Below are positions 1-64,000 of a stretch of DNA of 64,000 nt, piece by piece. The notes beneath the pieces are model-generated. The model made no database searches and was not told the origin of the DNA. It worked only from the letters and a program-made list of their open reading frames with translations. Numbering within the stretch: the first letter of the stretch is position 1; the number at the start of each line of letters is the position of its first letter. This DNA comes from an uncultured Massilia sp. (lineage in GTDB: Bacteria; Pseudomonadota; Gammaproteobacteria; Burkholderiales; Burkholderiaceae_D): contig CAJYXO010000159.1 of assembly GCA_913778765.1 (NCBI GenBank), forward strand, positions 1 to 64,000, written 5' to 3'. A program made the position numbers and the translations under genes.

Positions 1-1555
1 CCGGGACCGCATTCGGCACCGTGCCGGGCTGCTGCGGCTGTACGGTCAGCGGCTGCGGCTGCGGCTGCACCTGTCCACGGCGGGTAAAACCGTCGCGGTC
101 GGCGCGCGCGGTGTCGATGCGGCCGTCGCCGTTGCGGTCGGCACGGTTGTCGCGCCTGTCCTCGAAGCGCGTGCGGTCGAAGCGGTCGCGGTCGCGGTCA
201 TGGTCGCGGTCGGCCCGGTCGGACGGCGCGCCGCCGCGGTGCGGACGGTTCGCCGGCGCCGGCGGCGCGCTGGCCAGCGGCACGCCCGGGTTGCCGTCGA
301 CGTTCCCGCCGCGGTTGCCGCCATGGTTGCCGCCGCGGTTGCCATCCCTGTGCGGCAGCGCCGGCGGCACGACGGCCAGCGGCGCGCCCGGCACGTTCAC
401 CCGGTGGCCCGCATTGAAGCGGTCCTGCGGCACCACCGTCAGGCCGTTCGGCCGGTAATCGCGGCCGCGGTGCGGGTCGGGGCGCACGTGGCTGTTGAAC
501 CAGGCCAGGCGCCGCTCGGAGGCATGCCAGGTCGGCACGTAGCGGTCGTGCGGCGACAGCGGATACCAGCCGAAGCCCGGCCGCCGGCTGCGGTCGCGGA
601 AGGTGATGCTCCAGTCGGCCCCGCCGACCCAGCCGACCAGCGCCGGCGCCCACACGAGGTGTTCGGCGCGGCTGCCCGGCGCCCACGCCCAGCGGCGGTT
701 CACGTAGACCCAGCGGCCGTAGTGGAAGGGCGCGTAGCCCCAGGGCGCGTTGTCGACCCAGGTCCAGCCCCAGGGCTCGATCCAGGTCCAGCTGCCGTCG
801 CGGTAGGGCACCCAGTCGGCGGCCACGGCGGGCGTCCACAGCGGGCCGTATTCGCTGTCGCTGCGCCAGCTGCCGTAGCGGTCGAGGTCTTCGTAGCCGG
901 TCATCTCGGTGGTCACGTAGCGGCGCGATGCGGCCTGGTCGTCGAGGCGGTCGCGCGAGGCCGACCAGGCGTCGAAGCCATCCTGCACGGCGCCGGCGGT
1001 GCGCATGTCGTCGTCGCTGACTTCCGCGCGCTTGCCGGCGCGGACCGTCAGCTGCGAGGCGCCGGCTTCGACCAGGGCCATGCCGTCGAACACGTTGACG
1101 CTGCTGGTGTCGCGCACGCGCTCGGCGTCGATGCGGACCTTGCCCGGCTGTTGCAGGTGCACGCGGACCTGCGGCGTGACCAGCTCGAAGCCGCGCAGCA
1201 CGTCGGCGTTTACGATGCGCACGCTGGCGCTGCCGTAGTGCAGGCGCAGGCGGATGTTGTCGTCGTCCAGTTCGACCACTTCGAGCGAGGAATCGCCGTC
1301 CAGGCGGATCGAGGTCGAGCCGATCCGGAGTTCGGTGCGGGCGCCGCTGGCGGTGGTCAGCATATTGCCCGAGGTGACTGGCCAGTTGACCTGGGCCGGA
1401 TTCATCTCGGCGCCGACGTCGCCGCCGATGCTGACCGCGCCCTGGGTCAGGGCGACGCGGCCGACCCGGGCCGGCGGCTCGTCCGCGGCCACGGCCAGGG
1501 CCGAGAGGGTGGTGAAGGCCAGGGCTAAGGCCGACTTCAGGATCGGATTGGGCAT
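1..1555 (-). CDS. FecR-like / DUF6600 family exported protein (C-terminus cut by window edge)
   Basis: At least 518 residues are present and the 3' end lies outside the window. The protein opens with a signal peptide (hydrophobic core then AVAA), followed by a FecR-like beta-rich segment that begins near 'VGRVALTQGAVSI'. Next comes a tryptophan-rich segment with repeated 'W-x-P-Y/W' units ('WTWIEPWGWTWVDNAPWG'), which is typical of DUF6600 proteins. The visible tail is Arg/Asp/Gly-rich with 'GGNHGGNRGGN' repeats and a 'DRNGDGRID' stretch that matches half of an EF-hand calcium loop. Function is not established for the family; an envelope or periplasmic location is inferred from the signal peptide. 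The ATG is chosen because the signal peptide follows directly. The low-complexity tail is the unusual part. Confidence 0.72.
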   Translation of the reverse strand, partial: MPNPILKSALALAFTTLSALAVAADEPPARVGRVALTQGAVSIGGDVGAEMNPAQVNWPVTSGNMLTTASGARTELRIGSTSIRLDGDSSLEVVELDDDNIRLRLHYGSASVRIVNADVLRGFELVTPQVRVHLQQPGKVRIDAERVRDTSSVNVFDGMALVEAGASQLTVRAGKRAEVSDDDMRTAGAVQDGFDAWSASRDRLDDQAASRRYVTTEMTGYEDLDRYGSWRSDSEYGPLWTPAVAADWVPYRDGSWTWIEPWGWTWVDNAPWGYAPFHYGRWVYVNRRWAWAPGSRAEHLVWAPALVGWVGGADWSITFRDRSRRPGFGWYPLSPHDRYVPTWHASERRLAWFNSHVRPDPHRGRDYRPNGLTVVPQDRFNAGHRVNVPGAPLAVVPPALPHRDGNRGGNHGGNRGGNVDGNPGVPLASAPPAPANRPHRGGAPSDRADRDHDRDRDRFDRTRFEDRRDNRADRNGDGRIDTARADRDGFTRRGQVQPQPQPLTVQPQQPGTVPNAVP

Positions 1556-1657
1556 CGCGCGTCTCCAGCGAGGGATTGTTCTTGGTTTATACCCGCAAAC
1601 AACGCTTCAGACAGTACCGCGGACGACGCCAGTTACAAATCGTTGCGAAACAGCTAT

Positions 1658-2290
1658 TTACGAATGCCGCTTCACGAGGAACAGCAGGCAGCCCATCGCG
1701 ATCAGCACGGCGCCGAAGAAACGGTTCTGCATCTTGACCGCATGCTCGTCGCGGAAAAAGCGCTGCATCGACGAGGCCAGGAAGGCATAGCCGTGCATCA
1801 CGGTGGTGTCGATGACGACCATGGTCACGGCCAGGATCGCCAGCTGCAGCAGCATCGAACCGTCCTTCGAGATGAACTGGGGCAGCACCGCGACCATGAA
1901 GATGATCCCTTTCGGATTGGTCGCGTTGGTCAGAAAGCCGGTCAGCACGCGCTGGCCGAACGAGGGGTGGGCGGCCAGGCCGGCGGTCGGCACGCCGCTG
2001 GCCTTGGCCTTCGCGCGCCACTGGCCGATGCCCAGCCAGATCAGGTACAGCGCGCCGGCGACCTTCACGGCGGTGAACACGGACTCGGAGGCCAGCACCA
2101 GTGAGCCGACGCCGGCGCCGGCGATGACCAGCACCAGGATCAGGCCCAGCTGCAGCCCCAGCACGGTGGCGCTGGCCTTCTTGAGGCCGTAGGCGAGGCC
2201 GTGCGACATCGACAGCACGGCGCCGGAACCGGGGGAAATGGCGATCAGGACGCCGGCGACGACGAACGCGATCCAGGTGGAGAGCAGCAT
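1658..2290 (-). CDS. LysE/RhtB family amino-acid exporter
   Basis: A 210-residue, very hydrophobic inner-membrane protein with the usual length and about six membrane segments of the LysE/RhtB superfamily. The N-terminal helix contains 'AISPGSGAVLSMSHGLAYG', which is the family's conserved P-G-x(n)-G-x-x-x-G signature region. The mid-region 'FLTNATNPKGIIFMVAVLPQF' is the characteristic LysE 'NPK' loop. Members export amino acids such as homoserine, threonine, leucine or lysine; the substrate cannot be read from this sequence. It is monocistronic here, lying between the DUF6600 gene and the HU gene, all on the minus strand. Nothing in the flanks indicates regulation. Confidence 0.85.
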   Translation of the reverse strand: MLLSTWIAFVVAGVLIAISPGSGAVLSMSHGLAYGLKKASATVLGLQLGLILVLVIAGAGVGSLVLASESVFTAVKVAGALYLIWLGIGQWRAKAKASGVPTAGLAAHPSFGQRVLTGFLTNATNPKGIIFMVAVLPQFISKDGSMLLQLAILAVTMVVIDTTVMHGYAFLASSMQRFFRDEHAVKMQNRFFGAVLIAMGCLLFLVKRHS

Positions 2291-2412
2291 GCGGAGCCAG
2301 GAATCAGGAAGAGGAATGCGGGAGGAATGCGGGTGAAACAGGCTGGGCGCGCAGCAACCGGCGTGGTTGTCCGGGCTGCGGCCCGCTGCAAGGAAGCGTC
2401 GAACTTCGCAGC

Positions 2413-2697
2413 TTACTTCTTCTTCGGGTTGACGGCGGCCTTCAGGGTGGCGCCGGCAGCGAAGCGCGGGGTCTTCGATGCGGCGATCTTGATGACTTCG
2501 CCGGTTGCCGGGTTGCGGCCTTTGCGGGCAGCGCGCTTGGTGACCGAGAAAGTGCCGAAGCCGGTGATACCGACCGTGTCGCCCTTTTTCAGACGCTCGG
2601 TGATGATGTCGATGACGGTGTTCACTGCGTCGTTGGCAGCGGCACCCGACATTTCGGTACGCTTCGCGAATTCCGCGATCAGTTCGCCTTTTTTCAT
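2413..2697 (-). CDS. HU family DNA-binding protein
   Basis: A 94-residue histone-like nucleoid protein. It has the family's N-terminal helical dimer region ('MKKGELIAEFAKRTEMSGAA'), the 'GFGTFSVTKRAARKGRNPATGE' beta arm with the intercalating proline, and the 'AASKTPRFAAGATLKAAVN' C-terminus. It bends DNA non-specifically as a dimer and compacts the nucleoid. The start is fixed by a strong GGAGGA Shine-Dalgarno seven bases upstream; an upstream in-frame ATG lacks one and would add 12 atypical residues. It could be the HU-alpha or HU-beta paralog, which the sequence alone does not settle. Confidence 0.93.
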   Translation of the reverse strand: MKKGELIAEFAKRTEMSGAAANDAVNTVIDIITERLKKGDTVGITGFGTFSVTKRAARKGRNPATGEVIKIAASKTPRFAAGATLKAAVNPKKK

Positions 2698-2753
2698 AAA
2701 TCCTCCGGGTTGAAAGAGCCGGAAGATTAGCATAATTAATTGCCCGGTGTAAT

Positions 2754-2789
2754 CTCTAAAACAAGACGTACGCTGGCCGTACGCCTTGT
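2754..2789 (-). terminator. Rho-independent terminator of the ribbon-helix-helix gene
   Basis: A 12-bp stem with one mismatch (ACAAGACGTACG / CGTACGCCTTGT) and a 5-nt loop, followed on the minus strand by TTTTAGAG. It lies 30-65 bases past the stop codon of the upstream minus-strand gene and ahead of the HU promoter region. Confidence 0.65.
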
Positions 2790-2818
2790 CGTAGCGGGCT
2801 GTCTGCGTTTTCGCAGGT

Positions 2819-3046
2819 TCAGGCGGACACTAAACTGGCCTCCTGCACAGCCAGACGGGTGCGCAGGGCGGCATTGATCAGGGTCTGGTAACCGGTGCCG
2901 GTGCGCTCGGCGCGCATGCGGAACTCGTCCAGTACCTCGTCGTCGAGGTAGATGGTGATGCGGGTCTTGCGCTTCGGCGGGCGGGCGCGGCGGCGCGGCG
3001 CGACGGGCAGTTCCAGGTTCGTGAAATTGGCGAGGTGGGTGGTCAT
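2819..3046 (-). CDS. Orphan BrnA/CopG-type ribbon-helix-helix protein
   Basis: A 75-residue protein with a basic, proline-rich N-terminal third ('RRRARPPKRK') followed by a ribbon-helix-helix fold. The beta strand is 'TRITIYLDDEVLDEF' and helix two carries 'GTGYQTLINAALR', the sequence pattern of BrnA antitoxins and CopG-like repressors. Such proteins dimerise and bind operator DNA through the strand, and BrnA neutralises the BrnT toxin. No BrnT-like ORF is adjacent: the neighbours are HU downstream and a divergent DUF808 gene. It is therefore either a stand-alone regulator or a solitary antitoxin. An AAGGAGA Shine-Dalgarno supports the start. Confidence 0.75.
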   Translation of the reverse strand: MTTHLANFTNLELPVAPRRRARPPKRKTRITIYLDDEVLDEFRMRAERTGTGYQTLINAALRTRLAVQEASLVSA

Positions 3047-3241
3047 GGCGTCTCCTTCGTCGGAAAGGCTGCTGCACCGCAGCCAATGTTGTCACTATAC
3101 GTAGGGCGCGGCGGCGGCGGTCCCGGAAAGCGACGAGATGCAGATTTGCGGGGTTGAAACGCAAAAAACGCGTCTGAGCCGTGTGAAGAACTTGTGAAGC
3201 CTCGGTTAAGATGTGGCCATCTTGATATTGGGAGCAGGACA

Positions 3242-4174
3242 ATGGCTGCAGGTAGTTTGCTGGCGTTAATCGACGATATCGCGAGCGTGCTCGACGACGT
3301 CGCCCTGATGAGCAAGGTGGCGGCCAAGAAGACCGCCGGTGTGCTGGGCGACGACCTGGCCCTGAACGCCCAGCAGGTGACCGGCGTGCATGCCGACCGC
3401 GAACTGCCGGTGGTCTGGTCGGTGGCGCTGGGCTCGCTCAAGAACAAGGCGATCCTGGTGCCGGCCGCGCTGGCGATTTCCGCTTTCCTCCCGCAGGCGA
3501 TCACGCCGCTGCTGATGGTGGGCGGCGCCTATCTCTGCTTCGAGGGTTTCGAGAAGGTCGCCCATAAGCTGCTGCACAGCGCCGAGGAAGACGCCGCCCA
3601 CGAAGAGGAGCTGGCCGAGGCGCTGGCCGCGAATGCCGACATGTGCGAAGTCGAAAAGGAGAAGATCAAGGGCGCGATCCGCACCGATTTCATCCTGTCG
3701 GCGGAAATCATCGTGATCGCGCTGGGCGTGGTCAACGAGGGGAACGCATCGTTCGGCGCCCAGGTGGCGGCGCTGGTGGCGGTGGCGGTAGCGATGACGA
3801 TCGGGGTCTACGGCGTGGTGGCCGGCATCGTCAAGATCGACGACCTCGGCCTTTATTTAAGCCGGAAAAGCGGCGCCGCCGCGCGCGCGATCGGCAACCT
3901 GCTGCTGGCTGCCGCCCCGCGCCTGATGAAATCGCTGTCGGTGATCGGCACCGTCGCCATGTTCATGGTCGGCGGCGGCATCATCGGCCACGCCTTCGAA
4001 CCGCTGCACCATATTGCGGAAAGCGCGGCCCATGCGATGGCCGGGGTGCCGGTCATCGGCGGCCTGCTGGCGGCGGTGACGCCGACCCTGATCGATGCCG
4101 TGGCCGGCGTGGCGGTCGGCGCGGTGGTGCTGCTGGGGGTGACGATCGTGCAGCGCCTGCGCGGTAAAAAATAG
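3242..4174 (+). CDS. DUF808 family (YedI-like) inner-membrane protein
   Basis: A 310-residue membrane protein that starts 'MAAGSLLALIDDIASVLDDVA', the near-invariant opening of DUF808/YedI proteins. The family motif around 'AAKKTAGVLGDDLALNAQQVTG' follows. Hydrophobic segments are clear at 'KAILVPAALAISAFLPQAITPLLMVGG', 'ILSAEIIVIALGVV', 'VAALVAVAVAMTIGVYGVVAGIV', 'SVIGTVAMFMVGGGIIG' and near the C-terminus. An acidic cytoplasmic-looking loop ('HSAEEDAAHEEELAEAL') lies between the first two. The biochemical role of the family is unknown. The start was chosen at the conserved N-terminus, with GGAGCAGG upstream. It is divergent from the ribbon-helix-helix gene, about 195 bases apart, so the two may share a control region. 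Confidence 0.88.
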   Translation: MAAGSLLALIDDIASVLDDVALMSKVAAKKTAGVLGDDLALNAQQVTGVHADRELPVVWSVALGSLKNKAILVPAALAISAFLPQAITPLLMVGGAYLCFEGFEKVAHKLLHSAEEDAAHEEELAEALAANADMCEVEKEKIKGAIRTDFILSAEIIVIALGVVNEGNASFGAQVAALVAVAVAMTIGVYGVVAGIVKIDDLGLYLSRKSGAAARAIGNLLLAAAPRLMKSLSVIGTVAMFMVGGGIIGHAFEPLHHIAESAAHAMAGVPVIGGLLAAVTPTLIDAVAGVAVGAVVLLGVTIVQRLRGKK

Positions 4175-4292
4175 CTTACACGTTCCTTACGTGCGCCTGG
4201 TGTTGCGTATTTGCATCTACGCAATTGGACGAATTGACAAGGATAAATACGCGGCACAGTATCGTTGGCATCCCAACAAGAAGGAACAAGAG

Positions 4293-6794
4293 ATGATCCA
4301 ACGATTCGCGCCGCAAAAAACCGTACTCGCCTTGTCGATTGCCTCGCTGTTCGCCGGGGCCGCGGCACAGGCCCAGGACACCGTGGATGCGCCCGCCGCC
4401 ACCGGCAGCGGCCCCACCGTCGTCGTGACCGGCACCCGGGTGGCCAACCGCACCGCCCTCGACACCGCGTCCCCGGTCGACATCATCTCTGCCGACACCC
4501 TCAAGACCACCGGCTCCACCGAACTGAACCAGGCCCTGGCCGTGGCCCTGCCGTCGCTGAACTTCCCGCGCCCCTCGCTGACCGACGGCACCGACACGAT
4601 CCGCCCGGCCACCCTGCGCGGCATGGCGCCGGACCAGTCGCTGGTGCTGGTCAACTCGAAGCGCCGCCACGCATCCTCGCTGGTCAACCTGAACGGCAGC
4701 ATCGGCCGCGGCTCGGCGGCGGTCGACCTGAACACGATTCCCTCGGCGATGGTGAAGACCATCGAAGTGCTGCGCGACGGCGCCGCCGCCCAGTACGGCT
4801 CGGATGCGATTTCCGGCGTGGTCAACGTCCGCCTGCGCACCGACCGCAGCGGCGGCGAAGGCTCCATCGTCTACGGCGTGCACAAGACCGAATACGACCT
4901 GCTGAACGACGTCGCCCCGGCCGGCGCCACCTGGACCGCCCCGACCTCGCGCAAGCGCACCGACGGCCAGACCGCCACCGTCAGCGCCTGGAAGGGCCTG
5001 GCGCTGGGCGAGAACGGCTACCTGACCCTGGCCGCCGAATACAAGAACCAGGAACACACCGAACGCGCCGGCTACGACATGCGCCAGCTGTATCCGAAGG
5101 TCGGCACCGCCTACGACCCGCGCGAACTGACCATCAACCGCTTCGACGCCTGGTACGGCGAGCCGGAAGTGAAGCAGTCGACCCTGTTCGTCAACGCCGG
5201 CAGCAACCTGTCCGGCGACGTCAAGGTCTACGGCTGGGCCAGCTACCAGAACCGCGACGCCCGTTCGGCCGGCTACTTCCGCACCCCGCAGGACGCGCGC
5301 AACATCCCGTCGATCTATCCGGACGGCTTCCTGCCGATCATCGCGCCGACCGTCAACGACTACAGCGCCGCCGCCGGCGTGAGCTGGATGGCCGGCGCCT
5401 GGGACATGGATGCGTCCATCGTCTACGGCAAGAACAAGATGGATTACGAGATCCAGAACACCCTGAACCGCTCGATCGGCCCGGCCAGCAAGACCGTGTT
5501 CGATGCCGGCGGCTTCGGCTACGACCAGACGGTGCTGAACCTGACCGGCGTGCGCAAGGTGGACGCCGGCGGCCTGGCCTCGCCGCTGAACGTGGCGGTC
5601 GGCATCGAAGCGCGCCGCGAAGGCTACCAGCTGAACGCCGGCGAACCGGACTCCTACCGCTACGGCGGCGTGGTGCTGGCCAACGGCACCCCGGCGGCGC
5701 CGGGCGCCCAGGTGTTCCCGGGCTTCCGTCCGGCCAACGAAACCGACGCCAACCGCAATGCCGTCGGCGCCTTCGTCGACCTGGAAGCGAACGTCACCGA
5801 CCAGTTCCTGGCCTCGGCGGCGATCCGCGGCGAGCATTACTCGGACTTCGGCAGCAACCTGTCCGGCAAGCTGTCCGGCCGCTACGACTTCAGCAAGGCC
5901 TTCGCCCTGCGCGGCTCGGTGCAGAACGGCTTCCGCGCGCCCTCGCTGCAGCAGCAGAACTTCACCTCGACCTCGACCAACTTCATCAACGGCGTGCCGT
6001 TCGAGATCACCACCTTCAAGCCGACCGACGCGGTCGCGGTGGCGCTCGGCGCCAAGCCGCTGAAGGCGGAAAAGTCGACCAATTACTCGCTGGGCGCGGT
6101 GCTGCGCATGGATCCGCTCACCATCACGGTGGACGCCTACCGCATCGACGTGACCGACCGCATCATCCTGTCCGAGAACCTGACCTCGGCGGCGGTGCGC
6201 AACTACATCACCTCGCGCGGCTTCATCGGCGTGGGCGGCGGCCGCTTCTTCATCAACGGCGTCGACACCAAGACCACCGGCGTCGACGTCGTCGCCAGCT
6301 ACCCGCTGAACCTCGGGTCGAGCGGCCGCTTCGACTTCACCCTGGCCGGCAACTTCAACAAGACCGAAGTCACGAAGGTGCCGACCACCGCCGAGCTGGC
6401 GGCCCTGAACCCGGCGCCGGTGCTGTTCGACCGCCTGAACGTGCTGACGCTGGAGAAGGGCCAGCCGAAGAACAAGATCACGGCCAGCGTGAACTGGAAG
6501 CTGGCGCAATGGGGCCTGACCGCGCGCGCCACCCGCTACGGCGAAGTGCTGTCGCCGGGCACCACGCCGGCCTTCGACTTCGTGATCCATCCGCACACGA
6601 TCGTCGACCTGGAAGGCCGCTACGCGCTGACCAAGCAGATCAACCTGGCGCTGGGTGTGGACAACGTCTTCGACCAGTACTCGGAAACGCTGCCGCCGTC
6701 GCTGAACACGACCAGCAATACGCCGTTTGCGAACTACACGCCGTTCGGGACCGGCGGGCGGTACGTGTACGCTCGCGCGAACTACAGCTTCTGA
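4293..6794 (+). CDS. TonB-dependent outer-membrane receptor
   Basis: An 833-residue outer-membrane active transporter. It has a signal peptide ('VLALSIASLFAGAAAQAQ'), then a plug domain beginning at 'VVVTGTRVANRTALDTASPV' with the canonical 'LRGMAPDQSLVLVNSKR' and 'IEVLRDGAAAQYGSDAISGVVNV' boxes. A long beta-barrel follows, with the usual carboxy-terminal aromatic ('YVYARANYSF'). Such receptors import siderophores, haem, vitamin B12, nickel or carbohydrates using TonB energy; no ligand can be assigned. There is no partner transporter, sigma/anti-sigma pair or TonB gene nearby, and no N-terminal signalling domain. AAGGA seven bases upstream supports the start. The gene ends next to a REP-like hairpin. 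Confidence 0.92.
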   Translation: MIQRFAPQKTVLALSIASLFAGAAAQAQDTVDAPAATGSGPTVVVTGTRVANRTALDTASPVDIISADTLKTTGSTELNQALAVALPSLNFPRPSLTDGTDTIRPATLRGMAPDQSLVLVNSKRRHASSLVNLNGSIGRGSAAVDLNTIPSAMVKTIEVLRDGAAAQYGSDAISGVVNVRLRTDRSGGEGSIVYGVHKTEYDLLNDVAPAGATWTAPTSRKRTDGQTATVSAWKGLALGENGYLTLAAEYKNQEHTERAGYDMRQLYPKVGTAYDPRELTINRFDAWYGEPEVKQSTLFVNAGSNLSGDVKVYGWASYQNRDARSAGYFRTPQDARNIPSIYPDGFLPIIAPTVNDYSAAAGVSWMAGAWDMDASIVYGKNKMDYEIQNTLNRSIGPASKTVFDAGGFGYDQTVLNLTGVRKVDAGGLASPLNVAVGIEARREGYQLNAGEPDSYRYGGVVLANGTPAAPGAQVFPGFRPANETDANRNAVGAFVDLEANVTDQFLASAAIRGEHYSDFGSNLSGKLSGRYDFSKAFALRGSVQNGFRAPSLQQQNFTSTSTNFINGVPFEITTFKPTDAVAVALGAKPLKAEKSTNYSLGAVLRMDPLTITVDAYRIDVTDRIILSENLTSAAVRNYITSRGFIGVGGGRFFINGVDTKTTGVDVVASYPLNLGSSGRFDFTLAGNFNKTEVTKVPTTAELAALNPAPVLFDRLNVLTLEKGQPKNKITASVNWKLAQWGLTARATRYGEVLSPGTTPAFDFVIHPHTIVDLEGRYALTKQINLALGVDNVFDQYSETLPPSLNTTSNTPFANYTPFGTGGRYVYARANYSF

Positions 6795-6803
6795 GTTTTC
6801 CGC

Positions 6804-6831
6804 CGTCGTTCCCGCGCAGGCGGGGATGACG
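6804..6831. repeat. REP-like element, half copy (copy 1)
   Basis: A 28-bp hairpin CGTCGTTCCCGCGCAGGCGGGGATGACG (shown here only to identify its arms: CGTCGTTCCCGC and GCGGGGATGACG). It matches one arm of the 88-bp elements at 22323-22410 and 47981-48068, and sits 10 bases past the TonB receptor stop codon. Confidence 0.7.
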
Positions 6832-7009
6832 GCCTGGCTCCGCCGGCTCAGCATCGCCCCCACCGCCAGTCCAATCCCGAACACGCCTTACACCACCGCC
6901 AGCGAAGGCCGTGACAGGTGCTTTCCGTGACCCGGCGTCAGCCGGTAATTTCTGGTTCATGGTCAGCAAGCCAGTCTAGAATGTCGCATCTCTTTTTCAA
7001 AGGATGGTC

Positions 7010-8770
7010 ATGTCGCGCTTCAAGCTTGGTCTTGCTTTCGTTCTCGCTTCCAGCAATGCGTTCGCAGCGCCCCCTGCCTGGGTTGCCCGCAGCGACGCCT
7101 ACACCCAGCCGGTCCTGAAGGACACCGGCAAATACCATCCCGAAGAGTCGACCCAGCTCGGCGACGAGAGCTTCGACACCATGGTCGCCGACTACAAGCC
7201 GCGCGACTACGAACGCGAACTGGCCGATACCGAGAAACGCCTGGTCGAGCTGCGCCGCCAGCGCGCCGGCGAGAAGGATGCGAGGGTGGCGCAGGATCTC
7301 GACATCCTGATCGACTCGCGCGAAAAACAGGTGGCCAGCATGAAGCTGGAGCGCCAGTACCTGCTCGACTACACCAACGTGAGCGAACTGGTGTACGGCG
7401 GCCTGCGCGCCCTGCTCGACCCGCGCAACAAGCCGGAACGCCAGAAGCTGGCCCTGGTGCGCCTGAAGCGCTATGCCGGCAAGGAAGCGGGCTATACGCC
7501 GATCGCGACCCTGGTCCGCGCGCGCACCGAGGAACGCCTGGCCGACAAGGCGCTGATCGGCCCGTACGCGGAAGAAGTCGAGGAGGGCCTGAACAACCAG
7601 GCCACCTACCTGGACGGCATCGAAGACATGTTCAAGAAGGCCGGGCTGGGCGGCTGGGAAGCCGACCTGGCGGCCCTGCGCCAGCAGGTCAAGGATTACG
7701 ACGCCTTCGTGAAGAGCCGCGTGCTGCCGCGCGCGCGCAAGGACGTGCTGCTGCCGGAAGCGATCTACGTGAACCGGCTGAAGAACGTCGGCGTCGACAT
7801 CGCACCGGAGCAGATGATCGAACGCGCCAGCTTCGACTTCCAGGAAGTGCGCGACCAGATGCAGGTGGTGGCGAATACCATCGCGGCCCAGCGCGGCATG
7901 AAGTCGAGCGACTACCGCGACGTCATGCGCGAACTGAAGAAGACCTCGATTCCGCCCGATCAGCTGCTGGGCTTCTACCGCGCGCGCCTGAAGGACATCG
8001 AAGGCATCATCCGCCAGCACGACCTGGTGACCCTGCCGGCGCGCGAAGCCAACATCCGCACCGCGACCCCGGCGGAGGCGGCGCGCACGCCGGCGCCGTT
8101 CATGAATCCGCCGCGCATGATCGGCAACACCGGCGAATACGGCGAGTTCGTGATCCCGCTGTCGAACCCGAACGCGAAGTCGAAGGAAAAGATGAACGAC
8201 TTCGACTTCGCCGCCATGTCCTGGACCCTGGCCGCGCACGAAGCGCGTCCGGGCCACGAGCTGCAGTTTGCGTCGATGGTGGAGCAGGGCATGTCGGTGG
8301 CGCGCGCCCGCTATGCCTTCAACAGCACCAACGTCGAAGGCTGGGGCCTGTACTCGGAAGCGCTGGTGCTGCCTTACATGCCGCCGGAAGGCCAGCTGGT
8401 CTCGCTGCACGCACGCCTGCTGCGCATGGCGCGCGCCATGCTCGACCCGCAGATCAACCTGGGCCGCATGACGCCCGTGCAGGCCAAGGATTTCCTGATG
8501 AAGGAAGTGGTGCTGTCCGAACCCTTCGCGCAGTCGGAAGTGGACCGCTATTCCTACCGCAGCCCGGGCCAGGCCACCGCCTATTACTACGGCTACGTGA
8601 AGCTGCGCGCGCTGAAGACCCTGGCCGAGATCGAACTGGGCGACCGCTTTCATTTAAAAGCCTTCAACGACTTCGTGATCGCCCAGGGCATCCTGCCGCC
8701 GAAGCTGATGCGTGAAGCGGTGCTGCGAGATTTCATTCCGGCACAAAAAGCCCGGGTGGCGGCGAACTAG
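7010..8770 (+). CDS. DUF885 family zinc-peptidase-like exported protein
   Basis: A 586-residue protein with a signal peptide ('LGLAFVLASSNAFA'). The C-terminal half carries 'HEARPGHELQ', the conserved H-E-x-x-P-G-H motif of DUF885 that resembles a thermolysin-type zinc site. Further on it has 'GWGLYSEAL', the conserved glutamate segment expected to complete the metal site, and 'YYGYVKLRAL' near the end. Membership predicts a periplasmic metallohydrolase or carboxypeptidase; the substrate is unknown. Two ATGs are six bases apart. The second is preferred because AAAGGA lies at proper distance from it and overlaps the first. The upstream part is rich in charged helices typical of the family. It appears monocistronic. 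Confidence 0.88.
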   Translation: MSRFKLGLAFVLASSNAFAAPPAWVARSDAYTQPVLKDTGKYHPEESTQLGDESFDTMVADYKPRDYERELADTEKRLVELRRQRAGEKDARVAQDLDILIDSREKQVASMKLERQYLLDYTNVSELVYGGLRALLDPRNKPERQKLALVRLKRYAGKEAGYTPIATLVRARTEERLADKALIGPYAEEVEEGLNNQATYLDGIEDMFKKAGLGGWEADLAALRQQVKDYDAFVKSRVLPRARKDVLLPEAIYVNRLKNVGVDIAPEQMIERASFDFQEVRDQMQVVANTIAAQRGMKSSDYRDVMRELKKTSIPPDQLLGFYRARLKDIEGIIRQHDLVTLPAREANIRTATPAEAARTPAPFMNPPRMIGNTGEYGEFVIPLSNPNAKSKEKMNDFDFAAMSWTLAAHEARPGHELQFASMVEQGMSVARARYAFNSTNVEGWGLYSEALVLPYMPPEGQLVSLHARLLRMARAMLDPQINLGRMTPVQAKDFLMKEVVLSEPFAQSEVDRYSYRSPGQATAYYYGYVKLRALKTLAEIELGDRFHLKAFNDFVIAQGILPPKLMREAVLRDFIPAQKARVAAN

Positions 8771-8846
8771 GCGCTATCCTGCGCCGCCGGGCGCCGGTTT
8801 TCGGTATGGTTATCTCCACCCTTTTCACCGACAATACGGAGGTAAC

Positions 8847-8951
8847 ATGCGCAAGATGATCATGATGGCCATTGCCGGCTTTCTGCTGAAAAAAGTGCAA
8901 TCCAAATTCGCGAAACAGACCTATCAAGGCAATCCGGTCCGCCGCGTCTGA
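8847..8951 (+). CDS. 34-residue basic small protein
   Basis: A very short gene, MRKMIMMAIAGFLLKK followed by a basic tail ending 'NPVRRV'. Evidence that it is real: a perfect GGAGG six bases before the ATG, a stop codon followed within 25 bases by a good intrinsic terminator, and no competing gene in this gap. The N-terminal half is a short hydrophobic amphipathic helix and the rest is Lys/Arg/Gln-rich (net charge strongly positive), so a membrane-surface or nucleic-acid-associated peptide is possible. No function can be assigned from sequence. Confidence 0.6.
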   Translation: MRKMIMMAIAGFLLKKVQSKFAKQTYQGNPVRRV

Positions 8952-8974
8952 CGGCGGACTTGCTTCGATCACGG

Positions 8975-9002
8975 GCCCGTTCTGTTCAGGACGGGCTTTT
9001 TT
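8975..9002 (+). terminator. Intrinsic terminator after the 34-residue gene
   Basis: Stem GCCCGTTCTG / CAGGACGGGC (one G-T pair) closing a very small loop, followed by TTTTTT. It ends 18 bases before the next start codon. Confidence 0.85.
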
Positions 9003-9020
9003 GATGGATGGAGGGCAACG

Positions 9021-10043
9021 ATGCGGGCTTACCAGATTCTTCCCGGCGATGGCATCGACGGGCTGCAATGCGTGGATTTTCCTGAGCGCGAATTGGGCAC
9101 CGGCGAAGTGCGGGTGCGCGTGCATGCGGTGTCGCTGAACTACCGCGACCTCATGGTTGCGGGCGGCAATTACCTGGTCACCGTCGACGATCCGATCATC
9201 CCCTGTTCGGATGGCGCCGGCGAGGTGCTGGCGGTGGGCGCGGGCGTGCACCGGCTGCAGGCCGGGGACCGGGTGGCCGCCTCCTTTTTCCCTTATTGGC
9301 AGGATGGCCCGACCGGACCGGACAAGATCCGCCATTCCCTCGGTGGCGACATCGACGGCATGCTGGCCGAGGAAGTCGTGCTGCCGGAAGACGCGCTGGT
9401 CAAGATCCCGCCGGCGATGAGCTTCGTCGACGCCTCCACCATGCCCTGCGCCGGCGTCACCGCCTGGAACGCGATCTTCGAATCCAGCAACGGTATCCGC
9501 CCCGGCGATACCGTGCTGCTGCTGGGGACCGGCGGCGTCTCGGTGCTGGGCCTGCAACTGGCGCGGGCGGCGGGACTGAAGACCATCATCACCTCGTCCA
9601 GCGACGAAAAGCTGCAGCGTGCGCGGGAACTGGGCGCGCATCACACCATCAATTACCGCAGCTTTCCGGAATGGCAGGAAGAGGTGCTGCGCCTGACCCA
9701 TGGCGTGGGCGCGCACGTGGTGCTGGAGGTGGGCGGGCAGGGCACCGTCAACCGCTCGGTGGCGTCGACGGCGATGGGCGGCAGCGTCGCCATCATCGGC
9801 GGCGTCAGCGGCTTCGGCGGCGAAGTCAATCCGGCCACCCTGCTGGCCGGCGCCAAGCGCATGGTCGGGATTTTCGTCGGCAGCCGGAGCATGCTCGACA
9901 AGGTGATGCGCTTCGCCGATACCACCGGCCTGCAGCCCGTGGTCGACCGCGTGTTTACCTTCGACCAGGTGAAGGAGGCTTACCGCCACATGGAATCGGG
10001 CTCGCACTTCGGCAAGGTGGTGATCGCCGTCGCCGGACGCTGA
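9021..10043 (+). CDS. MDR-superfamily oxidoreductase (quinone-reductase-like alcohol dehydrogenase)
   Basis: A 340-residue NAD(P)-dependent medium-chain dehydrogenase/reductase. The N-terminal GroES-like half has 'VSLNYRDLMVAGG' in place of the zinc-liganding Cys box of classical alcohol dehydrogenases. The structural-zinc cysteine cluster is also absent, so it is probably a zinc-independent quinone-oxidoreductase-type enzyme. The Rossmann half shows 'GDTVLLLGTGGVSVLGLQLA', the nucleotide-binding turn, and 'GGSVAIIGGVSG'. The C-terminus 'AYRHMESGSHFGKVVI' is the usual family ending. The substrate is unknown. The start has GGAGGGCAAC upstream. The downstream gene converges and is separated by one base. 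Confidence 0.88.
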   Translation: MRAYQILPGDGIDGLQCVDFPERELGTGEVRVRVHAVSLNYRDLMVAGGNYLVTVDDPIIPCSDGAGEVLAVGAGVHRLQAGDRVAASFFPYWQDGPTGPDKIRHSLGGDIDGMLAEEVVLPEDALVKIPPAMSFVDASTMPCAGVTAWNAIFESSNGIRPGDTVLLLGTGGVSVLGLQLARAAGLKTIITSSSDEKLQRARELGAHHTINYRSFPEWQEEVLRLTHGVGAHVVLEVGGQGTVNRSVASTAMGGSVAIIGGVSGFGGEVNPATLLAGAKRMVGIFVGSRSMLDKVMRFADTTGLQPVVDRVFTFDQVKEAYRHMESGSHFGKVVIAVAGR

Positions 10044-10044
10044 C

Positions 10045-10833
10045 TCAACGCCGGATCGGCACCAGTTCGATCTCGTACAGCTTCGGCCACAGCTTGCCGG
10101 TCACGTACAGCTTGCGGTGCTTGCTGTCGTACGCGATGCCGTTCAGGACCGCGTCCACCGAGCTGGTGCCGCGCTGGGCCGGCGGCAGCAGGCCGGTGAG
10201 GTCGATCCAGCCGACCACCTTGCCGCTGTCCGGGTCGATGCGCGCGATCACGTCGGTGCCCCAGACGTTGGCGTAGATCTCGCCGTCGACCACTTCCAGT
10301 TCGTTGAGCTGGGCGATCGGCTTGCCTTCGGCCGTGACGCTGATGCGGCGGCGTTCTTCGAGCGTCTTCGGGTCGAGCACGCGGATTTCAAAGCTGCCGT
10401 CGCTCATGTAGACGTTCTTCGCATCGCTGGCCAGGCCCCAGCCTTCGCCCTTGTAGTTGAAGCGGCCCTTCAGCGCAAAGGTCCTGGCATCGTAGATGAA
10501 GCCGACGTTCGACTGCCAGGTCAGGCCGACGATGGTGTCGCCGACCGGCGTCGAGCCTTCGCCGAAGTATTCGTCGGCCAGCGCCTTCTTCTGCAGCACC
10601 TTGCCGGTCTTGAGGTCGACACGGCGCAGTGTCGATTGCCCTTTCTGGCCGGTGCTCTCGTACAGCTGCCCGTCCTTGATGAACAGGCCCTGGGTGAAGG
10701 CCTGCGGATCGTGCGGATAGGTGTTCTTGACCACGAAGCCGTAGACCGGGATCGCGGCCTGGGCGGTATTGACGCCCGCGACGGCAGAGACGACTGCGAT
10801 GGCGGCGAGGGCGAAGGATACGGATTTCTTCAA
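10045..10833 (-). CDS. Glutaminyl-peptide cyclotransferase (glutamine cyclotransferase, propeller type)
   Basis: A 262-residue exported enzyme that converts N-terminal glutamine of peptides to pyroglutamate. A signal peptide ('SFALAAIAVVSAVAGVNTAQA') is followed by the family's hallmark 'YPHDPQAFTQGLFIKDGQLYESTG', then five-bladed-propeller repeats with 'QLNELEVVDGEIYANVWGTDVIARIDPDSG' and 'VLNGIAYDSKHRKLYVTGKLWPKLYEI'. A TTG start is preferred because AGGAG lies five bases upstream and translation then begins right at the signal peptide. An ATG 48 bases further upstream would add a non-signal extension and has no Shine-Dalgarno. The gene converges with the MDR oxidoreductase. Confidence 0.85.
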   Translation of the reverse strand: MKKSVSFALAAIAVVSAVAGVNTAQAAIPVYGFVVKNTYPHDPQAFTQGLFIKDGQLYESTGQKGQSTLRRVDLKTGKVLQKKALADEYFGEGSTPVGDTIVGLTWQSNVGFIYDARTFALKGRFNYKGEGWGLASDAKNVYMSDGSFEIRVLDPKTLEERRRISVTAEGKPIAQLNELEVVDGEIYANVWGTDVIARIDPDSGKVVGWIDLTGLLPPAQRGTSSVDAVLNGIAYDSKHRKLYVTGKLWPKLYEIELVPIRR

Positions 10834-10934
10834 GGTGGCTCCTGGATCGGTGACGCGCTTAGTATGCCAGCAACGCGCCACCGCCGAGCAGGTTGACCTC
10901 GCGCGGGCGACGCCGGTGGTAAGCTTGCGCCACC

Positions 10935-11360
10935 ATGCAAAAGAAGATCCTCACCTACCTGCAGCTGCCGCCCGGCAGCGAGCCGCCGAAGCTTGACCAT
11001 TTATCGCCTTTTCTCGCCATCGTGCTGGCCGAGGAAGAGGTCGACGAGCTGTGGCAGGCCGAGATCAGCCGCTGGCTGGTGGCCTCCGGCTGCCGCTACC
11101 TGCTGGCCTGGGGCAAGGATTGCGAAGCCTGGCACGATATGATGGACGATGCCAACCTGGAAGCCTTCGATTACGAGGATATTCCTGAAGAGGATTTTGT
11201 CATCACGACCTGGCACGAGGACGAAGAACGCGAGGAAGTGTTCTGGTTCGCCAAACACCGCGCGGCCCACCCGGCCCTGACATTCAAGGCCACCGTCATC
11301 CTCGACATCTCGCTGGTCAACCGTAAAGACGCCATCGAAGCGGAATACGCCGACGCCTGA
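10935..11360 (+). CDS. Acidic cytoplasmic protein of unknown function (DUF7684-like)
   Basis: A 141-residue, strongly acidic soluble protein without signal or membrane segment. Recognisable blocks are 'WLVASGCRYLLAWGKDCEAWHD', 'EDFVITTWHEDEEREEVFWFAKH' and a C-terminal 'EAEYADA'. I recall this pattern from small uncharacterised proteobacterial proteins classed as DUF7684, but have not checked it. Trp, Glu and Asp are concentrated in the middle. It stands alone between the cyclotransferase (divergent) and the XdhC gene, so context adds little. The start lacks a convincing Shine-Dalgarno, but the N-terminus matches my memory of the family. Confidence 0.7.
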   Translation: MQKKILTYLQLPPGSEPPKLDHLSPFLAIVLAEEEVDELWQAEISRWLVASGCRYLLAWGKDCEAWHDMMDDANLEAFDYEDIPEEDFVITTWHEDEEREEVFWFAKHRAAHPALTFKATVILDISLVNRKDAIEAEYADA

Positions 11361-11448
11361 GTTGCGGCCGCCGTCCAGCCGTCCGGAGCGTGTTTCGGTT
11401 TTGCGTTAGCATGCGGTCTGCAACCTGCTGCTGAACAAAGGAACCGGA

Positions 11449-12477
11449 ATGGACAGTATCGACCTCGAAGTGCTGCACGCCTGCGCGCAATGGATCCGTG
11501 ACGGCTTCCCCTGCGAGTACGTGACCGTGGTCCGCACCTGGGGTTCGAGCCCGCGGCCGGAAGGCGCGACCATGGCGATCCGCGCCGACGGCCTGGTGGT
11601 CGGTTCCGTGTCCGGCGGCTGCATCGAAGACGACCTGATTGCCGCCGTGCGCGAACAGGGCATCACCCGCACCACGCCGGAAGTGGTCACCTACGGCATC
11701 TCGGCCGACGAGGCGCACCGCTTCGGCCTGCCCTGCGGCGGCACGATCCAGCTGGTGGTCGAACCGCTCGGCCCGCACAGCCGCATGGAAGAACTCCTGG
11801 CGCTGGCCCAGCGCCGCGTGCTGAGCCGCCGCTCGCTGGACCTGCAAACCGGCGCGGTCGCGCTGTCCGCGGCGACATCCGACGAACAGCTGCACATGGC
11901 GGACGGTGTTCTCGTCAGCATCCACGGTCCGCGCCTGCGCATGCTGATCATCGGCGCCGGCCAGTTGTCGCAGTTCCTGGCGCAGATCGCGGTCGGCCTG
12001 GAATACCAGGTGACGGTGTGCGACCCGCGCGAGGAATACCGCGGCAGCTGGAGCCTGCCGGGGGTGGAGGTCGTGCATGCGATGCCGGACGACGTCGTGC
12101 TCGAGATGAAGCTCGACAGCCGCAGCGCCGTGATCGCCCTGACCCACGACCCGAAACTGGACGACCTGGCCCTGATGGAAGCGCTGAAAACGGAGGCCTT
12201 CTACGTCGGCGCGATCGGCTCGCGCGTCAACAATGCGCGGCGCCGCGAGCGCCTGCGTGAGTTCGACCTGTCCGAAGCGCAAATCGCCAGGCTGCACGGC
12301 CCGATCGGCATCTACATCGGCAGCAAGACGCCGTACGAGATCGCGGTGTCGATCCTGGCCGAGCTGACGGCGGTGAAGAACGGCGTCGCGCTGCCGGTGC
12401 AGATGTCGGTGGAAGGCGGCAAGGCGCTGGCCGGGAATGTGCCGGATAATCCGCTGGCGCCGCCGCTGGCCGCCTGA
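11449..12477 (+). CDS. XdhC/CoxI family protein
   Basis: A 342-residue protein with the two-part XdhC architecture. The N-terminal XdhC_CoxI domain shows 'VVRTWGSSPRPEGATMAIRADG' and 'GSVSGGCIEDDL', including the conserved cysteine. A C-terminal Rossmann domain shows 'MLIIGAGQLSQFLAQIA' and 'ALTHDPKLDDLALMEAL', then 'FYVGAIGSRVNNARRRERL' and 'GIYIGSKTPYEIAVSI'. Family members insert or sulfurate the molybdenum cofactor in xanthine/CO-dehydrogenase-type enzymes. No molybdenum hydroxylase gene lies nearby, so its client must be elsewhere. An AAAGGAACCGGA region precedes the start. It converges with argO, one base apart. Confidence 0.87.
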   Translation: MDSIDLEVLHACAQWIRDGFPCEYVTVVRTWGSSPRPEGATMAIRADGLVVGSVSGGCIEDDLIAAVREQGITRTTPEVVTYGISADEAHRFGLPCGGTIQLVVEPLGPHSRMEELLALAQRRVLSRRSLDLQTGAVALSAATSDEQLHMADGVLVSIHGPRLRMLIIGAGQLSQFLAQIAVGLEYQVTVCDPREEYRGSWSLPGVEVVHAMPDDVVLEMKLDSRSAVIALTHDPKLDDLALMEALKTEAFYVGAIGSRVNNARRRERLREFDLSEAQIARLHGPIGIYIGSKTPYEIAVSILAELTAVKNGVALPVQMSVEGGKALAGNVPDNPLAPPLAA

Positions 12478-12478
12478 A

Positions 12479-13096
12479 TCAACGCATCAGCAGCAGCACG
12501 GCCAGCACCAGCATCGTCGCACCAGTGAACGCTTCGATGCCGCGCCACACCGCCGGCCGGCCCAGCACGCAGGCGCAGCGGCGCGCGCCCAGGCCCAGCA
12601 ACGAGAACCACATGAGCGACGCCAGCATCGCCCCGGCCGCGAAGGCGCCGCGGTGGCCGGCCGCCAGGCTGCTGCCGACCGCGCCCAGCAGCACCACGGT
12701 GTCCAGGTAGACGTGCGGATTCAACAGCGACATCGCCAGCACCGTGACGAGGGCGCGGCGGGCGGTGCCGCTGGCCTGCGCGCCTGCCGTGATCGGTCCG
12801 GCACTGGCGCCGCGCAAGACATTCATCCAGCAAAGCAGGCCGTACCACGCCAGGAAGGCGGCGCCGCCATAGCGCGCGGCAGCCAGCAGCCCGCGCGAGG
12901 ACTCGACCAGCTTGCCGAGTCCGGCCATGCCGAGCGCGATCAGGGTGACGTCGACGATCACGCAGGCCGCCACCGTCAGTCCGACGTGCCGGCCGCTGAC
13001 GCCGGTGCGGATCACATGCGCGTTCTGGGCGCCGATCGGCATGATCAGGCTGGCGCCCATGCCCAGCCCCTGTAGAAATACCTGCTGCGAAAACAT
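12479..13096 (-). CDS. argO: ArgO-type LysE family arginine/lysine exporter
   Basis: A 205-residue LysE-family membrane exporter. The N-terminus 'LQGLGMGASLIMPIGAQNAHVIRTG' is the diagnostic LysE/ArgO 'PIGAQN' motif. Later come 'NPHVYLDTVVLLGAVGSS', the second family signature, and a C-terminal hydrophobic helix. The protein pumps basic amino acids out when they accumulate. The start follows GGGAGAG, and the upstream in-frame ATG has no Shine-Dalgarno and would add a hydrophilic stretch. It is transcribed divergently from an ArgP-like LysR gene, with an operator-like palindrome between them, the standard argP-argO arrangement. Regulation by basic amino acids through ArgP is inferred from this context. 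Confidence 0.88.
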   Translation of the reverse strand: MFSQQVFLQGLGMGASLIMPIGAQNAHVIRTGVSGRHVGLTVAACVIVDVTLIALGMAGLGKLVESSRGLLAAARYGGAAFLAWYGLLCWMNVLRGASAGPITAGAQASGTARRALVTVLAMSLLNPHVYLDTVVLLGAVGSSLAAGHRGAFAAGAMLASLMWFSLLGLGARRCACVLGRPAVWRGIEAFTGATMLVLAVLLLMR

Positions 13097-13154
13097 GCTG
13101 CTCTCCCTGGTGAGAGCCAAAGGATCGCTGCTGGACACTGAATCTTCAATTACA

Positions 13155-13188
13155 TTAACGAAATCTAAGCCACCTTAAATTTCGCTAA
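13155..13188. promoter_or_regulatory. Large imperfect palindrome between argO and argP (probable ArgP operator)
   Basis: Arms TTAACGAAATCTAAG and CTTAAATTTCGCTAA are 15 nt each with two mismatches and flank a 4-nt centre. The right arm ends three bases before the argP start codon. Symmetric T-rich/A-rich arms fit LysR-type T-N11-A operators, and the position suggests control of argO together with negative autoregulation of argP. Confidence 0.6.
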
Positions 13189-13191
13189 CCC

Positions 13192-14085
13192 ATGAAGATC
13201 GATCCGCGCCGCAGCGAAGCCTTCCTGGCCGCCATCGACGGCGGCAGCCTGGAAGCGGCGGCGAACCAGCTGAGCATCACGCCGTCGGCGGTATCGCAGC
13301 GCATTTCCGCGCTCGAGCACGACCTTGGCACGCCGCTGCTGATCCGCACCCGTCCCTGCCGTCCGACCGCGCCCGGCATGCGCCTGCTGCAGTTCCTGCG
13401 CCGCCGCGCGCTGCTGGAAGCCGAGTTCCTGGCCGAGATGGAGAACGACGACGTCCCGGTGCGGGTCACGCTGGCCGTCAACAACGACACCCTCGCCACC
13501 TGGCTGCTGCCGGTGCTGGCGCCGGTCCTGGCCAGCGAAGGCTTGCTGGTCGAATTCGTGCTGGACGACCAGTGGCACACGTTCACGCTGCTGGAACAGG
13601 GACGCGCCCTGGCCTGCATCTCCGGCGAGCCGGAACCGATGCGCGGCTGCACCGTGACGCCGCTGGGCCGGATGCGCTACCGCCTGGTGGCGTCGACGGC
13701 GTTCGCGCAGCGCTGGTTCCCGGACGGTTTTACGCGCGAAGCGGCGAAGAAGGCGCCGGTGGTGGTCTTCGACCGCAAGGATTCGCTGCAGGCGGCCTTC
13801 CTGCTGGAGCATTTCGATCTTCCGGCGGGGGCGTATCCCTTCCACTACGTGCCGGCCAGCGACCCCTTCGCCGATGCGATCCGGCTCGGCCTCGGCTACG
13901 GCATGCTGCCGCTCGAACAGTGCGCCGACATGCTGGCGTCCGGCCTGCTGGCCGACCTGACGCCCGATCTGCACCTGGACGTGCCGCTGTACTGGCATGC
14001 GTGGCGGATCCAGCCGCCGCGGCTGGAGCGCATGGGCGCGGCGCTGGTGAAGGGCGCACGGGCGGTGCTGCTGCCATTTGAGTAG
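13192..14085 (+). CDS. argP: LysR-family regulator, ArgP/IciA-like
   Basis: A 297-residue LysR-type transcription factor. The N-terminal winged helix-turn-helix reads 'RSEAFLAAIDGGSLEAAANQLSITPSAVSQRISALEHDLG', which is close to ArgP. The effector domain includes 'VTLAVNNDTLATWLLPVL', the ArgP-type first strand. ArgP senses arginine/lysine and activates argO. The divergent neighbour is an ArgO-like exporter, which supports the name. There is no obvious Shine-Dalgarno (the palindrome occupies that place), so translation could be weak and repressor-sensitive. A generic LysR call would be the fallback. Confidence 0.85.
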   Translation: MKIDPRRSEAFLAAIDGGSLEAAANQLSITPSAVSQRISALEHDLGTPLLIRTRPCRPTAPGMRLLQFLRRRALLEAEFLAEMENDDVPVRVTLAVNNDTLATWLLPVLAPVLASEGLLVEFVLDDQWHTFTLLEQGRALACISGEPEPMRGCTVTPLGRMRYRLVASTAFAQRWFPDGFTREAAKKAPVVVFDRKDSLQAAFLLEHFDLPAGAYPFHYVPASDPFADAIRLGLGYGMLPLEQCADMLASGLLADLTPDLHLDVPLYWHAWRIQPPRLERMGAALVKGARAVLLPFE

Positions 14086-14182
14086 GAATTTGTTACAAGG
14101 CCATGTCCGCGTGCTAGTCTTGTGCCGCGTTAAAAGCACAAGCGCCGATGCAGGCGCATCAGAACATACCCAAGGAGTCACC

Positions 14183-14845
14183 ATGAAACGCCTGTTAGCC
14201 GCCGCCGCCGTGCTGGCGACCTTTGCCCAAGCCGCCTTTGCCGGCGAGATCACGCTGTTCACCGACAACGACTTCCGCGGCGCCCGCGTCAGCATCGACC
14301 GCGACGTCTACAACCTGGCGGACATCGGCTTCAACGACCGCGCCTCCAGCCTGGTCGTGCGTTCGGGCGTGTGGCAGATGTGCGAGCACAAGGACTTCGG
14401 CGGCTACTGCGCCGAATTCGGTCCGGGCGAATACCGTGAACTGCCGCGCTTCAACGACAGCGTGTCGTCGGTGCGTGAAGTTTCGCGCGGCCGCGGCTAC
14501 GACGACCGCCGCGGCGGCCACGGCGGCCCGGGCTGGCGTGGCGACCGCGACGAGCGCGGTGGCCGCGACTGGCGCGACGAGCGCGGCGGCCCGCGCGGCG
14601 AGGCCGTCCAGCTGTTCTCCGGCCCGCGCTTCGAAGGCGCCGCGGTCAGTGTCTCCGGCGACTTCCGCTCGTTGAACGACGTCGGCTTCAACGACCGCGC
14701 CGGCTCGATCGTGATCAACGAGGGCCGTTGGGAATTCTGCGAGCACGGCGACTTCCGCGGCCAGTGCGTGGTGTTCGGCCCCGGCCGCTATCCCTTCCTG
14801 GAGGGGATGAGCGACCGCATCTCGTCGATGCGCCGGGTGCGCTGA
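14183..14845 (+). CDS. Exported beta/gamma-crystallin family protein with Arg/Gly-rich linker
   Basis: A 220-residue protein: signal peptide ('LLAAAAVLATFAQAAFAG'), then a beta/gamma-crystallin domain ('ITLFTDNDFRGARVSID'), a low-complexity linker of about 40 residues built of Arg, Gly and Asp, and a second crystallin domain ('VQLFSGPRFEGAAVSVSG'). The microbial Ca2+-binding signature (N/D)(N/D)xx(S/T)S appears as NDRASS, NDSVSS and, slightly altered, NDRAGS and SDRISS, so up to four calcium sites are predicted. A cell-surface or extracellular Ca2+-stabilised structural role is the usual inference. The start is set by the signal peptide and an AAGGAG six bases upstream. Cysteines are present in each domain and may form disulfides after export. 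Confidence 0.87.
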   Translation: MKRLLAAAAVLATFAQAAFAGEITLFTDNDFRGARVSIDRDVYNLADIGFNDRASSLVVRSGVWQMCEHKDFGGYCAEFGPGEYRELPRFNDSVSSVREVSRGRGYDDRRGGHGGPGWRGDRDERGGRDWRDERGGPRGEAVQLFSGPRFEGAAVSVSGDFRSLNDVGFNDRAGSIVINEGRWEFCEHGDFRGQCVVFGPGRYPFLEGMSDRISSMRRVR

Positions 14846-14862
14846 GCCTCGTTCGCCCCATC

Positions 14863-16200
14863 TCAGGCCGCCACCGCCAGCAGTTCCAGCTTGAGTTCCT
14901 TCATCCCCGACGGCACGTAGATCGCGATCGACTGCGCCTGCAACATGCGTTCAACCATCTGTCCTTTGGATTCGAGCGCGAAATAACAGGTGTCGGGCCG
15001 CACCGGCACGGCGGCGGGCAGCTGCGGCGCATACTGCAGACGCACGCCGGGCAGGGCGGACAGCACGCATTTCTCGACGTCGTCGGGAGCGCCGACCTTG
15101 AAGCGCAGCGGCACCATGTCGACCAGCTCCAACGCCGGAATGGCGGCCGAGACGGCGATATAGAAGGTGGTCTTGTCGTCGATTTTTCCGGAGTCGAGCA
15201 TGCCGTGGTGGTAGCTCGGCCGCACTTCGTTGAGGACGATGGCGAAGTACTTGGACGAGATCACGGTGTCGAGCAGCTCGCGGATGATCTGGTGGAGCTT
15301 CATGAAGCCAGGCGCCGGGTCGCTGTGCTGATAGGGCGGCAGGTCCGAAAGCAGCCAGCTCTTCGAGAAGGTCAGCAGCGCGCCGGCGGTGGCCAGCAAC
15401 TGTTCGTACAAGCGCTCCGGATGCAGGTCGGGGTGGTGCAGGTAATGGGTCAGCGACGCGCAGGCGGTGCTGGCCGTGTGCAGCAGCCAGAACGAGGACA
15501 TGTCGCCGGAGCGGAATTCGATCACGTTGCGGCTCGGCTCGCGCTGGTGGCCGTACAGGGCGCTGACCTTGGCCTGCAGCGCATCGAGCAGGCGGCGCAG
15601 TTGCAGGAAGATGGTCGGCGCCGCGCCCACCGACAGGCTGGGCGGCACGAAGCTCGGGTCGAGTTCGAAGCCGCCGGTGGCGGCGCGGCGCAGGCGCAGC
15701 AGCGGGAAGCAGGTGTAGGCGTCGCGCGGTTCGGTGTCCGCCACCAGCCGCACCGTCTTCTTCAGGTAGGCCAGCTGGGCGGGCGAAGCCTGGGTGTAGA
15801 GGTCGGGCGTTTCGAGGTTCGCCTGCACGAAGCGCACCGTATTGCTGTCCTGGCCGGGCTGGGCGAAATTGCCGGTGAAGGGTTTCAAGCCCGGCAGGGC
15901 GGCGTAATAGGTCACGCTCTGGCGCGATTCCAGGGTCGCCAGGTCGACCGTGGGCGGCAGCTCGTCGAGGCCGGGCGCGTCGACCAGTTCGCCATCTTGG
16001 AAGCGCAGCGACAGCGCCAGGATGCGCAGCACATTGCTGCCCAGGCCATCGCGGTCGATCTCCAGCCGTTCCACGCCCCATGAATACGGGTGCACCGCGT
16101 CGATGCTCTTGTGCAGCCGGTGTTCGTGGTATTGATCCTGACGCTGGAAATGCTGCGGCCGCAGCAGCAGGCCCTCGCCCCAAAGTACCTTGCTGTTCAT
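14863..16200 (-). CDS. tssK: Type VI secretion baseplate protein TssK
   Basis: A 445-residue protein starting 'MNSKVLWGEGLLLRPQHFQ', the highly conserved TssK opening ('V-x-W-x-E-G-x-x-L-x-P-Q-H-F'). The body has the TssK shoulder and neck pattern, and the C-terminal receptor-like domain includes 'LPLLRL-R' near its start and 'KLELLAVAA' at the end. TssK trimers link the baseplate wedge (TssE-F-G) to the TssJLM membrane complex. Here tssK is divergent from tssEFG across a 173-base gap. No tssJ, tssL or tssM is visible in the window. The start is preceded by GGAGGACACG. Confidence 0.93.
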   Translation of the reverse strand: MNSKVLWGEGLLLRPQHFQRQDQYHEHRLHKSIDAVHPYSWGVERLEIDRDGLGSNVLRILALSLRFQDGELVDAPGLDELPPTVDLATLESRQSVTYYAALPGLKPFTGNFAQPGQDSNTVRFVQANLETPDLYTQASPAQLAYLKKTVRLVADTEPRDAYTCFPLLRLRRAATGGFELDPSFVPPSLSVGAAPTIFLQLRRLLDALQAKVSALYGHQREPSRNVIEFRSGDMSSFWLLHTASTACASLTHYLHHPDLHPERLYEQLLATAGALLTFSKSWLLSDLPPYQHSDPAPGFMKLHQIIRELLDTVISSKYFAIVLNEVRPSYHHGMLDSGKIDDKTTFYIAVSAAIPALELVDMVPLRFKVGAPDDVEKCVLSALPGVRLQYAPQLPAAVPVRPDTCYFALESKGQMVERMLQAQSIAIYVPSGMKELKLELLAVAA

Positions 16201-16373
16201 GTCGCGTGTCCTCCTGTCGAGTCCACAACCATAGCTTTTTCGTGGCGGCCTTTTTACCGCAACCCGGCGCTGTCTTGCTCCCGCTCAAGGTTTTAGTGGC
16301 ACCGTACCAACTGAACTATTTTTTCGGGCCGGTCTATGTAAGACTTTCCGTTCGATGAAGCGAGGGGGTGTCG

Positions 16374-16910
16374 ATGAAAGGTTTCACGCCTGGTTTATTC
16401 GACCGCCTGCTGGGCGTGCCGACCCGTGCTGCAGCGGGTGGCGCCAACGGCGGCACGGTGTCGAGGATCACTGCCGAAGACCTCAAGGATGCGGTGGCGC
16501 GCGACCTCGAGGCCTTGCTCAACACCCGCGCCGTGATCGACGAAGAGCTGCTCAAGGACTATCCCGAGTGCAGCCGCTCGATCCTCAACTATGGCCTCAG
16601 CGATTTCGCCGACCGTTCGCTGTCCAGTCCTTCCGACCGCGCCCACATCTGCGCCTGCCTGGAACAGGTCATCGCGCGCCACGAGCCGCGCCTGCGCAAC
16701 GTGAAGGCCTCGCTCGAGATCCGCGAGGGCGCGGTGAACCGCCTGAACTTCTCGATCACGGCGCTGCTGGTGGCCAGCAGCTCGCAGGAGCCGGTCAACT
16801 TCGACGCCGTGCTGCAGCGCTCGACCCTCCAGTACAGCATCAGCAAGGCCGGCCGCGCCGCATCGACAGCGCCGGCGGCAGCGGCGCCGGGCACGCCGGC
16901 GGGAGCCTGA
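16374..16910 (+). CDS. tssE: Type VI secretion baseplate protein TssE (gp25-like)
   Basis: A 178-residue protein whose first residues 'MKGFTPGLFDRLLG' and central 'RDLEALLNTRAVIDEELLKDYPECSRSILNYGLSDF' are diagnostic of TssE, the T4 gp25 homologue of the wedge. The ATG chosen has GAGGGGG at correct distance; an in-frame GTG two codons earlier is too close to it, and an out-of-frame ATG lies upstream. The last 30 residues are an Ala/Pro-rich tail. The next gene starts one base after the stop codon, indicating a tssE-tssF-tssG operon. Confidence 0.92.
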   Translation: MKGFTPGLFDRLLGVPTRAAAGGANGGTVSRITAEDLKDAVARDLEALLNTRAVIDEELLKDYPECSRSILNYGLSDFADRSLSSPSDRAHICACLEQVIARHEPRLRNVKASLEIREGAVNRLNFSITALLVASSSQEPVNFDAVLQRSTLQYSISKAGRAASTAPAAAAPGTPAGA

Positions 16911-16911
16911 G

Positions 16912-18756
16912 TTGGAACAGATGCTGCCGTACTACGAGCGCGAACTGGGCTACCTGCGCCGCAACCTGCGCGACTTTGCAGAGCGCTATCCGAAGATCGC
17001 CGGGCGCCTCCTGATCAGCGGCGAAGTCTGCGAAGACCCGCACATCGAGCGCATGATCGAGTCCTTCGCCTTGCTGAATGCGCGGATCGCCAAGCGCCTC
17101 GACGACGACTACCCCGAGTTCACCGAGGCGCTGTTCGACGTCCTGTATCCGCACTACCTGCGGCCTTTTCCTTCCTGCTCGATCGCCTGCATGGACGTCG
17201 CCGGCGCCGCCAAGCAGCAGAGCGGCGCCAGCCTCATCGAGCGCGGCACCGAGCTGACGACGCGGCCGGTGCGCGGCGCGGCCTGCACCTTCCGTACCGT
17301 GTATCCGGTCAGCGTGGCGCCGCTGGCACTCACCGAGGCGTCCTTCTCGTCCATCATCCGCTGTCCGGAAGCGGTGCGCCTGCCGGGCGGCGCCGGCACC
17401 GCCATCAAACTCACGATCACTGCGACCGGCGAGCAGGTGGCGCCCGGCCAGCTGCAGCTGCCGAAGCTGCGCGTGTTCATCGACGGCGAGCCCTCCTTTT
17501 GCGCGGCCCTGCGCGATGCGCTGTTCATGCGCAGCGCCGCGGCCTGGGTCGAGGCCGACCGCAGCGGACGCTGGCTGCCGCTCGATGCGGTGCCGATCCA
17601 CGCCGCCGGTTTCGACGAAGAAGATGCCCTGATCGAAGTGCCATCGCGTTCGCATCCGGCCTACCGGCTGCTGACCGAGTACTTCTGCTTCCCCGAGAAA
17701 TTCAACTTCTTCGACATCGACCTGGCCACGCTGGCGGCCGCGGCGCCGGCCGGGACCAGGTCGCTGACCCTGCACCTGGCCTTGAACGGCCTGCGCGCCG
17801 ATTCGAATACCGCGCGCATGCTGGCGTCGCTGTCGACGAATAACGTGCTGCTCGGCTGCACCCCGGTGGTCAACCTGTTCCGGCAGAAGGGCGAACCGAT
17901 CCGCCTGACCCACGCCAGCGCCAGCTATCCGGTGCTGGCCGATGCGCGCCGCGCCTTCGCCTACGAGGTGGTGGCGATCGAATCGGTCTCGCTGGTGCGC
18001 CAGACCCCGCAGGGCGAGACCATCGTCCAGTTCCAGCCGTTCTACTCCTTGCGCCATGCCCAGGCGCCCGAGAGCAGCGGCCATTATTGGGCCATGCGGC
18101 GCGATGAGACCCTGATCGACAAAAGCCCGGGCTTCGAAACCCAGATCACCATCGTCGACGTCGATTTCGACCCGGCCGCGGTGGAGACCGACACCCTGAA
18201 CCTGGAACTCACCTGCACCAACCGCGACCTGCCGTCCCAACTCGCCTACGGCCAGCGTGGCGGCGACCTGTTCCTCGAGGGCGGTTCCAGCGTGAAGTCG
18301 ATCGCCTTCCTGCGCAAGCCCACCGTGTCCTACCGCTTCGAGCATGGGCGCGGCACCCACTGGCGCCTGATCTCGCACCTGTCCTTGAACCACCTGTCCC
18401 TGAGCGCGGACGGGGTCGACGCCTTCCGCGAGATGCTGGCCCTGTACGACCTGCCGCGTTCGGCCTCGTCGCAGCGCCAGATCGCAGGCATCGTCGGCAT
18501 CGAACAGAAGGCCGCCAGCACCTGGCTGCCGGGGAATCCCTACACCTGCCTGGTGCGCGGCGTCGAAGTGCGCCTGACGATCGACGAGGAAGCCTTCATC
18601 GGCAGCGGCATCCACGCCTTTGCCCACCTGGTCGAACGCTTCCTGGCCCTGTACGTGCACGCCAACAGTTTTACCAGGCTGACCCTCGTCTCGCACAAGA
18701 CTGGAGAGGAGTTACTCGCATGTTCGCCAAGAAGCGGCGATTCGAGCCTGCTGTAA
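16912..18756 (+). CDS. tssF: Type VI secretion baseplate protein TssF
   Basis: A 614-residue TssF (VasA/ImpG-like) protein. The N-terminal 'LPYYERELGYLRRNLRDFAERYPKIAGRL' and 'DPHIERMIESFALLNARI-KRLDDDYPEFTEALFDVLYPHYLRP' are hallmarks of the family. TssF and TssG form the wedge of the baseplate with TssE. A TTG start is used because it gives the family-typical 'MEQMLPYYERE' opening and has GGGAG six bases upstream; a later ATG would lose three residues. The 3' end overlaps tssG by 37 bases. Length is normal and no motif is missing. Confidence 0.94.
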   Translation: MEQMLPYYERELGYLRRNLRDFAERYPKIAGRLLISGEVCEDPHIERMIESFALLNARIAKRLDDDYPEFTEALFDVLYPHYLRPFPSCSIACMDVAGAAKQQSGASLIERGTELTTRPVRGAACTFRTVYPVSVAPLALTEASFSSIIRCPEAVRLPGGAGTAIKLTITATGEQVAPGQLQLPKLRVFIDGEPSFCAALRDALFMRSAAAWVEADRSGRWLPLDAVPIHAAGFDEEDALIEVPSRSHPAYRLLTEYFCFPEKFNFFDIDLATLAAAAPAGTRSLTLHLALNGLRADSNTARMLASLSTNNVLLGCTPVVNLFRQKGEPIRLTHASASYPVLADARRAFAYEVVAIESVSLVRQTPQGETIVQFQPFYSLRHAQAPESSGHYWAMRRDETLIDKSPGFETQITIVDVDFDPAAVETDTLNLELTCTNRDLPSQLAYGQRGGDLFLEGGSSVKSIAFLRKPTVSYRFEHGRGTHWRLISHLSLNHLSLSADGVDAFREMLALYDLPRSASSQRQIAGIVGIEQKAASTWLPGNPYTCLVRGVEVRLTIDEEAFIGSGIHAFAHLVERFLALYVHANSFTRLTLVSHKTGEELLACSPRSGDSSLL

Positions 18757-19781
18757 TCGAGCGCCTGCTCAAGGAGCCCTGGCGCTTCGAGTATTTCCAG
18801 GCGGTGCGCGTGCTCGCGCTCTGGCTCAAGCGCAACCGCAAGCCGGCGGCCGGCGAACCGGCGGCCGACCCGGTGGCCGGCGTGCTGCGCTTCCGGAATT
18901 CGACCTCGCACCGCTTCCCGGCCAGCCAGCTCGAGGCCATCCAGCTCGACACCGACGACGACGACGGCCTGCAACACGTCCATCTCACACCGGCCTTCAT
19001 GGGCCTGCTGGGCTGCAGCGGCGTGCTGCCGGCCCACTACACCGAACGCATCGCCGAGCACGAGCTGCGCCACAAGGACGAAGGCCCGCGCGCCTTCCTC
19101 GACAGCTTCTCGAACCGCTCGCTGGCCCTGTTCTACGAAGCCTGGCGCAAATACCGGCTGCCTTTCCAGGTCGAGCAGGATGGCCGCGACGGCTTCCTGC
19201 CGCTGCTGCTCGGCTTGGCCGGCTTCGGCAACGCCGCCTTGCGCCGGCGCCTGGGCCAGGACCGGCAGGGCGCGGTGCAGGACGAATCGATCGCCTACTT
19301 TGCCGCCGCGATCCGGCACCGTCCGGCCTCCGGCGCCCAGCTGGCGCGCGTGCTGAGCGAGTATTTCGGCCAGCCGGTGGTGGCCGAACAGTTCGTCGGC
19401 CACTGGTACGACGTGCCGCTGCAGCAGCAAACTACCCTCGGCCACGCCGGCGCCGTGCTGGGCCTGGGCGCGATGGCCGGCGTGCGCGTGTGGCAGCGCG
19501 ACCTGCGCCTGCGCCTCGTCGTCGGCCCGCTGGACCGCGCCAGCTTCGACGCCTTCCTGCCCGGCGGCCTGGCGGCGCGCGCGCTGCGCTCCATGCTCAC
19601 CTTGTTCACCGGCGTGACGCTCGAATACGAAGTGGAGCTGGTGCTGCGCGCCGCCGACGTGCGCGAAGTGACATTACAGGAAGGCTCCACCATCGGCCGC
19701 CTGGGCTGGGATGCCTACCTGGTCGAGGGCGCGCAACGGCAGAACCGGCGCGACGTGCGCTACGAACTGCACACGCTGTAG
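18720..19781 (+). CDS. tssG: Type VI secretion baseplate protein TssG
   Basis: A 353-residue TssG (VasB/ImpH-like) protein. Family blocks seen: 'LLKEPWRFEYFQAVRVL', 'RFRNSTSHRFPASQL', 'VHLTPAFMGLLGCSGVLPAHYTE', 'FLDSFSNRSLALFYEAWRKYR' and 'LGWDAYL' near the C-terminus. It completes the wedge with TssF. GGAGAGGAG before the start, within the end of tssF, indicates tight coupling. After this gene the T6SS stops abruptly: the next gene is a MOSC protein on the opposite strand. Confidence 0.93.
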   Translation: MFAKKRRFEPAVIERLLKEPWRFEYFQAVRVLALWLKRNRKPAAGEPAADPVAGVLRFRNSTSHRFPASQLEAIQLDTDDDDGLQHVHLTPAFMGLLGCSGVLPAHYTERIAEHELRHKDEGPRAFLDSFSNRSLALFYEAWRKYRLPFQVEQDGRDGFLPLLLGLAGFGNAALRRRLGQDRQGAVQDESIAYFAAAIRHRPASGAQLARVLSEYFGQPVVAEQFVGHWYDVPLQQQTTLGHAGAVLGLGAMAGVRVWQRDLRLRLVVGPLDRASFDAFLPGGLAARALRSMLTLFTGVTLEYEVELVLRAADVREVTLQEGSTIGRLGWDAYLVEGAQRQNRRDVRYELHTL

Positions 19782-20459
19782 TCAGGCGTCGTCGAACAGG
19801 CCGACGCCATCCCAGCAGCGGCGTTCCGCGGCGGCCTGCGCGGACAGCGCTTTATCCGCGAGTCCCAGGCTGTGCAACAGGCGCGAAAAGGCGCGGCAAT
19901 AGACCGGCTGGATCCCGGCCAGGCGCGCCAGCTGGGCGTAGGTGACGACCAACCCGTCCGGCACGGCGCGCAGCACCTGCACGACCCGCTGCCGCCAGTC
20001 GTCGGACCAGGCGGGCAGTGCGTGGCCGGTGTCGACGATGCGGTCGCCGGAACGCACGACGCCGCCGGCCAGCACGCGCGCCAGGACGCCGCGGCGCCGG
20101 CCGATGCGCGCGGAGACACCGGCTTGATAAGTATCGAGATATCCACAGGCTTCGCACTGGAACATCAGGCGCAGCAGGACATCGCCGCCGACCCGCAGCA
20201 CGGCGCCGGAGCGCAGTTGGCCGGTGTCGAGATCGAGCAGCAGGTTCTCGCCCAGCGCGTGCGCCGGCAGCTGCAAATCCGCGTACGTGGAAGCGCTGGC
20301 CAGCAGCACCTGGCGCGGCGACAGCGGATCGGCGTGTTTGTCGCCAGCCACGCCCTGGCCGGCCAGCGCCTGCACGCTGTCCACGACGACTGGCAGGCGC
20401 GTGCCGGGGGCGCAGACCGCCAGCGCTTTGACATATCCATATTCCATGCGCGACAGCAT
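19782..20459 (-). CDS. MOSC-domain protein with a C-terminal alkyltransferase-like (ATL) domain
   Basis: A 225-residue protein. Residues about 1-150 form a MOSC domain: 'GVAGDKHADPLSPRQVLLAS', 'GENLLLDL', 'LRLMFQCEACGYL' with the conserved cysteine, and 'RRGVLARVLAGG'. MOSC domains handle sulfur for Mo-cofactor enzymes. Residues about 151-225 ('WRQRVVQVLRAVPDGLVVTYAQLARLAG-IQPVYCRAFSRLL') look like the winged-helix DNA-binding domain of O6-alkylguanine transferases. They keep the helix and a likely arginine finger (C-R-A-F) but lack the PCHR active site. The fusion is unusual (see findings). The ATG shown begins the frame; an ATG four codons on is equally possible. It converges with tssG. Confidence 0.75.
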   Translation of the reverse strand: MLSRMEYGYVKALAVCAPGTRLPVVVDSVQALAGQGVAGDKHADPLSPRQVLLASASTYADLQLPAHALGENLLLDLDTGQLRSGAVLRVGGDVLLRLMFQCEACGYLDTYQAGVSARIGRRRGVLARVLAGGVVRSGDRIVDTGHALPAWSDDWRQRVVQVLRAVPDGLVVTYAQLARLAGIQPVYCRAFSRLLHSLGLADKALSAQAAAERRCWDGVGLFDDA

Positions 20460-20588
20460 ACCCCTGATGGGTTTGCTTGCGCCATGCCAGCGACATGGTT
20501 AACGGACGAGCTAGTCTGATCGGGTATGCCCCTTGGGTTCGCATCTTTCCCGGATGCACCTCGAGCATGCTTTATCGGAGAGCACGTC

Positions 20589-22289
20589 ATGACCAAGACA
20601 CCCCGCGATGCGTTCAGTCCGTCCCGCCGTACCATCCTCAAAACCGCCGGCCTCGCGTTTGGCGCCGGCATGCTGCCGCTGGCCTCGGCCTTCGGCCAGG
20701 CGCCCGGCAAGCCGGCGCGCTACCGCCGCTACAGCGCCTCAGGCTCGAAGATGGGCGCGCGCATGCTGCAAAGCTATGCCAAGGCCGTGCGCGCCATGCT
20801 GGCGCTGCCGCCGGAAGATCCGCGCAACTGGTACCGGATCGCCATGGTCCACACCCTCGATTGCCCGCACGGCAACTGGTGGCTGCTGCCCTGGCACCGC
20901 GGCTACCTGGGCTGGTTCGAACAGATCTGCCGCGAGCTGAGCGGCGATCCGCAGTTCGCGCTGCCCTATTGGGACTGGACCGCGGAGCAGAGGGTGCCGG
21001 CGGGGATGTTCGACGACGTGCTCGACCCCAACAATGCGGCCTATATCCCGAATGCCCAGGAATTCGAACACCGCCTCAAGACGGCCCTCGTGAACTCGGA
21101 TTACTGGACGGCGCCGGACGGCCCTTTCAACCGGAATACCCGCTACGGCCAACTGCTGTTGCGTAAATTCCGCTTTGCCGACGACATCATGTTCGACATC
21201 GTCGGCGACCCTTCCGGTTCGCTGTATTACGACCAGTCGCGCGCGCGCGGCATCCGGCGCGAGCAGCCGGCGCTGTCCGCCGCGACCATCGACGCGGTGT
21301 CGAGCGCCACCATCCAGGCCGCGCTGGCGGCGCCGGATTTCACCACCTTCGGCAGCCTGAAAAGTGCGAACCACCACACCATGGCCGGCTTCAGCGTCAT
21401 CGAAGGCAGGCCGCACAACGCGATCCACCGCTGCGTCGGTTCGCGCGACTGCAACTTCATGGATGCGCAGGGCTTCATGAACAACTTCCTGTCGCCGGTC
21501 GACCCGATCTTTTTCCTACACCATGCGAACCTGGACCGCCTGTGGGACGTCTGGACCCGCAAGCAGCAGCTGCTCGGACTGCCGGTGCTGCCCAGCGGCG
21601 TCGAGCTGCGCACCGACCTGCCGGAAGACCAGAAATCGGCCGAGGAAAAGAACACCGATTACTACCGCTGGGCGCGCGAACCGATGCTGTTCTTCGTCGA
21701 CAGCCAGGGCAGGCCAGTGACCAGGACCCGTGGCGAGGACTACGCCTGGACCAGCGCCTTCGACTACGACTACGAGCCCGGCTCCGGCGAGGAAGTGGTG
21801 CGCTGGGCCGGCAGCCAGCCGCGTCCCCGGCTGGCGGCGCGGCGCGTCTATACCGGCAAGGTGCAGAGCCGGCAGGTGTCGGGCGCCAAGGCGGCCAGCG
21901 CGACGGTGCAGCTGCCGTCGAACGCCGTGCCGCAGCCCGGCGCGATGGGCACGACCGTGGTGGCGAACATCACGCTGAATTTCACGGAGATGGTGCACGA
22001 CGCCTTCGTCGTTCTCCTGAACGGGCCCGAGGACCCGATGGGCATCGAACCGGGCAGCCCCTTCTACCTGGCGACCATCACCATGATCGGCGGCCACGGC
22101 AGCTGCGGCGCCCTGTCGTATGCGCTGCCGCTCGGCGACAAGCTGGGCCAGGCCGGCATGGCGCAGGCATTGGCGGCGGACGGTTCTCTGCGGCTGCGGG
22201 TGCTGCCGATGCACGCGATGATGGGACATGCCGGCATGGGCGGCGAGAATCCGGTGGAGCTGCTGGCGGTGAATGTGGAGACGTACTGA
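20589..22289 (+). CDS. Tat-exported tyrosinase family copper protein
   Basis: A 566-residue type-3 copper oxidase. It starts with a Tat signal ('SRRTILKTAGLAFGAGMLPLAS', matching S-R-R-x-x-L-K). The CuA region reads 'HTLDCPHGNWWLLPWHRGYL' and includes the conserved P-W-H-R. The CuB region has 'HNAIHRCVG' and 'DPIFFLHHANLDRLWDVW', so all six His ligands appear present. A C-terminal beta domain of about 150 residues follows, as in plant-like polyphenol oxidases, and may cap the active site. Members oxidise phenols to o-quinones. The start uses GGAGAG six bases upstream; a longer N-terminus would not begin with a Tat signal. No caddie or copper chaperone gene adjoins. Confidence 0.88.
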   Translation: MTKTPRDAFSPSRRTILKTAGLAFGAGMLPLASAFGQAPGKPARYRRYSASGSKMGARMLQSYAKAVRAMLALPPEDPRNWYRIAMVHTLDCPHGNWWLLPWHRGYLGWFEQICRELSGDPQFALPYWDWTAEQRVPAGMFDDVLDPNNAAYIPNAQEFEHRLKTALVNSDYWTAPDGPFNRNTRYGQLLLRKFRFADDIMFDIVGDPSGSLYYDQSRARGIRREQPALSAATIDAVSSATIQAALAAPDFTTFGSLKSANHHTMAGFSVIEGRPHNAIHRCVGSRDCNFMDAQGFMNNFLSPVDPIFFLHHANLDRLWDVWTRKQQLLGLPVLPSGVELRTDLPEDQKSAEEKNTDYYRWAREPMLFFVDSQGRPVTRTRGEDYAWTSAFDYDYEPGSGEEVVRWAGSQPRPRLAARRVYTGKVQSRQVSGAKAASATVQLPSNAVPQPGAMGTTVVANITLNFTEMVHDAFVVLLNGPEDPMGIEPGSPFYLATITMIGGHGSCGALSYALPLGDKLGQAGMAQALAADGSLRLRVLPMHAMMGHAGMGGENPVELLAVNVETY

Positions 22290-22322
22290 GAAGCGCAAAA
22301 ACAGCGTGCCCGCGCCAAAAAA

Positions 22323-22410
22323 CGTCGTCCCCGCGAAGGCGGGGACCCAAGTTCTCTTCGCGCTATCGAAACGCTTGCAAACTTGGGTCCCCGCCTGCGC
22401 GGGGACGACG
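22323..22410. repeat. REP-like element, complete copy (copy 2)
   Basis: An 88-bp palindromic element. The outer arms are CGTCGTCCCCGCGAAGGCGG and the reverse complement of a near-identical arm, and the inner arms are CCCAAGTT / AACTTGGG. The centre 'GCTATCGAAACGC' is shared with the copy at 47981-48068. It fills most of the gap between the converging tyrosinase and isocitrate dehydrogenase genes. Confidence 0.85.
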
Positions 22411-22426
22411 GTGTGATAGAGCCGAC

Positions 22427-24658
<2,232 letters not shown>

Positions 24659-24797
24659 ACGCTGTTTCCTCGGTGTTAAAAGATATCGCCTGTCTCGGGC
24701 TCGCGGGTTTGTGCACGCTGTGAAGCGGTGATCCTAACCGATCTGGCACGAAGCGAGGCGCTTTTCGCCGCGCGGATTCAGCGCCTTGCGCCGCCAA

Positions 24798-24811
24798 GTC
24801 TTATATAAGAC
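24798..24811. promoter_or_regulatory. Perfect 14-bp palindrome upstream of icd
   Basis: GTCTTATATAAGAC lies 140 bases upstream of the icd start. It is fully self-complementary and AT-centred in GC-rich DNA. It resembles GntR-type operators that I recall near TCA-cycle genes in beta-proteobacteria, but that recollection is unverified. Confidence 0.5.
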
Positions 24812-24820
24812 AGAAGACAA

Positions 24821-24836
24821 GCGCCATATTATGCAC
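24821..24836. repeat. 16-bp direct repeat, left copy
   Basis: GCGCCATATTATGCAC, identical to 25784-25799. The two copies bracket the GAF-receiver gene pair. On the minus strand it contains TAATAT and could serve as a -10 box for icd. Confidence 0.5.
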
Positions 24837-24879
24837 CGCTTTTCGGCCGGATACCACTTTTTCGCGGCCGGCGGCGGCG

Positions 24880-25287
24880 TCAATGCGGCCGTTTGCCGGC
24901 AAAATCGGCAATTGCCTCCAGCAACACCTTGGCGCGGAAGGGTTTCAGGATCAGGCGGCTGACGCCGCGGGCCTGCAGTTCCCGGACCAGCTCGGGCGTG
25001 GCGCGGTCGGCCATGACCGCGATCGGCATGTCGGCATCGCTAAGCGTCAGGCCCTGGCGCACCAACTCGACCAGGCGCATGTCGTAGAGTCGCCGGCCCT
25101 CGCGCTCGACGCAGTCGACCGCGATCAAGGCGCCGGCAAAGCTGCGCTGGCCCAGCTGCTGGCGGGCGGTGTCGAGGCTGGCCGCTTCGTGGATGACGCC
25201 GAGTGCCAGGCTGCGTGCCGTCAGCGACACGGTGCGGCGCAGCAGGGTTTCCGGTTCCACCAGCAGCATGTGCAGGCCGTCAGGCAT
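24880..25287 (-). CDS. Stand-alone receiver-domain protein
   Basis: A 135-residue single-domain protein with a receiver (CheY-like) fold and no output domain. Blocks: 'HMLLVEPETLLRRTVS' with an acidic residue in the first loop, 'FAGALIAVDC' whose Asp is the probable phosphorylation site, 'MPIAVMADRATPEL' with Ala rather than Thr/Ser at the usual switch position, and 'SRLILKPF' with the conserved Lys-Pro. The altered switch residues mean it could be a weak or phosphorylation-independent receiver. The start is chosen for AAGGAGG six bases upstream; it overlaps the upstream GAF gene by eight bases, so the two are translationally coupled. Confidence 0.72.
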   Translation of the reverse strand: MPDGLHMLLVEPETLLRRTVSLTARSLALGVIHEAASLDTARQQLGQRSFAGALIAVDCVEREGRRLYDMRLVELVRQGLTLSDADMPIAVMADRATPELVRELQARGVSRLILKPFRAKVLLEAIADFAGKRPH

Positions 25288-25783
25288 CGGCATCCTCCTT
25301 CGTGCGGCTCAGCTCCAGCACCGCCAGGTCGCGCAGGGTCGACAGGATGCCGAGTTCCATCGCGTCCAGGCTGCGCGGACGGCGGTCGATCAGGCACAGG
25401 GTCCCGAGCGCGGCGCCGGACGGCAGCCGCAAGGGCGCGCCGGCATAGAAACGGATGCCGGGGTCGCCGGTGACGAGCGGATTGTCGGCAAAGCGCGCAT
25501 CCAGCAGCGCATCCGGGACGACCATGATGTCCGGGGCCAGGATCGCATGGCCGCAGAAGGAGACGTCGCGCCCGGTCTCGCAAGCCGGCATGCCGACGTT
25601 CGCCTTGAACCACTGGCGCGCGCGGTCGACCAGGGTGAGCAGAGAGATCGGCACGTCGAATTCAGCCGCCGCGAACGCGACGATCTTGTCGAAGCGCTGT
25701 TCGGGCGGGGTGTCGAGGATCAGCAGCGCATGCAGCGCGGCCAGTCGTTCGGCTTCGTTGTCGGGCAGTGCGGGTGCTTGCAT
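25280..25783 (-). CDS. GAF-domain sensor protein
   Basis: A 167-residue single GAF domain. Segments: 'ERLAALHALLILDTPPEQRFDKIVAFAAAEF', 'PISLLTLVDRARQWFKANVGMPACETGRDVSFCGHAI', 'FYAGAPLRLPSGAALGTLCLIDR'. These match the small-molecule-sensing GAF found in front of cyclases and kinases, with the conserved 'D-R-x-R-Q-W-F-K' and 'T-x-R-D-x-S-F-C' strings. There is no output domain here, so it probably signals by protein contact. It sits between the propeller-like protein and the receiver and overlaps the latter. A stretch GCATAATATGG just before the start could make its transcript leaderless, or it may be read through from the sigma-54 promoter upstream. Confidence 0.8.
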   Translation of the reverse strand: MQAPALPDNEAERLAALHALLILDTPPEQRFDKIVAFAAAEFDVPISLLTLVDRARQWFKANVGMPACETGRDVSFCGHAILAPDIMVVPDALLDARFADNPLVTGDPGIRFYAGAPLRLPSGAALGTLCLIDRRPRSLDAMELGILSTLRDLAVLELSRTKEDADA

Positions 25784-25799
25784 GCGCCATATTATGCAC
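25784..25799. repeat. 16-bp direct repeat, right copy
   Basis: GCGCCATATTATGCAC, identical to 24821-24836. It fills the gap between the propeller-like gene and the GAF gene, immediately upstream of the GAF start codon. Confidence 0.5.
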
Positions 25800-25803
25800 G
25801 TCT

Positions 25804-27117
25804 TCAAGCCGGCACGAAGATGTCGTGGCCGGTCCAGGCGGCGCCCGCGGACGGCCTGGACACCTTCACCATGCGCTTGGCCGTCTGCGCGAACAGGGTG
25901 TTGGGCGAGCGCTCGCCGTCCAGGCAGGGCGCGATCGCGGCGGCGCCGGACAGGATCACGCGCGGCGTGCTCCAGTGCGCCGGTTCGGCCGCGACCACTT
26001 GGTCGGCGCCGGTGGTGACGACCTGGCCGGCGCCATTCAGGCCCAGGACCGTGAAGCGTCCGTCGGCGGCGAAGGCGAACAGCGTGCGCATGCCCTCGAA
26101 CAGCGGGTCGGCGAGCAGCCGCAGGGCCTGGGCGCCATCGAACTGGTTGGTCGCGGAAAAGAAATACAGCGCGCCGCCGGACGTGGCGAACAGGCTGGCG
26201 GTGTTGTCGGCATTGCGGCAGGCGGCGATCGTGTCGGCGGCGAGATCGTCCGGCAGCGCCAGGCGCCGCGGCATGGCCGGCATCGACGGGCTGAACGGAT
26301 GGTAGAGCGGCGCATAGATCAGCTGCGCCGTGTCGCCGATCCTGCCGGCCAGATAAAGACCGTCCACCTTCCAGCCGCCCTGGCTGCGGCCGAGGCAGGA
26401 CGCGTAAATGACCGCCGCGGCGTCGATCGGCGCATTGTGCGGCATCCAGCGCGGGGTGCCGGCCTGGCCGGCGTCGAGATAATAGCGCTTGCGCCGCGGC
26501 GCACCGCCGCCGCCGTCAGGCTGGCCGGCGAGATCGACGGCGATGAACAGGCCGTCGTTCGCTTCGCCGATCTGGATGCCGGCAATCGCCAGCCGCGCGG
26601 GCGCGGCGCCGGCATTGAAGGGGCAGGCGGTCCACACCGGCGCCGCGCTCCAGGCCAGGTCCGACGCCGAATTCGACAGGCTCAGGTACAGGTGATCGCT
26701 GCGGCCGTCGTTGACCACCATCGCCAGGTGGATCGCACCGGGCCGGCCGGGGACGGGCACCGACAGCGCGCTGGCGAAGTCCGTGCAGCGTCCGCGCGGA
26801 AGGTCGCGCCGGATCTGCGCGCTGCTCAGGTCCTCGCGCTGCCAGGCGGGCGCGCTGCCCTTCACCTCCCTGGTCAGGGACAGCACCCCGCCGGCGTCGA
26901 TGGAAAACAGCAGCGCGTTCCCGGCGTCGGTGTGCCGGGCTTCGAATTTTTCCTGGTTCTGCATCGGTACGATCGCGGACGTGGTGGACTGGCCCGCGGC
27001 GCGGCGCGGGGCCGTCGCCGGAGGCGCGCATCGGGAACGGACACCGGCCAGGGTCGCCATCGTGAAAGGATCGCAACCGGTGTAGCGTGCGACGAGGTTG
27101 CAGGACATCGATCCCAT
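25804..27117 (-). CDS. Propeller-like repeat protein of unknown function, sigma-54 controlled
   Basis: A 437-residue protein with no signal peptide by eye. I do not recognise the family. Most of it looks like repeated beta-blades of about 50 residues: 'HLAMVVNDGRSDHLYLSLSN', 'DGLFIAVDLAGQP', 'KVDGLYLAGRIGDTAQLIYA', 'ASLFATSGGALYFFSATNQ', 'TLFAFAADGRFTVLGLNGAG' and 'NTLFAQTAKRMVKVSR'. The pattern resembles lectin-type or PQQ-like propellers without a clear match. The start has AGGAGA eight bases upstream, and a near-consensus sigma-54 promoter lies 50 bases upstream. It is followed by GAF and receiver genes on the same strand, 20 bases away, probably one operon. A role linked to the neighbouring FHA/kinase signalling genes is inference. 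Confidence 0.72.
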   Translation of the reverse strand: MGSMSCNLVARYTGCDPFTMATLAGVRSRCAPPATAPRRAAGQSTTSAIVPMQNQEKFEARHTDAGNALLFSIDAGGVLSLTREVKGSAPAWQREDLSSAQIRRDLPRGRCTDFASALSVPVPGRPGAIHLAMVVNDGRSDHLYLSLSNSASDLAWSAAPVWTACPFNAGAAPARLAIAGIQIGEANDGLFIAVDLAGQPDGGGGAPRRKRYYLDAGQAGTPRWMPHNAPIDAAAVIYASCLGRSQGGWKVDGLYLAGRIGDTAQLIYAPLYHPFSPSMPAMPRRLALPDDLAADTIAACRNADNTASLFATSGGALYFFSATNQFDGAQALRLLADPLFEGMRTLFAFAADGRFTVLGLNGAGQVVTTGADQVVAAEPAHWSTPRVILSGAAAIAPCLDGERSPNTLFAQTAKRMVKVSRPSAGAAWTGHDIFVPA

Positions 27118-27166
27118 TTGTGTATTCTCCTGATGATTGGCGCTGTGCTGTGCTGTGCAATACGTT

Positions 27167-27182
27167 TGCAAATCGCATGCCA
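27167..27182 (-). promoter_or_regulatory. Sigma-54 promoter of the propeller-GAF-receiver operon
   Basis: On the minus strand the sequence reads TGGCATG-CGAT-TTGCA. The sigma-54 consensus is TGGCACG-N4-TTGCA, so only one position differs, and the GG-to-GC distance of ten bases is exact. The predicted start of transcription lies about 40 bases before the start codon. The sigma-54 activator gene is divergent and immediately upstream. Confidence 0.75.
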
Positions 27183-27301
27183 TGGCCGAAAACTCTGTTT
27201 CGCTAGAGAAATTGCCGCGCTGCGGCAAGCGCCATGTGTAAATTGACATGTCAACAGCCGCGCTTTACATTGCTTTTTTACATAGGAAAACCAGCAGCTT
27301 C

Positions 27302-28801
27302 ATGCACGACGCGGATAACACCCTGACTTCGCCGCTTCCCGGCGCCCCCAGCGCCGGGCCGCCGATCCTGGCGCTGACCGTGCTCTGGCATCCCGATCCC
27401 GACCGGGTCGGCGCGCAATACCTGGAACCGGACGCCAGGGCCGTGGTCGAGCTGGGCCGCTTCCTGCCGCTGTTCGCGCGACAGGGCGAAGACGGACTCG
27501 GGCTCGGGCATGGCGGCGTGTCGCGCCTGCCGGTGCGGATTGCGCGCGAACCGGGCGGCGGGCTGTCGCTGGCGCCGCCCGACAGCCGCATGGCGGTCGA
27601 AGTCAACGGCGTCGAGATCGACCGGCCGGTGGTGCTCGACGCCGCCCAGCTCGAGAATGGCGTGGTGCTGGGCCTGGGACGGGCGATCCTGCTGTGCATC
27701 CACTGGACCGACCGCCTGCCGCGCGACAATCCGGTGCCGGGCCTGCTGGGCGTGAGCAGCGGCGCGATCAAGGTGCGCGAGCTGATCCGCGCGGTAGCCT
27801 CGACCGAGATGCCGGTATTGCTGCTGGGCGAGACCGGCACCGGCAAGGAAGTCGCGGCGCGCGCCATCCACGCCCTCGGCCGGCGCGCCGGCGCGCCCTT
27901 CGTCGCGGTGAACATGGCGGTGATGAACGAGGGCCTGGCGGCCGCCGAGCTGTTCGGCGCGGCGCGCGGCGCCTATACCGGCGCCCAGTCGGCGCGCGGC
28001 GGCCTGTTTGCGGAAGCCGACGGCGCCACCCTCTTCCTCGACGAGATCGGCAACACGCCGGCCAACGTCCAGCCGATGCTGCTGCGGGTGCTGGAAACCG
28101 GCCAGTACCGCGCGCTCGGCGCCGAAACCGACCGGCGCAGCAGCGCCCGCGTGATCGCCGCCACCGACCAGGACTTGAACGACGAGGACTTCAACCAGGC
28201 CTTGTTGCGCCGGCTGGAGCGCTTCGTGATCGTGCTGCCGGCCCTGCGCGCGCGGCGCGAGGATATCGGCGTGCTGCTGCTGCATTATCTGGCGCAGGCG
28301 CGCGAGACCCATGGCCTGGCGCCGCCGCTGCCCTTCGCCTTCGTCAGCGCCTGCGCCAACTACGACTGGCCGGGCAATGTGCGCCAGCTGGCCCACGTGC
28401 TGGGGCGCGCCCTGCTGGAATGGCAGGCCGGGCAGGAACCAGTGTTCGAGGCGTTCGTGAAGGTGCGGCGCGCCACGCCGGCGGCGCCGGCCGCGCAGTC
28501 GGCTGCGCCTGTCAAACGGCGCGCGCTCGGCGAATTCGATGAGGAAGCGATCCTGGCGGCGCTGCACAACAACGGCTGGCGCATCCAGGGCGCGGCCGGC
28601 GAACTCGGGATTTCGCGGCCGTCGATGTACAAATTGATCGAGTCGCATCCCGCCATCCGCCGCCCCGAGGACATCGGCGCGGACGAACTGGCGGCGACGC
28701 TGGAAAACAGCGGCGGCGACGTCGAACGCTGCGCCGCGCTGTTGCTGACACCCGTCGAGGCCTTGCGCCGGCATTTGCGCGGGCTTGGCCTGCTGGGCTG
28801 A
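27302..28801 (+). CDS. FHA-domain sigma-54-dependent transcriptional activator
   Basis: A 499-residue bacterial enhancer-binding protein. The N-terminal ~140 residues form an FHA-type domain ('GGVSRLPVRIAREPGGGLSL', 'VEVNGVEI', 'ENGVVLGLGRAILLCIHW') that should bind phosphothreonine peptides. The AAA+ domain has Walker A 'GETGTGKE', the sigma-54 contact loop as GAYTGA (Tyr for the usual Phe), Walker B 'GATLFLDEIGN' and the arginine finger region 'RRLERFVIVLPALRARRED'. The C-terminus has a Fis-type helix-turn-helix ('NNGWRIQGAAGELGISRPSMYKLI') plus a second, weaker HTH-like segment. The nearest kinase gene is two genes downstream, suggesting kinase-to-FHA signalling. The exact ATG is uncertain because no strong Shine-Dalgarno is present. 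Confidence 0.88.
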   Translation: MHDADNTLTSPLPGAPSAGPPILALTVLWHPDPDRVGAQYLEPDARAVVELGRFLPLFARQGEDGLGLGHGGVSRLPVRIAREPGGGLSLAPPDSRMAVEVNGVEIDRPVVLDAAQLENGVVLGLGRAILLCIHWTDRLPRDNPVPGLLGVSSGAIKVRELIRAVASTEMPVLLLGETGTGKEVAARAIHALGRRAGAPFVAVNMAVMNEGLAAAELFGAARGAYTGAQSARGGLFAEADGATLFLDEIGNTPANVQPMLLRVLETGQYRALGAETDRRSSARVIAATDQDLNDEDFNQALLRRLERFVIVLPALRARREDIGVLLLHYLAQARETHGLAPPLPFAFVSACANYDWPGNVRQLAHVLGRALLEWQAGQEPVFEAFVKVRRATPAAPAAQSAAPVKRRALGEFDEEAILAALHNNGWRIQGAAGELGISRPSMYKLIESHPAIRRPEDIGADELAATLENSGGDVERCAALLLTPVEALRRHLRGLGLLG

Positions 28802-28814
28802 ACCAGGAAAGAAC

Positions 28815-29360
28815 TTAGGTCGGGACAGAGCCGTTACCGACCTGGCCTTCCGGGTCGAAGGAGAACACGCGGTATTCAAGGCCATGCGCGGTTTCGATCG
28901 CCACGGTCATGACGAAGGAAATCTCCCAGCGTCCCTTGTTACGGATGATCAGCGCGGCATCGGAATCCCAGCTCATCTGCGCCGGCGTGCCGAGGGCCTG
29001 GCCCTGGCCGAAACTGAAGGTGGCGCCCTGGCCGTTCACCATGACGTCCGGATTGAAGAAGGGCGAAGGATAGGGGTAGGTGCCGGCCAGGTTCCCGGGA
29101 TTGCCGCGCTTCGAGAACATCACCGGGCGATGCATCAGGTGACAGTCGATGATGTGCACGGAGGTCAGCTGTCCATCGTAGCTGTTGGCCACCACGTTCA
29201 GGCGCATCGCGTCGCCGTTGTCGAACATGAACTGGCCGGTTTCCAGGCCGGTTGCCGGCTTGACCGGCTGGTGGTCCGCGTCCAGGAAGGTCCAGTTCAG
29301 GCGTTCGCTTTCCTGGTTGATGTCGAAACTCACCATCAGGTAATAACTATTCGGAGTCAC
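28815..29360 (-). CDS. PixA/AidA-like inclusion-body family protein
   Basis: A 181-residue soluble protein. Features: 'YYLMVSFDINQESERLNWTF', 'HIIDCHLMHRPVMFSKRGN', 'YPYPSPFFNPDVMVNGQGATFSFG' and the C-terminal 'FDPEGQVGNG'. The last element is typical of PixA/AidA-type proteins, which form crystalline inclusions in Xenorhabdus and are quorum- or phase-controlled in relatives. This assignment is from memory and is moderate. A GTG start is proposed, with AAGGGAACC eight bases upstream. It lies 17 bases downstream of the kinase gene and is probably co-transcribed with it. No signal peptide is visible. Confidence 0.6.
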   Translation of the reverse strand: MTPNSYYLMVSFDINQESERLNWTFLDADHQPVKPATGLETGQFMFDNGDAMRLNVVANSYDGQLTSVHIIDCHLMHRPVMFSKRGNPGNLAGTYPYPSPFFNPDVMVNGQGATFSFGQGQALGTPAQMSWDSDAALIIRNKGRWEISFVMTVAIETAHGLEYRVFSFDPEGQVGNGSVPT

Positions 29361-29377
29361 TTCAGGTTCCCTTTGTT

Positions 29378-31606
29378 TTAGTGGGGTTGGTAACGCGCGT
29401 CGCGGCGCAGCGCGACGAAATCCGGCTCGGCTTCGATAACGCTGGCCGGATAGCCGAGCCGCTTCGCCCGGGCCAGCGCATCGAGCGCCAGCTCCCGGTG
29501 ATGAAGCAATTCGTAGGCCAGGGCGGCGCGGAAATGCACGTCGGGGCTGTCCGGCGCCATTGCCAGGGCTTTGGCCGCCAGGCTCATCGCTCCTGCGCCG
29601 TCGCCGCTGCGGGCGGCATACAGGCCCATGCGCGACACCAGGGTCACATCGCCAGGCGCGCGCGCCAGCTGCGGCGCCAGCAGCGCTTTCGCCCTGGCAT
29701 AGGCGCTGCGTGCCTCGGCCTCGCGGCCAGGTATCCACAGCAGGGTGTCCCCCAGGTTAGCCCAGCCCAAATACTTGTTCGGATTGCCCGCCGGCGGCAT
29801 AACGGCGCGCTCGAAGGCGCTGGCAGCGCCCACGTAATCGCCGCGCTGGAACAGAACGTTGCCAAGGTTGGTGTACAGCATGGCGTTCGGTCGGACCCGC
29901 AAGCCCTGCTGGACCACTTGCAGGGCTTCGTCGCCGCGGCCCTGGCGCAGCAGCGCTTCGTTCAGGTTGGCGTAGGCGATGCCGGAATCGGGCTGCAGCT
30001 GGATGCTGAGGCGGAACGCCTGCTCGGCCTCCTTGTAATGGCCTTGCAGATAATGCACGGTGCCGAGGGTATCGGCAAAAGCGCGCTGGCCGGAATGCCG
30101 GCGCAGCATGGCTTCGCCCCACTCCCTGGCTTCGTCATAGCGGCGCAGCTGGGTCAAACAGTTGATCTTGCTAAGCGCCGCAAAAAAATTGTCCGGCTCC
30201 AGGCCGAGTGCCTTTTCTGACGCCGCCAGCGCCTGTTCGCGCTGGCCATGGTTGTACAGCACCCAGGCCTGGGCCACGTGGCTGAGCGCGAGCGTCGGCT
30301 CCAGCCGTAGGGCTTGCTGGGCGGCGGCATCGGCGCGCTTCAGCCAGGTTTCGTCCTGGGTGTCGCTGCCATAGCGGAAACTGTCGACCAGCGACATGCC
30401 GGCCACCGCGGTGGCACTATTCGGATCCCTGGCCAGCAGCGCCGCGAAATCGGCGCGCGCCGCTTCCAGCTTTTCGGTCTGGTCGAAGGATTCGAGGGAA
30501 TGCAAGGCGCGCGCGATGGTCGCCGCGCGCGAAAAGACCGGCGCCGCCGGGCGCAGGTGGTCGACGGCCAGCATGCCGCCCACGCCCAGCGCCAGCACCA
30601 GGGAGGCGCCCAGCCAGACTTTGCGCGCGCGGAGCCGGTGCAACGGGAATGCACGAGAGCGCGCGTCGACGGCAGCGTCATGCGGCCCAGCAAGGGGCAC
30701 AGCAACCGGCGCGGCAGCCGCTGCGGCCACCGGTTCCGGCGCGGGGCCAGGCAATGCCGGCGTGCCGTCACGGCAGGCCGCCAGCCCGGCGCAAACCTCT
30801 TCCATCCCCGCCAGCCGCTGCTCGGGCTGGCGCGCCGTCATCGCCCGGATCAGCGCCATCACGGGCGCCGGTGTCGCCTCGGGAAATTCCCAGTTGGCCG
30901 AACTCGACTGCATCTGCGCCGCCGCCAGCGCCAGGCCGGACAGGTGCGCGAACGGCCGCTTTCCGCACACCATCTCGTAGAACAGCACGCCCAGCGCGTA
31001 CACGTCGGACTGGCGGCTGGCCGGCTTGCCGAGCAGGCATTCCGGCGCCATGTAGGCGATCGTGCCCTGCTGCTCGAGCTGCATGACCGAGGTGGTGGCC
31101 TGGGCATCGTCGTGGAAGGCGAGGCCGAGGTCGAGGATGCGCAGCTTGCCGGCTTCGTCGACCATCAGGTTCGAGGGCTTCAGGTCGCCGTGGATGAGCC
31201 CGCGGGCGTGGGCCGCCTGCATGGCGATGGCCGCCTGGCCGACCAGGTCGAACACGCGCGCCATGTCGATCGGTCCCTGGGCGATCAGCTCACGCAGGGT
31301 GAGGCCGGCAATCAGCTCCATCACGATCGCGTGGCCGGCCCCGTCTTCCTCGATCGAAAAGATCTTCACGAAGGCGGGATGTTCCAGCGAGGCCGCCAGC
31401 CGCGCCTCCTGCAGCAGGCTGCCCGGCTGGCCGGGGAGGCCGGCGGCCTTGAGGCGCTTGATCGCGACACGCCGCCGCAGGACGTCGTCCCAGGCTTCGC
31501 GCACTTCGCCGAAGCCGCCCGCGCCCAGATGCCGTCCCAGGCGGTAATGCCTGAACTGCTCTTCCGGGGTGGCGACGCTGGCGTCGGGCGCTGAGGTGAA
31601 ATCCAT
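29378..31606 (-). CDS. Membrane Ser/Thr protein kinase with C-terminal TPR repeats
   Basis: A 742-residue Hanks-type kinase. The N-terminal domain (about residues 20-280) shows the glycine loop 'GAGGFGEVREAWDD', 'VAIKRLK' with the catalytic Lys, 'HGDLKPSNLMV' (HRD Arg replaced by Gly, a non-RD kinase), 'LRILDLGLAF' (DFG as DLG) and 'GTIAYMAPE'. A single membrane helix ('WLGASLVLALGVGGMLAVDHL') follows near residue 340. The rest is a periplasmic-side array of TPRs ('GDYVGAASAFERAV', 'GHYKEAEQAFRLSIQL'). It likely phosphorylates an FHA partner, such as the nearby sigma-54 activator. The start at the Met before 'DFTSAPDAS' is by domain placement; no strong Shine-Dalgarno is seen. Confidence 0.9.
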   Translation of the reverse strand: MDFTSAPDASVATPEEQFRHYRLGRHLGAGGFGEVREAWDDVLRRRVAIKRLKAAGLPGQPGSLLQEARLAASLEHPAFVKIFSIEEDGAGHAIVMELIAGLTLRELIAQGPIDMARVFDLVGQAAIAMQAAHARGLIHGDLKPSNLMVDEAGKLRILDLGLAFHDDAQATTSVMQLEQQGTIAYMAPECLLGKPASRQSDVYALGVLFYEMVCGKRPFAHLSGLALAAAQMQSSSANWEFPEATPAPVMALIRAMTARQPEQRLAGMEEVCAGLAACRDGTPALPGPAPEPVAAAAAAPVAVPLAGPHDAAVDARSRAFPLHRLRARKVWLGASLVLALGVGGMLAVDHLRPAAPVFSRAATIARALHSLESFDQTEKLEAARADFAALLARDPNSATAVAGMSLVDSFRYGSDTQDETWLKRADAAAQQALRLEPTLALSHVAQAWVLYNHGQREQALAASEKALGLEPDNFFAALSKINCLTQLRRYDEAREWGEAMLRRHSGQRAFADTLGTVHYLQGHYKEAEQAFRLSIQLQPDSGIAYANLNEALLRQGRGDEALQVVQQGLRVRPNAMLYTNLGNVLFQRGDYVGAASAFERAVMPPAGNPNKYLGWANLGDTLLWIPGREAEARSAYARAKALLAPQLARAPGDVTLVSRMGLYAARSGDGAGAMSLAAKALAMAPDSPDVHFRAALAYELLHHRELALDALARAKRLGYPASVIEAEPDFVALRRDARYQPH

Positions 31607-32269
31607 GGTACGAGGTTTGTAAAACGAGACGATGAGTCTCGCATAACCGGCTGCTCCCTGCCAGGAAAATCTTGCTGCAGCGCCACAGTGAACGCTGTGG
31701 TGCAGACCGTCATCTGAGGACAGATCGGGCGCCAAATCGATTCACCGTCGTTTTCGCGCCACGCTTGCCGCCGTTGTCCTGCCTGTGGCGGTCGTGCAGT
31801 CCGCCACCAACGCTGCGCCCTCCTTCACAGGCTTGACCTTGCATGCCAAATCCGGCCAGGCCTGGCAGACCAGGGAGCATTGTGTGGCCAATCCATCGTC
31901 ACCAAGGCGCTGTCCGGCAACTTCGATCGGGACCACGATCTCGTATCCGAGGCCCTTGCTACACGCTGAAAAATCAATCTGATAAATCGTTTATATGGTT
32001 TATATTGTTATTCATGATTGCCGCTTGATTAGAACAGGCGATGCTGCATTCCGACCCGTAAATACTTAACGTAGTGGGCCTTATGCAGGACGCGTAGTGC
32101 TTGACATCGTTGTGCTGGAATGCGAACTTGCTGCCGCTGACGATTTAACAAACCTTGCATGCGCTGCATGCACGGCGGTCGAATCGGCCAGCCTCACGTT
32201 TGGAGATCGAGCAGATACCGCAAGCGCCGTCTCCGCGCATTCACCTGTTGATTCTTTCTGGAGACTGAT
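31607..32269. other. 663-base gap without a convincing gene
   Basis: This gap holds the kinase promoter region at its left end, a few short open frames with no Shine-Dalgarno or family signal, and an AT-rich stretch at 31960-32040 that may carry a promoter. A TTGACA at 32101-32106 has no good -10 at the right distance. A 58-codon GTG frame ends overlapping the next start codon but has no supporting signal. Confidence 0.5.
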
Positions 32270-32467
32270 ATGAACAAGAAGTTGGCAACCCTGTTGTTCG
32301 CAATTGGCATGGGTGCTTCGGCCGGCTCCGCGCTGGCTGTGGCCGGCGATCCGCCGTCCTGCTCTACCTCGTGCTTCAATACCTACCTCGCTTGCAAGGC
32401 TGCGGGGGTGGATCCGGATGAATGCATGATGGACTTGTCGGCTTGCCGCGATCGTTGCGGTATCTGA
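32270..32467 (+). CDS. Secreted six-cysteine peptide (65 residues)
   Basis: A small exported peptide: a signal sequence ('KKLATLLFAIGMGASAGSALA') and a mature part of about 40 residues with six cysteines. The spacing is C-x3-C-x6-C-x9-C-x6-C-x3-C, which is mirror-symmetric and fits a helical hairpin held by three disulfides. GGAGA seven bases before the ATG and an intrinsic terminator 18 bases past the stop codon mark it as a single-gene unit. There is no homology I can name. The related Cys-rich peptides at 34.5 and 35.2 kb use a different cysteine spacing. Antimicrobial, signalling or envelope roles are all possible. Confidence 0.75.
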   Translation: MNKKLATLLFAIGMGASAGSALAVAGDPPSCSTSCFNTYLACKAAGVDPDECMMDLSACRDRCGI

Positions 32468-32484
32468 TTCGCTCATCTCCGATG

Positions 32485-32506
32485 ACCGCCCGGAATGGGC
32501 GGTTTT
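32485..32506 (+). terminator. Intrinsic terminator of the six-cysteine peptide gene
   Basis: Stem ACCGCCC / GGGCGGT with a five-base loop followed by TTTT, 18 bases past the stop codon. Confidence 0.8.
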
Positions 32507-32629
32507 CCAGACCGCAGTGGATGCGAACCGGCGGCGGATTTGTGACAATTCGATAGCCTTGACGGGGGCCCGACCGGCTACCATCGTGCCGCTGAGGACA
32601 TCGCCTGCAACCACTACCGGAGAGAAGCC

Positions 32630-33634
32630 ATGAAACGTCACACCATCTGCCTCGCCATCGCATCGGCCCTGGCCCTGAGCGCCTGCGGCGGCGGCGGCGG
32701 CGATCCGGGCGCCGGCTCCACCCCGGTACAAGTCTCGTCGCTGACGCCGATCACGGCAGCGAACGCGAACAAGGCAGGGGCCACCGGCTATGACGCCAGC
32801 AGCCTGGTCGGCGAATCCTCCTCGATCGGCGGCGTCCTGACCGGCGCCAGCCTGGGCGGCACCGGCATCAGCGCGGTCTCGCCGGTCCTCAAGCTGGTCA
32901 AGCGCAGCTTCGGCCAAGGCAATCCGCCGCTGCTGACCGGGGTGACGCGGTCCGAAGCCTGCTCCGGGGGCGGCTCGATCACGCTCGACGCCAACCTGCG
33001 CAACGTGCAAGGTTTCAGCAACGGCGACACCATCACGATGACCGCGCAGAACTGCGTCGAGGACGGCGACGTCCTGAACGGCCGCCTGAGCATCTCCCTG
33101 GCCGACGTCAGCGGCGACCTCATGAATTCTCCGGTCGGCGCGGCGACCCTGAACACCACCTTCATCGGCTTCAGCATCGCCAGCGGCAACGAGACCGCCA
33201 CCATCAACGGCGACATGAAGATCGCCCTCGCGTCGACCAGCGCCACCAGCAATTCGGTCACCGTCTCCGGCAAGTCGCTGCAGGCCACCGCCCAGAAAGC
33301 CGGCGCCACCGTGGCCACCCTGACCCTCGGCGATTATTCCGTGACCGGCAGCACCAACGGCACCACCATGACCAGTGCCGCCAACTTCTCGCTGTCGGGC
33401 AATGCCAACGGTCTCGGCCAGATTGCCTACACGGTCAAGAACCTGCAGCCCTTCGTCAGCGCCGGCGCGGCGATGCCAGGCTCGGGCGCACTGATCGTCA
33501 ACGGCGCGGCGTCCTCGGTCACCGTCACCGCGCTCGGCACCGCCGGCGTCCGCCTGGATTACAGCGCCAAAGGCGACGGCACGATCACGCAAACCACGAC
33601 GCTGAGCTGGACCGAGTTCCTCGCCTCGCTCTGA
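32630..33634 (+). CDS. Hypothetical outer-membrane lipoprotein
   Basis: A 334-residue protein with a lipoprotein signal: 'CLAIASALALSACGGGGGD', where the lipobox is L-S-A-C followed by a glycine run. The mature part is Ser/Thr/Asn/Gly-rich and beta-strand-like ('GGSITLDANLRNVQGFSNGDTITMTAQNC', 'TLTLGDYSVTGSTNGTTMTS'), with two extra cysteines that could form a disulfide. I do not recognise the family. A Shine-Dalgarno AGAGAAG is present. The next gene begins in the TGATG overlap at its stop codon, so the pair is co-translated and probably works together at the outer membrane. Confidence 0.78.
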   Translation: MKRHTICLAIASALALSACGGGGGDPGAGSTPVQVSSLTPITAANANKAGATGYDASSLVGESSSIGGVLTGASLGGTGISAVSPVLKLVKRSFGQGNPPLLTGVTRSEACSGGGSITLDANLRNVQGFSNGDTITMTAQNCVEDGDVLNGRLSISLADVSGDLMNSPVGAATLNTTFIGFSIASGNETATINGDMKIALASTSATSNSVTVSGKSLQATAQKAGATVATLTLGDYSVTGSTNGTTMTSAANFSLSGNANGLGQIAYTVKNLQPFVSAGAAMPGSGALIVNGAASSVTVTALGTAGVRLDYSAKGDGTITQTTTLSWTEFLASL

Positions 33635-34422
33635 TGCGGATGCCGTTCGTGGGCCGCGCCGCCATCGTGACGGCGCTGGTGGCGGCGTTTGCTTCTCCTG
33701 CCAGTGCGCAATGGCAGGGCAGCATCGCCGCCGGCGTGCGCAAGGCCGTGCAGACCGAAGCCGACCTGGCCGGCCGCCAACTGGTGCGCGAAGACGGCTG
33801 GCTGCGCGGCATCGGCCTGCAGGCCGGCTACCGCGCCGGCAAGGTGCTCTGGTTCGGCGGCGCCGACTGGTACACGGGCGACCTCGATTACCGCGGCCGC
33901 ACCCAGACCGGCATCCCCGCCGCGTCGACCACCGCGACCCGCATGCTGGCGGCGCGCCTGGGCGCCTCCTATGCCCTGGAAAGCTGGACGATGCTGGCCG
34001 CGCTCGAGACCGACCGCTGGCAGCGCGACATCCTCGGCACCGCCGCCGGCGGCGGACTGCAGGAACGCTACCGCTCGCGGCGCCTGCTGCTCGGCGCCGA
34101 CAAGACCTGGGCGCCGGCCGCCGGCGCCGTCTCCGCCGACGCCGCGCTGGTCCTTGCCGCGCCGGAGCGCATGCGCATCGGCTTTTCCGGCCTCTACGAC
34201 CCGGTGGCGCTCGACACCCGCCACGGACACGGCCTGCGGCTCGGCGCCGCTTTCCAGCCGGCCTGGGCGCCCTTCCTGGCATTGCGCGCCCGCGCCGACT
34301 GGCTGAAGGTCGCGCGCAGCGCTGAGGCGGCCTTGACCGCGAACGGGGAGTTCCGCGGCACGGTGACGCAGCCGGAACATGTGCGCAGGGCATTCACGCT
34401 GGAGCTTGCGTACGTTTTCTAA
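33634..34422 (+). CDS. Predicted outer-membrane beta-barrel protein
   Basis: A 262-residue protein with a signal peptide ('AAIVTALVAAFASPASA') and alternating amphipathic strands. Aromatic girdle residues recur ('LWFGGADWYTGDLDYRG', 'WTMLAALETDRWQRDIL', 'FLALRARADWLKVARS'). It ends 'RAFTLELAYVF', the C-terminal aromatic BAM signature. A barrel of roughly 10-12 strands is likely. Its start overlaps the stop codon of the lipoprotein gene, indicating translational coupling. Function is unknown; no domain is recognised. It converges with the cysteine-rich peptide operon. Confidence 0.75.
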   Translation: MRMPFVGRAAIVTALVAAFASPASAQWQGSIAAGVRKAVQTEADLAGRQLVREDGWLRGIGLQAGYRAGKVLWFGGADWYTGDLDYRGRTQTGIPAASTTATRMLAARLGASYALESWTMLAALETDRWQRDILGTAAGGGLQERYRSRRLLLGADKTWAPAAGAVSADAALVLAAPERMRIGFSGLYDPVALDTRHGHGLRLGAAFQPAWAPFLALRARADWLKVARSAEAALTANGEFRGTVTQPEHVRRAFTLELAYVF

Positions 34423-34434
34423 AGGAACGCTCAT

Positions 34435-34475
34435 AAAAAAGCCCGGGCTGAAGAATCAGGTCTTCTGGCCCGGGC
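34435..34475 (-). terminator. Intrinsic terminator of the Cys-rich peptide/glutaredoxin operon
   Basis: On the minus strand a long stem (outer arms GCCCGGGC; inner GAAGA/TCTTC pairing) with a small loop is followed by TTTTTT. It lies 27 bases past the stop codon of the last operon gene. Confidence 0.88.
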
Positions 34476-34501
34476 CGGTTACCGCTTACCCATCCAATGC
34501 C

Positions 34502-34693
34502 TCAGGTGCATTCCGGGTAATAAGCATCGCATTTCTGCCATTCATAGCGATTGCAGGATGCCTGGTCACCGGCCTGGCATGCCTGGTAGGCATTCCGGCA
34601 AAAATCGCAGCCGCCTACCGCCGTCGCGCTCAGCGACACGCTCAGGCCGATACCGAACAACAGCGCGCACATCCCTTTTTTCAAGCTGATCAT
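34502..34693 (-). CDS. Secreted six-cysteine peptide, paralog 1 (63 residues)
   Basis: A small exported peptide. The leader 'MISLKKGMCALLFGIGLSVS' is nearly identical to that of paralog 2 and ends at 'LSATA'. The mature part has six cysteines with spacing C-x2-C-x6-C-x7-C-x7-C-x6-C and ends 'YYPECT'. The start is chosen at the conserved leader, with GGGAG five bases upstream. It is the last gene of a three-gene unit, 56 bases after the glutaredoxin gene, and a terminator follows. The even number of cysteines and the adjacent exported glutaredoxin suggest disulfide-folded mature peptides; the target or function is unknown. Confidence 0.8.
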   Translation of the reverse strand: MISLKKGMCALLFGIGLSVSLSATAVGGCDFCRNAYQACQAGDQASCNRYEWQKCDAYYPECT

Positions 34694-34749
34694 CCTTGCT
34701 CCCGAAGTGGAATAAAACGTGGAAGGCTTCCGTGCCGCCTGTATGCCGG

Positions 34750-35139
34750 TCATTTCGTCGAAGCGACCTTTGCCAGGGCGGACTCGAAAGCGCTGGGAAT
34801 ATAGCCAACGATCATCCGGTTGCCGATCAGGACCTTCGGAATGGAGCCGCCGCCGAGCTGCTCATAATGCTGCCTGGCGACAGCGGACTTTTCGATGTCC
34901 ATTTCCGTGTAAGCGATCTTGTGCTCGGCAAAATAGGCTTTCGTCTTGGCGCAGTAAGGGCACCAGCTGGCGCTGTACAAAACGACGGCCGTTGTGGCGC
35001 CGTTGCGGTGGGCGTTGTAATCGCCCTCGACATAGTTCGGTTTGAGCCATGCATAAGCGCGAGGAGCGGCAAAGCCCAGCCCCAGGCCGACGGCCAGGAA
35101 CAGGGGGTACACGAAAAGCGACCGCAAATGTTTTTTCAT
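34750..35139 (-). CDS. Exported or membrane-anchored glutaredoxin (CPYC)
   Basis: A 129-residue thiol-disulfide oxidoreductase. The N-terminus has a basic start then a hydrophobic segment ('SLFVYPLFLAVGLGLGFAA') ending 'APRAYA', which acts as signal peptide or anchor. The glutaredoxin fold follows: strand 'TAVVLYSASWCPYCAKTKAYF' with the active site C60-P-Y-C63, then 'IAYTEMDIEKS' and the cis-proline block 'GGGSIPKVLIGNRMIVGY' (P101). Classical glutaredoxins are cytosolic and use glutathione, so an exported one is unusual. It lies between two Cys-rich peptide genes with gaps of 35 and 56 bases. AAGGGA six bases upstream fixes the second ATG as the start. Confidence 0.85.
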   Translation of the reverse strand: MKKHLRSLFVYPLFLAVGLGLGFAAPRAYAWLKPNYVEGDYNAHRNGATTAVVLYSASWCPYCAKTKAYFAEHKIAYTEMDIEKSAVARQHYEQLGGGSIPKVLIGNRMIVGYIPSAFESALAKVASTK

Positions 35140-35174
35140 TGGCATTCCCTTGATTTACTTGTCAGCCTGGCAGA

Positions 35175-35372
35175 TCAGCCGGTGCATTCCGGGTAATAGA
35201 AACTGCACTCGCCAGCCTCGTACTGGGCGCAATACCGGGCATCGCCGGCCATGCAGCGCTGGTACCAGAATCCGCAGCCCGTGCAATCGGGCGGCAAGGC
35301 CCAGGCACTCAAGGAAACGCTCAGCCCGATGCCGAAACCAAGCACGCAAAGACCTTTTTTCAAACTAATCAT
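35175..35372 (-). CDS. Secreted six-cysteine peptide, paralog 2 (65 residues)
   Basis: First gene of the operon. Leader 'MISLKKGLCVLGFGIGLSVS' differs from paralog 1 at only three of twenty positions. The mature part starts after 'LSAWA' and has six cysteines in exactly the same spacing (C-x2-C-x6-C-x7-C-x7-C-x6-C) and the same 'YYPEC' end, while the residues between are diverged and aromatic. AAGGAG seven bases upstream defines the start. A candidate promoter (TTGACC, 16 bases, TAGTCT) lies about 40-65 bases upstream. No database family is known to me. Confidence 0.8.
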   Translation of the reverse strand: MISLKKGLCVLGFGIGLSVSLSAWALPPDCTGCGFWYQRCMAGDARYCAQYEAGECSFYYPECTG

Positions 35373-35688
35373 GACGTTGCTCCTTAATGTTGTAGTTAAA
35401 GACGTACGAAAGACTAGATGCTTTGATGAGCCGGTCAATAAACCCTGCCAAGGTCTTATCAAAAGTTATTGAACAGACTCGCTGTCGATGTTATCTCAGA
35501 AACTTTGTGTCGTGGAGAAATATATTTCTTAACTATGTAGCGTGCATATGCTCTGGCATGGCAGCCTGTTGCTGCCTTCACGCGACACAAGCCCAAACGT
35601 GCCATCGTTCATGACGCACGGCCTTATGCTGGTCCAGCATATTGATGAGTGATCCCTGCCTTACGCACCCCGTGAAAGGAGATCCACC
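35373..35688. other. Divergent promoter region, 316 bases
   Basis: It separates the Cys-rich peptide operon from the SnoaL-like lipoprotein gene and is clearly AT-richer than the window average. It contains the candidate promoter TTGACC-16-TAGTCT for the operon (35438 down to 35411) and short open frames without coding support. No RNA gene is recognised. Confidence 0.45.
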
Positions 35689-36174
35689 ATGAAGCTGCTG
35701 CCCGTTGTCGTTTTTACGGCCGCGTTCGCCATGGCCGGCTGCGCCTCTGAGCCGCCAAGAAAAACTACCCACGTGCCGCGCACCGAAACCTGCAAGCCGA
35801 TTTCCGAAAAAAAGATCGCGGCCCTGTTCGAGCGCTGGAACGATGCATTGCAAACCGGCGACCCGCACAAGGTGACGGCCAACTATGCGGAAGACGCAAT
35901 CCTGCTGCCGACCGTGTCGAACCAGCCCAGGCTGACGCAGGCGGAAAGGGAAGAGTATTTCGAGAAGTTCCTGCTCGATGAACCGTCCAGCGTGATCGAT
36001 TTTCGACAGATCTATCTCGGCTGCAACGTCGCCATCGATGCCGGGCTGTACACCTTTACTTTCGGCAGGACCGGGCAGGTGGCGCCGGCCCGGTTCACGT
36101 TCACGTATCGCTGGGATGGCGAGCAATGGCTGATCACGAGCCATCACTCGTCGGTGATGCCGGAGCAGGAGTGA
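35689..36174 (+). CDS. SnoaL-like / DUF4440-type lipoprotein
   Basis: A 161-residue lipoprotein (lipobox 'AMAGC' after 'VVVFTAAF') with an NTF2-like, SnoaL/CaMKII-association-type fold: 'ISEKKIAALFERWNDALQTGDPHKVTANYAEDAILLPTVS' opens the cone, and 'FRFTYRWDGEQWLITSHHSS'-like text (here 'RFTFTYRWDGEQWLITSHHS') closes it. Such folds bind small molecules or act as isomerases; no catalytic set is evident. GAAAGGAG before the ATG supports the start. It is followed 76 bases on by the Spy/CpxP-like gene on the same strand. Confidence 0.8.
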   Translation: MKLLPVVVFTAAFAMAGCASEPPRKTTHVPRTETCKPISEKKIAALFERWNDALQTGDPHKVTANYAEDAILLPTVSNQPRLTQAEREEYFEKFLLDEPSSVIDFRQIYLGCNVAIDAGLYTFTFGRTGQVAPARFTFTYRWDGEQWLITSHHSSVMPEQE

Positions 36175-36250
36175 TGGCGCCAGCCAGCTAGCGCGAACCA
36201 ATCGCCGGCGCTGCGGTCTACGCTTCATGAAGCGTCATGAAGGAGGCGAC

Positions 36251-36718
36251 ATGAACATCCGTCTGGCAAGAGCATGGACTGCGGTCCTGCTCCTGACGTC
36301 GGCCCTGGTGCAGGGACCGGCCGCCGCCCAAGCGGATCCTGGGCAAGCGCAGGGGCAGGGCGCACCCGCGGGCCGATGGCATCATGGACATGGCGGCTGC
36401 GGCATGATGGGTGGCGCGGGGATGATGGGCGCGGACTGGGGTGCGCTGAACCTGAGCAAGGACCAGCGCAACAAGATCTACGCCATCCACCGCGGCTTGC
36501 GCGACAAGCAGTTTGCGCTGATGGATCGCATGCATGAGAGCATGCAATCCATCGCGGTGTACCGGGATGGCAGATTCGACGAGCAGGCCGCGCGCAACCG
36601 CTATGCCACGGCCGAAAAGCTGCACCGGCAAATGTTCGAGAACATGCTCGATGCGCAAAAACAGGTGGATGCCTTGCTGACGCCGCAGCAGCGTCAGCAG
36701 CTCAGCGCCAGCCAGTAG
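36251..36718 (+). CDS. Spy/CpxP-like periplasmic protein
   Basis: A 155-residue periplasmic helical protein. A signal peptide ('AVLLLTSALVQGPAAAQA') is followed by a His/Met/Gly-rich stretch ('RWHHGHGGCGMMGGAGMMGAD') that may bind copper or zinc. The helical body has 'LNLSKDQRNKIYAIHRGLRDKQFALMDRM' and a C-terminal 'LLTPQQRQQL', the LTxxQ-type motif of Spy, CpxP and heavy-metal-sensing relatives. Such proteins act as chaperones or envelope-stress sensors. The start has AAGGAGG four bases upstream; an upstream ATG is not backed by a Shine-Dalgarno. No sensor kinase or metal exporter adjoins. Confidence 0.78.
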   Translation: MNIRLARAWTAVLLLTSALVQGPAAAQADPGQAQGQGAPAGRWHHGHGGCGMMGGAGMMGADWGALNLSKDQRNKIYAIHRGLRDKQFALMDRMHESMQSIAVYRDGRFDEQAARNRYATAEKLHRQMFENMLDAQKQVDALLTPQQRQQLSASQ

Positions 36719-36727
36719 GCAAGTGGC

Positions 36728-38557
36728 TTACTCCACCGTCACCGACTTCGCCAAGTTACGCGGCTTGTCGACGTCGGTACCGCGCGCCAGCGCCGTGTGG
36801 TAGGCCAGCAGCTGCAGGGCCGCGACGTGCAGGATCGGCGACAGCAGGCCGTAGTGTTCCGGCAGGCGGATCACGTGCAGGCCTTCGCTGGAGGTGATCT
36901 GGGTGTCGACGTCGGCGAAGCAGTACAGCTGGCCGCCGCGGGCGCGGACTTCCTGCATGTTCGACTTCAGCTTTTCCAGCAGGGCGTCGTTCGGGGCGAT
37001 GGTGACCACCGGCATCTCTTCGGTCACCAGCGCCAGCGGGCCGTGCTTCAGCTCGCCTGCCGGGTAGGCTTCGGCGTGGATGTACGAGATTTCCTTCAGC
37101 TTCAGCGCGCCCTCCAGGGCGATCGGGTAGTGGATGCCGCGGCCCAGGAACAAAGCGTTTTCCTTGCGCGCGAATTCCTCGGCCCAGGCAATGATCTGCG
37201 GTTCCAGCGCCAGCACCGACGACAGCGCGACCGGCAGGTGACGCATCTGCTTCAGGTAGTTCGCTTCCTGCTCGTCCGTCAGGCGGCCGTTCACTTGCGC
37301 CAGGGTCAAGGTCAGCAGGAACAGGGCGGCCAGCTGGGTCGTAAACGCCTTGGTCGAGGCGACGCCGACTTCGACGCCGGCGCGGGTGATGTAGGCCAGC
37401 TTGCACTCACGCACCATGGCGCTGGTGGCGACGTTGCAGATGGTCAGGGTGTGGATCATGCCGAGGCTGCGCGCATGCTTCAGCGCGGCCAGGGTGTCGG
37501 CGGTTTCGCCGGACTGCGAGATGGTGACGACCAGGGTCTGCGGGTGCGGGACGCTGTCGCGGTAGCGGTATTCGCTGGCGATCTCGACGTTGACCGGGAT
37601 CTTGGCCACCGATTCGATCCAGTACTTGGCGGTCAGGCCGGCGTAGTAGCTGGTGCCGCAGGCCAGGATCAGCACGCGGTCGATCTCTTTGAAGACGCGG
37701 AAGGCCTGGTCGCCGAACAGTTCCGGCATGATGCCGGTGACGCCCTCGAGGGTGTCGCCGACCACGCGCGGCTGCTCAAAGATTTCCTTCTGCATGTAGT
37801 GGCGGTACGGGCCGAGTTCCGCGGCGCCGGTGTGGGCATGCACGGTTTTCACTTCGCGCTCGGCCGGACGGCCGTCGACGTCGACGATCCAGTAACGGGC
37901 CAGCTGCAGGTCGACCACGTCGCCTTCTTCCAGGTAGATGATCTGGTCGGTGGTGCCGGCCAGCGCCATCGCGTCGGAGGCGACGAAGTTTTCGCCGTTG
38001 CCCAGGCCGACGATCAGCGGCGAGCCCTGGCGGGCGGCCACCACGCGGTGCGGCTCTTCGCGGCAGAACACGGCGATCGCGTAGGCGCCGTGCAGGCGCT
38101 TCACGGCCTGCTGGACGGTCTCGAACAGGTCGCCGTTGTACATGTGGTCGACCAGGTGGGCGATGACCTCCGTGTCGGTCTGGCTGGTGAAGTTGTAGCC
38201 GAGATCGGTCAGTTCGCGGCGCAGCTCGTCGTGGTTCTCGATGATGCCGTTGTGGACCAGGGCGATGCGGGCGTTCTCTTCGGTCGGCGAGAAGTGCGGG
38301 TGGGCATTCCGGGTGGCCGGGGCGCCGTGGGTGGCCCAGCGGGTGTGGGCGATGCCGGTGAAACCTTCCAGGTGGCCTTCCTGGATCTGCGATTCGAGCT
38401 CGGCCACGCGCGAGGTGCTGCGCGAACGCTGCAGGCGTCCATCGACGTGCAGGGCGACGCCGCAGGAATCGTAGCCACGGTATTCAAGACGCTTCAGACC
38501 TTCGATGAGGATAGGGGTGATGTTGCGCTGGGCTACTGCTCCGACGATACCGCACAT
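36728..38557 (-). CDS. glmS: Glutamine-fructose-6-phosphate aminotransferase (isomerizing)
   Basis: A 609-residue cytoplasmic enzyme making glucosamine-6-phosphate for peptidoglycan and LPS. The N-terminal glutaminase starts '[12 protein letters not shown]' so that Cys2 is the nucleophile, and has 'GYDSCGVAL' and '[13 protein letters not shown]'. Two SIS domains follow ('[16 protein letters not shown]', '[15 protein letters not shown]', '[36 protein letters not shown]'). The sequence ends 'NLAKSVTVE', the invariant C-terminus. The start is fixed by Cys2; four extra upstream codons are not used. The gene is divergent from an AsnC-type regulator over an intergenic region rich in inverted repeats. 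Confidence 0.96.
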
Positions 38558-38609
38558 GATGAACTCCAATATAAGTTAACAATTTTCACTAATGTAGTAC
38601 AAGCAATAT

Positions 38610-38652
38610 GAAATAAGCTATCTAACGGAGGCCTTTTTTGATAGATTATTTC
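38610..38652. promoter_or_regulatory. 13-bp inverted repeat in the glmS / AsnC-family intergenic region
   Basis: Arms GAAATAAGCTATC and GATAGATTATTTC (one mismatch) flank a 17-base centre. With the 17-bp palindrome at 38667 it may form an operator for the adjacent Lrp/AsnC-type protein, or a hairpin. Confidence 0.5.
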
Positions 38653-38666
38653 ACACATCAATTAGC

Positions 38667-38683
38667 ATGAAATATTATTTCAT
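38667..38683. promoter_or_regulatory. ATGAAAT-ATT-ATTTCAT palindrome
   Basis: Perfect 7-bp arms around a 3-base centre, 24 bases upstream of the AsnC-type start codon. Lrp/AsnC regulators bind such AT-rich dyads, so autoregulation is likely. Confidence 0.5.
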
Positions 38684-38706
38684 ATATCGAGAAAAAATTT
38701 ACGGAT

Positions 38707-39180
38707 ATGTCGAAAGAGCCTGATTCCTTGGACGATCTTGATCGTCGCATCCTCAACGCCTTGCAAATTGACGCTTCTCACACGAATGCCGAGTTGGCGG
38801 AATTGGTACATGTCTCCCAGCCGACTTGCCTGCGCCGCGTCAAACAGCTGACGGAGAACGGTGTTATCGAAAGGCAAGTTGCCATCGTTTCGCCGGACAA
38901 GGTCGGTGCGCGCCTGACTGCCATCGTCGAGATCACGCTGGACGTGCAGGCCGCCGACCGCATGGCCGAGTTCGAGAGTGTGGTCGCCGACGAAGCCGCC
39001 GTGCTGCAGTGCTACCGGGTCGCCCCCGGACCGGACTTCGTGCTGGTGGTGCAGGTAGCCGATATGCCGGCCTACCACGCGCTGGCGCACCGCCTGTTCA
39101 CCACCCACAAGAACGTGCGCAACGTCAAAGCCTATTTCTCGACCTTCCGCAGCAAGTTCGAGACCCGTATCGTGGTCTGA
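38707..39180 (+). CDS. Lrp/AsnC-family transcriptional regulator
   Basis: A 157-residue regulator. The N-terminal winged helix 'LDDLDRRILNALQIDASHTNAELAELVHVSQPTCLRRVKQLTENGVIER' is typical of Lrp/AsnC. The RAM ligand-binding domain spans about residues 70-155 ('AIVEITLDVQAADRMAEFESVVADEAAVLQCYRVAPGPDFVLVVQVADM', 'VRNVKAYFSTFRSKFET'). Family members sense amino acids. The gene is divergent from glmS over AT-rich dyads and is followed by a cluster of DnaA-box-like sequences. A ligand cannot be assigned. Confidence 0.88.
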   Translation: MSKEPDSLDDLDRRILNALQIDASHTNAELAELVHVSQPTCLRRVKQLTENGVIERQVAIVSPDKVGARLTAIVEITLDVQAADRMAEFESVVADEAAVLQCYRVAPGPDFVLVVQVADMPAYHALAHRLFTTHKNVRNVKAYFSTFRSKFETRIVV

Positions 39181-39651
39181 CTGCCCGAGATATCCACAAA
39201 TCACAAGTCATCCACAGGGATATGTGGACAATGTGGATAAGCTGTTTACCTGTAAACTTTGCTTCTGCTCAGGTCATACACAGTTCATCCACAATCGACT
39301 GTGGATAAGCGACGCTGGGATGCACTTGCCCATCGATCGGCCAGCCTCGTGAAGCAAGTGGATCCGGAACAAGCCTGTCAAGTACGCCCTCCAGCGCAGT
39401 CCATGCGTTGTGGATAACTTCAAGCGCGACGAAACCCTCCACCCAGCAGCAAGCCCGGCACTCATAAATAAACCCCTGTGAAAACAGGGCGCAGATAAAA
39501 CAACAGGCCCGCCGGATGACCGTGCGGGCCTGTGGATGACTCTGTGGGCAGTTCTGTGGATGAGCGGTTGACATCCCTGTGCACAGCAGGTGGAACAGCC
39601 TGTGCAAAGCCGGTGGACCAGGCTGTGCTCAAGCTGTGCCCAGCCGGTGGA
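39181..39651. other. 471-base gap with a DnaA-box cluster
   Basis: Three perfect TGTGGATAA boxes occur at 39232-39240, 39300-39308 and 39409-39417, all in the same orientation, with an ATATCCACA at 39190-39198 and several 'TCCACA'/'TGTGGAT' near-matches. There is no CTA-rich trio or clear AT-rich unwinding stretch beside them. The right half is rich in 'TGTG' words and holds a terminator for glmU. DnaA titration site, origin remnant or DnaA-regulated promoter are the options. Confidence 0.6.
39495..39531 (-). terminator. Probable terminator downstream of glmU
   Basis: On the minus strand an 8-bp stem (AGGCCCGC / GCGGGCCT) with an 11-base loop is followed by GTTGTTTTA. The U-run is imperfect, so efficiency is uncertain. 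Confidence 0.5.
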
Positions 39652-41028
39652 TTACTTCTTCTTTTTCACTGGACGCGTCCAGTTCTCGATGGTGAGCTGC
39701 TGCGGACGCGTGATGGTCAGTTTGCCGGCCGGCGCGTTCTTGGTCAGCGTGGTGCCGGCGCCCAGGGTCGCGCCCTTGCCGACGGTTACCGGGGCCACCA
39801 GCTGACTGTCGCTGCCGATGAAGGCGTCGTCTTCGATGGTGGTGCGGAATTTGTTCGCGCCGTCGTAGTTGCAGGTGATGGTGCCGGCGCCGATGTTGAC
39901 GCGCGAGCCGACGTCCGCGTCGCCCACGTAGGCCAGGTGGTTGGCTTTGCTGTGGGCCGCGACCTTGCTGTTCTTCACTTCGACGAAGTTACCGATGTGG
40001 ACATCTTCGCCGAGTTCCGTGCCCGGGCGCAGGCGCGCGTAGGGGCCAATCTGCGACTGTGCGCCGACGACCGCCTCTTCCAGGTGGCAGAAGGGCTTGA
40101 TGGTGGCGCCGGCGGCCACTGTCGTGTTCACGAACACGCAGTTGGCGCCGACCGTCACGCCGTCGGCCAGCTCGACCCGGCCCTCGAACACGCAGCCGAC
40201 GTCGATCGAGACATCGCGGCCGCAAATCAGTTCGCCACGCACGTCGATGCGGGCCGGATCCAGCAGATGCACGCCCTTTTCCAGCAGACCGTTCGCGATG
40301 TTCAGCTGGTGGCGGCGCTCGAGCTCGGCCAGTTGCACCTTGCTGTTCACGCCGGCCACTTCCCACTCGGCCGAAGGGTGCGCCGACACGACCGGCACGC
40401 CATGCGCGACGGCCTGGGCGACGATGTCGGTCAGGTAGTACTCGCCCTGGGCGTTGTTGTTCTTCAGCGCGCCGAGCCAGCTGTTCAGGTGTTTGGTCGG
40501 GATCACCATGATGCCGCTGTTGATTTCCTTGATCGCGCGTTCCTCGGGCGTGGCGTCCTTTTCTTCGACGATGCGCACGATCCGGCCGTCTTCACGGATG
40601 ATGCGGCCCAGGCCGAAGGGGTTGTCCTGCACCACGGTCAGGATCGCCAGCTTGTCGTCGCCGGCCGCGTCGACCAAGCGCTGCAGGCTGGCGCTGGTGG
40701 TCAGCGGCACGTCGCCGTACAGCACCAGGGTCGGCGCGTTTTCGTCGATCTGCGGCAGGGCCTGCATGACCGCGTGGCCGGTGCCCAGCTGGGGCTGCTG
40801 CAGGGCGGTATCGATGGCGATGCCGGCATCGAGGCCCCACTCGTGCACCGCACTCGGCACCGCTGCGCCGCCGTGTCCGTAAATTACGCATAATTTAGTC
40901 GGGTTCAGGCCGCGCGCCGTGTCGATGACATGTTGCAACAGCGGCTTGCCAGCCAGTGGATGCAAGACTTTCGGCAGTGCGGACTGCATGCGCTTTCCCA
41001 TGCCGGCGGCGAGGATGACTACGTTCAT
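39652..41028 (-). CDS. glmU: Bifunctional N-acetylglucosamine-1-P uridyltransferase / glucosamine-1-P acetyltransferase
   Basis: A 458-residue bifunctional enzyme making UDP-GlcNAc. The uridyltransferase half starts '[35 protein letters not shown]' (the L-A-A-G-x-G-K/T-R-M signature). It is followed by '[13 protein letters not shown]' and 'VLYGDVPL'. The C-terminal half is a left-handed beta-helix of hexapeptide repeats including '[21 protein letters not shown]' and ends with a basic 'RPVKKKK'. Length and order are normal. With glmS 1.1 kb away the two hexosamine-pathway genes are neighbours, as in E. coli, with an AsnC-type gene and a DnaA-box cluster between them. Confidence 0.96.
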
Positions 41029-41062
41029 AAGCCGTTCCCAAATGAATTAGTTGTTAAAAAAT

Positions 41063-41959
41063 ATGAAAAAGTTTAACACGCCCCAACCCCTGTTCCAGCG
41101 CACACGACTGCTGTTTCTGGTCGCGCTGATGGCCCTGCTGACCGCCTGCAGCACGATCCGCTTCACCTACAACCATGGTGACACGCTGCTGTACTGGTGG
41201 TTGAACGCTTACCTCGACCTCGATAGCGACCAGTCCGACTGGGTCAAGAAGGACATCGATAACCTGTTCCAGTGGCATCGCTCGACCCAGTTGCGCGACT
41301 ATGCCGGCCTGCTGACCAAGATGCAGCGCCAGCTCGGCGACGGCACCGTCACCCAGGAAGAGCTGCTGTCCGATTACCGCGACATCAAGACGCGCACCGA
41401 GCTGCTGGCCTTTAAAGCGCTGCCGCAGCTGGCCGACCTGGCGATGTCGGTCAAGCCGGACCAGATCGCCCAGATGGAGCAGAAGTTTGCCAAGAACAAC
41501 GACAAGTTCCGCAAGGAGTTCATGAGCGGCAGTGTCGACGATCAGAAGAAGGCGCGGTTCAAGAAGGCGATGGACCAGCTCGAGCTGTGGTTCGGCAGCT
41601 TTAGTCGCGAGCAGGAAGCGCAGTTGCGGCGCGCCTCCGATGCGCGGCCGCTGGACAACGACGTCTTCCTGCAGGAACGTCAATTGCGCCAGAAGAAGAT
41701 CGTCGCCCTGCTGCGCCGCGTGCACGAGCAGAAGCTGAACAAGGAGCAGACCATGTCGGCGATCCACGACCTGCTGCGCGACTTCTTCGACCGCATGGAC
41801 GCACCGGAACGCAAGGCCTTCTATGACGCGTATGTGAATAACACGGCGAATTTCATCCTGACCGCCATCAAGCTGACCACGCCGCAGCAGAAACAGCATG
41901 CGCAGCAGCGGATGCAGGGCTGGATCAACGATTTCAACGCGCTGGCGCAGGGGAAATAG
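41063..41959 (+). CDS. DUF6279-type lipoprotein
   Basis: A 298-residue protein with a lipobox ('LVALMALLTACS'), then 'IRFTYNHGDTLLYWWLNAYLDLDSDQSDWVKKDIDNLFQWHR', the conserved opening of DUF6279-type proteins. The rest is helical with many Lys/Gln and coiled-coil-like heptads. Family function is unknown; an outer-membrane lipoprotein is the expectation. The ATG is preferred over an in-frame TTG four codons upstream because the lipoprotein signal starts there. It is divergent from glmU and followed by rsmD. Confidence 0.8.
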   Translation: MKKFNTPQPLFQRTRLLFLVALMALLTACSTIRFTYNHGDTLLYWWLNAYLDLDSDQSDWVKKDIDNLFQWHRSTQLRDYAGLLTKMQRQLGDGTVTQEELLSDYRDIKTRTELLAFKALPQLADLAMSVKPDQIAQMEQKFAKNNDKFRKEFMSGSVDDQKKARFKKAMDQLELWFGSFSREQEAQLRRASDARPLDNDVFLQERQLRQKKIVALLRRVHEQKLNKEQTMSAIHDLLRDFFDRMDAPERKAFYDAYVNNTANFILTAIKLTTPQQKQHAQQRMQGWINDFNALAQGK

Positions 41960-41988
41960 GGTGCGCGGCACGTGATATAGTCCGCCCC

Positions 41989-43219
<1,231 letters not shown>

Positions 43220-43235
43220 TATCCACAGGTTGTAA

Positions 43236-43496
<261 letters not shown>

Positions 43497-43734
43497 GCGC
43501 CTGCTCGGCCTGGCCGGGCGTTTCACCTTTCCACCATCGATCGGCGGCCTCGCCGAGCTTCCCTCACATCCCTACCATGCGACGCCGGCGCAACATTTTG
43601 CCGGCGCCACTGTCGCTTGTGCGCCCGCAGCATGGAAATAGTCTCGAATATTTAGTTTTGGCAAATAAGTTGGTGCTATATTTATTATCAAAAAAATAGC
43701 ACGTCCATACTATTTGTTGGGCCAGGGGAGACAA

Positions 43735-45330
43735 ATGATTAGAAACATGCGTATCGGCCAGCGTCTGGCCGTGGGTTTCGGCTTCGTGATTGCCTTGCTG
43801 GTCATGCTGGCAGCGATATCGTGGCTGCGGATGGCAAGTCTGAACCGGGAGATGGAAACCCTGGTGCAAGTCCGTTACGCGAACACGGTGACGGCCAACC
43901 GCATCAAGGAAGACGTGAGCGAAGCCACGCGCAGCATGCTGAATGTCCTGATCATGAGCGATCCGGACCAGATCAAAAAGGAGCTGGCGAATACCGAAGC
44001 GCGCAGCGCCAAGGCCAGCTCGGCGGTGGCGGAACTGGCGAAGCACACCACCGACGCGCAAGGCACCGAGATCCTGAAAGCCCTGGCCGCCATCCAGAAC
44101 AAGTTCCTGCCGGCCCAGACCAAATTCATCGCCCTCGTCAACGAGGACAAGAAGGACGAGGCGATGGTGAAATTCATGTTCTCGCTGCGGCCCCAGCAGA
44201 CCCGGTATTTCGAGCAGCTCGACAAATTTGTCGCCTACCAGAATGCGGCGATGAACCAGGCCGGCCAGGACGCCGCCGCCGTGACCCACCGCACCCAGGC
44301 GCTGATCCTGGTGCTGGCCGCGGCCGCCTGCATCCTGTCGCTGGGTGTCGCCGTCCTGTCCACCCGCAGCATCACCGGCCCCTTGAACCAGGTGGTGCAG
44401 ATCGCGCGCCGCGTCGCCGACGGCGATCTCACCAGCGAGATCGCGGTCGACAGCCGCGACGAAGCCGGCCAGATGATGGAAGCGCTGCGCCACATGAACG
44501 ATAGCCTGATCCGCATCGTCGGCGAAGTGCGCAGCAGCACCGAATCGATGTCCGGCGTGTCCGGCGAAATCGCGTCCGGCAACCTCGACCTGTCGAGCCG
44601 CACCGAAGCCCAGGCCAGCTCGCTGGCCCAGACCTCGAGCTCGATGCGCGAACTGACCGACACCGTGCAGCAGAACGCCGACAACGCGCGGCAGGCCAAC
44701 GCCCTCGCGGCCCAGGCCTCGGCGGTGGCGGCGCGCGGCGGTTCCGTGGTGTCGCATGTGATCGCCACCATGGGCTCGATCACCGCTTCGTCGAAGAAGA
44801 TCGTCGATATCATCGGCGTGATCGACGGCATCGCCTTTCAAACGAATATCCTGGCCCTGAACGCCGCCGTGGAAGCGGCGCGCGCAGGCGAGCAGGGGCG
44901 CGGCTTCGCGGTGGTGGCGTCCGAAGTGCGCAACCTGGCCCAGCGCTCGGCGGCGGCGGCGAAAGAGATCAAGTTGCTGATCGGCGATTCTGTGGATAAA
45001 GTGCATGAAGGCAGCAACCTGGTCGAGCAAGCCGGCGTGACCATGGCCGAGGTCGTCGAGAGCGTGCGCCGCGTGACCGACATCATGGCCGAGATCACGG
45101 CGGCCAGCGTGGAGCAGAGCGCCGGCATCGCCCAGGTCAGCCAGACCATCGTCGAGATGGACCAGACCACGCAGCAGAATGCGGCGCTGGTCGAGGAGGC
45201 GGCGGCGGCGGCCGCGGCGATGCAGGACCAGGCGGCGCGGCTGGCGCGTGCGGTGAGCGTGTTCAAGCTCGACGCCAGCGCCGCCGAGCCCGCGGTGCTG
45301 CAGCGCGCGCCCCACCTGGCGCTTCGCTGA
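43735..45330 (+). CDS. Methyl-accepting chemotaxis protein
   Basis: A 531-residue chemoreceptor. TM1 ('[21 protein letters not shown]'), a four-helix-bundle type periplasmic domain of about 150 residues, TM2 ('[20 protein letters not shown]'), HAMP ('[21 protein letters not shown]') and a cytoplasmic signalling hairpin ('[50 protein letters not shown]'). No C-terminal CheR/CheB pentapeptide is present; it ends 'RAPHLALR'. The ligand is unknown. The start has GGGGAGACAA upstream; the preceding 130 bases are AT-rich and probably hold the promoter. No che genes adjoin. Confidence 0.93.
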
Positions 45331-45373
45331 ACCCGACAACATTCGATCACCGTTCATTCCTGAGGAGACACCC

Positions 45374-45964
45374 ATGCGTTCCACTTTCACCACCATCATC
45401 GCCGGCGCCCTGCTGGCCGTCGCTGCCAGCCTGCCGGCCCAGGCTTCGGTCGACGTCAACGGCTACAAGTTCGAAGACACGGCCAAGGTCGCCGGCAAGG
45501 ACTTGAAACTGAACGGCGCCGGCATGCGCACCAAGCTCATCATCAAGGTCTACGCGGCCGGCCTCTATCTGCCGGAAAAGAAAACCGCCGTCGCCGACGT
45601 GCTCAAGCAGGAAGGCCCGCGCCGCGTGACCCTACAAATGGCGCGCGACATTTCCTCCGAAGATTTCGGCAAGGCCTTCATGGACGGCATCAACGAGAAC
45701 ATCGACAAGGCCGAGAAGCAGCGCATCGTGGCCCAGATCGGCAAGATGGGAGAATTGTTCGCCTCGGTCGACGGCCTCAAGAAGGGGGACGTGCTGCACC
45801 TGGACTGGATCCCGGGCACCGGCACCCAGACTGAGCTGAACGGCAAGAAGCTGGGCGAGGCGATCCCCGACCTCAACTTCTACAACGCCATCCTGCGCAT
45901 CTGGCTGGGTGACAAGCCGGTCGACCGCTCGCTCAAGCCGGCCCTGCTCGGCGAAACCAAGTAA
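45374..45964 (+). CDS. Chalcone-isomerase-like (CHI-like) exported protein
   Basis: A 196-residue protein: signal peptide ('IIAGALLAVAASLPAQA'), then a CHI-like fold ('VDVNGYKFEDTAKVAGKDLKLNGAGMRTKLIIKVYAAGLYLPEKK', 'LHLDWIPGTGTQTELNGKKLG', 'FYNAILRIWLGDKPVDRSLKPALLG'). These bacterial relatives of chalcone isomerase are mostly non-enzymatic fatty-acid or hydrophobic-ligand binders in the periplasm. GAGGAGAC five bases before the ATG supports the start. It follows the MCP by 43 bases and ends in a strong terminator, so the two may be one unit. Confidence 0.86.
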   Translation: MRSTFTTIIAGALLAVAASLPAQASVDVNGYKFEDTAKVAGKDLKLNGAGMRTKLIIKVYAAGLYLPEKKTAVADVLKQEGPRRVTLQMARDISSEDFGKAFMDGINENIDKAEKQRIVAQIGKMGELFASVDGLKKGDVLHLDWIPGTGTQTELNGKKLGEAIPDLNFYNAILRIWLGDKPVDRSLKPALLGETK

Positions 45965-45987
45965 TCCGGTTTTTTCTACCTGGCTTG

Positions 45988-46022
45988 ACGCGGCCCCGGG
46001 CAACCGGCGCCGCGTTTTTTTT
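45988..46022 (+). terminator. Intrinsic terminator of the CHI-like gene
   Basis: Stem ACGCGGC / GCCGCGT followed by TTTTTTTT, 24 bases past the stop codon. Confidence 0.85.
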
Positions 46023-46557
46023 CGCTTTGAATTTTGACTGCGCGCTCCCCATTGTTCCGGGAGGGGTGGCACCCCATCCGGGGCTGCGGAGGCGCTGGCG
46101 ACCTAGCTGTTCGATTCGCTCGATGTAACGACAACTCATCCATATCGAGTAACTCAATTTGAACTTCGCGCTTTTTATCGCCATCTCATCCACATCGTCT
46201 TGAATGCGTATCGATCATGCTGCATTACCCGTTCGATTGACGCTCTCCGCCGCTTGCGGCGGCGCCCCACCGACATATCGTCATCTCCTCTCAACATGCC
46301 GGCTAAACTCATCAATATGTGGAGATTTCCAACTGTGCCATATGTTCGAATTTATGCTTAACGCATACAATATCGACTGATTGTTAAATCGATGACGCAA
46401 AAAATCCCCTGAAAAGCCGAGCGACCGGAAGTCGACGGCGATTCTTCATTGCCGCTCGCTGGCGGCAGCCGGATGAAGGAACAAGGCGAGGAAAAGGGCG
46501 AAAAAAAACGGCGCCCGGTTGCCCGGACGCCGTTCAAGGAGAAAGACGGTATCGAAA
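46023..46557. other. 535-base gap of atypical composition
   Basis: This gap is visibly AT-richer and uses different oligonucleotides from its flanks. It has loosely repeated words such as 'CTCATCCAtATCG' and 'CTCATCCACATCG', but I find no tRNA, no protein frame with a Shine-Dalgarno and no clear inverted repeats apart from the terminator at its right end. It may be a remnant of a lost gene or an unrecognised RNA. Confidence 0.45.
46501..46535 (-). terminator. Terminator of the small membrane-protein gene
   Basis: On the minus strand AACGGCGTCCGG / CCGGGCGCCGTT (one mismatch) with a GCAA-type loop is followed by eight T residues. Confidence 0.88.
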
Positions 46558-46836
46558 TCAGGAACGCAGTGCGCGGACCTCGGTAGTGGCGGCGGCGGCT
46601 ACCGCGGCGCCGGCCTGTTGCGCCAGGCTGGCATTGCGCAGCTTGCGGCGCGCGGCCAGCTCGTCCTTGGTCGGACGCGGACGCACCACCAGCACCAGTG
46701 CGCGGGCGATGCCGACCAGCAGGGGGCGGAAGAACATCAGCAGGCCGCCCAGCAGGGTCAGCTGCAGCATGCCGAGCAGCATCTGGGTGAAAGGCAGCGC
46801 CATCGGCGCCTGGAACAGGGTGTCAGCGAAGGACAT
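46558..46836 (-). CDS. Small membrane-associated protein of unknown function (92 residues)
   Basis: A 92-residue protein with one or two hydrophobic segments ('ALPFTQMLLGMLQLTLLGGLLMFFRPLLVGIARALVLVV') followed by a basic stretch ('RPRPTKDELAARRKLRN') and an Ala-rich tail. This layout suggests membrane insertion with a cytosolic basic tail. The terminator directly after it supports a real transcript. The ATG before 'SFADTLFQAP' is chosen for composition, but no Shine-Dalgarno is visible. It is divergent from the LysR gene, 157 bases away. No family is recognised. Confidence 0.6.
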   Translation of the reverse strand: MSFADTLFQAPMALPFTQMLLGMLQLTLLGGLLMFFRPLLVGIARALVLVVRPRPTKDELAARRKLRNASLAQQAGAAVAAAATTEVRALRS

Positions 46837-46992
46837 GACTAAAGGAATATGATCGACGTTAAGATTCGATGTAACTATAGTGCAACGCAACATATAAATC
46901 TAATCACGTTTCCTGATGGTCCTTATATTGATCGTGAATGGAAATGGAGTACACTTGCAGTAACCATAAAACGCTGACCCCGAACGGATCCC

Positions 46993-47973
46993 ATGAGCTT
47001 CCTCACGCTTGACCTGAACCTGCTCCGCGTCTTCGACGCCGTCATGACCGAGCAAAACCTGACCCGCGCCGCTGGCCACCTGGCCATGACCCAACCGGCG
47101 GTGTCGAACGCCATCAAGCGCCTGCGCGAAAGCCTCGGCGACGAGCTGCTGATCCGTACCGCGTATGGCGTGAAGCCGACGCCGCGCGCCGAAGCGCTGT
47201 GGCCGGCCGTGCGCCAGGCCCTCGCTGCGCTGGAAGCGGCGGTGATGCCGGAAACCTTCGATGTGTCGAAGGCCCAGGCCACCTTCCGCCTGGCGATGGC
47301 GGACGCGACCGCTGCGCTGTGGCTGCCGTCGCTGGTGCGGGCGATCGAAAAAGAAGCGCCGGGGGTGAACATCCGCATGGTGCCGCTGACCACGCGCGAG
47401 CCGCGGCCGATGCTGCTGCGCGGCGACATCGACCTGGCCGTCGGCTTCTTCCCCGGCGTGGCGGCGCAATTGTCGTATGAAACCGGCTCGCCGATCCGTC
47501 ACGAGCGCCTGTATTCGGGCGAGTATGTGGCGGTGATGCGCAAGGGCCATCCGCTGGCCAAGGACAAGCTGGACCTGGAAAGCTATTGCAAGGCGGACCA
47601 CCTGCTGGTGAGCTTCTCGGGCCGCGCCCACGGCCTGGTCGACGAAGCCCTGGCCCAGATCGGCCGCGAGCGCCGCATCCTGCTGACCGTGAACCAGTTC
47701 TTCACCGCCGGCCGCGTGGTCGCGAACTCGGACCTGGTGACGGTGCTGCCGCGCCACCTGATCGCCTCAACCGGCGCCGCCGATTCGCTGGTCTGGCGCG
47801 AGCTGCCCTTCCAGCTGCCGGCCGTGCACCTGGACATGCTCTGGCACGAACGCGACGGCCGCAGCCCGGCCCACCGCTGGCTGCGCACCAACCTCGAGCA
47901 GCTGTCGGTGACGGCGCAGAAGACGCTGCCGCAGAAGTCGGAGATGTCGGAGAAGATGGAGAAGATGGCGTGA
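46993..47973 (+). CDS. LysR-family transcriptional regulator
   Basis: A 326-residue LysR protein. N-terminal HTH: 'LDLNLLRVFDAVMTEQNLTRAAGHLAMTQPAVSNAIKRLRESLGDELLIRTAYG', of the NodD/LinR-like subgroup. The effector domain starts 'TFRLAMADATAALWLPSLVRAI' and continues to 'PAVHLDMLWHERDGRSPAHRWLRTNL'. The C-terminus adds a Lys/Glu/Met tail. Target unknown; the divergent neighbour is the small membrane protein, a possible target. A REP-like element follows eight bases after the stop codon. Confidence 0.88.
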   Translation: MSFLTLDLNLLRVFDAVMTEQNLTRAAGHLAMTQPAVSNAIKRLRESLGDELLIRTAYGVKPTPRAEALWPAVRQALAALEAAVMPETFDVSKAQATFRLAMADATAALWLPSLVRAIEKEAPGVNIRMVPLTTREPRPMLLRGDIDLAVGFFPGVAAQLSYETGSPIRHERLYSGEYVAVMRKGHPLAKDKLDLESYCKADHLLVSFSGRAHGLVDEALAQIGRERRILLTVNQFFTAGRVVANSDLVTVLPRHLIASTGAADSLVWRELPFQLPAVHLDMLWHERDGRSPAHRWLRTNLEQLSVTAQKTLPQKSEMSEKMEKMA

Positions 47974-47980
47974 GTTCGCG

Positions 47981-48068
47981 CGTCATCCCCGCGCAGGCGG
48001 GGATCCAAGTTCCGCGTAAGCTATCGAAACGCACGCAAGCTTGGATTCCCGCCTGCGCGGGAATGACG
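47981..48068. repeat. REP-like element, complete copy (copy 3)
   Basis: An 88-bp palindrome of the same design and length as the copy at 22323-22410: arms CGTCATCCCCGCGCAGGCGG and its near-complement, inner CCAAG / CTTGG, shared centre 'GCTATCGAAACGC'. It lies between the converging LysR and Lrp genes. Confidence 0.85.
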
Positions 48069-48078
48069 GCGAGCCAGC

Positions 48079-48534
48079 TTATTTGATAGGCAACTTGGTC
48101 GTATTCTTGACCTCTTCCATCACCGCATACGTGTGCGTCTCGCGCACGCCCTTCTGCAGCAAGGTTTTACCGAGGAACTCCCGGTAGGCCGCCATGTCCT
48201 TCACGCGCGCCTTGACCAGGTAATCGAAACCGCCGGCCACCATGTGGCATTCCAGGACTTCGGGGATCAATTGCACGCTCTGCTTGAAGGCGTCGAAGAC
48301 TTCGGGGGTGGTGCGGTCCAGCACCACTTCGATGAAGACCAGCAGCGACACGTCCAGCAACTGGGGATTCAGCTGGGCCGTGTAACCCATGATGTAGCCG
48401 GACTCGTGCAGCTTGCGCACCCGTTCCAGGCAGGCCGCCGGCGACAGGTTGACGCGCGCGGCCAATTCGACGTTGCTGATTCGCCCGTCGCTCTGCAACT
48501 CGGCAAGGATTTTCTTGCTGATCTTGTCCAGCAT
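48079..48534 (-). CDS. Lrp/AsnC-family regulator divergent from putA
   Basis: A 151-residue Lrp-type protein: 'LDKISKKILAELQSDGRISNVELAARVNLSPAACLERVRKLHESGYIMGYTAQLNPQLL' is the Lrp-like HTH and hinge, and 'HMVAGGFDYLVKARVKDMAAYREFL' is the RAM domain core. Close relatives divergent from putA act as proline-responsive PutR-type regulators, so control of proline catabolism is inferred. The ATG is chosen over a GTG three codons upstream because GGAGA would otherwise touch the start. Two palindromes lie in the shared intergenic region. Confidence 0.86.
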   Translation of the reverse strand: MLDKISKKILAELQSDGRISNVELAARVNLSPAACLERVRKLHESGYIMGYTAQLNPQLLDVSLLVFIEVVLDRTTPEVFDAFKQSVQLIPEVLECHMVAGGFDYLVKARVKDMAAYREFLGKTLLQKGVRETHTYAVMEEVKNTTKLPIK

Positions 48535-48561
48535 GTTCTTCACTCTCCACTATAAATATTA

Positions 48562-48618
48562 TTTGGTGAAATTCTCTCACCAAAAACTATCTATTGCTAG
48601 TCTTCTGTAAAAACAGAA
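48562..48618. promoter_or_regulatory. Two palindromes in the lrp-putA intergenic region
   Basis: TTTGGTGA-7-TCACCAAA at 48562-48584 and TTCTGT-AAAA-ACAGAA at 48603-48618, both perfect. They lie 28-84 bases from the Lrp start and 125-180 from putA, in an AT-rich stretch. They are likely Lrp-family operators, and binding to both would allow looping or cooperative control of the two genes. Confidence 0.6.
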
Positions 48619-48742
48619 TTAATCCAGAAGATTTCCCTCTACAATCGAATTCATGTACCCACAGTCCGCCTGCGCCGGCCATCGATGATGGACCGGCGCT
48701 TTGTGCATGTACGCCGACTATTTACTTTTTGATCAAGCAGCC

Positions 48743-51700
48743 ATGAACATTGCCGCCACCCCGGCCATCACCTTCGTTCCCTTCGACGCCCTGCAGGCCG
48801 AGACCAAACGCGAGCAGACGCCGCTGCGCGCCGCCATCACCAGCGCCTACCGCCGCGACGAAACCGCCGCCGTCGAATGGCTGCTGGCGCAGGGCGCCGC
48901 CGCTTCGGCCGACGCCTACATGCTGGCGCACCGCCTGGTGTCCAGCGTGCGCGAAAAACGCACCCGCTCTTCGGGCGTGGATGCGCTGATGCACGAATTC
49001 TCGCTGTCGTCGGAAGAAGGCGTGGCGCTGATGTGCCTGGCCGAGGCGCTGCTGCGCATCCCCGACGCGGAAACCGCGGACCGCCTGATCGCCGACAAGA
49101 TCAGCCGCGGCGACTGGAAAAAACACCTGGGCGAATCGCCTTCGCTGTTCGTGAACGCCGCCACCTGGGGTCTCTTGATCACCGGCAAGCTGGTGTCGAG
49201 CAGCAGCGAGAAGGGCCTGGGCGCAGCCTTGACCCGCATCATCGCCAAGGGCGGCGAGCCGCTGATCCGCAAGGGTGTCGACATGGCCATGCGCATGCTC
49301 GGCAACCAGTTCGTGACCGGCCAGACCATCGCCGAAGCGCTGAAAAACAGCCGGGACAATGAAAGTCGCGGCTACCGCTATTCCTACGACATGCTGGGCG
49401 AAGCGGCGCTGACCGAAGCGGACGCCGAGAACTACTACGCTTCCTACGAAGCCGCGATCCACGCGATCGGCCGCGCCTCGAACGGCCGCGGCATCAAGGA
49501 CGGTCCGGGCATCTCCATTAAACTGTCGGCCCTGCATCCCCGCTACAGCCGCGCCCAATACGCGCGCGTGATGGGCGAACTGCTGCCGCGCGTCCGCAAG
49601 CTGGTGCTGCTGGCCAAGCAGTACAACATCGGCATCAACATCGACGCCGAGGAAGCCGACCGCCTGGAAATCTCGCTGGACATGCTGGAAGCCCTGGCTT
49701 TCGATGCGGAGATCGCCGGTTTCGAGGGCATCGGCCTGGTGGTGCAGGCGTATCAAAAGCGTTGCCCCTTCGTGATCGACTACGTGGTCGACCTGGCGCG
49801 CCGCAGCGGCCAGAAATTCATGGTGCGCCTGGTGAAGGGCGCCTACTGGGATGCGGAAATCAAGCGCGCCCAGGTCGACGGCTTGAGCGGCTACCCGGTC
49901 TACACCCGCAAGGTGTACACCGACGTCTCGTATCTCACCTGCGCGAAGAAGCTGCTGGCCGCTACCGACGTCATCTACGCCCAGTTCGCGACCCACAATG
50001 CGCACACCCTGTCCGTGATCTACACCTGGGCCAAGGCGGACGGCGTGTCGAACTACGAATTCCAGTGCCTGCACGGCATGGGCGAGACCCTGTACGACCA
50101 GGTCGTGGGCGCCGACAATCTCGGTAAAGCCTGCCGCATCTACGCGCCGGTCGGTTCGCACGAAACCCTGCTGGCCTACCTGGTGCGCCGCCTGCTGGAA
50201 AACGGCGCCAACTCCTCGTTCGTGAACCAGATCGTCGACGAGAACGTGGCGATCGACACCCTGCTCACCGATCCTTTCGAAGCGGCGCGCGCAGCGAAAT
50301 GCCTGCCGCACCCGCGGATTCCGCTGCCGCTCGGGCTGTACGGCGCCGAGCGCCGCAACTCGGCCGGCCGCGACCTCGCCAACGAAGACGTCCTGCGCGA
50401 GCTGGCGCTGGAGCTCGGCGCGCCGCGCCACTACCTGGCCGCACCGCTGATCGACGGTCCCGTGACCGCCGCCGGCGCCGTCAACGTGATCAACCCGGCG
50501 CAGTCGGCCGATATCGTCGGCCAGGTGACCGAAGCGACGGTCGCCGACGTCGATACCGCGCTGCAGGCCGCAGAGAGCGCCTTCCCGGCCTGGGAAGGGA
50601 TGGGCGCCAGCGCCCGCGCCGACATCGTCGCGAAAGTCGGCGACCTGTTCGAAGCCAACATGGGCGAGCTGATGGCGCTGGCCGTGCGCGAAGCCGGCAA
50701 ATCGCTGCCGAACGCGATCGCGGAAATCCGCGAAGCCGTCGACTTCCTGCGTTACTACGCCGATGAAATCCGCGCAGCCGGCGACGGCAAGGCGCTCGGC
50801 GCCGTCACCTGCATCAGCCCCTGGAACTTCCCGCTGGCGATCTTCACGGGCCAGGTTGCCGCCGCCCTGGCCGCCGGCAACGTCGTGCTCGCCAAACCGG
50901 CCGAGCAGACCCCGCTGATCGCGCACCGCGCCGTGCAGCTGTTCCACGAAGCCGGCGTGCCGGCGGGCGCGCTGCAGCTGCTGCCGGGCCGCGGCGAAAC
51001 CGTGGGCGCGGCCCTGACCGCGGATCCGCGTGTGAAAGCCGTGATCTTCACCGGTTCGACCGAAGTCGCCCAGCTGATCAACCGCACGCTGGCCAAGCGC
51101 GCCGTGGACGAAGGCTGCGACATCCCCCTGATCGCCGAAACCGGCGGCCAGAACGCCCTGATCGTCGATTCCTCGGCGCTGCCGGAGCAGGTGGTGCAGG
51201 ACGTGCTGTCGTCCGCCTTCGACAGCGCCGGCCAGCGCTGCTCGGCCCTGCGCGTGCTGTTCCTGCAGGAAGACATCGCCGACAAGACCATCAAGATGCT
51301 CAAGGGCGCGATGCAGGAATTGCGCGTCGGCGTGCCGGACCGCCTGGCCACCGACATCGGCCCGGTGATCGACCGCGAAGCGCAGCAGAACCTGCTGGGC
51401 CACATCGAGCGCACGAAAGCCAGCGCCAGGCAGTATTTCGGCCTCGAGCTGCCGGCCGCGCTGGAAGCGCAGGGCACCTTCGTGCCGCCGACGGTGCTGG
51501 AAATCGGTTCGATGGCGGAATTGCAGCGCGAAGTCTTCGGTCCGGTGCTGCACATCGTGCGCTACCGCCGCGCCGACCTGGCCAAGGTGGTCGACACCAT
51601 CAACGGCACCGGCTACGGCCTGACCCTGGGCGTACACTCGCGCATCGACGAGACCATCGATTTCATCACCGCGCGCGCCCACGTCGGCAACATCTACGTG

Positions 51701-52390
51701 AACCGCAACATCGTCGGCGCGGTGGTCGGCGTGCAGCCTTTCGGCGGCGAAGGGAAATCGGGTACCGGTCCGAAGGCCGGCGGTCCGCTCTACCTGAAGC
51801 GCCTGCAAAAGGCCTCGGCGCCGCTGCTGCAGCGTGCGCGCCACAGCAATGCCGCGCTGGACGGCCTGATGGGCTGGATGCAGGCCAACGGCCATGGCGA
51901 TTGCGCCGTGCTGGCCGAAGGCTATACGAGCACCACGCTGGACGGCATGTCGCTCGAGCTGCCGGGCCCGACCGGCGAGCGCAACGTGCTCGGCTTCGTG
52001 CCGCGCGGCGCGATCCTGTGCGCGGCGAGCAGCCCGAAAGGCGCGCTGAACCAGCTGGCGGCCGTGCTGGCGACCGGCAACCGCGCGCTGGTGCTGGCGG
52101 ATTCGCGCGACCAGGTGCTGGCGACCCTGCCGGCCGAAGTGAAGGAACGCGTGCGCTTCGTCGGCGAGGCGGAGCTGGACGGCCTCGATTTCCAGATGGC
52201 GATGGTGGAAGACGGCTTGAAAGGCAATTTGCAGCAGAAACTGGCGGCCCGCCAGGGCGCCATCGTCGGCATCGTCGACACCCGGGCGGATCAAGCGGTC
52301 GCCCTGTGGCGGCTGGTTGCAGAGCGCGCCGTCTGCGTCAACACGACGGCGGCTGGCGGTAACGCAAGCCTGATGACGCTGGGCTTGTAA
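48743..52390 (+). CDS. putA: Bifunctional proline dehydrogenase / pyrroline-5-carboxylate dehydrogenase
   Basis: A 1215-residue enzyme that oxidises proline to glutamate. The FAD-dependent PRODH half includes 'GRGIKDGPGISIKLSALHPRY', 'YNIGINIDAEEADRLEISL' and 'MVRLVKGAYWDAEIKRAQ'. The NAD-dependent P5CDH half has 'ISPWNFPLAIFTGQVAAALAAGN', 'ETGGQNALIVDSSALPEQVV' with the conserved E, and the catalytic 'FDSAGQRCSALR'. The C-terminal region of about 200 residues matches the membrane-association/substrate-channel tail of long PutAs. It lacks the N-terminal RHH DNA-binding domain of E. coli PutA, consistent with a separate Lrp-type regulator next door. The start choice is by family length; its Shine-Dalgarno is weak. 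Confidence 0.95.
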   Translation: MNIAATPAITFVPFDALQAETKREQTPLRAAITSAYRRDETAAVEWLLAQGAAASADAYMLAHRLVSSVREKRTRSSGVDALMHEFSLSSEEGVALMCLAEALLRIPDAETADRLIADKISRGDWKKHLGESPSLFVNAATWGLLITGKLVSSSSEKGLGAALTRIIAKGGEPLIRKGVDMAMRMLGNQFVTGQTIAEALKNSRDNESRGYRYSYDMLGEAALTEADAENYYASYEAAIHAIGRASNGRGIKDGPGISIKLSALHPRYSRAQYARVMGELLPRVRKLVLLAKQYNIGINIDAEEADRLEISLDMLEALAFDAEIAGFEGIGLVVQAYQKRCPFVIDYVVDLARRSGQKFMVRLVKGAYWDAEIKRAQVDGLSGYPVYTRKVYTDVSYLTCAKKLLAATDVIYAQFATHNAHTLSVIYTWAKADGVSNYEFQCLHGMGETLYDQVVGADNLGKACRIYAPVGSHETLLAYLVRRLLENGANSSFVNQIVDENVAIDTLLTDPFEAARAAKCLPHPRIPLPLGLYGAERRNSAGRDLANEDVLRELALELGAPRHYLAAPLIDGPVTAAGAVNVINPAQSADIVGQVTEATVADVDTALQAAESAFPAWEGMGASARADIVAKVGDLFEANMGELMALAVREAGKSLPNAIAEIREAVDFLRYYADEIRAAGDGKALGAVTCISPWNFPLAIFTGQVAAALAAGNVVLAKPAEQTPLIAHRAVQLFHEAGVPAGALQLLPGRGETVGAALTADPRVKAVIFTGSTEVAQLINRTLAKRAVDEGCDIPLIAETGGQNALIVDSSALPEQVVQDVLSSAFDSAGQRCSALRVLFLQEDIADKTIKMLKGAMQELRVGVPDRLATDIGPVIDREAQQNLLGHIERTKASARQYFGLELPAALEAQGTFVPPTVLEIGSMAELQREVFGPVLHIVRYRRADLAKVVDTINGTGYGLTLGVHSRIDETIDFITARAHVGNIYVNRNIVGAVVGVQPFGGEGKSGTGPKAGGPLYLKRLQKASAPLLQRARHSNAALDGLMGWMQANGHGDCAVLAEGYTSTTLDGMSLELPGPTGERNVLGFVPRGAILCAASSPKGALNQLAAVLATGNRALVLADSRDQVLATLPAEVKERVRFVGEAELDGLDFQMAMVEDGLKGNLQQKLAARQGAIVGIVDTRADQAVALWRLVAERAVCVNTTAAGGNASLMTLGL

Positions 52391-52405
52391 TCATAAGAAG
52401 AAATG

Positions 52406-52428
52406 ACCGGGGCGCATGCCCCGGTTTT
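52406..52428 (+). terminator. Intrinsic terminator of putA
   Basis: Stem ACCGGGGC / GCCCCGGT with a GCAT loop followed by TTTTC, 15 bases after the stop codon. Confidence 0.8.
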
Positions 52429-52463
52429 CACATGGTGAGCCGTTTTAACTTGGAGGAAGACAA

Positions 52464-53579
52464 ATGTTAGTTGGCGTTCCGAAAGAAATCAAAAACCACG
52501 AATACCGGGTCGGCCTGACCCCGCCCAGCGTCCACGAACTGGTCGCGCGCGGCCACCAGGTGCTGGTGCAATCCGGCGCCGGCGCCGAGATCGGTCTGTC
52601 GGATGAGCAATACACGGCGGCCGGCGCCGCCATCGTCGCCACGGCGAAGGAAATCTTCGAGCGCGCCGACATGATCGTGAAGGTCAAGGAGCCGCAACCC
52701 CAGGAATGCGCGATGCTGCGCGAAGGCCAGATCCTGTACACCTATCTGCACCTGGCGCCGGATCCGGAACAAACCGCGGCGCTGGTGAAATCCGGCGCCG
52801 TCTGCATCGCCTATGAAACCATCACCGGGCCGGGCGGCGGCCTGCCGCTGCTGGCGCCGATGAGCGAGGTGGCGGGACGCATGTCGATCCAGGCCGGCGC
52901 CAGCCACCTGGAAAAGTCGAAGGGCGGCATGGGCCTGCTGCTGGGCGGCGTGCCGGGCGTGGCGCCGGGCCACGTGGTGATCATCGGCGCCGGCGTGGTC
53001 GGCACGAATGCGCTGCAGATGGCGGTCGGTACCGGCGCGCGCGTGAGCGTGCTGGACAAGAACGTGGATCGCCTGCGCCAGCTCGACTTGGTCTACGGCA
53101 ACCGGATCGCGACCCTGTACTCGAACGCCCACGCGCTCGAGGAAGCGGTGCTGTCCGCCGACCTGGTGATCGGCGGCGTGCTGGTGCCGGGTGCGGCGGC
53201 GCCCAAGCTGGTGACCCGCGACATGGTCTCGCGCATGAAGAAGGGGGCGGTGGTGGTCGACGTCGCGATCGACCAGGGCGGCTGTTTCGAGACCTCGCAT
53301 CCGACCACCCACGCCGATCCGACCTTCGTGGTCGACGGCGTGGTGCACTATTGCGTGGCGAACATGCCGGGCGCGGTGGCGAGGACCTCGACCTTCGCCC
53401 TGAACAACGCCACCATCGGCCATGCGGTGGCGCTGGCCAACAAGGGCTGGCGCCAGGCGCTGCGCGACGATCCGCACCTCAAGAATGGCCTGAACGTCTG
53501 CCAGGGCAAGGTCACCTACGCCGCCGTGGCCAAGGACCTGGGTTACGACTACGTGCCGGCGGATACCCTGCTGGCCTGA
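52464..53579 (+). CDS. ald: Alanine dehydrogenase
   Basis: A 371-residue NAD-dependent enzyme interconverting alanine and pyruvate. Features: N-terminal '[20 protein letters not shown]', '[12 protein letters not shown]', the catalytic-region string '[14 protein letters not shown]' and '[26 protein letters not shown]', the Rossmann motif '[18 protein letters not shown]', and '[23 protein letters not shown]'. Length is standard. GGAGGAAGAC five to seven bases upstream supports the start. It lies after putA on the same strand (73 bases), separated by a terminator. It overlaps the converging MTA/SAH nucleosidase by 31 bases. Confidence 0.95.
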
Positions 53580-54334
53580 ACCCGCGCCTGCCGGCAAAAC
53601 TGCCTGACGACATGAAAGGCATATTGCGCGGCCACCGACTTCACGAAACGCATGAAGTCGGTGGCCGCGTTTTCATTGGCGTTGTCGGAAATCGTACGGA
53701 TCACGCCGAACGGGATTCCCAGCTCGAAACACACCTGCGCCACCGCGGCGCCTTCCATCTCCACCGCCAACAGCCCAGGCAAAGCCTCGCCGAGGGCCCT
53801 GATACGCTCCCTGTGGCTGACGAACTGGTCGCCGCTGCCGACGAGTCCCCGGTGCATGCGCGGCGCCTGGAGCGCGAATGCGGCCCTTTCCTGGGCATCG
53901 ATGGCGTCCATGAACTCGCGTTCCAGGAAACGCTGGGCAGCATGGGACAGTTCCAGCGCCATTTGCCGGTCGCTGGCGAAATGGCGCAGGCCCGTCAGCG
54001 GCACTTCAAAACGTGGAAACAGGGGACTGGCATCCATGTCGTGCTGGACCAGGGATTCGGCCACGACGATGTCGCCGACACGCACGGAGGGGTCGCCGGA
54101 ACCGGCCACGCCCGTAAACAGGATGTGGGTAACACCGAACTTCTCCACAAGCGTGGTGGCCGTCATGGCGGCTGCAACCTTGCCTATACGCGATAAAACG
54201 GCCACAGCGTCGATTTCCCAGAGTTTTCCGGTCCAGTACTCACGCATGCCATGGATGAGCTTGTAGGGCCTCTCCATGGCTTCTACGAGCCCCTGCTGTT
54301 CTTCGTGCAAGGCGCTGATGATCCCCAATCGCAT
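53549..54334 (-). CDS. 5'-methylthioadenosine/S-adenosylhomocysteine nucleosidase-type protein
   Basis: A 261-residue purine/uridine-phosphorylase-superfamily enzyme: '[20 protein letters not shown]' at the N-terminus (MTN opening), '[57 protein letters not shown]', '[36 protein letters not shown]' with the catalytic Asp region. It cleaves MTA and SAH in the methionine salvage/activated-methyl cycle. It is a bit longer than E. coli MtnN (232), mostly from mid-protein insertions. The 3' coding end contains a perfect 16-bp stem that also serves the converging ald transcript. The exact subtype (MtnN or relative) needs alignment. Confidence 0.88.
53628..53673 (+). terminator. 16-bp perfect stem after ald, inside the converging nucleosidase gene
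   Basis: GCGGCCACCGACTTCA / TGAAGTCGGTGGCCGC with a 9-base loop, then GTTTTC, beginning 49 bases past the ald stop codon. It is wholly inside the coding sequence of the opposite-strand gene, around its '[16 protein letters not shown]' segment. Confidence 0.7.
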
Positions 54335-54423
54335 GTTTTGCCTCTGTTCTGATGGCCTGAAAGCCGGTTTTCGGCAGTTTGCAGCCCAGTGTATTAATAA
54401 AACAAAGATGTATATAAAAACTG

Positions 54424-54619
54424 GTAGTAGATAGTAAACGCGGTTTCCGCTGTGGATAAACCGGGATTTGTCTACAGCGTCAAGGGTTTACGTGCTGCCG
54501 GATGAGCTGGAAAAGCATTGTACGGGAGCTGGACGGAACTTGGACAAAAACGCCCTGGTCTGCAAAAACCGGGTTTCTGCACATTTGCTACTGTGGATAT
54601 GCAGGCGCTTTTCCACAGT
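54424..54619 (+). repeat. 196-bp direct repeat, module A
   Basis: Begins GGTAGTAGATAGTAAACGC and ends with the inverted DnaA-box pair (TGTGGATATGCAGG ... TTTTCCACAG). Sides match modules B and C in order and spacing; the middle is diverged. Confidence 0.75.
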
Positions 54620-54978
54620 CGAGCTGGTTTCTCAGGCGATTTTGCCGTCTACACTTGCCGGTTTTGCATCGAAACGTCTGTCGGCAGGACGCTGAGCCGG
54701 CTTTTGGTGGCGCAACTGGCGCTGCCACTTTCTTTCTGTAGACCTCAAAACGGTCGAGCAGTGCCGGCAATGCCGTTTATCGACCACGTGATGCCGAGAC
54801 ATTGCAGCGTCTGCGTTTCGAGATCGTCGTTCTCTCGATGCGCCAGGCATTCAGTGCTTCCTGCAGACAGGCTTCTTTCTCGATGCAGGGTTGGCCTTGC
54901 CGTCAGTCCGTTCTTGCGCCCGGTTTTCCACGCGCAGCGGCTTCTTTGTATTAGTTAACTTGGATAGATATTTAATCT

Positions 54979-55174
54979 GGTAGTAGATAGTAAACGCCTG
55001 CCGAACTGTGGATAAGCCGGGTTTACTCCACAGGCTCAAGGGTTTACGTGCGTCTGAAGCTGCTGGACAAGCCTTGCGTCTGGCAAGGACGTTAACTGGA
55101 AAAAAAAACGGCTGTGCCCAACTCGGGCGGTTTCGCACATTCGATCCTGTGGATATGCAGGGGCTTGTCCACAG
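54979..55174 (+). repeat. 196-bp direct repeat, module B
   Basis: Same start GGTAGTAGATAGTAAACGC as module A and same end design (TGTGGATATGCAGG ... CTTGTCCACAG). Shares 'CAAGGGTTTACGTGC' with module A. Confidence 0.75.
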
Positions 55175-55312
55175 AAGTCTTTGCCGGCAGGGTCGAAGCC
55201 GTGGTTTCGGACTGGTTGGCGGCCTGGCCGGAGCCGAAAAATTTTTACGGGCGAACTTTGCAGTTCGAAACGCGTCCTCAGGTTTACAACCAAGACCTTG
55301 TATACGAATAGT

Positions 55313-55507
55313 GGTAGTAGTTAACGGTGGTGCTCATCTGTGGATAAACCAGGTTTACGCCACAAGATCAGGCGTTTACGGTTCGCATAAGCCAGTGGGC
55401 TGATCCTGTATGTTGCTGGTGGAAAAAATGGATAAAAATCGGCGCTGTGGTAAAAGCCGGGTTTTCGCACAATCGATACCTGTGGATATGCAGAAGCTTA
55501 TCCACAG
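55313..55507 (+). repeat. 195-bp direct repeat, module C
   Basis: Begins GGTAGTAGTTAAC and ends TGTGGATATGCAGAAGC then TTATCCACAG, giving a perfect inverted DnaA box. It is the most diverged copy in the middle but keeps 'GCGTTTACG' and 'TTTCGCACAATCGATACC'. Confidence 0.75.
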
Positions 55508-55590
55508 TGGATGCAGGTGTTCTAAATCGATGACGATCTGGTAAGCTTGCTCAAGCGAAGCATCACCGTATCCGGAATGGAGGGGGCAGC

Positions 55591-57216
55591 GTGGAATCGG
55601 CAGGGGATTACGACTACATTATCGTGGGCGCCGGCACCGCCGGTTGCGTGCTCGCCAATCGCCTGACCCGCAAGCCGGACGTGCAGGTCCTGCTGATCGA
55701 AGCCGGCGGCAAGGACGATTACCTGTGGATCCACATCCCGGTCGGCTACCTCTACTGCATCGACAATCCGCGCACCGACTGGCTGTTCCGCACCGAAGCC
55801 GACCCCGGCCTGGCCGGCCGTGCACTGCTCTACCCGCGCGGTAAGGTGCTGGGCGGCTCGTCCTCGATCAACGGCATGATCTACATGCGCGGCCAGGCCG
55901 GCGATTACGACCGCTGGGCCGAGGTCAGCGGCGATCCATCCTGGCGCTGGGAGCACGTGCTGCCCCTGTTCCGGCGCAGCGAAGACCACCACCGCGGCGA
56001 AAGCGAAGTCCACGGCAGCGGCGGCGAGTGGCGGGTCGAGCGCCAGCGCCTGTCCTGGGAAATCCTTGACGCCTTCCGCGAAGCCGCCGGCGAAAACGGC
56101 ATCCCGAAAATCGAGGATTTCAACGGCGGCGACAACGCCGGCTGCGCCTATTTCGAAGTCAACCAGCGCCGCGGCATCCGTTTGAACACAGCGAAAGCCT
56201 TCCTGCGGCCGGCGTCCCAGCGCCCGAATCTCACCATCATGACCGGCTGCCACGTCGAAAAGCTGCTGGTCGAGCAGGGAGACTATGGCGCGCTCTGCCG
56301 CGGCGTGCAGTTCACCGGCGGCGGCCGCGCCTTTCACGCCACCGCGCGCCGCGAAACCCTGCTGGCGGCTGGCGCGATCGGCTCGCCGACCATCCTGCAA
56401 TTGTCCGGCATCGGCGCCGCGCCCAGCCTGGCCCGGCACGGCATCCGGCCGCTGGTCGATGCGCCGGGCGTGGGCGAGAACCTGCAGGATCATTTGCAGT
56501 TGCGGATGGTCTACCGGATCACCGGCGCGCCGTCGCTGAACACGACCGCCGCAAACTGGTTCGGCAAGGCGAAGATCGGCTTGCAGTACATGCTGTTCCA
56601 GAGCGGGCCGATGTCGATGGCGCCGTCGCAGCTGGGCGCGTTTGCCCGCTCCGACGACAGCCAGGCCACACCGAACCTGCAATACCATGTGCAGCCGCTG
56701 TCGCTGGAAAAATTCGGCGATCCGCTGCACGGTTTTCCAGCCTTCACCGCCAGCGTCTGCAACCTGCGTCCGACCTCGCGCGGCCACGTCCGCATCGCTT
56801 CGAACGACAGTTACGCCGCGCCGAAGATCACGCCGAACTACCTGAGCACGGCGGAAGACCGGACCGTGGCGGCGCACGCGCTGGCCCTGACGCGCCGCAT
56901 CGTCGCCTCACCGGCGCTGGCGAAATACCGGCCCGAGGAGTTCAAACCGGGCCCGCATTACCGTACCGAGGAAGAACTGGCCGAAGCCGCCGGCCTGATC
57001 GGCACCACGATCTTCCACCCGGTCGGCACCTGCCGCATGGGCAAACCGGACGATCCGCTGGCGGTGGTCGACAGCGCACTGCGGGTCAAGGGCGTGCGCG
57101 GACTGCGCGTGGTGGATGCGTCGATCATGCCGTTCATTACTTCCGGCAACACGAATTCGCCGACGCTGATGATTGCCGAAAAAGCGGCCCAGCTGCTCGT
57201 GGCCCAGCACGCTTAA
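55591..57216 (+). CDS. GMC-family FAD oxidoreductase (choline dehydrogenase-like)
   Basis: A 541-residue flavoprotein. FAD-binding 'YDYIIVGAGTAGCVLANRL', GMC signature 1 'YPRGKVLGGSSSINGMIYMRG', signature 2 'LLAAGAIGSPTILQLSGIG', and C-terminal catalytic His region 'HPVGTCRMG' with 'VVDASIMPFITSGNTNSPTLMIAEKAA'. It oxidises alcohols, with choline or polyethylene-glycol-type substrates common; none can be assigned. A GTG start with GGAGGGG four bases upstream is used. It begins 80 bases after the origin-like region and runs into a LivG-type ABC gene 13 bases downstream, so they probably share an operon. Confidence 0.92.
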   Translation: MESAGDYDYIIVGAGTAGCVLANRLTRKPDVQVLLIEAGGKDDYLWIHIPVGYLYCIDNPRTDWLFRTEADPGLAGRALLYPRGKVLGGSSSINGMIYMRGQAGDYDRWAEVSGDPSWRWEHVLPLFRRSEDHHRGESEVHGSGGEWRVERQRLSWEILDAFREAAGENGIPKIEDFNGGDNAGCAYFEVNQRRGIRLNTAKAFLRPASQRPNLTIMTGCHVEKLLVEQGDYGALCRGVQFTGGGRAFHATARRETLLAAGAIGSPTILQLSGIGAAPSLARHGIRPLVDAPGVGENLQDHLQLRMVYRITGAPSLNTTAANWFGKAKIGLQYMLFQSGPMSMAPSQLGAFARSDDSQATPNLQYHVQPLSLEKFGDPLHGFPAFTASVCNLRPTSRGHVRIASNDSYAAPKITPNYLSTAEDRTVAAHALALTRRIVASPALAKYRPEEFKPGPHYRTEEELAEAAGLIGTTIFHPVGTCRMGKPDDPLAVVDSALRVKGVRGLRVVDASIMPFITSGNTNSPTLMIAEKAAQLLVAQHA

Positions 57217-57229
57217 GCCAGGAGCAGCG

Positions 57230-58000
57230 ATGCCCGACATCATTCTCGAGACCGATCGGCTGACCAAGGAATTCAAGGGTTTTACGGCCGTCAGCCAGGT
57301 CGACCTGCAAGTGCAGCGCGGCCATATCCACGCCCTGATCGGGCCCAACGGGGCAGGGAAGACCACCTGTTTCAATTTGCTGACCAAGTTCCTGACCCCG
57401 AGTTCGGGCCGGATCCTGTTCAACGGCCGCGACATCACGGGTGCGCGGCCGGCCCAGATCGCGCGCATGGGCATCATCCGCTCCTTCCAGATCTCGGCCG
57501 TGTTCCCGCACCTGACGGTGCTGCAGAACGTGCGCATCGGCCTGCAGCGCGCGCTGGGCACGAGCTATCACTTCTGGCGCAGCGAGCGCAGCCTGCGCCA
57601 GCTGGACGAACGCGCCATGGCCCTGCTCGAGGAAGTCGACCTCGGCAGCTTTGCGCACACCATCACCGCCGACTTGCCGTATGGCCGCAAGCGCGCGCTC
57701 GAGATCGCCACGACCCTCGGCATGGAGCCGGAATTGATGCTGCTCGACGAGCCAACCCAGGGCATGGGCCACGAAGACGTGCACCGCGTGACGGCACTGA
57801 TCAAGAAGGTGTCGAGCGGCCGCACGATCCTGATGGTCGAACACAACATGAGCGTGGTGGCCGGCATCTGCGACCGCATCTCGGTGCTGCAGCGCGGCGC
57901 CGTGCTGGCCGAAGGCAGCTATGCCGAGGTGTCCAGCAATCCGCAGGTGATGGAAGCCTACATGGGCGCCGCCGCTGCCTCGCTCGACAAACCGCATTGA
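57230..58000 (+). CDS. Branched-chain amino-acid-type ABC transporter ATPase (LivG-like)
   Basis: A 256-residue ATPase. Walker A 'GPNGAGKTT', signature region 'LPYGRKRALEIATTL' (LSGGQ replaced in the LivG way), Walker B 'ELMLLDEPTQGM' and switch His 'MVEHNMSVV'. The N-terminal 'LETDRLTKEFKGFTAVSQVDLQVQRGHIHALIGPNG' and 'GIIRSFQISAVFPHLTVLQNVRI' are LivG-typical. AGGAGCAGC upstream supports the start. A matching solute-binding protein follows 28 bases on, but no LivH, LivM or LivF is present, so the channel must be elsewhere or the set is truncated. Confidence 0.88.
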   Translation: MPDIILETDRLTKEFKGFTAVSQVDLQVQRGHIHALIGPNGAGKTTCFNLLTKFLTPSSGRILFNGRDITGARPAQIARMGIIRSFQISAVFPHLTVLQNVRIGLQRALGTSYHFWRSERSLRQLDERAMALLEEVDLGSFAHTITADLPYGRKRALEIATTLGMEPELMLLDEPTQGMGHEDVHRVTALIKKVSSGRTILMVEHNMSVVAGICDRISVLQRGAVLAEGSYAEVSSNPQVMEAYMGAAAASLDKPH

Positions 58001-58028
58001 CCACGACTTTTTTTAACGGAGACCACCC

Positions 58029-59240
58029 ATGAAATTGAACGCCATCGCTTTTGCCGCCGCCACCCTTGCCGCCACCGCCAGCCTGGCCCTCCCGGCCCAG
58101 GCCCAGGTGTCGGGCGACACCATCAAGATCGGCCTGATCACCGACCTGTCCGGCGTCTATGCCGACATCGACGGCAATGGCGGCGTCGAGGCCGTGCGCA
58201 TGGCGATCGCCGACATGGGGGGCGCCGTCAACGGCAAGAAGATCCAGTTCATCGTCGCCGACCACCAGAACAAGGCGGACATCGCCGCCAGCAAGGCGCG
58301 CGAGTGGTTCGACCAGCAGGGCGTGGACATGCTGATCGGCGGCACCAACTCGGGCGCCAGCCTGGCCATGGCGAAAGTGGCCGCGGAAAAGAAAAAGGTC
58401 TTCATCGCCATCGGCGCCGGTTCGGCCCGCCTGACGAACGAGGAATGCTCGCCCTACACCGTGCACTACGCCTACGACACCGTGGCGCTGGCGCGCGGCA
58501 CCGGCACCGCCGTGATCAAGCAGGGCGGCAAGTCCTGGTATTTCCTGACCGCCGACTATGCCTTCGGCCAGTCGCTGGAAAAAGACACCACCGACGTCAT
58601 CAAGGCCAACGGCGGCACCGTGCTCGGCAGCGTCAAGCACCCGCTGTCGGCCTCCGACTTCTCGTCCTTCCTGCTGCAGGCGCAGTCGTCGAAAGCGCAA
58701 GTGCTGGGCCTGGCGAACGCCGGCGGCGACTTCATCAACGCGATGAAAGCCGCCAACGAATTCGGTCTCACCAAGAAGATGAAGATGGCCGGCCTGCTGG
58801 TCTTCATCAACGATATCCACACCCTGGGCCTGAACACGACCCAAGGGCTGTATCTGACCGACGGCTGGTACTGGGACCAGAACGACGCCACCCGCGCCTG
58901 GTCGAAACGCTATTTCGCCAAGATGAAGAAGCAGCCGTCGATGCTGCAGGCCGCCGATTATTCCGCCACCACCAACTACCTGAACGCGGTGAAGGCGGTC
59001 GGCAGCGACGATGCCGACAAGGTCATGGCCCAACTGAAAAAGACCAAGATCAACGACATGTTCGCGAAGAACGGCGAGATCCGTCCGGACGGCCGCATGG
59101 TCTACGACATGTACCTGATGCAGGTCAAAACGCCGAAGGAATCGAAAGGGGCGTGGGACTACTACAAGGTCGTCTCGACCATCCCCGGCGCCCAGGCCTA
59201 CACGACCAAGGCGGAAACCAAGTGCGCGGCCTGGAAGTGA
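58029..59240 (+). CDS. Branched-chain amino-acid-type solute-binding protein (LivK-like)
   Basis: A 403-residue periplasmic binding protein. Signal peptide ('IAFAAATLAATASLALPAQA'), then a type-I fold: 'TIKIGLITDLSGVYADIDGNGGVEAVRMAIADMGGAVNGKKIQFIVADHQNKADIAAS', 'TAVIKQGGKSWYFLTADYAFGQSLEKDTTDVIKANGGTVLGSVKHPL'. Ligands in the family range from branched-chain amino acids to aromatic acids, amides and alcohols. Next to a GMC alcohol/choline oxidoreductase, a non-amino-acid ligand such as an alcohol or acid may be more likely, but that is inference. Operon with the LivG-like gene upstream. Confidence 0.87.
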   Translation: MKLNAIAFAAATLAATASLALPAQAQVSGDTIKIGLITDLSGVYADIDGNGGVEAVRMAIADMGGAVNGKKIQFIVADHQNKADIAASKAREWFDQQGVDMLIGGTNSGASLAMAKVAAEKKKVFIAIGAGSARLTNEECSPYTVHYAYDTVALARGTGTAVIKQGGKSWYFLTADYAFGQSLEKDTTDVIKANGGTVLGSVKHPLSASDFSSFLLQAQSSKAQVLGLANAGGDFINAMKAANEFGLTKKMKMAGLLVFINDIHTLGLNTTQGLYLTDGWYWDQNDATRAWSKRYFAKMKKQPSMLQAADYSATTNYLNAVKAVGSDDADKVMAQLKKTKINDMFAKNGEIRPDGRMVYDMYLMQVKTPKESKGAWDYYKVVSTIPGAQAYTTKAETKCAAWK

Positions 59241-59311
59241 TGGCTTAAGGCGCGTCCGTGCCGGTGCGGGTCCTATAAAATGGTTCGCACCGACACGCAC
59301 AGGAGGCGCAG

Positions 59312-60151
59312 GTGATCGACGAATCCCTCATGGTGGAAGCGAACGGCATCCGCATGCACGCCACCACGACCGGGCAGGGGCCTGCCGTCCTGCTGCTGCA
59401 CGGTTTCCCCGACACCCACCTGGTCTGGCGCAAGCAGGTGCCGGTGCTGGCCAGCGCCGGTTTCGGGGTGCTGGCGCCCGATCTGCGCGGCTACGGCCGC
59501 ACCGAAGCGCCGCCGCATATCCAGGACTACACCCTCGATCAACTGCGCGCCGACGTCCTCGGCCTGCTGGATGCGTTGAACATCCAGAAAGTGCACCTGG
59601 TCGGCCACGACTGGGGCGGACTGATCGGCTGGCAGCTGGCGGCGACGGCGCCCCAGCGCATCGAACGCTTCGTCGCGCTGTCGACCGGCCATCCGTCGGC
59701 GATCGCCCACGCGGGCATCCTGCAGCACCTGCGCATGTCCTATATCCCCCTGTTCTGCATGCCGGGCGTGGCCGAGCACATGCTGCGCGCGGCCGACTGG
59801 TTCGCGATGCGCCAGTTCACCAGCGAACCGGGCCAGATCGACGTCTGGAAGCGCGAGCTCGACCAGCCGGGACGTCTGACGGCCGCCCTGAACTACTACC
59901 GCGCCAATCTGAAACTGGCCCTGCCGCATTCTTTGCCACGTGTAAAAATTCCGGTGATGGGCATCTGGAGCGACCGCGATCCGGCCCTCGGTGAAAAGCA
60001 GATGCGCGATTCGGCCCACTATGTGGAAGGCGAGTTCCGCTTCGAACGCATCGTCGATGCCGACCACTGGCTGCAGCTGACGGCGCATGAGCGGGTGAAT
60101 GCGCTGCTGCTGGATTTTCTGGCGGCGAAAAAGCCGCAGAGTACGTTCTGA
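59312..60151 (+). CDS. Alpha/beta hydrolase, epoxide-hydrolase/dehalogenase-like
   Basis: A 279-residue hydrolase. 'VLLLHGFPDTHLVWRKQVPVLA' (oxyanion HG), 'LAPDLRGYGRTEAP', the nucleophile elbow 'LVGHDWGGLIGWQLA' with Asp as nucleophile (as in epoxide hydrolases and haloacid dehalogenases), 'GIWSDRDPAL' with the acid, and 'RIVDADHWLQL' with the base His. The Asp nucleophile excludes a serine esterase. The substrate is not apparent. A GTG start with AGGAGG six bases upstream; an in-frame ATG six codons later is the alternative. It is the last gene before a REP-like half element. Confidence 0.87.
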   Translation: MIDESLMVEANGIRMHATTTGQGPAVLLLHGFPDTHLVWRKQVPVLASAGFGVLAPDLRGYGRTEAPPHIQDYTLDQLRADVLGLLDALNIQKVHLVGHDWGGLIGWQLAATAPQRIERFVALSTGHPSAIAHAGILQHLRMSYIPLFCMPGVAEHMLRAADWFAMRQFTSEPGQIDVWKRELDQPGRLTAALNYYRANLKLALPHSLPRVKIPVMGIWSDRDPALGEKQMRDSAHYVEGEFRFERIVDADHWLQLTAHERVNALLLDFLAAKKPQSTF

Positions 60152-60158
60152 GTCAACG

Positions 60159-60190
60159 CGTCGTCCCCGCGAAGGCGGGGACCCAAGTTT
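60159..60190. repeat. REP-like element, half copy (copy 4)
   Basis: CGTCGTCCCCGCGAAGGCGG plus inner ACCCAAGTT, matching the left arm of copy 2 exactly over about 31 bases; the rest of the element is degraded or absent. Confidence 0.7.
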
Positions 60191-60236
60191 GTGAGGTCGG
60201 GCAAAGTCCGGCATGACGTGAGGTGCGCGTTACCGT

Positions 60237-61403
60237 TCAGAGCGCCGCCGCGTAGATCGCCCTCGCATCCTCCCGCGTCAGCTCGCGCGGATTATTTCCC
60301 AGAAGCCGGGTCTGCAGCATCGCATCGTCGGCCAAACGGTCGAGGTCGGCTTCCGTGATGCCGACCTGCTGCAAGGTCGTCTCCACGCCGGTGATCTTGG
60401 CGATCTGCTGCATCGCAACAATCAAGGCCTGGGCCCGCGCTTCTTCGCTGCCGCTGGCGTGCGGCACGACGATCCCGGCCAGTTCCGCATAATGACTGCT
60501 TGCCGCCGGCAGGTTGAAACGGAGTACGTGCGGCAGCACGAGCGAGTTCGACAGCCCATGTGCGACATGGAAAATACTGCCGATCGGATAGGCCAGCGCA
60601 TGCACCGCCGCCACCGGCGCATTCGAGAACGCCTGTCCGGCCAGGCAGGCGCCCAGCAGCATGGCCTGGCGCGCATCGAGGTCTTGGCCGTTCTCGCAGG
60701 CTTTCACCAGGTTCGCCGACAGCAGCGACAGCGCCTGCCTCGCCAGCATGTCCGACAGCGGATTCTTCTTGTGGCGGCTGGTATAGGCTTCGATCGCATG
60801 CACCATGGCGTCGATGCCGGTGGCAGCCGTGACGACTGGCGGCAGGCCGAGGGTCAGGCTGGCGTCCAGCACGGCCAGGTCGGCGTAGAGCTGGGGAGAG
60901 ACGACGCCCATCTTGGTGGTCTCGCCGGTGGTGACGATGGCGATGTTCGTGACTTCGGAACCGGTACCGGCCGTGGTTGGCACCTGCACCAGCGGCAGGC
61001 GTTTGCCGGTAACTTTGCCGATGCCATAGATCTCGCTGAGCGGCTGGGCGCTGTCCGCCAGCACGGCGACCAGCTTGGCGACGTCCATCGAACTGCCGCC
61101 ACCGAGGCCGATCACCAGGTCCGTGCCCTGCTTGCGCGCAAACCCGGCGGCGGCGTCGACCACCGCTTCCGGCGGGTCGGCGGCCACGTCCGCGTAGACC
61201 GCCACCTGCATGCCTTGGGCTTCCAGGCTGGCGCGCGGCGCCTCGACCAGGCCGGTGCGCAGGAAACCCGGATCCGTCACCAGCAGCACCCGTTGCGTGC
61301 CCGGGAAGCGCTCGGCGACGAGCTCGCCGAGCCTGCGCGCGGCGCCCGGTTCGGACACGATGCTGGAGACCGTGCTGAAGTTGAAGGCGGGAATGGAATG
61401 CAT
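60237..61403 (-). CDS. Iron-containing alcohol dehydrogenase
   Basis: A 388-residue Fe-ADH family enzyme. N-terminal strand 'SIPAFNFSTVSSIVSEPGAARRL', GGGSS nucleotide site 'VIGLGGGSSMDVAKLVAVL', then 'VQVPTTAGTGSEVTNIAIVTT', the metal site 'GIDAMVHAIEAYTSRHKKNPLSDMLA' and 'AVHALAYPIGSIFHVAHGLSNSLVLPHVLRFN' with two His ligands. It oxidises or reduces alcohols/aldehydes; the natural substrate is unknown. The start has GAGGAGACC upstream; the frame continues upstream without a signal. Transcribed divergently from the TSUP gene. Confidence 0.92.
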   Translation of the reverse strand: MHSIPAFNFSTVSSIVSEPGAARRLGELVAERFPGTQRVLLVTDPGFLRTGLVEAPRASLEAQGMQVAVYADVAADPPEAVVDAAAGFARKQGTDLVIGLGGGSSMDVAKLVAVLADSAQPLSEIYGIGKVTGKRLPLVQVPTTAGTGSEVTNIAIVTTGETTKMGVVSPQLYADLAVLDASLTLGLPPVVTAATGIDAMVHAIEAYTSRHKKNPLSDMLARQALSLLSANLVKACENGQDLDARQAMLLGACLAGQAFSNAPVAAVHALAYPIGSIFHVAHGLSNSLVLPHVLRFNLPAASSHYAELAGIVVPHASGSEEARAQALIVAMQQIAKITGVETTLQQVGITEADLDRLADDAMLQTRLLGNNPRELTREDARAIYAAAL

Positions 61404-61503
61404 CGTCTGGGTCTCCTCGGGTTCTTGTTCTTCCTCAAGCTTACACCAGCCGTGCGGATACCTTACCGTACAATGGCGCTTTCCCCTAGGTGCATGTGTT
61501 CCC

Positions 61504-62274
61504 ATGTTCGATGTCGTGATCCTGGCCTGCGCGGCCTTTCTTGCCGGTCTGGTCGATGCAGTCGTGGGAGGGGGAGGCTTGATCCAGATCCCGGCCATCT
61601 TCGCCGTGTTCCCGAAGGAAGTGCCGGCGACCTTGCTGGGCACGAACAAATTGGCGTCGATGTGCGGCACGACGGTCGCGGCCGTAAAATATGCGCGCCG
61701 GGTGCCGATCGCGTGGGGGACGGCGGCGCCGGCCGCTGCGGCCGCCTTTGCGCTGGCCTTTGTCGGCGCCTGGACAGTGACCCGGGTGCCCGGCGACTTC
61801 GTGCGCAGCCTGCTGCCGCTGATCCTGCTGGCGGTCGCCATCTACACTTTCAAGAAAAAGGATTTCGGTTCCGTCCACGCGCCGGTCCACAGCGGCATGA
61901 CGGAGCGCCTGCTGGCCACTGGCGTCGGCGCCGCCATCGGCTTTTATGACGGCTTCTTCGGGCCGGGCACGGGCAGCTTCCTGATCTTCATGTTCGTGCG
62001 CTTCTTCGGCTTCGACTTTCTCGGCGCCTCGGTCGCGGCGAAGATCGTCAACGTCGCCTGCAATATCTCGGCGCTGATCTGGTTCGGCTACAGTGGCCAC
62101 CTGATCTGGAAACTGGCCGCCATCATGGCAGTGTTCCAGATCGGCGGCTCGCTGGTCGGCACGCGGCTGGCGCTGAAGCATGGCAGCGGCTTCGTGCGTA
62201 AATTGTTCCTGATCGTGGTGTCCTTGCTGATTGTAAAGACAGCCTACGATTCTTTTACAAAGCTGGGGTGGTGA
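61504..62274 (+). CDS. TSUP (TauE/SafE) family membrane permease
   Basis: A 256-residue membrane protein with seven to eight hydrophobic segments and the TSUP signature 'VVGGGGLIQIPAIFAVFPKEVPATLLGTNKLASMCGTTVAA' near the N-terminus and a second copy of the repeat 'FYDGFFGPGTGSFLIFMFVRFFGFDFLGASVAAKIVNVACN'. It probably exports sulfur or organic anions such as sulfite or sulfoacetate; the substrate is unassigned. The start is at the conserved 'MFDVVILACAAFLAG'. A parS-like site begins immediately after its stop codon. Confidence 0.9.
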   Translation: MFDVVILACAAFLAGLVDAVVGGGGLIQIPAIFAVFPKEVPATLLGTNKLASMCGTTVAAVKYARRVPIAWGTAAPAAAAAFALAFVGAWTVTRVPGDFVRSLLPLILLAVAIYTFKKKDFGSVHAPVHSGMTERLLATGVGAAIGFYDGFFGPGTGSFLIFMFVRFFGFDFLGASVAAKIVNVACNISALIWFGYSGHLIWKLAAIMAVFQIGGSLVGTRLALKHGSGFVRKLFLIVVSLLIVKTAYDSFTKLGW

Positions 62275-62290
62275 TGTTTCACGTGGAACA
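62275..62290. promoter_or_regulatory. parS-like centromere site 1
   Basis: TGTTTCACGTGGAACA fits TGTTNCACGTGNAACA at every fixed position. ParB binds such sites near the chromosomal origin. It follows the TSUP stop codon directly. Confidence 0.8.
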
Positions 62291-62305
62291 TCGGCTTGAT
62301 CAAGT

Positions 62306-63355
62306 TTAATCCGCCGGACCGCGTATTTTTGTCACGATGGTTGGCAGCAGCCAGGCCCCACCCGACCGGATTTCCCTGCACATCCCAGTCGTCGATTCCG
62401 ACGTCAGCGCGAAACTCTTGCCATCCCAAGTCCATGTCGATCGTGCTTCGCAATCGCCGATACCGCGGCCGAGCTGCACAGATTCGATCTTGCCCTGCGT
62501 ATAGGTGCTGGCCTTGTTGGTGACGAATACCGCGGCATACGGTGGACGGGCGTCGACGACCCAATAGCCGATTCCCTGGTTGTACGCGCCGGTCCAGCAG
62601 CGGTAACCGATGAGGAATTTTGCTTCCGTCAGCCGTTGGATCGTGAGGCGCTCGGGCGCCGCATCGGACGCTGCGATGCCGTCGCAATCCTGCCCGCTGG
62701 CTGTCCGCCGCAGCTCCTTCAATAACGTCGCTTGTTGTTCCGCAGTGAATGCCGGCTTGCTCGTATCGTCGACGACTGGCGCTTGCCGGATGACCGGTGC
62801 TGGCAGAGGTGGAAGGACCGTGGTCGCGGCATGCTTGCCTTTTCGGACCAAGGCATCGACGGTATCGAGACGACCCTGAAACTCGTCCATTTTCAGCAAG
62901 ACCGCCGTTGCCCCTGCCGTGGACACTGTCCAGCGGCGGCCAGCGCCGGACCAGACGACATCGCCGCTGCCGGCCAGCGCCTGCAACAGGAAGGCGGTTT
63001 GCTGGCTCGACAGGTAGCCACGGCGTGTCCGGCGGTCGAGCTTGACGCGACCGGCCGGAACGCCAGCAGCCGACATGATGACGTTTTCCGGAATCTCGGC
63101 GACGTCGCGCTTGTCTGCAAGCTGCAGCTCGGCCCGGACTTTCTGACCTGGCCCTGCCGCGCGTTGCAGGAGCAGGCTCGCACGCGTCTTGCTGCCTTGC
63201 GCCTGGTAGCCGGCCGCGCGGCAGGTGCGGGTATTGTCGCAGGCGAGTTCCCAGTCCTTGTACGTGAACGTGGCAGACGGCATGTCCGAACGGGGATAGG
63301 CGAGGGCGCCGTCATTGACAATGAGGCTGGCGAGAACGAGGGTGGTGAGTCGCAT
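62306..63355 (-). CDS. DUF1176-type exported protein
   Basis: A 349-residue protein with a signal peptide ('LTTLVLASLIVNDGALA'), then 'ATFTYKDWELACDNTRTCRAAGYQ', the DUF1176 opening with its paired cysteines. The rest includes 'PENVIMSAAGVPAGRVKLDRR', 'LKELRRTASGQDCDG', 'LIGYRCWTGAYNQGIGYWVVD' and 'TWTWDGKSFALTSESTTGMC'. Function unknown; periplasmic. The ATG before the signal peptide is chosen over an ATG 23 codons upstream. It lies between the two parS-like sites. Confidence 0.82.
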   Translation of the reverse strand: MRLTTLVLASLIVNDGALAYPRSDMPSATFTYKDWELACDNTRTCRAAGYQAQGSKTRASLLLQRAAGPGQKVRAELQLADKRDVAEIPENVIMSAAGVPAGRVKLDRRTRRGYLSSQQTAFLLQALAGSGDVVWSGAGRRWTVSTAGATAVLLKMDEFQGRLDTVDALVRKGKHAATTVLPPLPAPVIRQAPVVDDTSKPAFTAEQQATLLKELRRTASGQDCDGIAASDAAPERLTIQRLTEAKFLIGYRCWTGAYNQGIGYWVVDARPPYAAVFVTNKASTYTQGKIESVQLGRGIGDCEARSTWTWDGKSFALTSESTTGMCREIRSGGAWLLPTIVTKIRGPAD

Positions 63356-63435
63356 GGCCGAGTCCAGATAGACGATGCTGCCCAGATTAGCGTGTTGCGT
63401 TATCGTTGCCCGTACGCTGGCCAACCCAAGCGTCT

Positions 63436-63451
63436 GGTTTCACGTGAAACA
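63436..63451. promoter_or_regulatory. parS-like centromere site 2
   Basis: GGTTTCACGTGAAACA differs from the parS consensus only in its first base. It lies 104 bases upstream of mnmG. Confidence 0.7.
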
Positions 63452-63500
63452 ATTTCTGTCGTTTTCGGCCGTCAACCGAAGCCGCAAAGAAAAAAGAATC

Positions 63501-63506
63501 TATAAT
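63501..63506 (+). promoter_or_regulatory. Candidate -10 box of mnmG
   Basis: Perfect TATAAT 34 bases before the start codon. The -35 position reads GAAGCC, so an additional activator or a weak promoter is implied. Confidence 0.4.
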
Positions 63507-63539
63507 CCCAGCTTAACTCTCCTCGCAGCACATTCCATC

Positions 63540-64000
63540 ATGTTATTTCCGACAGAATTCGACGTGATCGTCGTCGGTGGCGGCCATGCCGGCACCGAAG
63601 CGGCGCTCGCGTCTGCACGCATGGGGCAGAAGACCCTATTGCTTACTCACAACATCGAGACCCTGGGTGCGATGTCCTGCAACCCGTCGATCGGCGGCAT
63701 CGGCAAGGGCCACCTGGTCAAGGAAGTCGATGCCATGGGCGGCGCGATGGCCATTGCCACCGACGAAGCCGGCATCCAGTTCCGCGTCCTGAATTCCTCG
63801 AAGGGCCCGGCCGTGCGCGCGACCCGCGCCCAGGCGGACCGCGTCCTGTACAAGGCGGCGATTCGTTCGCGCCTGGAAAACCAGCCGAATCTGTGGCTGT
63901 TCCAGCAGTCTGTCGACGACCTGATGGTCGAAGGCGACCGCGTCGTCGGCGCCATCACCCAGATCGGTCTGCAGTTCCGCGCTCGCGCTGTCGTGCTGAC
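63540..64000 (+). CDS. mnmG: tRNA uridine-5-carboxymethylaminomethyl modification enzyme (N-terminus, cut by window edge)
   Basis: The first 153 residues of MnmG (GidA). It starts '[29 protein letters not shown]' (FAD-binding G-G-G-H-A-G-x-E signature) and continues '[24 protein letters not shown]' and '[18 protein letters not shown]', both family-conserved. With MnmE it modifies U34 of certain tRNAs. The gene is an origin-proximal marker in many bacteria (mnmG-rsmG-parA-parB). Upstream are a TATAAT and a parS-like site. The rest lies outside the window. Confidence 0.95.

Follow-up and report, generated by a model that had tools for sequence, protein, structure and literature searches.

A tandem of three homologous units, distant from dnaA, as the very likely chromosomal origin of an uncultured Massilia species

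The intergenic gap between an MTA/SAH nucleosidase gene (53549-54334, minus strand) and a GMC oxidoreductase gene (55591-57216, plus strand) of an uncultured Massilia sp. is, as judged from its sequence and its surroundings, very likely the chromosomal origin of replication (oriC), in which three homologous units follow one another in tandem. Searches for an origin usually start beside the initiator gene dnaA. This gene is absent from the window, by which we mean the whole stretch of 64,000 nucleotides that was analyzed, and the genome has a single strong DnaA match, on contig C190, in line with an earlier note on this DNA, which had seen no dnaA nearby. The note had offered three readings of the gap: oriC itself, an amplified variant, or a DnaA-titration site. 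The first two, taken together, fit best with the conserved layout, with a switch in KOPS-like octamers and with parS-like clusters next to the element, and less clearly with the position of dif.

Results

Three homologous units share one intergenic gap

Three homologous copies of one origin unit, all in the same direction, are located at positions 54401-55507 of the window (Table 1). Each unit is ~217 bp long by alignment, and the start-to-start spacing is 556 bp from unit A to unit B and ~332 bp from unit B to unit C. On the plus strand, the AT-rich flank of every unit is followed by a TAG-rich run and a spacer, and these by DnaA box 1 (TGTGGATAA) and an IHF-like site; next comes a stretch containing conserved GGA and AAA, and the distal inverted box pair closes the unit. 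Three direct repeats of about 196 bp had been described before; the three direct copies are present, but the homologous unit is longer. The inverted box pair, previously placed about 140 bp away, was found where expected: the first distal box starts 141-142 bp past box 1, and its inverted partner, which is degenerate in some units, follows 8 bp beyond it. AT-rich DNA adjoins the box in the units. Units A and B run into such DNA as had been noted, and unit C is flanked by it as well, although its flank is weaker in AT than those of A and B.

Table 1. Features of the candidate origin and of its surroundings (window coordinates)
Feature	Position	Strand	Basis
Origin unit A	54401..54618	+	Profile R2 match, 113.5 bits, E 3.1e-32
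Origin unit B	54957..55174	+	Profile R2 match, 112.5 bits
Origin unit C	55288..55507	+	Profile R2 match, 120.9 bits
AT-rich flank, unit A, candidate unwinding element	54395..54421	.	AT 85% at 54400-54419
AT-rich flank, unit B	54950..54977	.	Sequence composition
Moderately AT-rich flank, unit C	55284..55308	.	Sequence composition
Trio-like TAG run, unit A, one-base register slip	54422..54440	+	Sequence
Trio-like TAG run, unit B, one-base slip	54978..54996	+	Sequence
Trio-like run, unit C	55309..55326	+	Sequence; weaker than in A and B
DnaA box 1, unit A (TGTGGATAA)	54451..54459	+	Motif match
DnaA box 1, unit B	55007..55015	+	Motif match
DnaA box 1, unit C	55339..55347	+	Motif match
IHF-like site, unit A	54478..54490	+	7/9 specified bases, counted by eye
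IHF-like site, unit B	55034..55046	+	7/9 specified bases, counted by eye
IHF-like site, unit C	55366..55378	+	7/9 specified bases, counted by eye
Distal inverted box pair, unit A, second box degenerate	54592..54617	.	Motif match
Distal inverted box pair, unit B, second box degenerate	55148..55173	.	Motif match
Distal inverted box pair, unit C: TGTGGATAT and perfect minus-strand box	55481..55506	.	Motif match
parS-like site	62275..62290	.	Consensus match
Second parS-like site, one mismatch to palindrome	63436..63451	.	Consensus match

DnaA boxes are concentrated at the element

The motif TGTGGATAW occurs 15 times in the window, compared to 0.19 expected from 100 shuffles, and 7 of these 15 matches fall into the gap. 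The strict DnaA box, defined as [TA]TATCCACA, was found 18 times in 2.38 Mb of sequence from five relatives (119 pieces of 20 kb each), and 5 of the 18 were located in the element-bearing piece of genome G042. The DnaA-box cluster at the element is far above background. Among 147 units from the genus, box 1 is altered to TGTTGATAA in 11, to TGTGGACAA in 16, to TGTGGAAAA in 4, and to TGTGGAGAA in 1. In another family of the order, one locus (L358; G377:C77:2500-5500) holds 14 perfect DnaA boxes in 3 kb together with unit matches, several of the boxes following each other at 11-12-bp steps and on both strands.

The lrp-glmU gap (39190-39417), at a distance of 15 kb from the element, holds a second cluster of DnaA boxes. 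This cluster contains four strict boxes without a unit match, and box-like sequences near it extend by eye to ~39560. At 15 kb from the origin, it might serve for titration or as an accessory site. The roles might also be reversed, with the lrp-glmU cluster as the functional origin and the three units as accessory sites. The presence of four strict boxes in the cluster of the window, together with conservation of the adjoining Lrp gene in 13/13 genomes, would agree with such an arrangement, and the polarity data given below cannot separate sites that are 15 kb apart. But the same cluster has only 0-2 strict boxes in 13 relatives (at least one in 12/13), no unit match was found at this place in the window or in the relatives (best 8.3 bits), and the region matches mostly on the Lrp gene and the end of glmU, not on the gap. 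We consider the chance that the origin is located there to be slight in the extreme.

IHF-like sites and trio-like runs

A site resembling what we take to be the IHF consensus is found ~20 bp downstream of box 1 in each unit of the window. With at most one mismatch in nine positions, such a site is present in 71 of the 147 genus units, compared to ~1.3% of shuffles; another 75 units, including the three of the window, show two mismatches (9.7% of shuffles).

The earlier note had also pointed to a run resembling the DnaA-trio beside the box. A run rich in TAG/TAA indeed sits on the correct strand between the box and the AT-rich DNA, and its density is above that of shuffled sequence: the 24-nt trio zone contains on average 3.73 TAG/TAA triplets in the 147 genus units, relative to 1.46 in composition-keeping shuffles, and four or more are present in 65% of the units vs. 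1.9% of the shuffles. The strict register, in contrast, is absent from all three window units, and the run of unit C is weaker. According to the published rule for the trio of a basal unwinding system (BUS), as worded in the excerpt of PMC8287927, at least three unbroken NAN triplets should be found no more than 16 bp from the box. None of the three window units shows such an unbroken series of triplets (0/3), even when its start is allowed to lie up to 24 nt from the box. Strict counting of trios had been expected to support a BUS, but came out otherwise: 39/147 genus units and 9/34 units from other genera pass, compared to 32-42% of shuffled flanks. After relaxing the spacer to 24 nt, 32/34 units of other genera pass (shuffles 39%), as do 60/147 of the genus (shuffles 53%). 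The commonest spacer between box and run is 13 (89/147 units), which is also the commonest value in the excerpt of PMC8287927. Taken together, the element appears BUS-like in its layout; because the genus units pass the trio rule no more often than shuffles do, we do not claim strict BUS membership.

The units are conserved in the genus and in most of the family

The earlier note had proposed a comparison with related genomes, and the layout turned out to be conserved: the element was matched in 62/62 genus genomes searched, our own included, and profile R1 of the unit found a match in 215/245 family genomes, covering 38/44 genera. Fifty of the genus genomes were read unit by unit (12 of the 62 were not among them, and locus L014, which comes from the genome that also supplied L126, was dropped beforehand). 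Three direct units are present in 47 of the 50 and two convergent units in 3. Two of the 12 remaining genomes, G006 and G047, gave two profile matches instead of three. In the genomes with two convergent units (G001, G029, G058; loci L107, L120, L123), the units are ~45 bp apart with their AT-rich ends facing outward. Their six units group with the A/B type, and unit C was not found in these three genomes.

In a tree of the 147 genus units, the 47 third units (C) form one clade with a support of 0.999, and first and second units are intermixed in a lineage-dependent manner. After addition of the units from 16 other genomes, C (0.944) and A/B (0.934) stay genus-only clades, and no unit of these 16 genomes was placed inside either of them. 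By its sequence, unit C is distinct within the genus.

Family genomes carry one to four copies, commonly two or three as judged by eye. A wider profile (R2) matched 212/300 genomes of the order from 115/139 genera, many of these matches being weak. The exact core of the A/B units was found in 87 stretches, the named records including Massilia, Telluria, Janthinobacterium, Duganella, Pseudoduganella, Rugamonas, and Paucimonas. One contig labeled as a Verrucomicrobia MAG (L314; JAMFSG010000352.1) also has this exact core, whose other matches belong to the Massilia family; this is probably due to a binning error.

An alignment of 30 genus units shows conservation of the boxes, the trio-like run, the AT-rich part, and the IHF-like site. 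This bears on the number of active units. If the gap is oriC, one unit might do the unwinding, with the others being inactive copies or binding platforms, as the alteration of box 1 in some copies and the single unwinding element of E. coli would suggest; but the boxes, the trio-like run, and the IHF-like site are kept in all three units of the alignment, 47/50 genomes maintain three units, and the number in family genomes varies between one and four. A single unwinding unit is quite conceivable, and we lean only a little against it. That the gap is instead the origin of an integrated plasmid or mobile element, as repeated boxes recalling plasmid origins might indicate, has practically no chance of being correct. 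The surrounding genes of the window are of chromosomal type and function in metabolism and transport, matches are found throughout the family, and the position is shared: in most of 13 genus genomes, the Lrp gene is located ~15 kb to one side and parS-like sites to the other.

The element is separated from dnaA

The distance between the element and dnaA is 264-390 kb in 12 of the 13 near-complete genus genomes and 789 kb in the remaining one (G010). In the ten unit-bearing family genomes for which this distance was taken, the units are 19 to 363 kb from dnaA; in the six others, it may run across a contig end. Of 14 dnaA loci, including our own, 11 hold an upstream gap, each with one strict box. 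No unit match was found at the 14 dnaA loci of the genus (best 5.6 bits), and the dnaA-dnaN gap of our own genome measures ~70 bp. In a search for DnaA, genomes G042 and G060 gave seven and six equal-scoring weak PF00308 matches scattered over their chromosomes; our guess is that these represent the ATPase of a multicopy insertion sequence.

In 12 genomes from eight other families of the order, a unit match is located between dnaA and dnaN. These genomes were picked for matches near a contig start, and 12/12 is not a rate. The matches are weaker (best 14 to 59 bits); seven genomes have one match and five have two, some of the second ones overlapping the first on the other strand. Since related matches are found in the dnaA-dnaN gap of other families, albeit in a selected sample, we propose that the unit left dnaA and multiplied: its location in the dnaA-dnaN gap is probably ancestral, and in the Massilia family the origin would have become separated from dnaA and the unit copied.

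Position markers: parS, KOPS, dif, and skew

Sites were called parS-like by comparison with a sequence that we assume to be the parS consensus. In 13/13 near-complete genus genomes, parS-like clusters are located 1.8-11 kb from the element (distances taken by hand). Among 18 family genomes, all 16 that bear units have parS-like sites 2.5-26 kb from them (likewise by hand). The remaining two, the small genomes G109 and G132 of genus g7 (L361, L362), gave no unit match; here, dnaA has a parS-like site at a distance of ~14 kb and is separated from dnaN by ~60 bp.

For skew and KOPS, 20-kb samples were taken from relatives with near-complete chromosomes, because our own assembly consists of 297 contigs. 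In G042, both chromosome arms show a polar orientation of the KOPS-like octamer GGGNAGGG. This octamer was counted in 5 of the 13 near-complete genomes, in all of which the element has higher coordinates than dnaA. Pooled over these five, the region left of dnaA has a forward/reverse count of 23/45, the interval from dnaA to the element one of 34/77, and the far side of the element one of 59/11, the last figure being the sum of 57/11 and the element-bearing piece of G042 (2/0), which falls outside the zones and was added to the right side by hand. The interval between dnaA and the element differs from the right side with p=6.5e-13, a pooled value that overstates the difference because the five genomes are related, and, genome by genome, with p values of 0.0003 to 0.03; it does not differ from the region left of dnaA (p=0.74). 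In single genomes, the counts are even between dnaA and the element of G042 (16/17) and left of dnaA in G031 (4/4). The element lies at a switch of replication polarity, as marked by KOPS-like octamers in five related genomes.

One dif-like site was found in each of the 13 genomes. Its antipode is closer to the element in nine and to dnaA in four; dif symmetry favors dnaA in G012 and G018, and in G010 and G054 the antipode is >0.9 Mb away from both. In G010:C1, where dnaA and the element are 789 kb apart, it is >1 Mb from either, which suggests that this genome carries a large rearrangement. GC skew changes from -0.0139 left of dnaA to +0.0032 between dnaA and the element and +0.0113 to the right, values that are weak and confounded by gene strand. 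GC skew within the window has no clear switch, third-position skew of G042 is noisy, AT skew is likewise weak, and a 6-mer score trained on the arms of G042 gave a mild trend only. The skew minimum proposed earlier as a check is too weak in plain GC skew to decide the matter; the KOPS switch lies at the element, not at dnaA. In summary, parS and KOPS are clear for the element, and dif, although ambiguous, leans toward it.

These data also bear on the possibility that the element serves to titrate or reactivate DnaA, with the true origin beside dnaA. The known loci of this kind, datA and DARS, carry boxes and an IHF site, without an unwinding element, and are located away from the origin. Boxes plus an IHF-like site describe our element equally well, one strict box is present upstream of dnaA, and the dif antipode is closer to dnaA in the 4/13 genomes mentioned above. 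On the other hand, the KOPS polarity between dnaA and the element is like that of the left arm and unlike that of the right arm, parS-like clusters are found beside the element and not beside dnaA, AT-rich and trio-like parts that titration does not need are conserved, and the dnaA loci of the genus offer no unit and, in our own genome, very little space between dnaA and dnaN. A datA-like or DARS-like function in place of an origin is very unlikely. We rejected assignment of the element to datA or DARS, in view of the retained AT-rich and trio-like parts and its location at the polarity switch.

Discussion

Comparison with known origins

The unit resembles the left half of the Escherichia coli oriC, in which AT-rich DNA, TGTGGATAA, and an ATCAA-type site occur in the same order, on the same strand, and with the same spacing. 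On the MG1655 oriC, our profile falls in register with both R1 and the IHF site, but this match is marginal (11.3 bits, E 0.012). In contrast to E. coli oriC, which contains one such half, one to four whole units are present here. The E. coli dnaA gene is located ~44 kb from oriC. With the BUS of Bacillus subtilis, the element shares the succession of DnaA box, spacer, trio-like run read 3' to 5' from the box, and AT-rich DNA; it differs from it by the slipped or mixed trio register, the additional IHF-like site, and the repetition of the unit. The same profile also matches the dnaA-dnaN gap origins of other families (the 12 selected genomes from eight families), from which the units of the Massilia family are distinguished by their distance from dnaA and by stronger profile matches.

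The boxes, the trio-like run, the IHF-like site, and the AT-rich flank are conserved sequence. Binding, bending, unwinding, and loading are deduced by analogy from E. coli and B. subtilis. DnaA would bind to box 1 and to the distal inverted box pair of each unit, and IHF would bend the DNA at the site ~20 bp downstream of box 1, thereby bringing the distal boxes near the opening DNA. A DnaA oligomer would spread from box 1 over the spacer, 3' to 5', onto the TAG-rich strand; the AT-rich left flank would open, and the helicase could then be loaded. According to the excerpt of PMC6669920, the DnaA filament of B. subtilis is loaded 3' to 5' from the box onto the trio strand, and IHF bending in E. 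coli has been proposed to bring distal boxes near the opening DNA.

Displaced origins have already been suspected in relatives. For Cupriavidus metallidurans CHR1, a GC-skew transition ~90 kb from dnaA has been reported, next to 213 nt with three perfect boxes; the excerpt of that paper describes no unit architecture, trio, or IHF site for this predicted origin (PMC2864759). In the excerpts of two further papers, the origin position of Burkholderia cenocepacia chromosome 1 is given as uncertain (PMC4948915), and two putative origins are given for Ralstonia pickettii (PMC4403523). Our search of the open-licence literature retrieved nothing on the origin of Massilia or Oxalobacteraceae among the matches listed (DoriC was outside its scope, and a prediction may exist), and an oriC that appears to be built of repeated units was not found described among them.

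A modular origin?

If the gap is oriC, it could be modular and polymeric, an idea that we put forward tentatively and regard as somewhat less likely than not. At least two units would each open DNA on their own, and C would be specialized in a way that A and B are not. The species with two convergent units would possess symmetric origins that open at both outer ends, one for each helicase. The modular architecture would go back to a move of the unit from the dnaA-dnaN gap to a place near parS. The unit provides a natural series for studying these questions: its copy number varies from one to four, its copies may be direct or convergent, and they are found both next to dnaA and at a great distance from it. 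With this series, one could ask what number of unwinding sites is required in an origin and how the loading of two helicases is achieved, the latter being described as unclear in excerpts of PMC10201434 and PMC13326638.

A displaced origin would also have practical consequences. Genome records are often opened at dnaA, and an origin located elsewhere affects skew plots, coverage-based estimates of growth rate, and origin databases. If the element is oriC, a large group of environmental bacteria has its origin ~300 kb away from dnaA. A soil bacterium of the Massilia type would then, very probably, start copying its chromosome at a gap containing three units, hundreds of kb away from dnaA.
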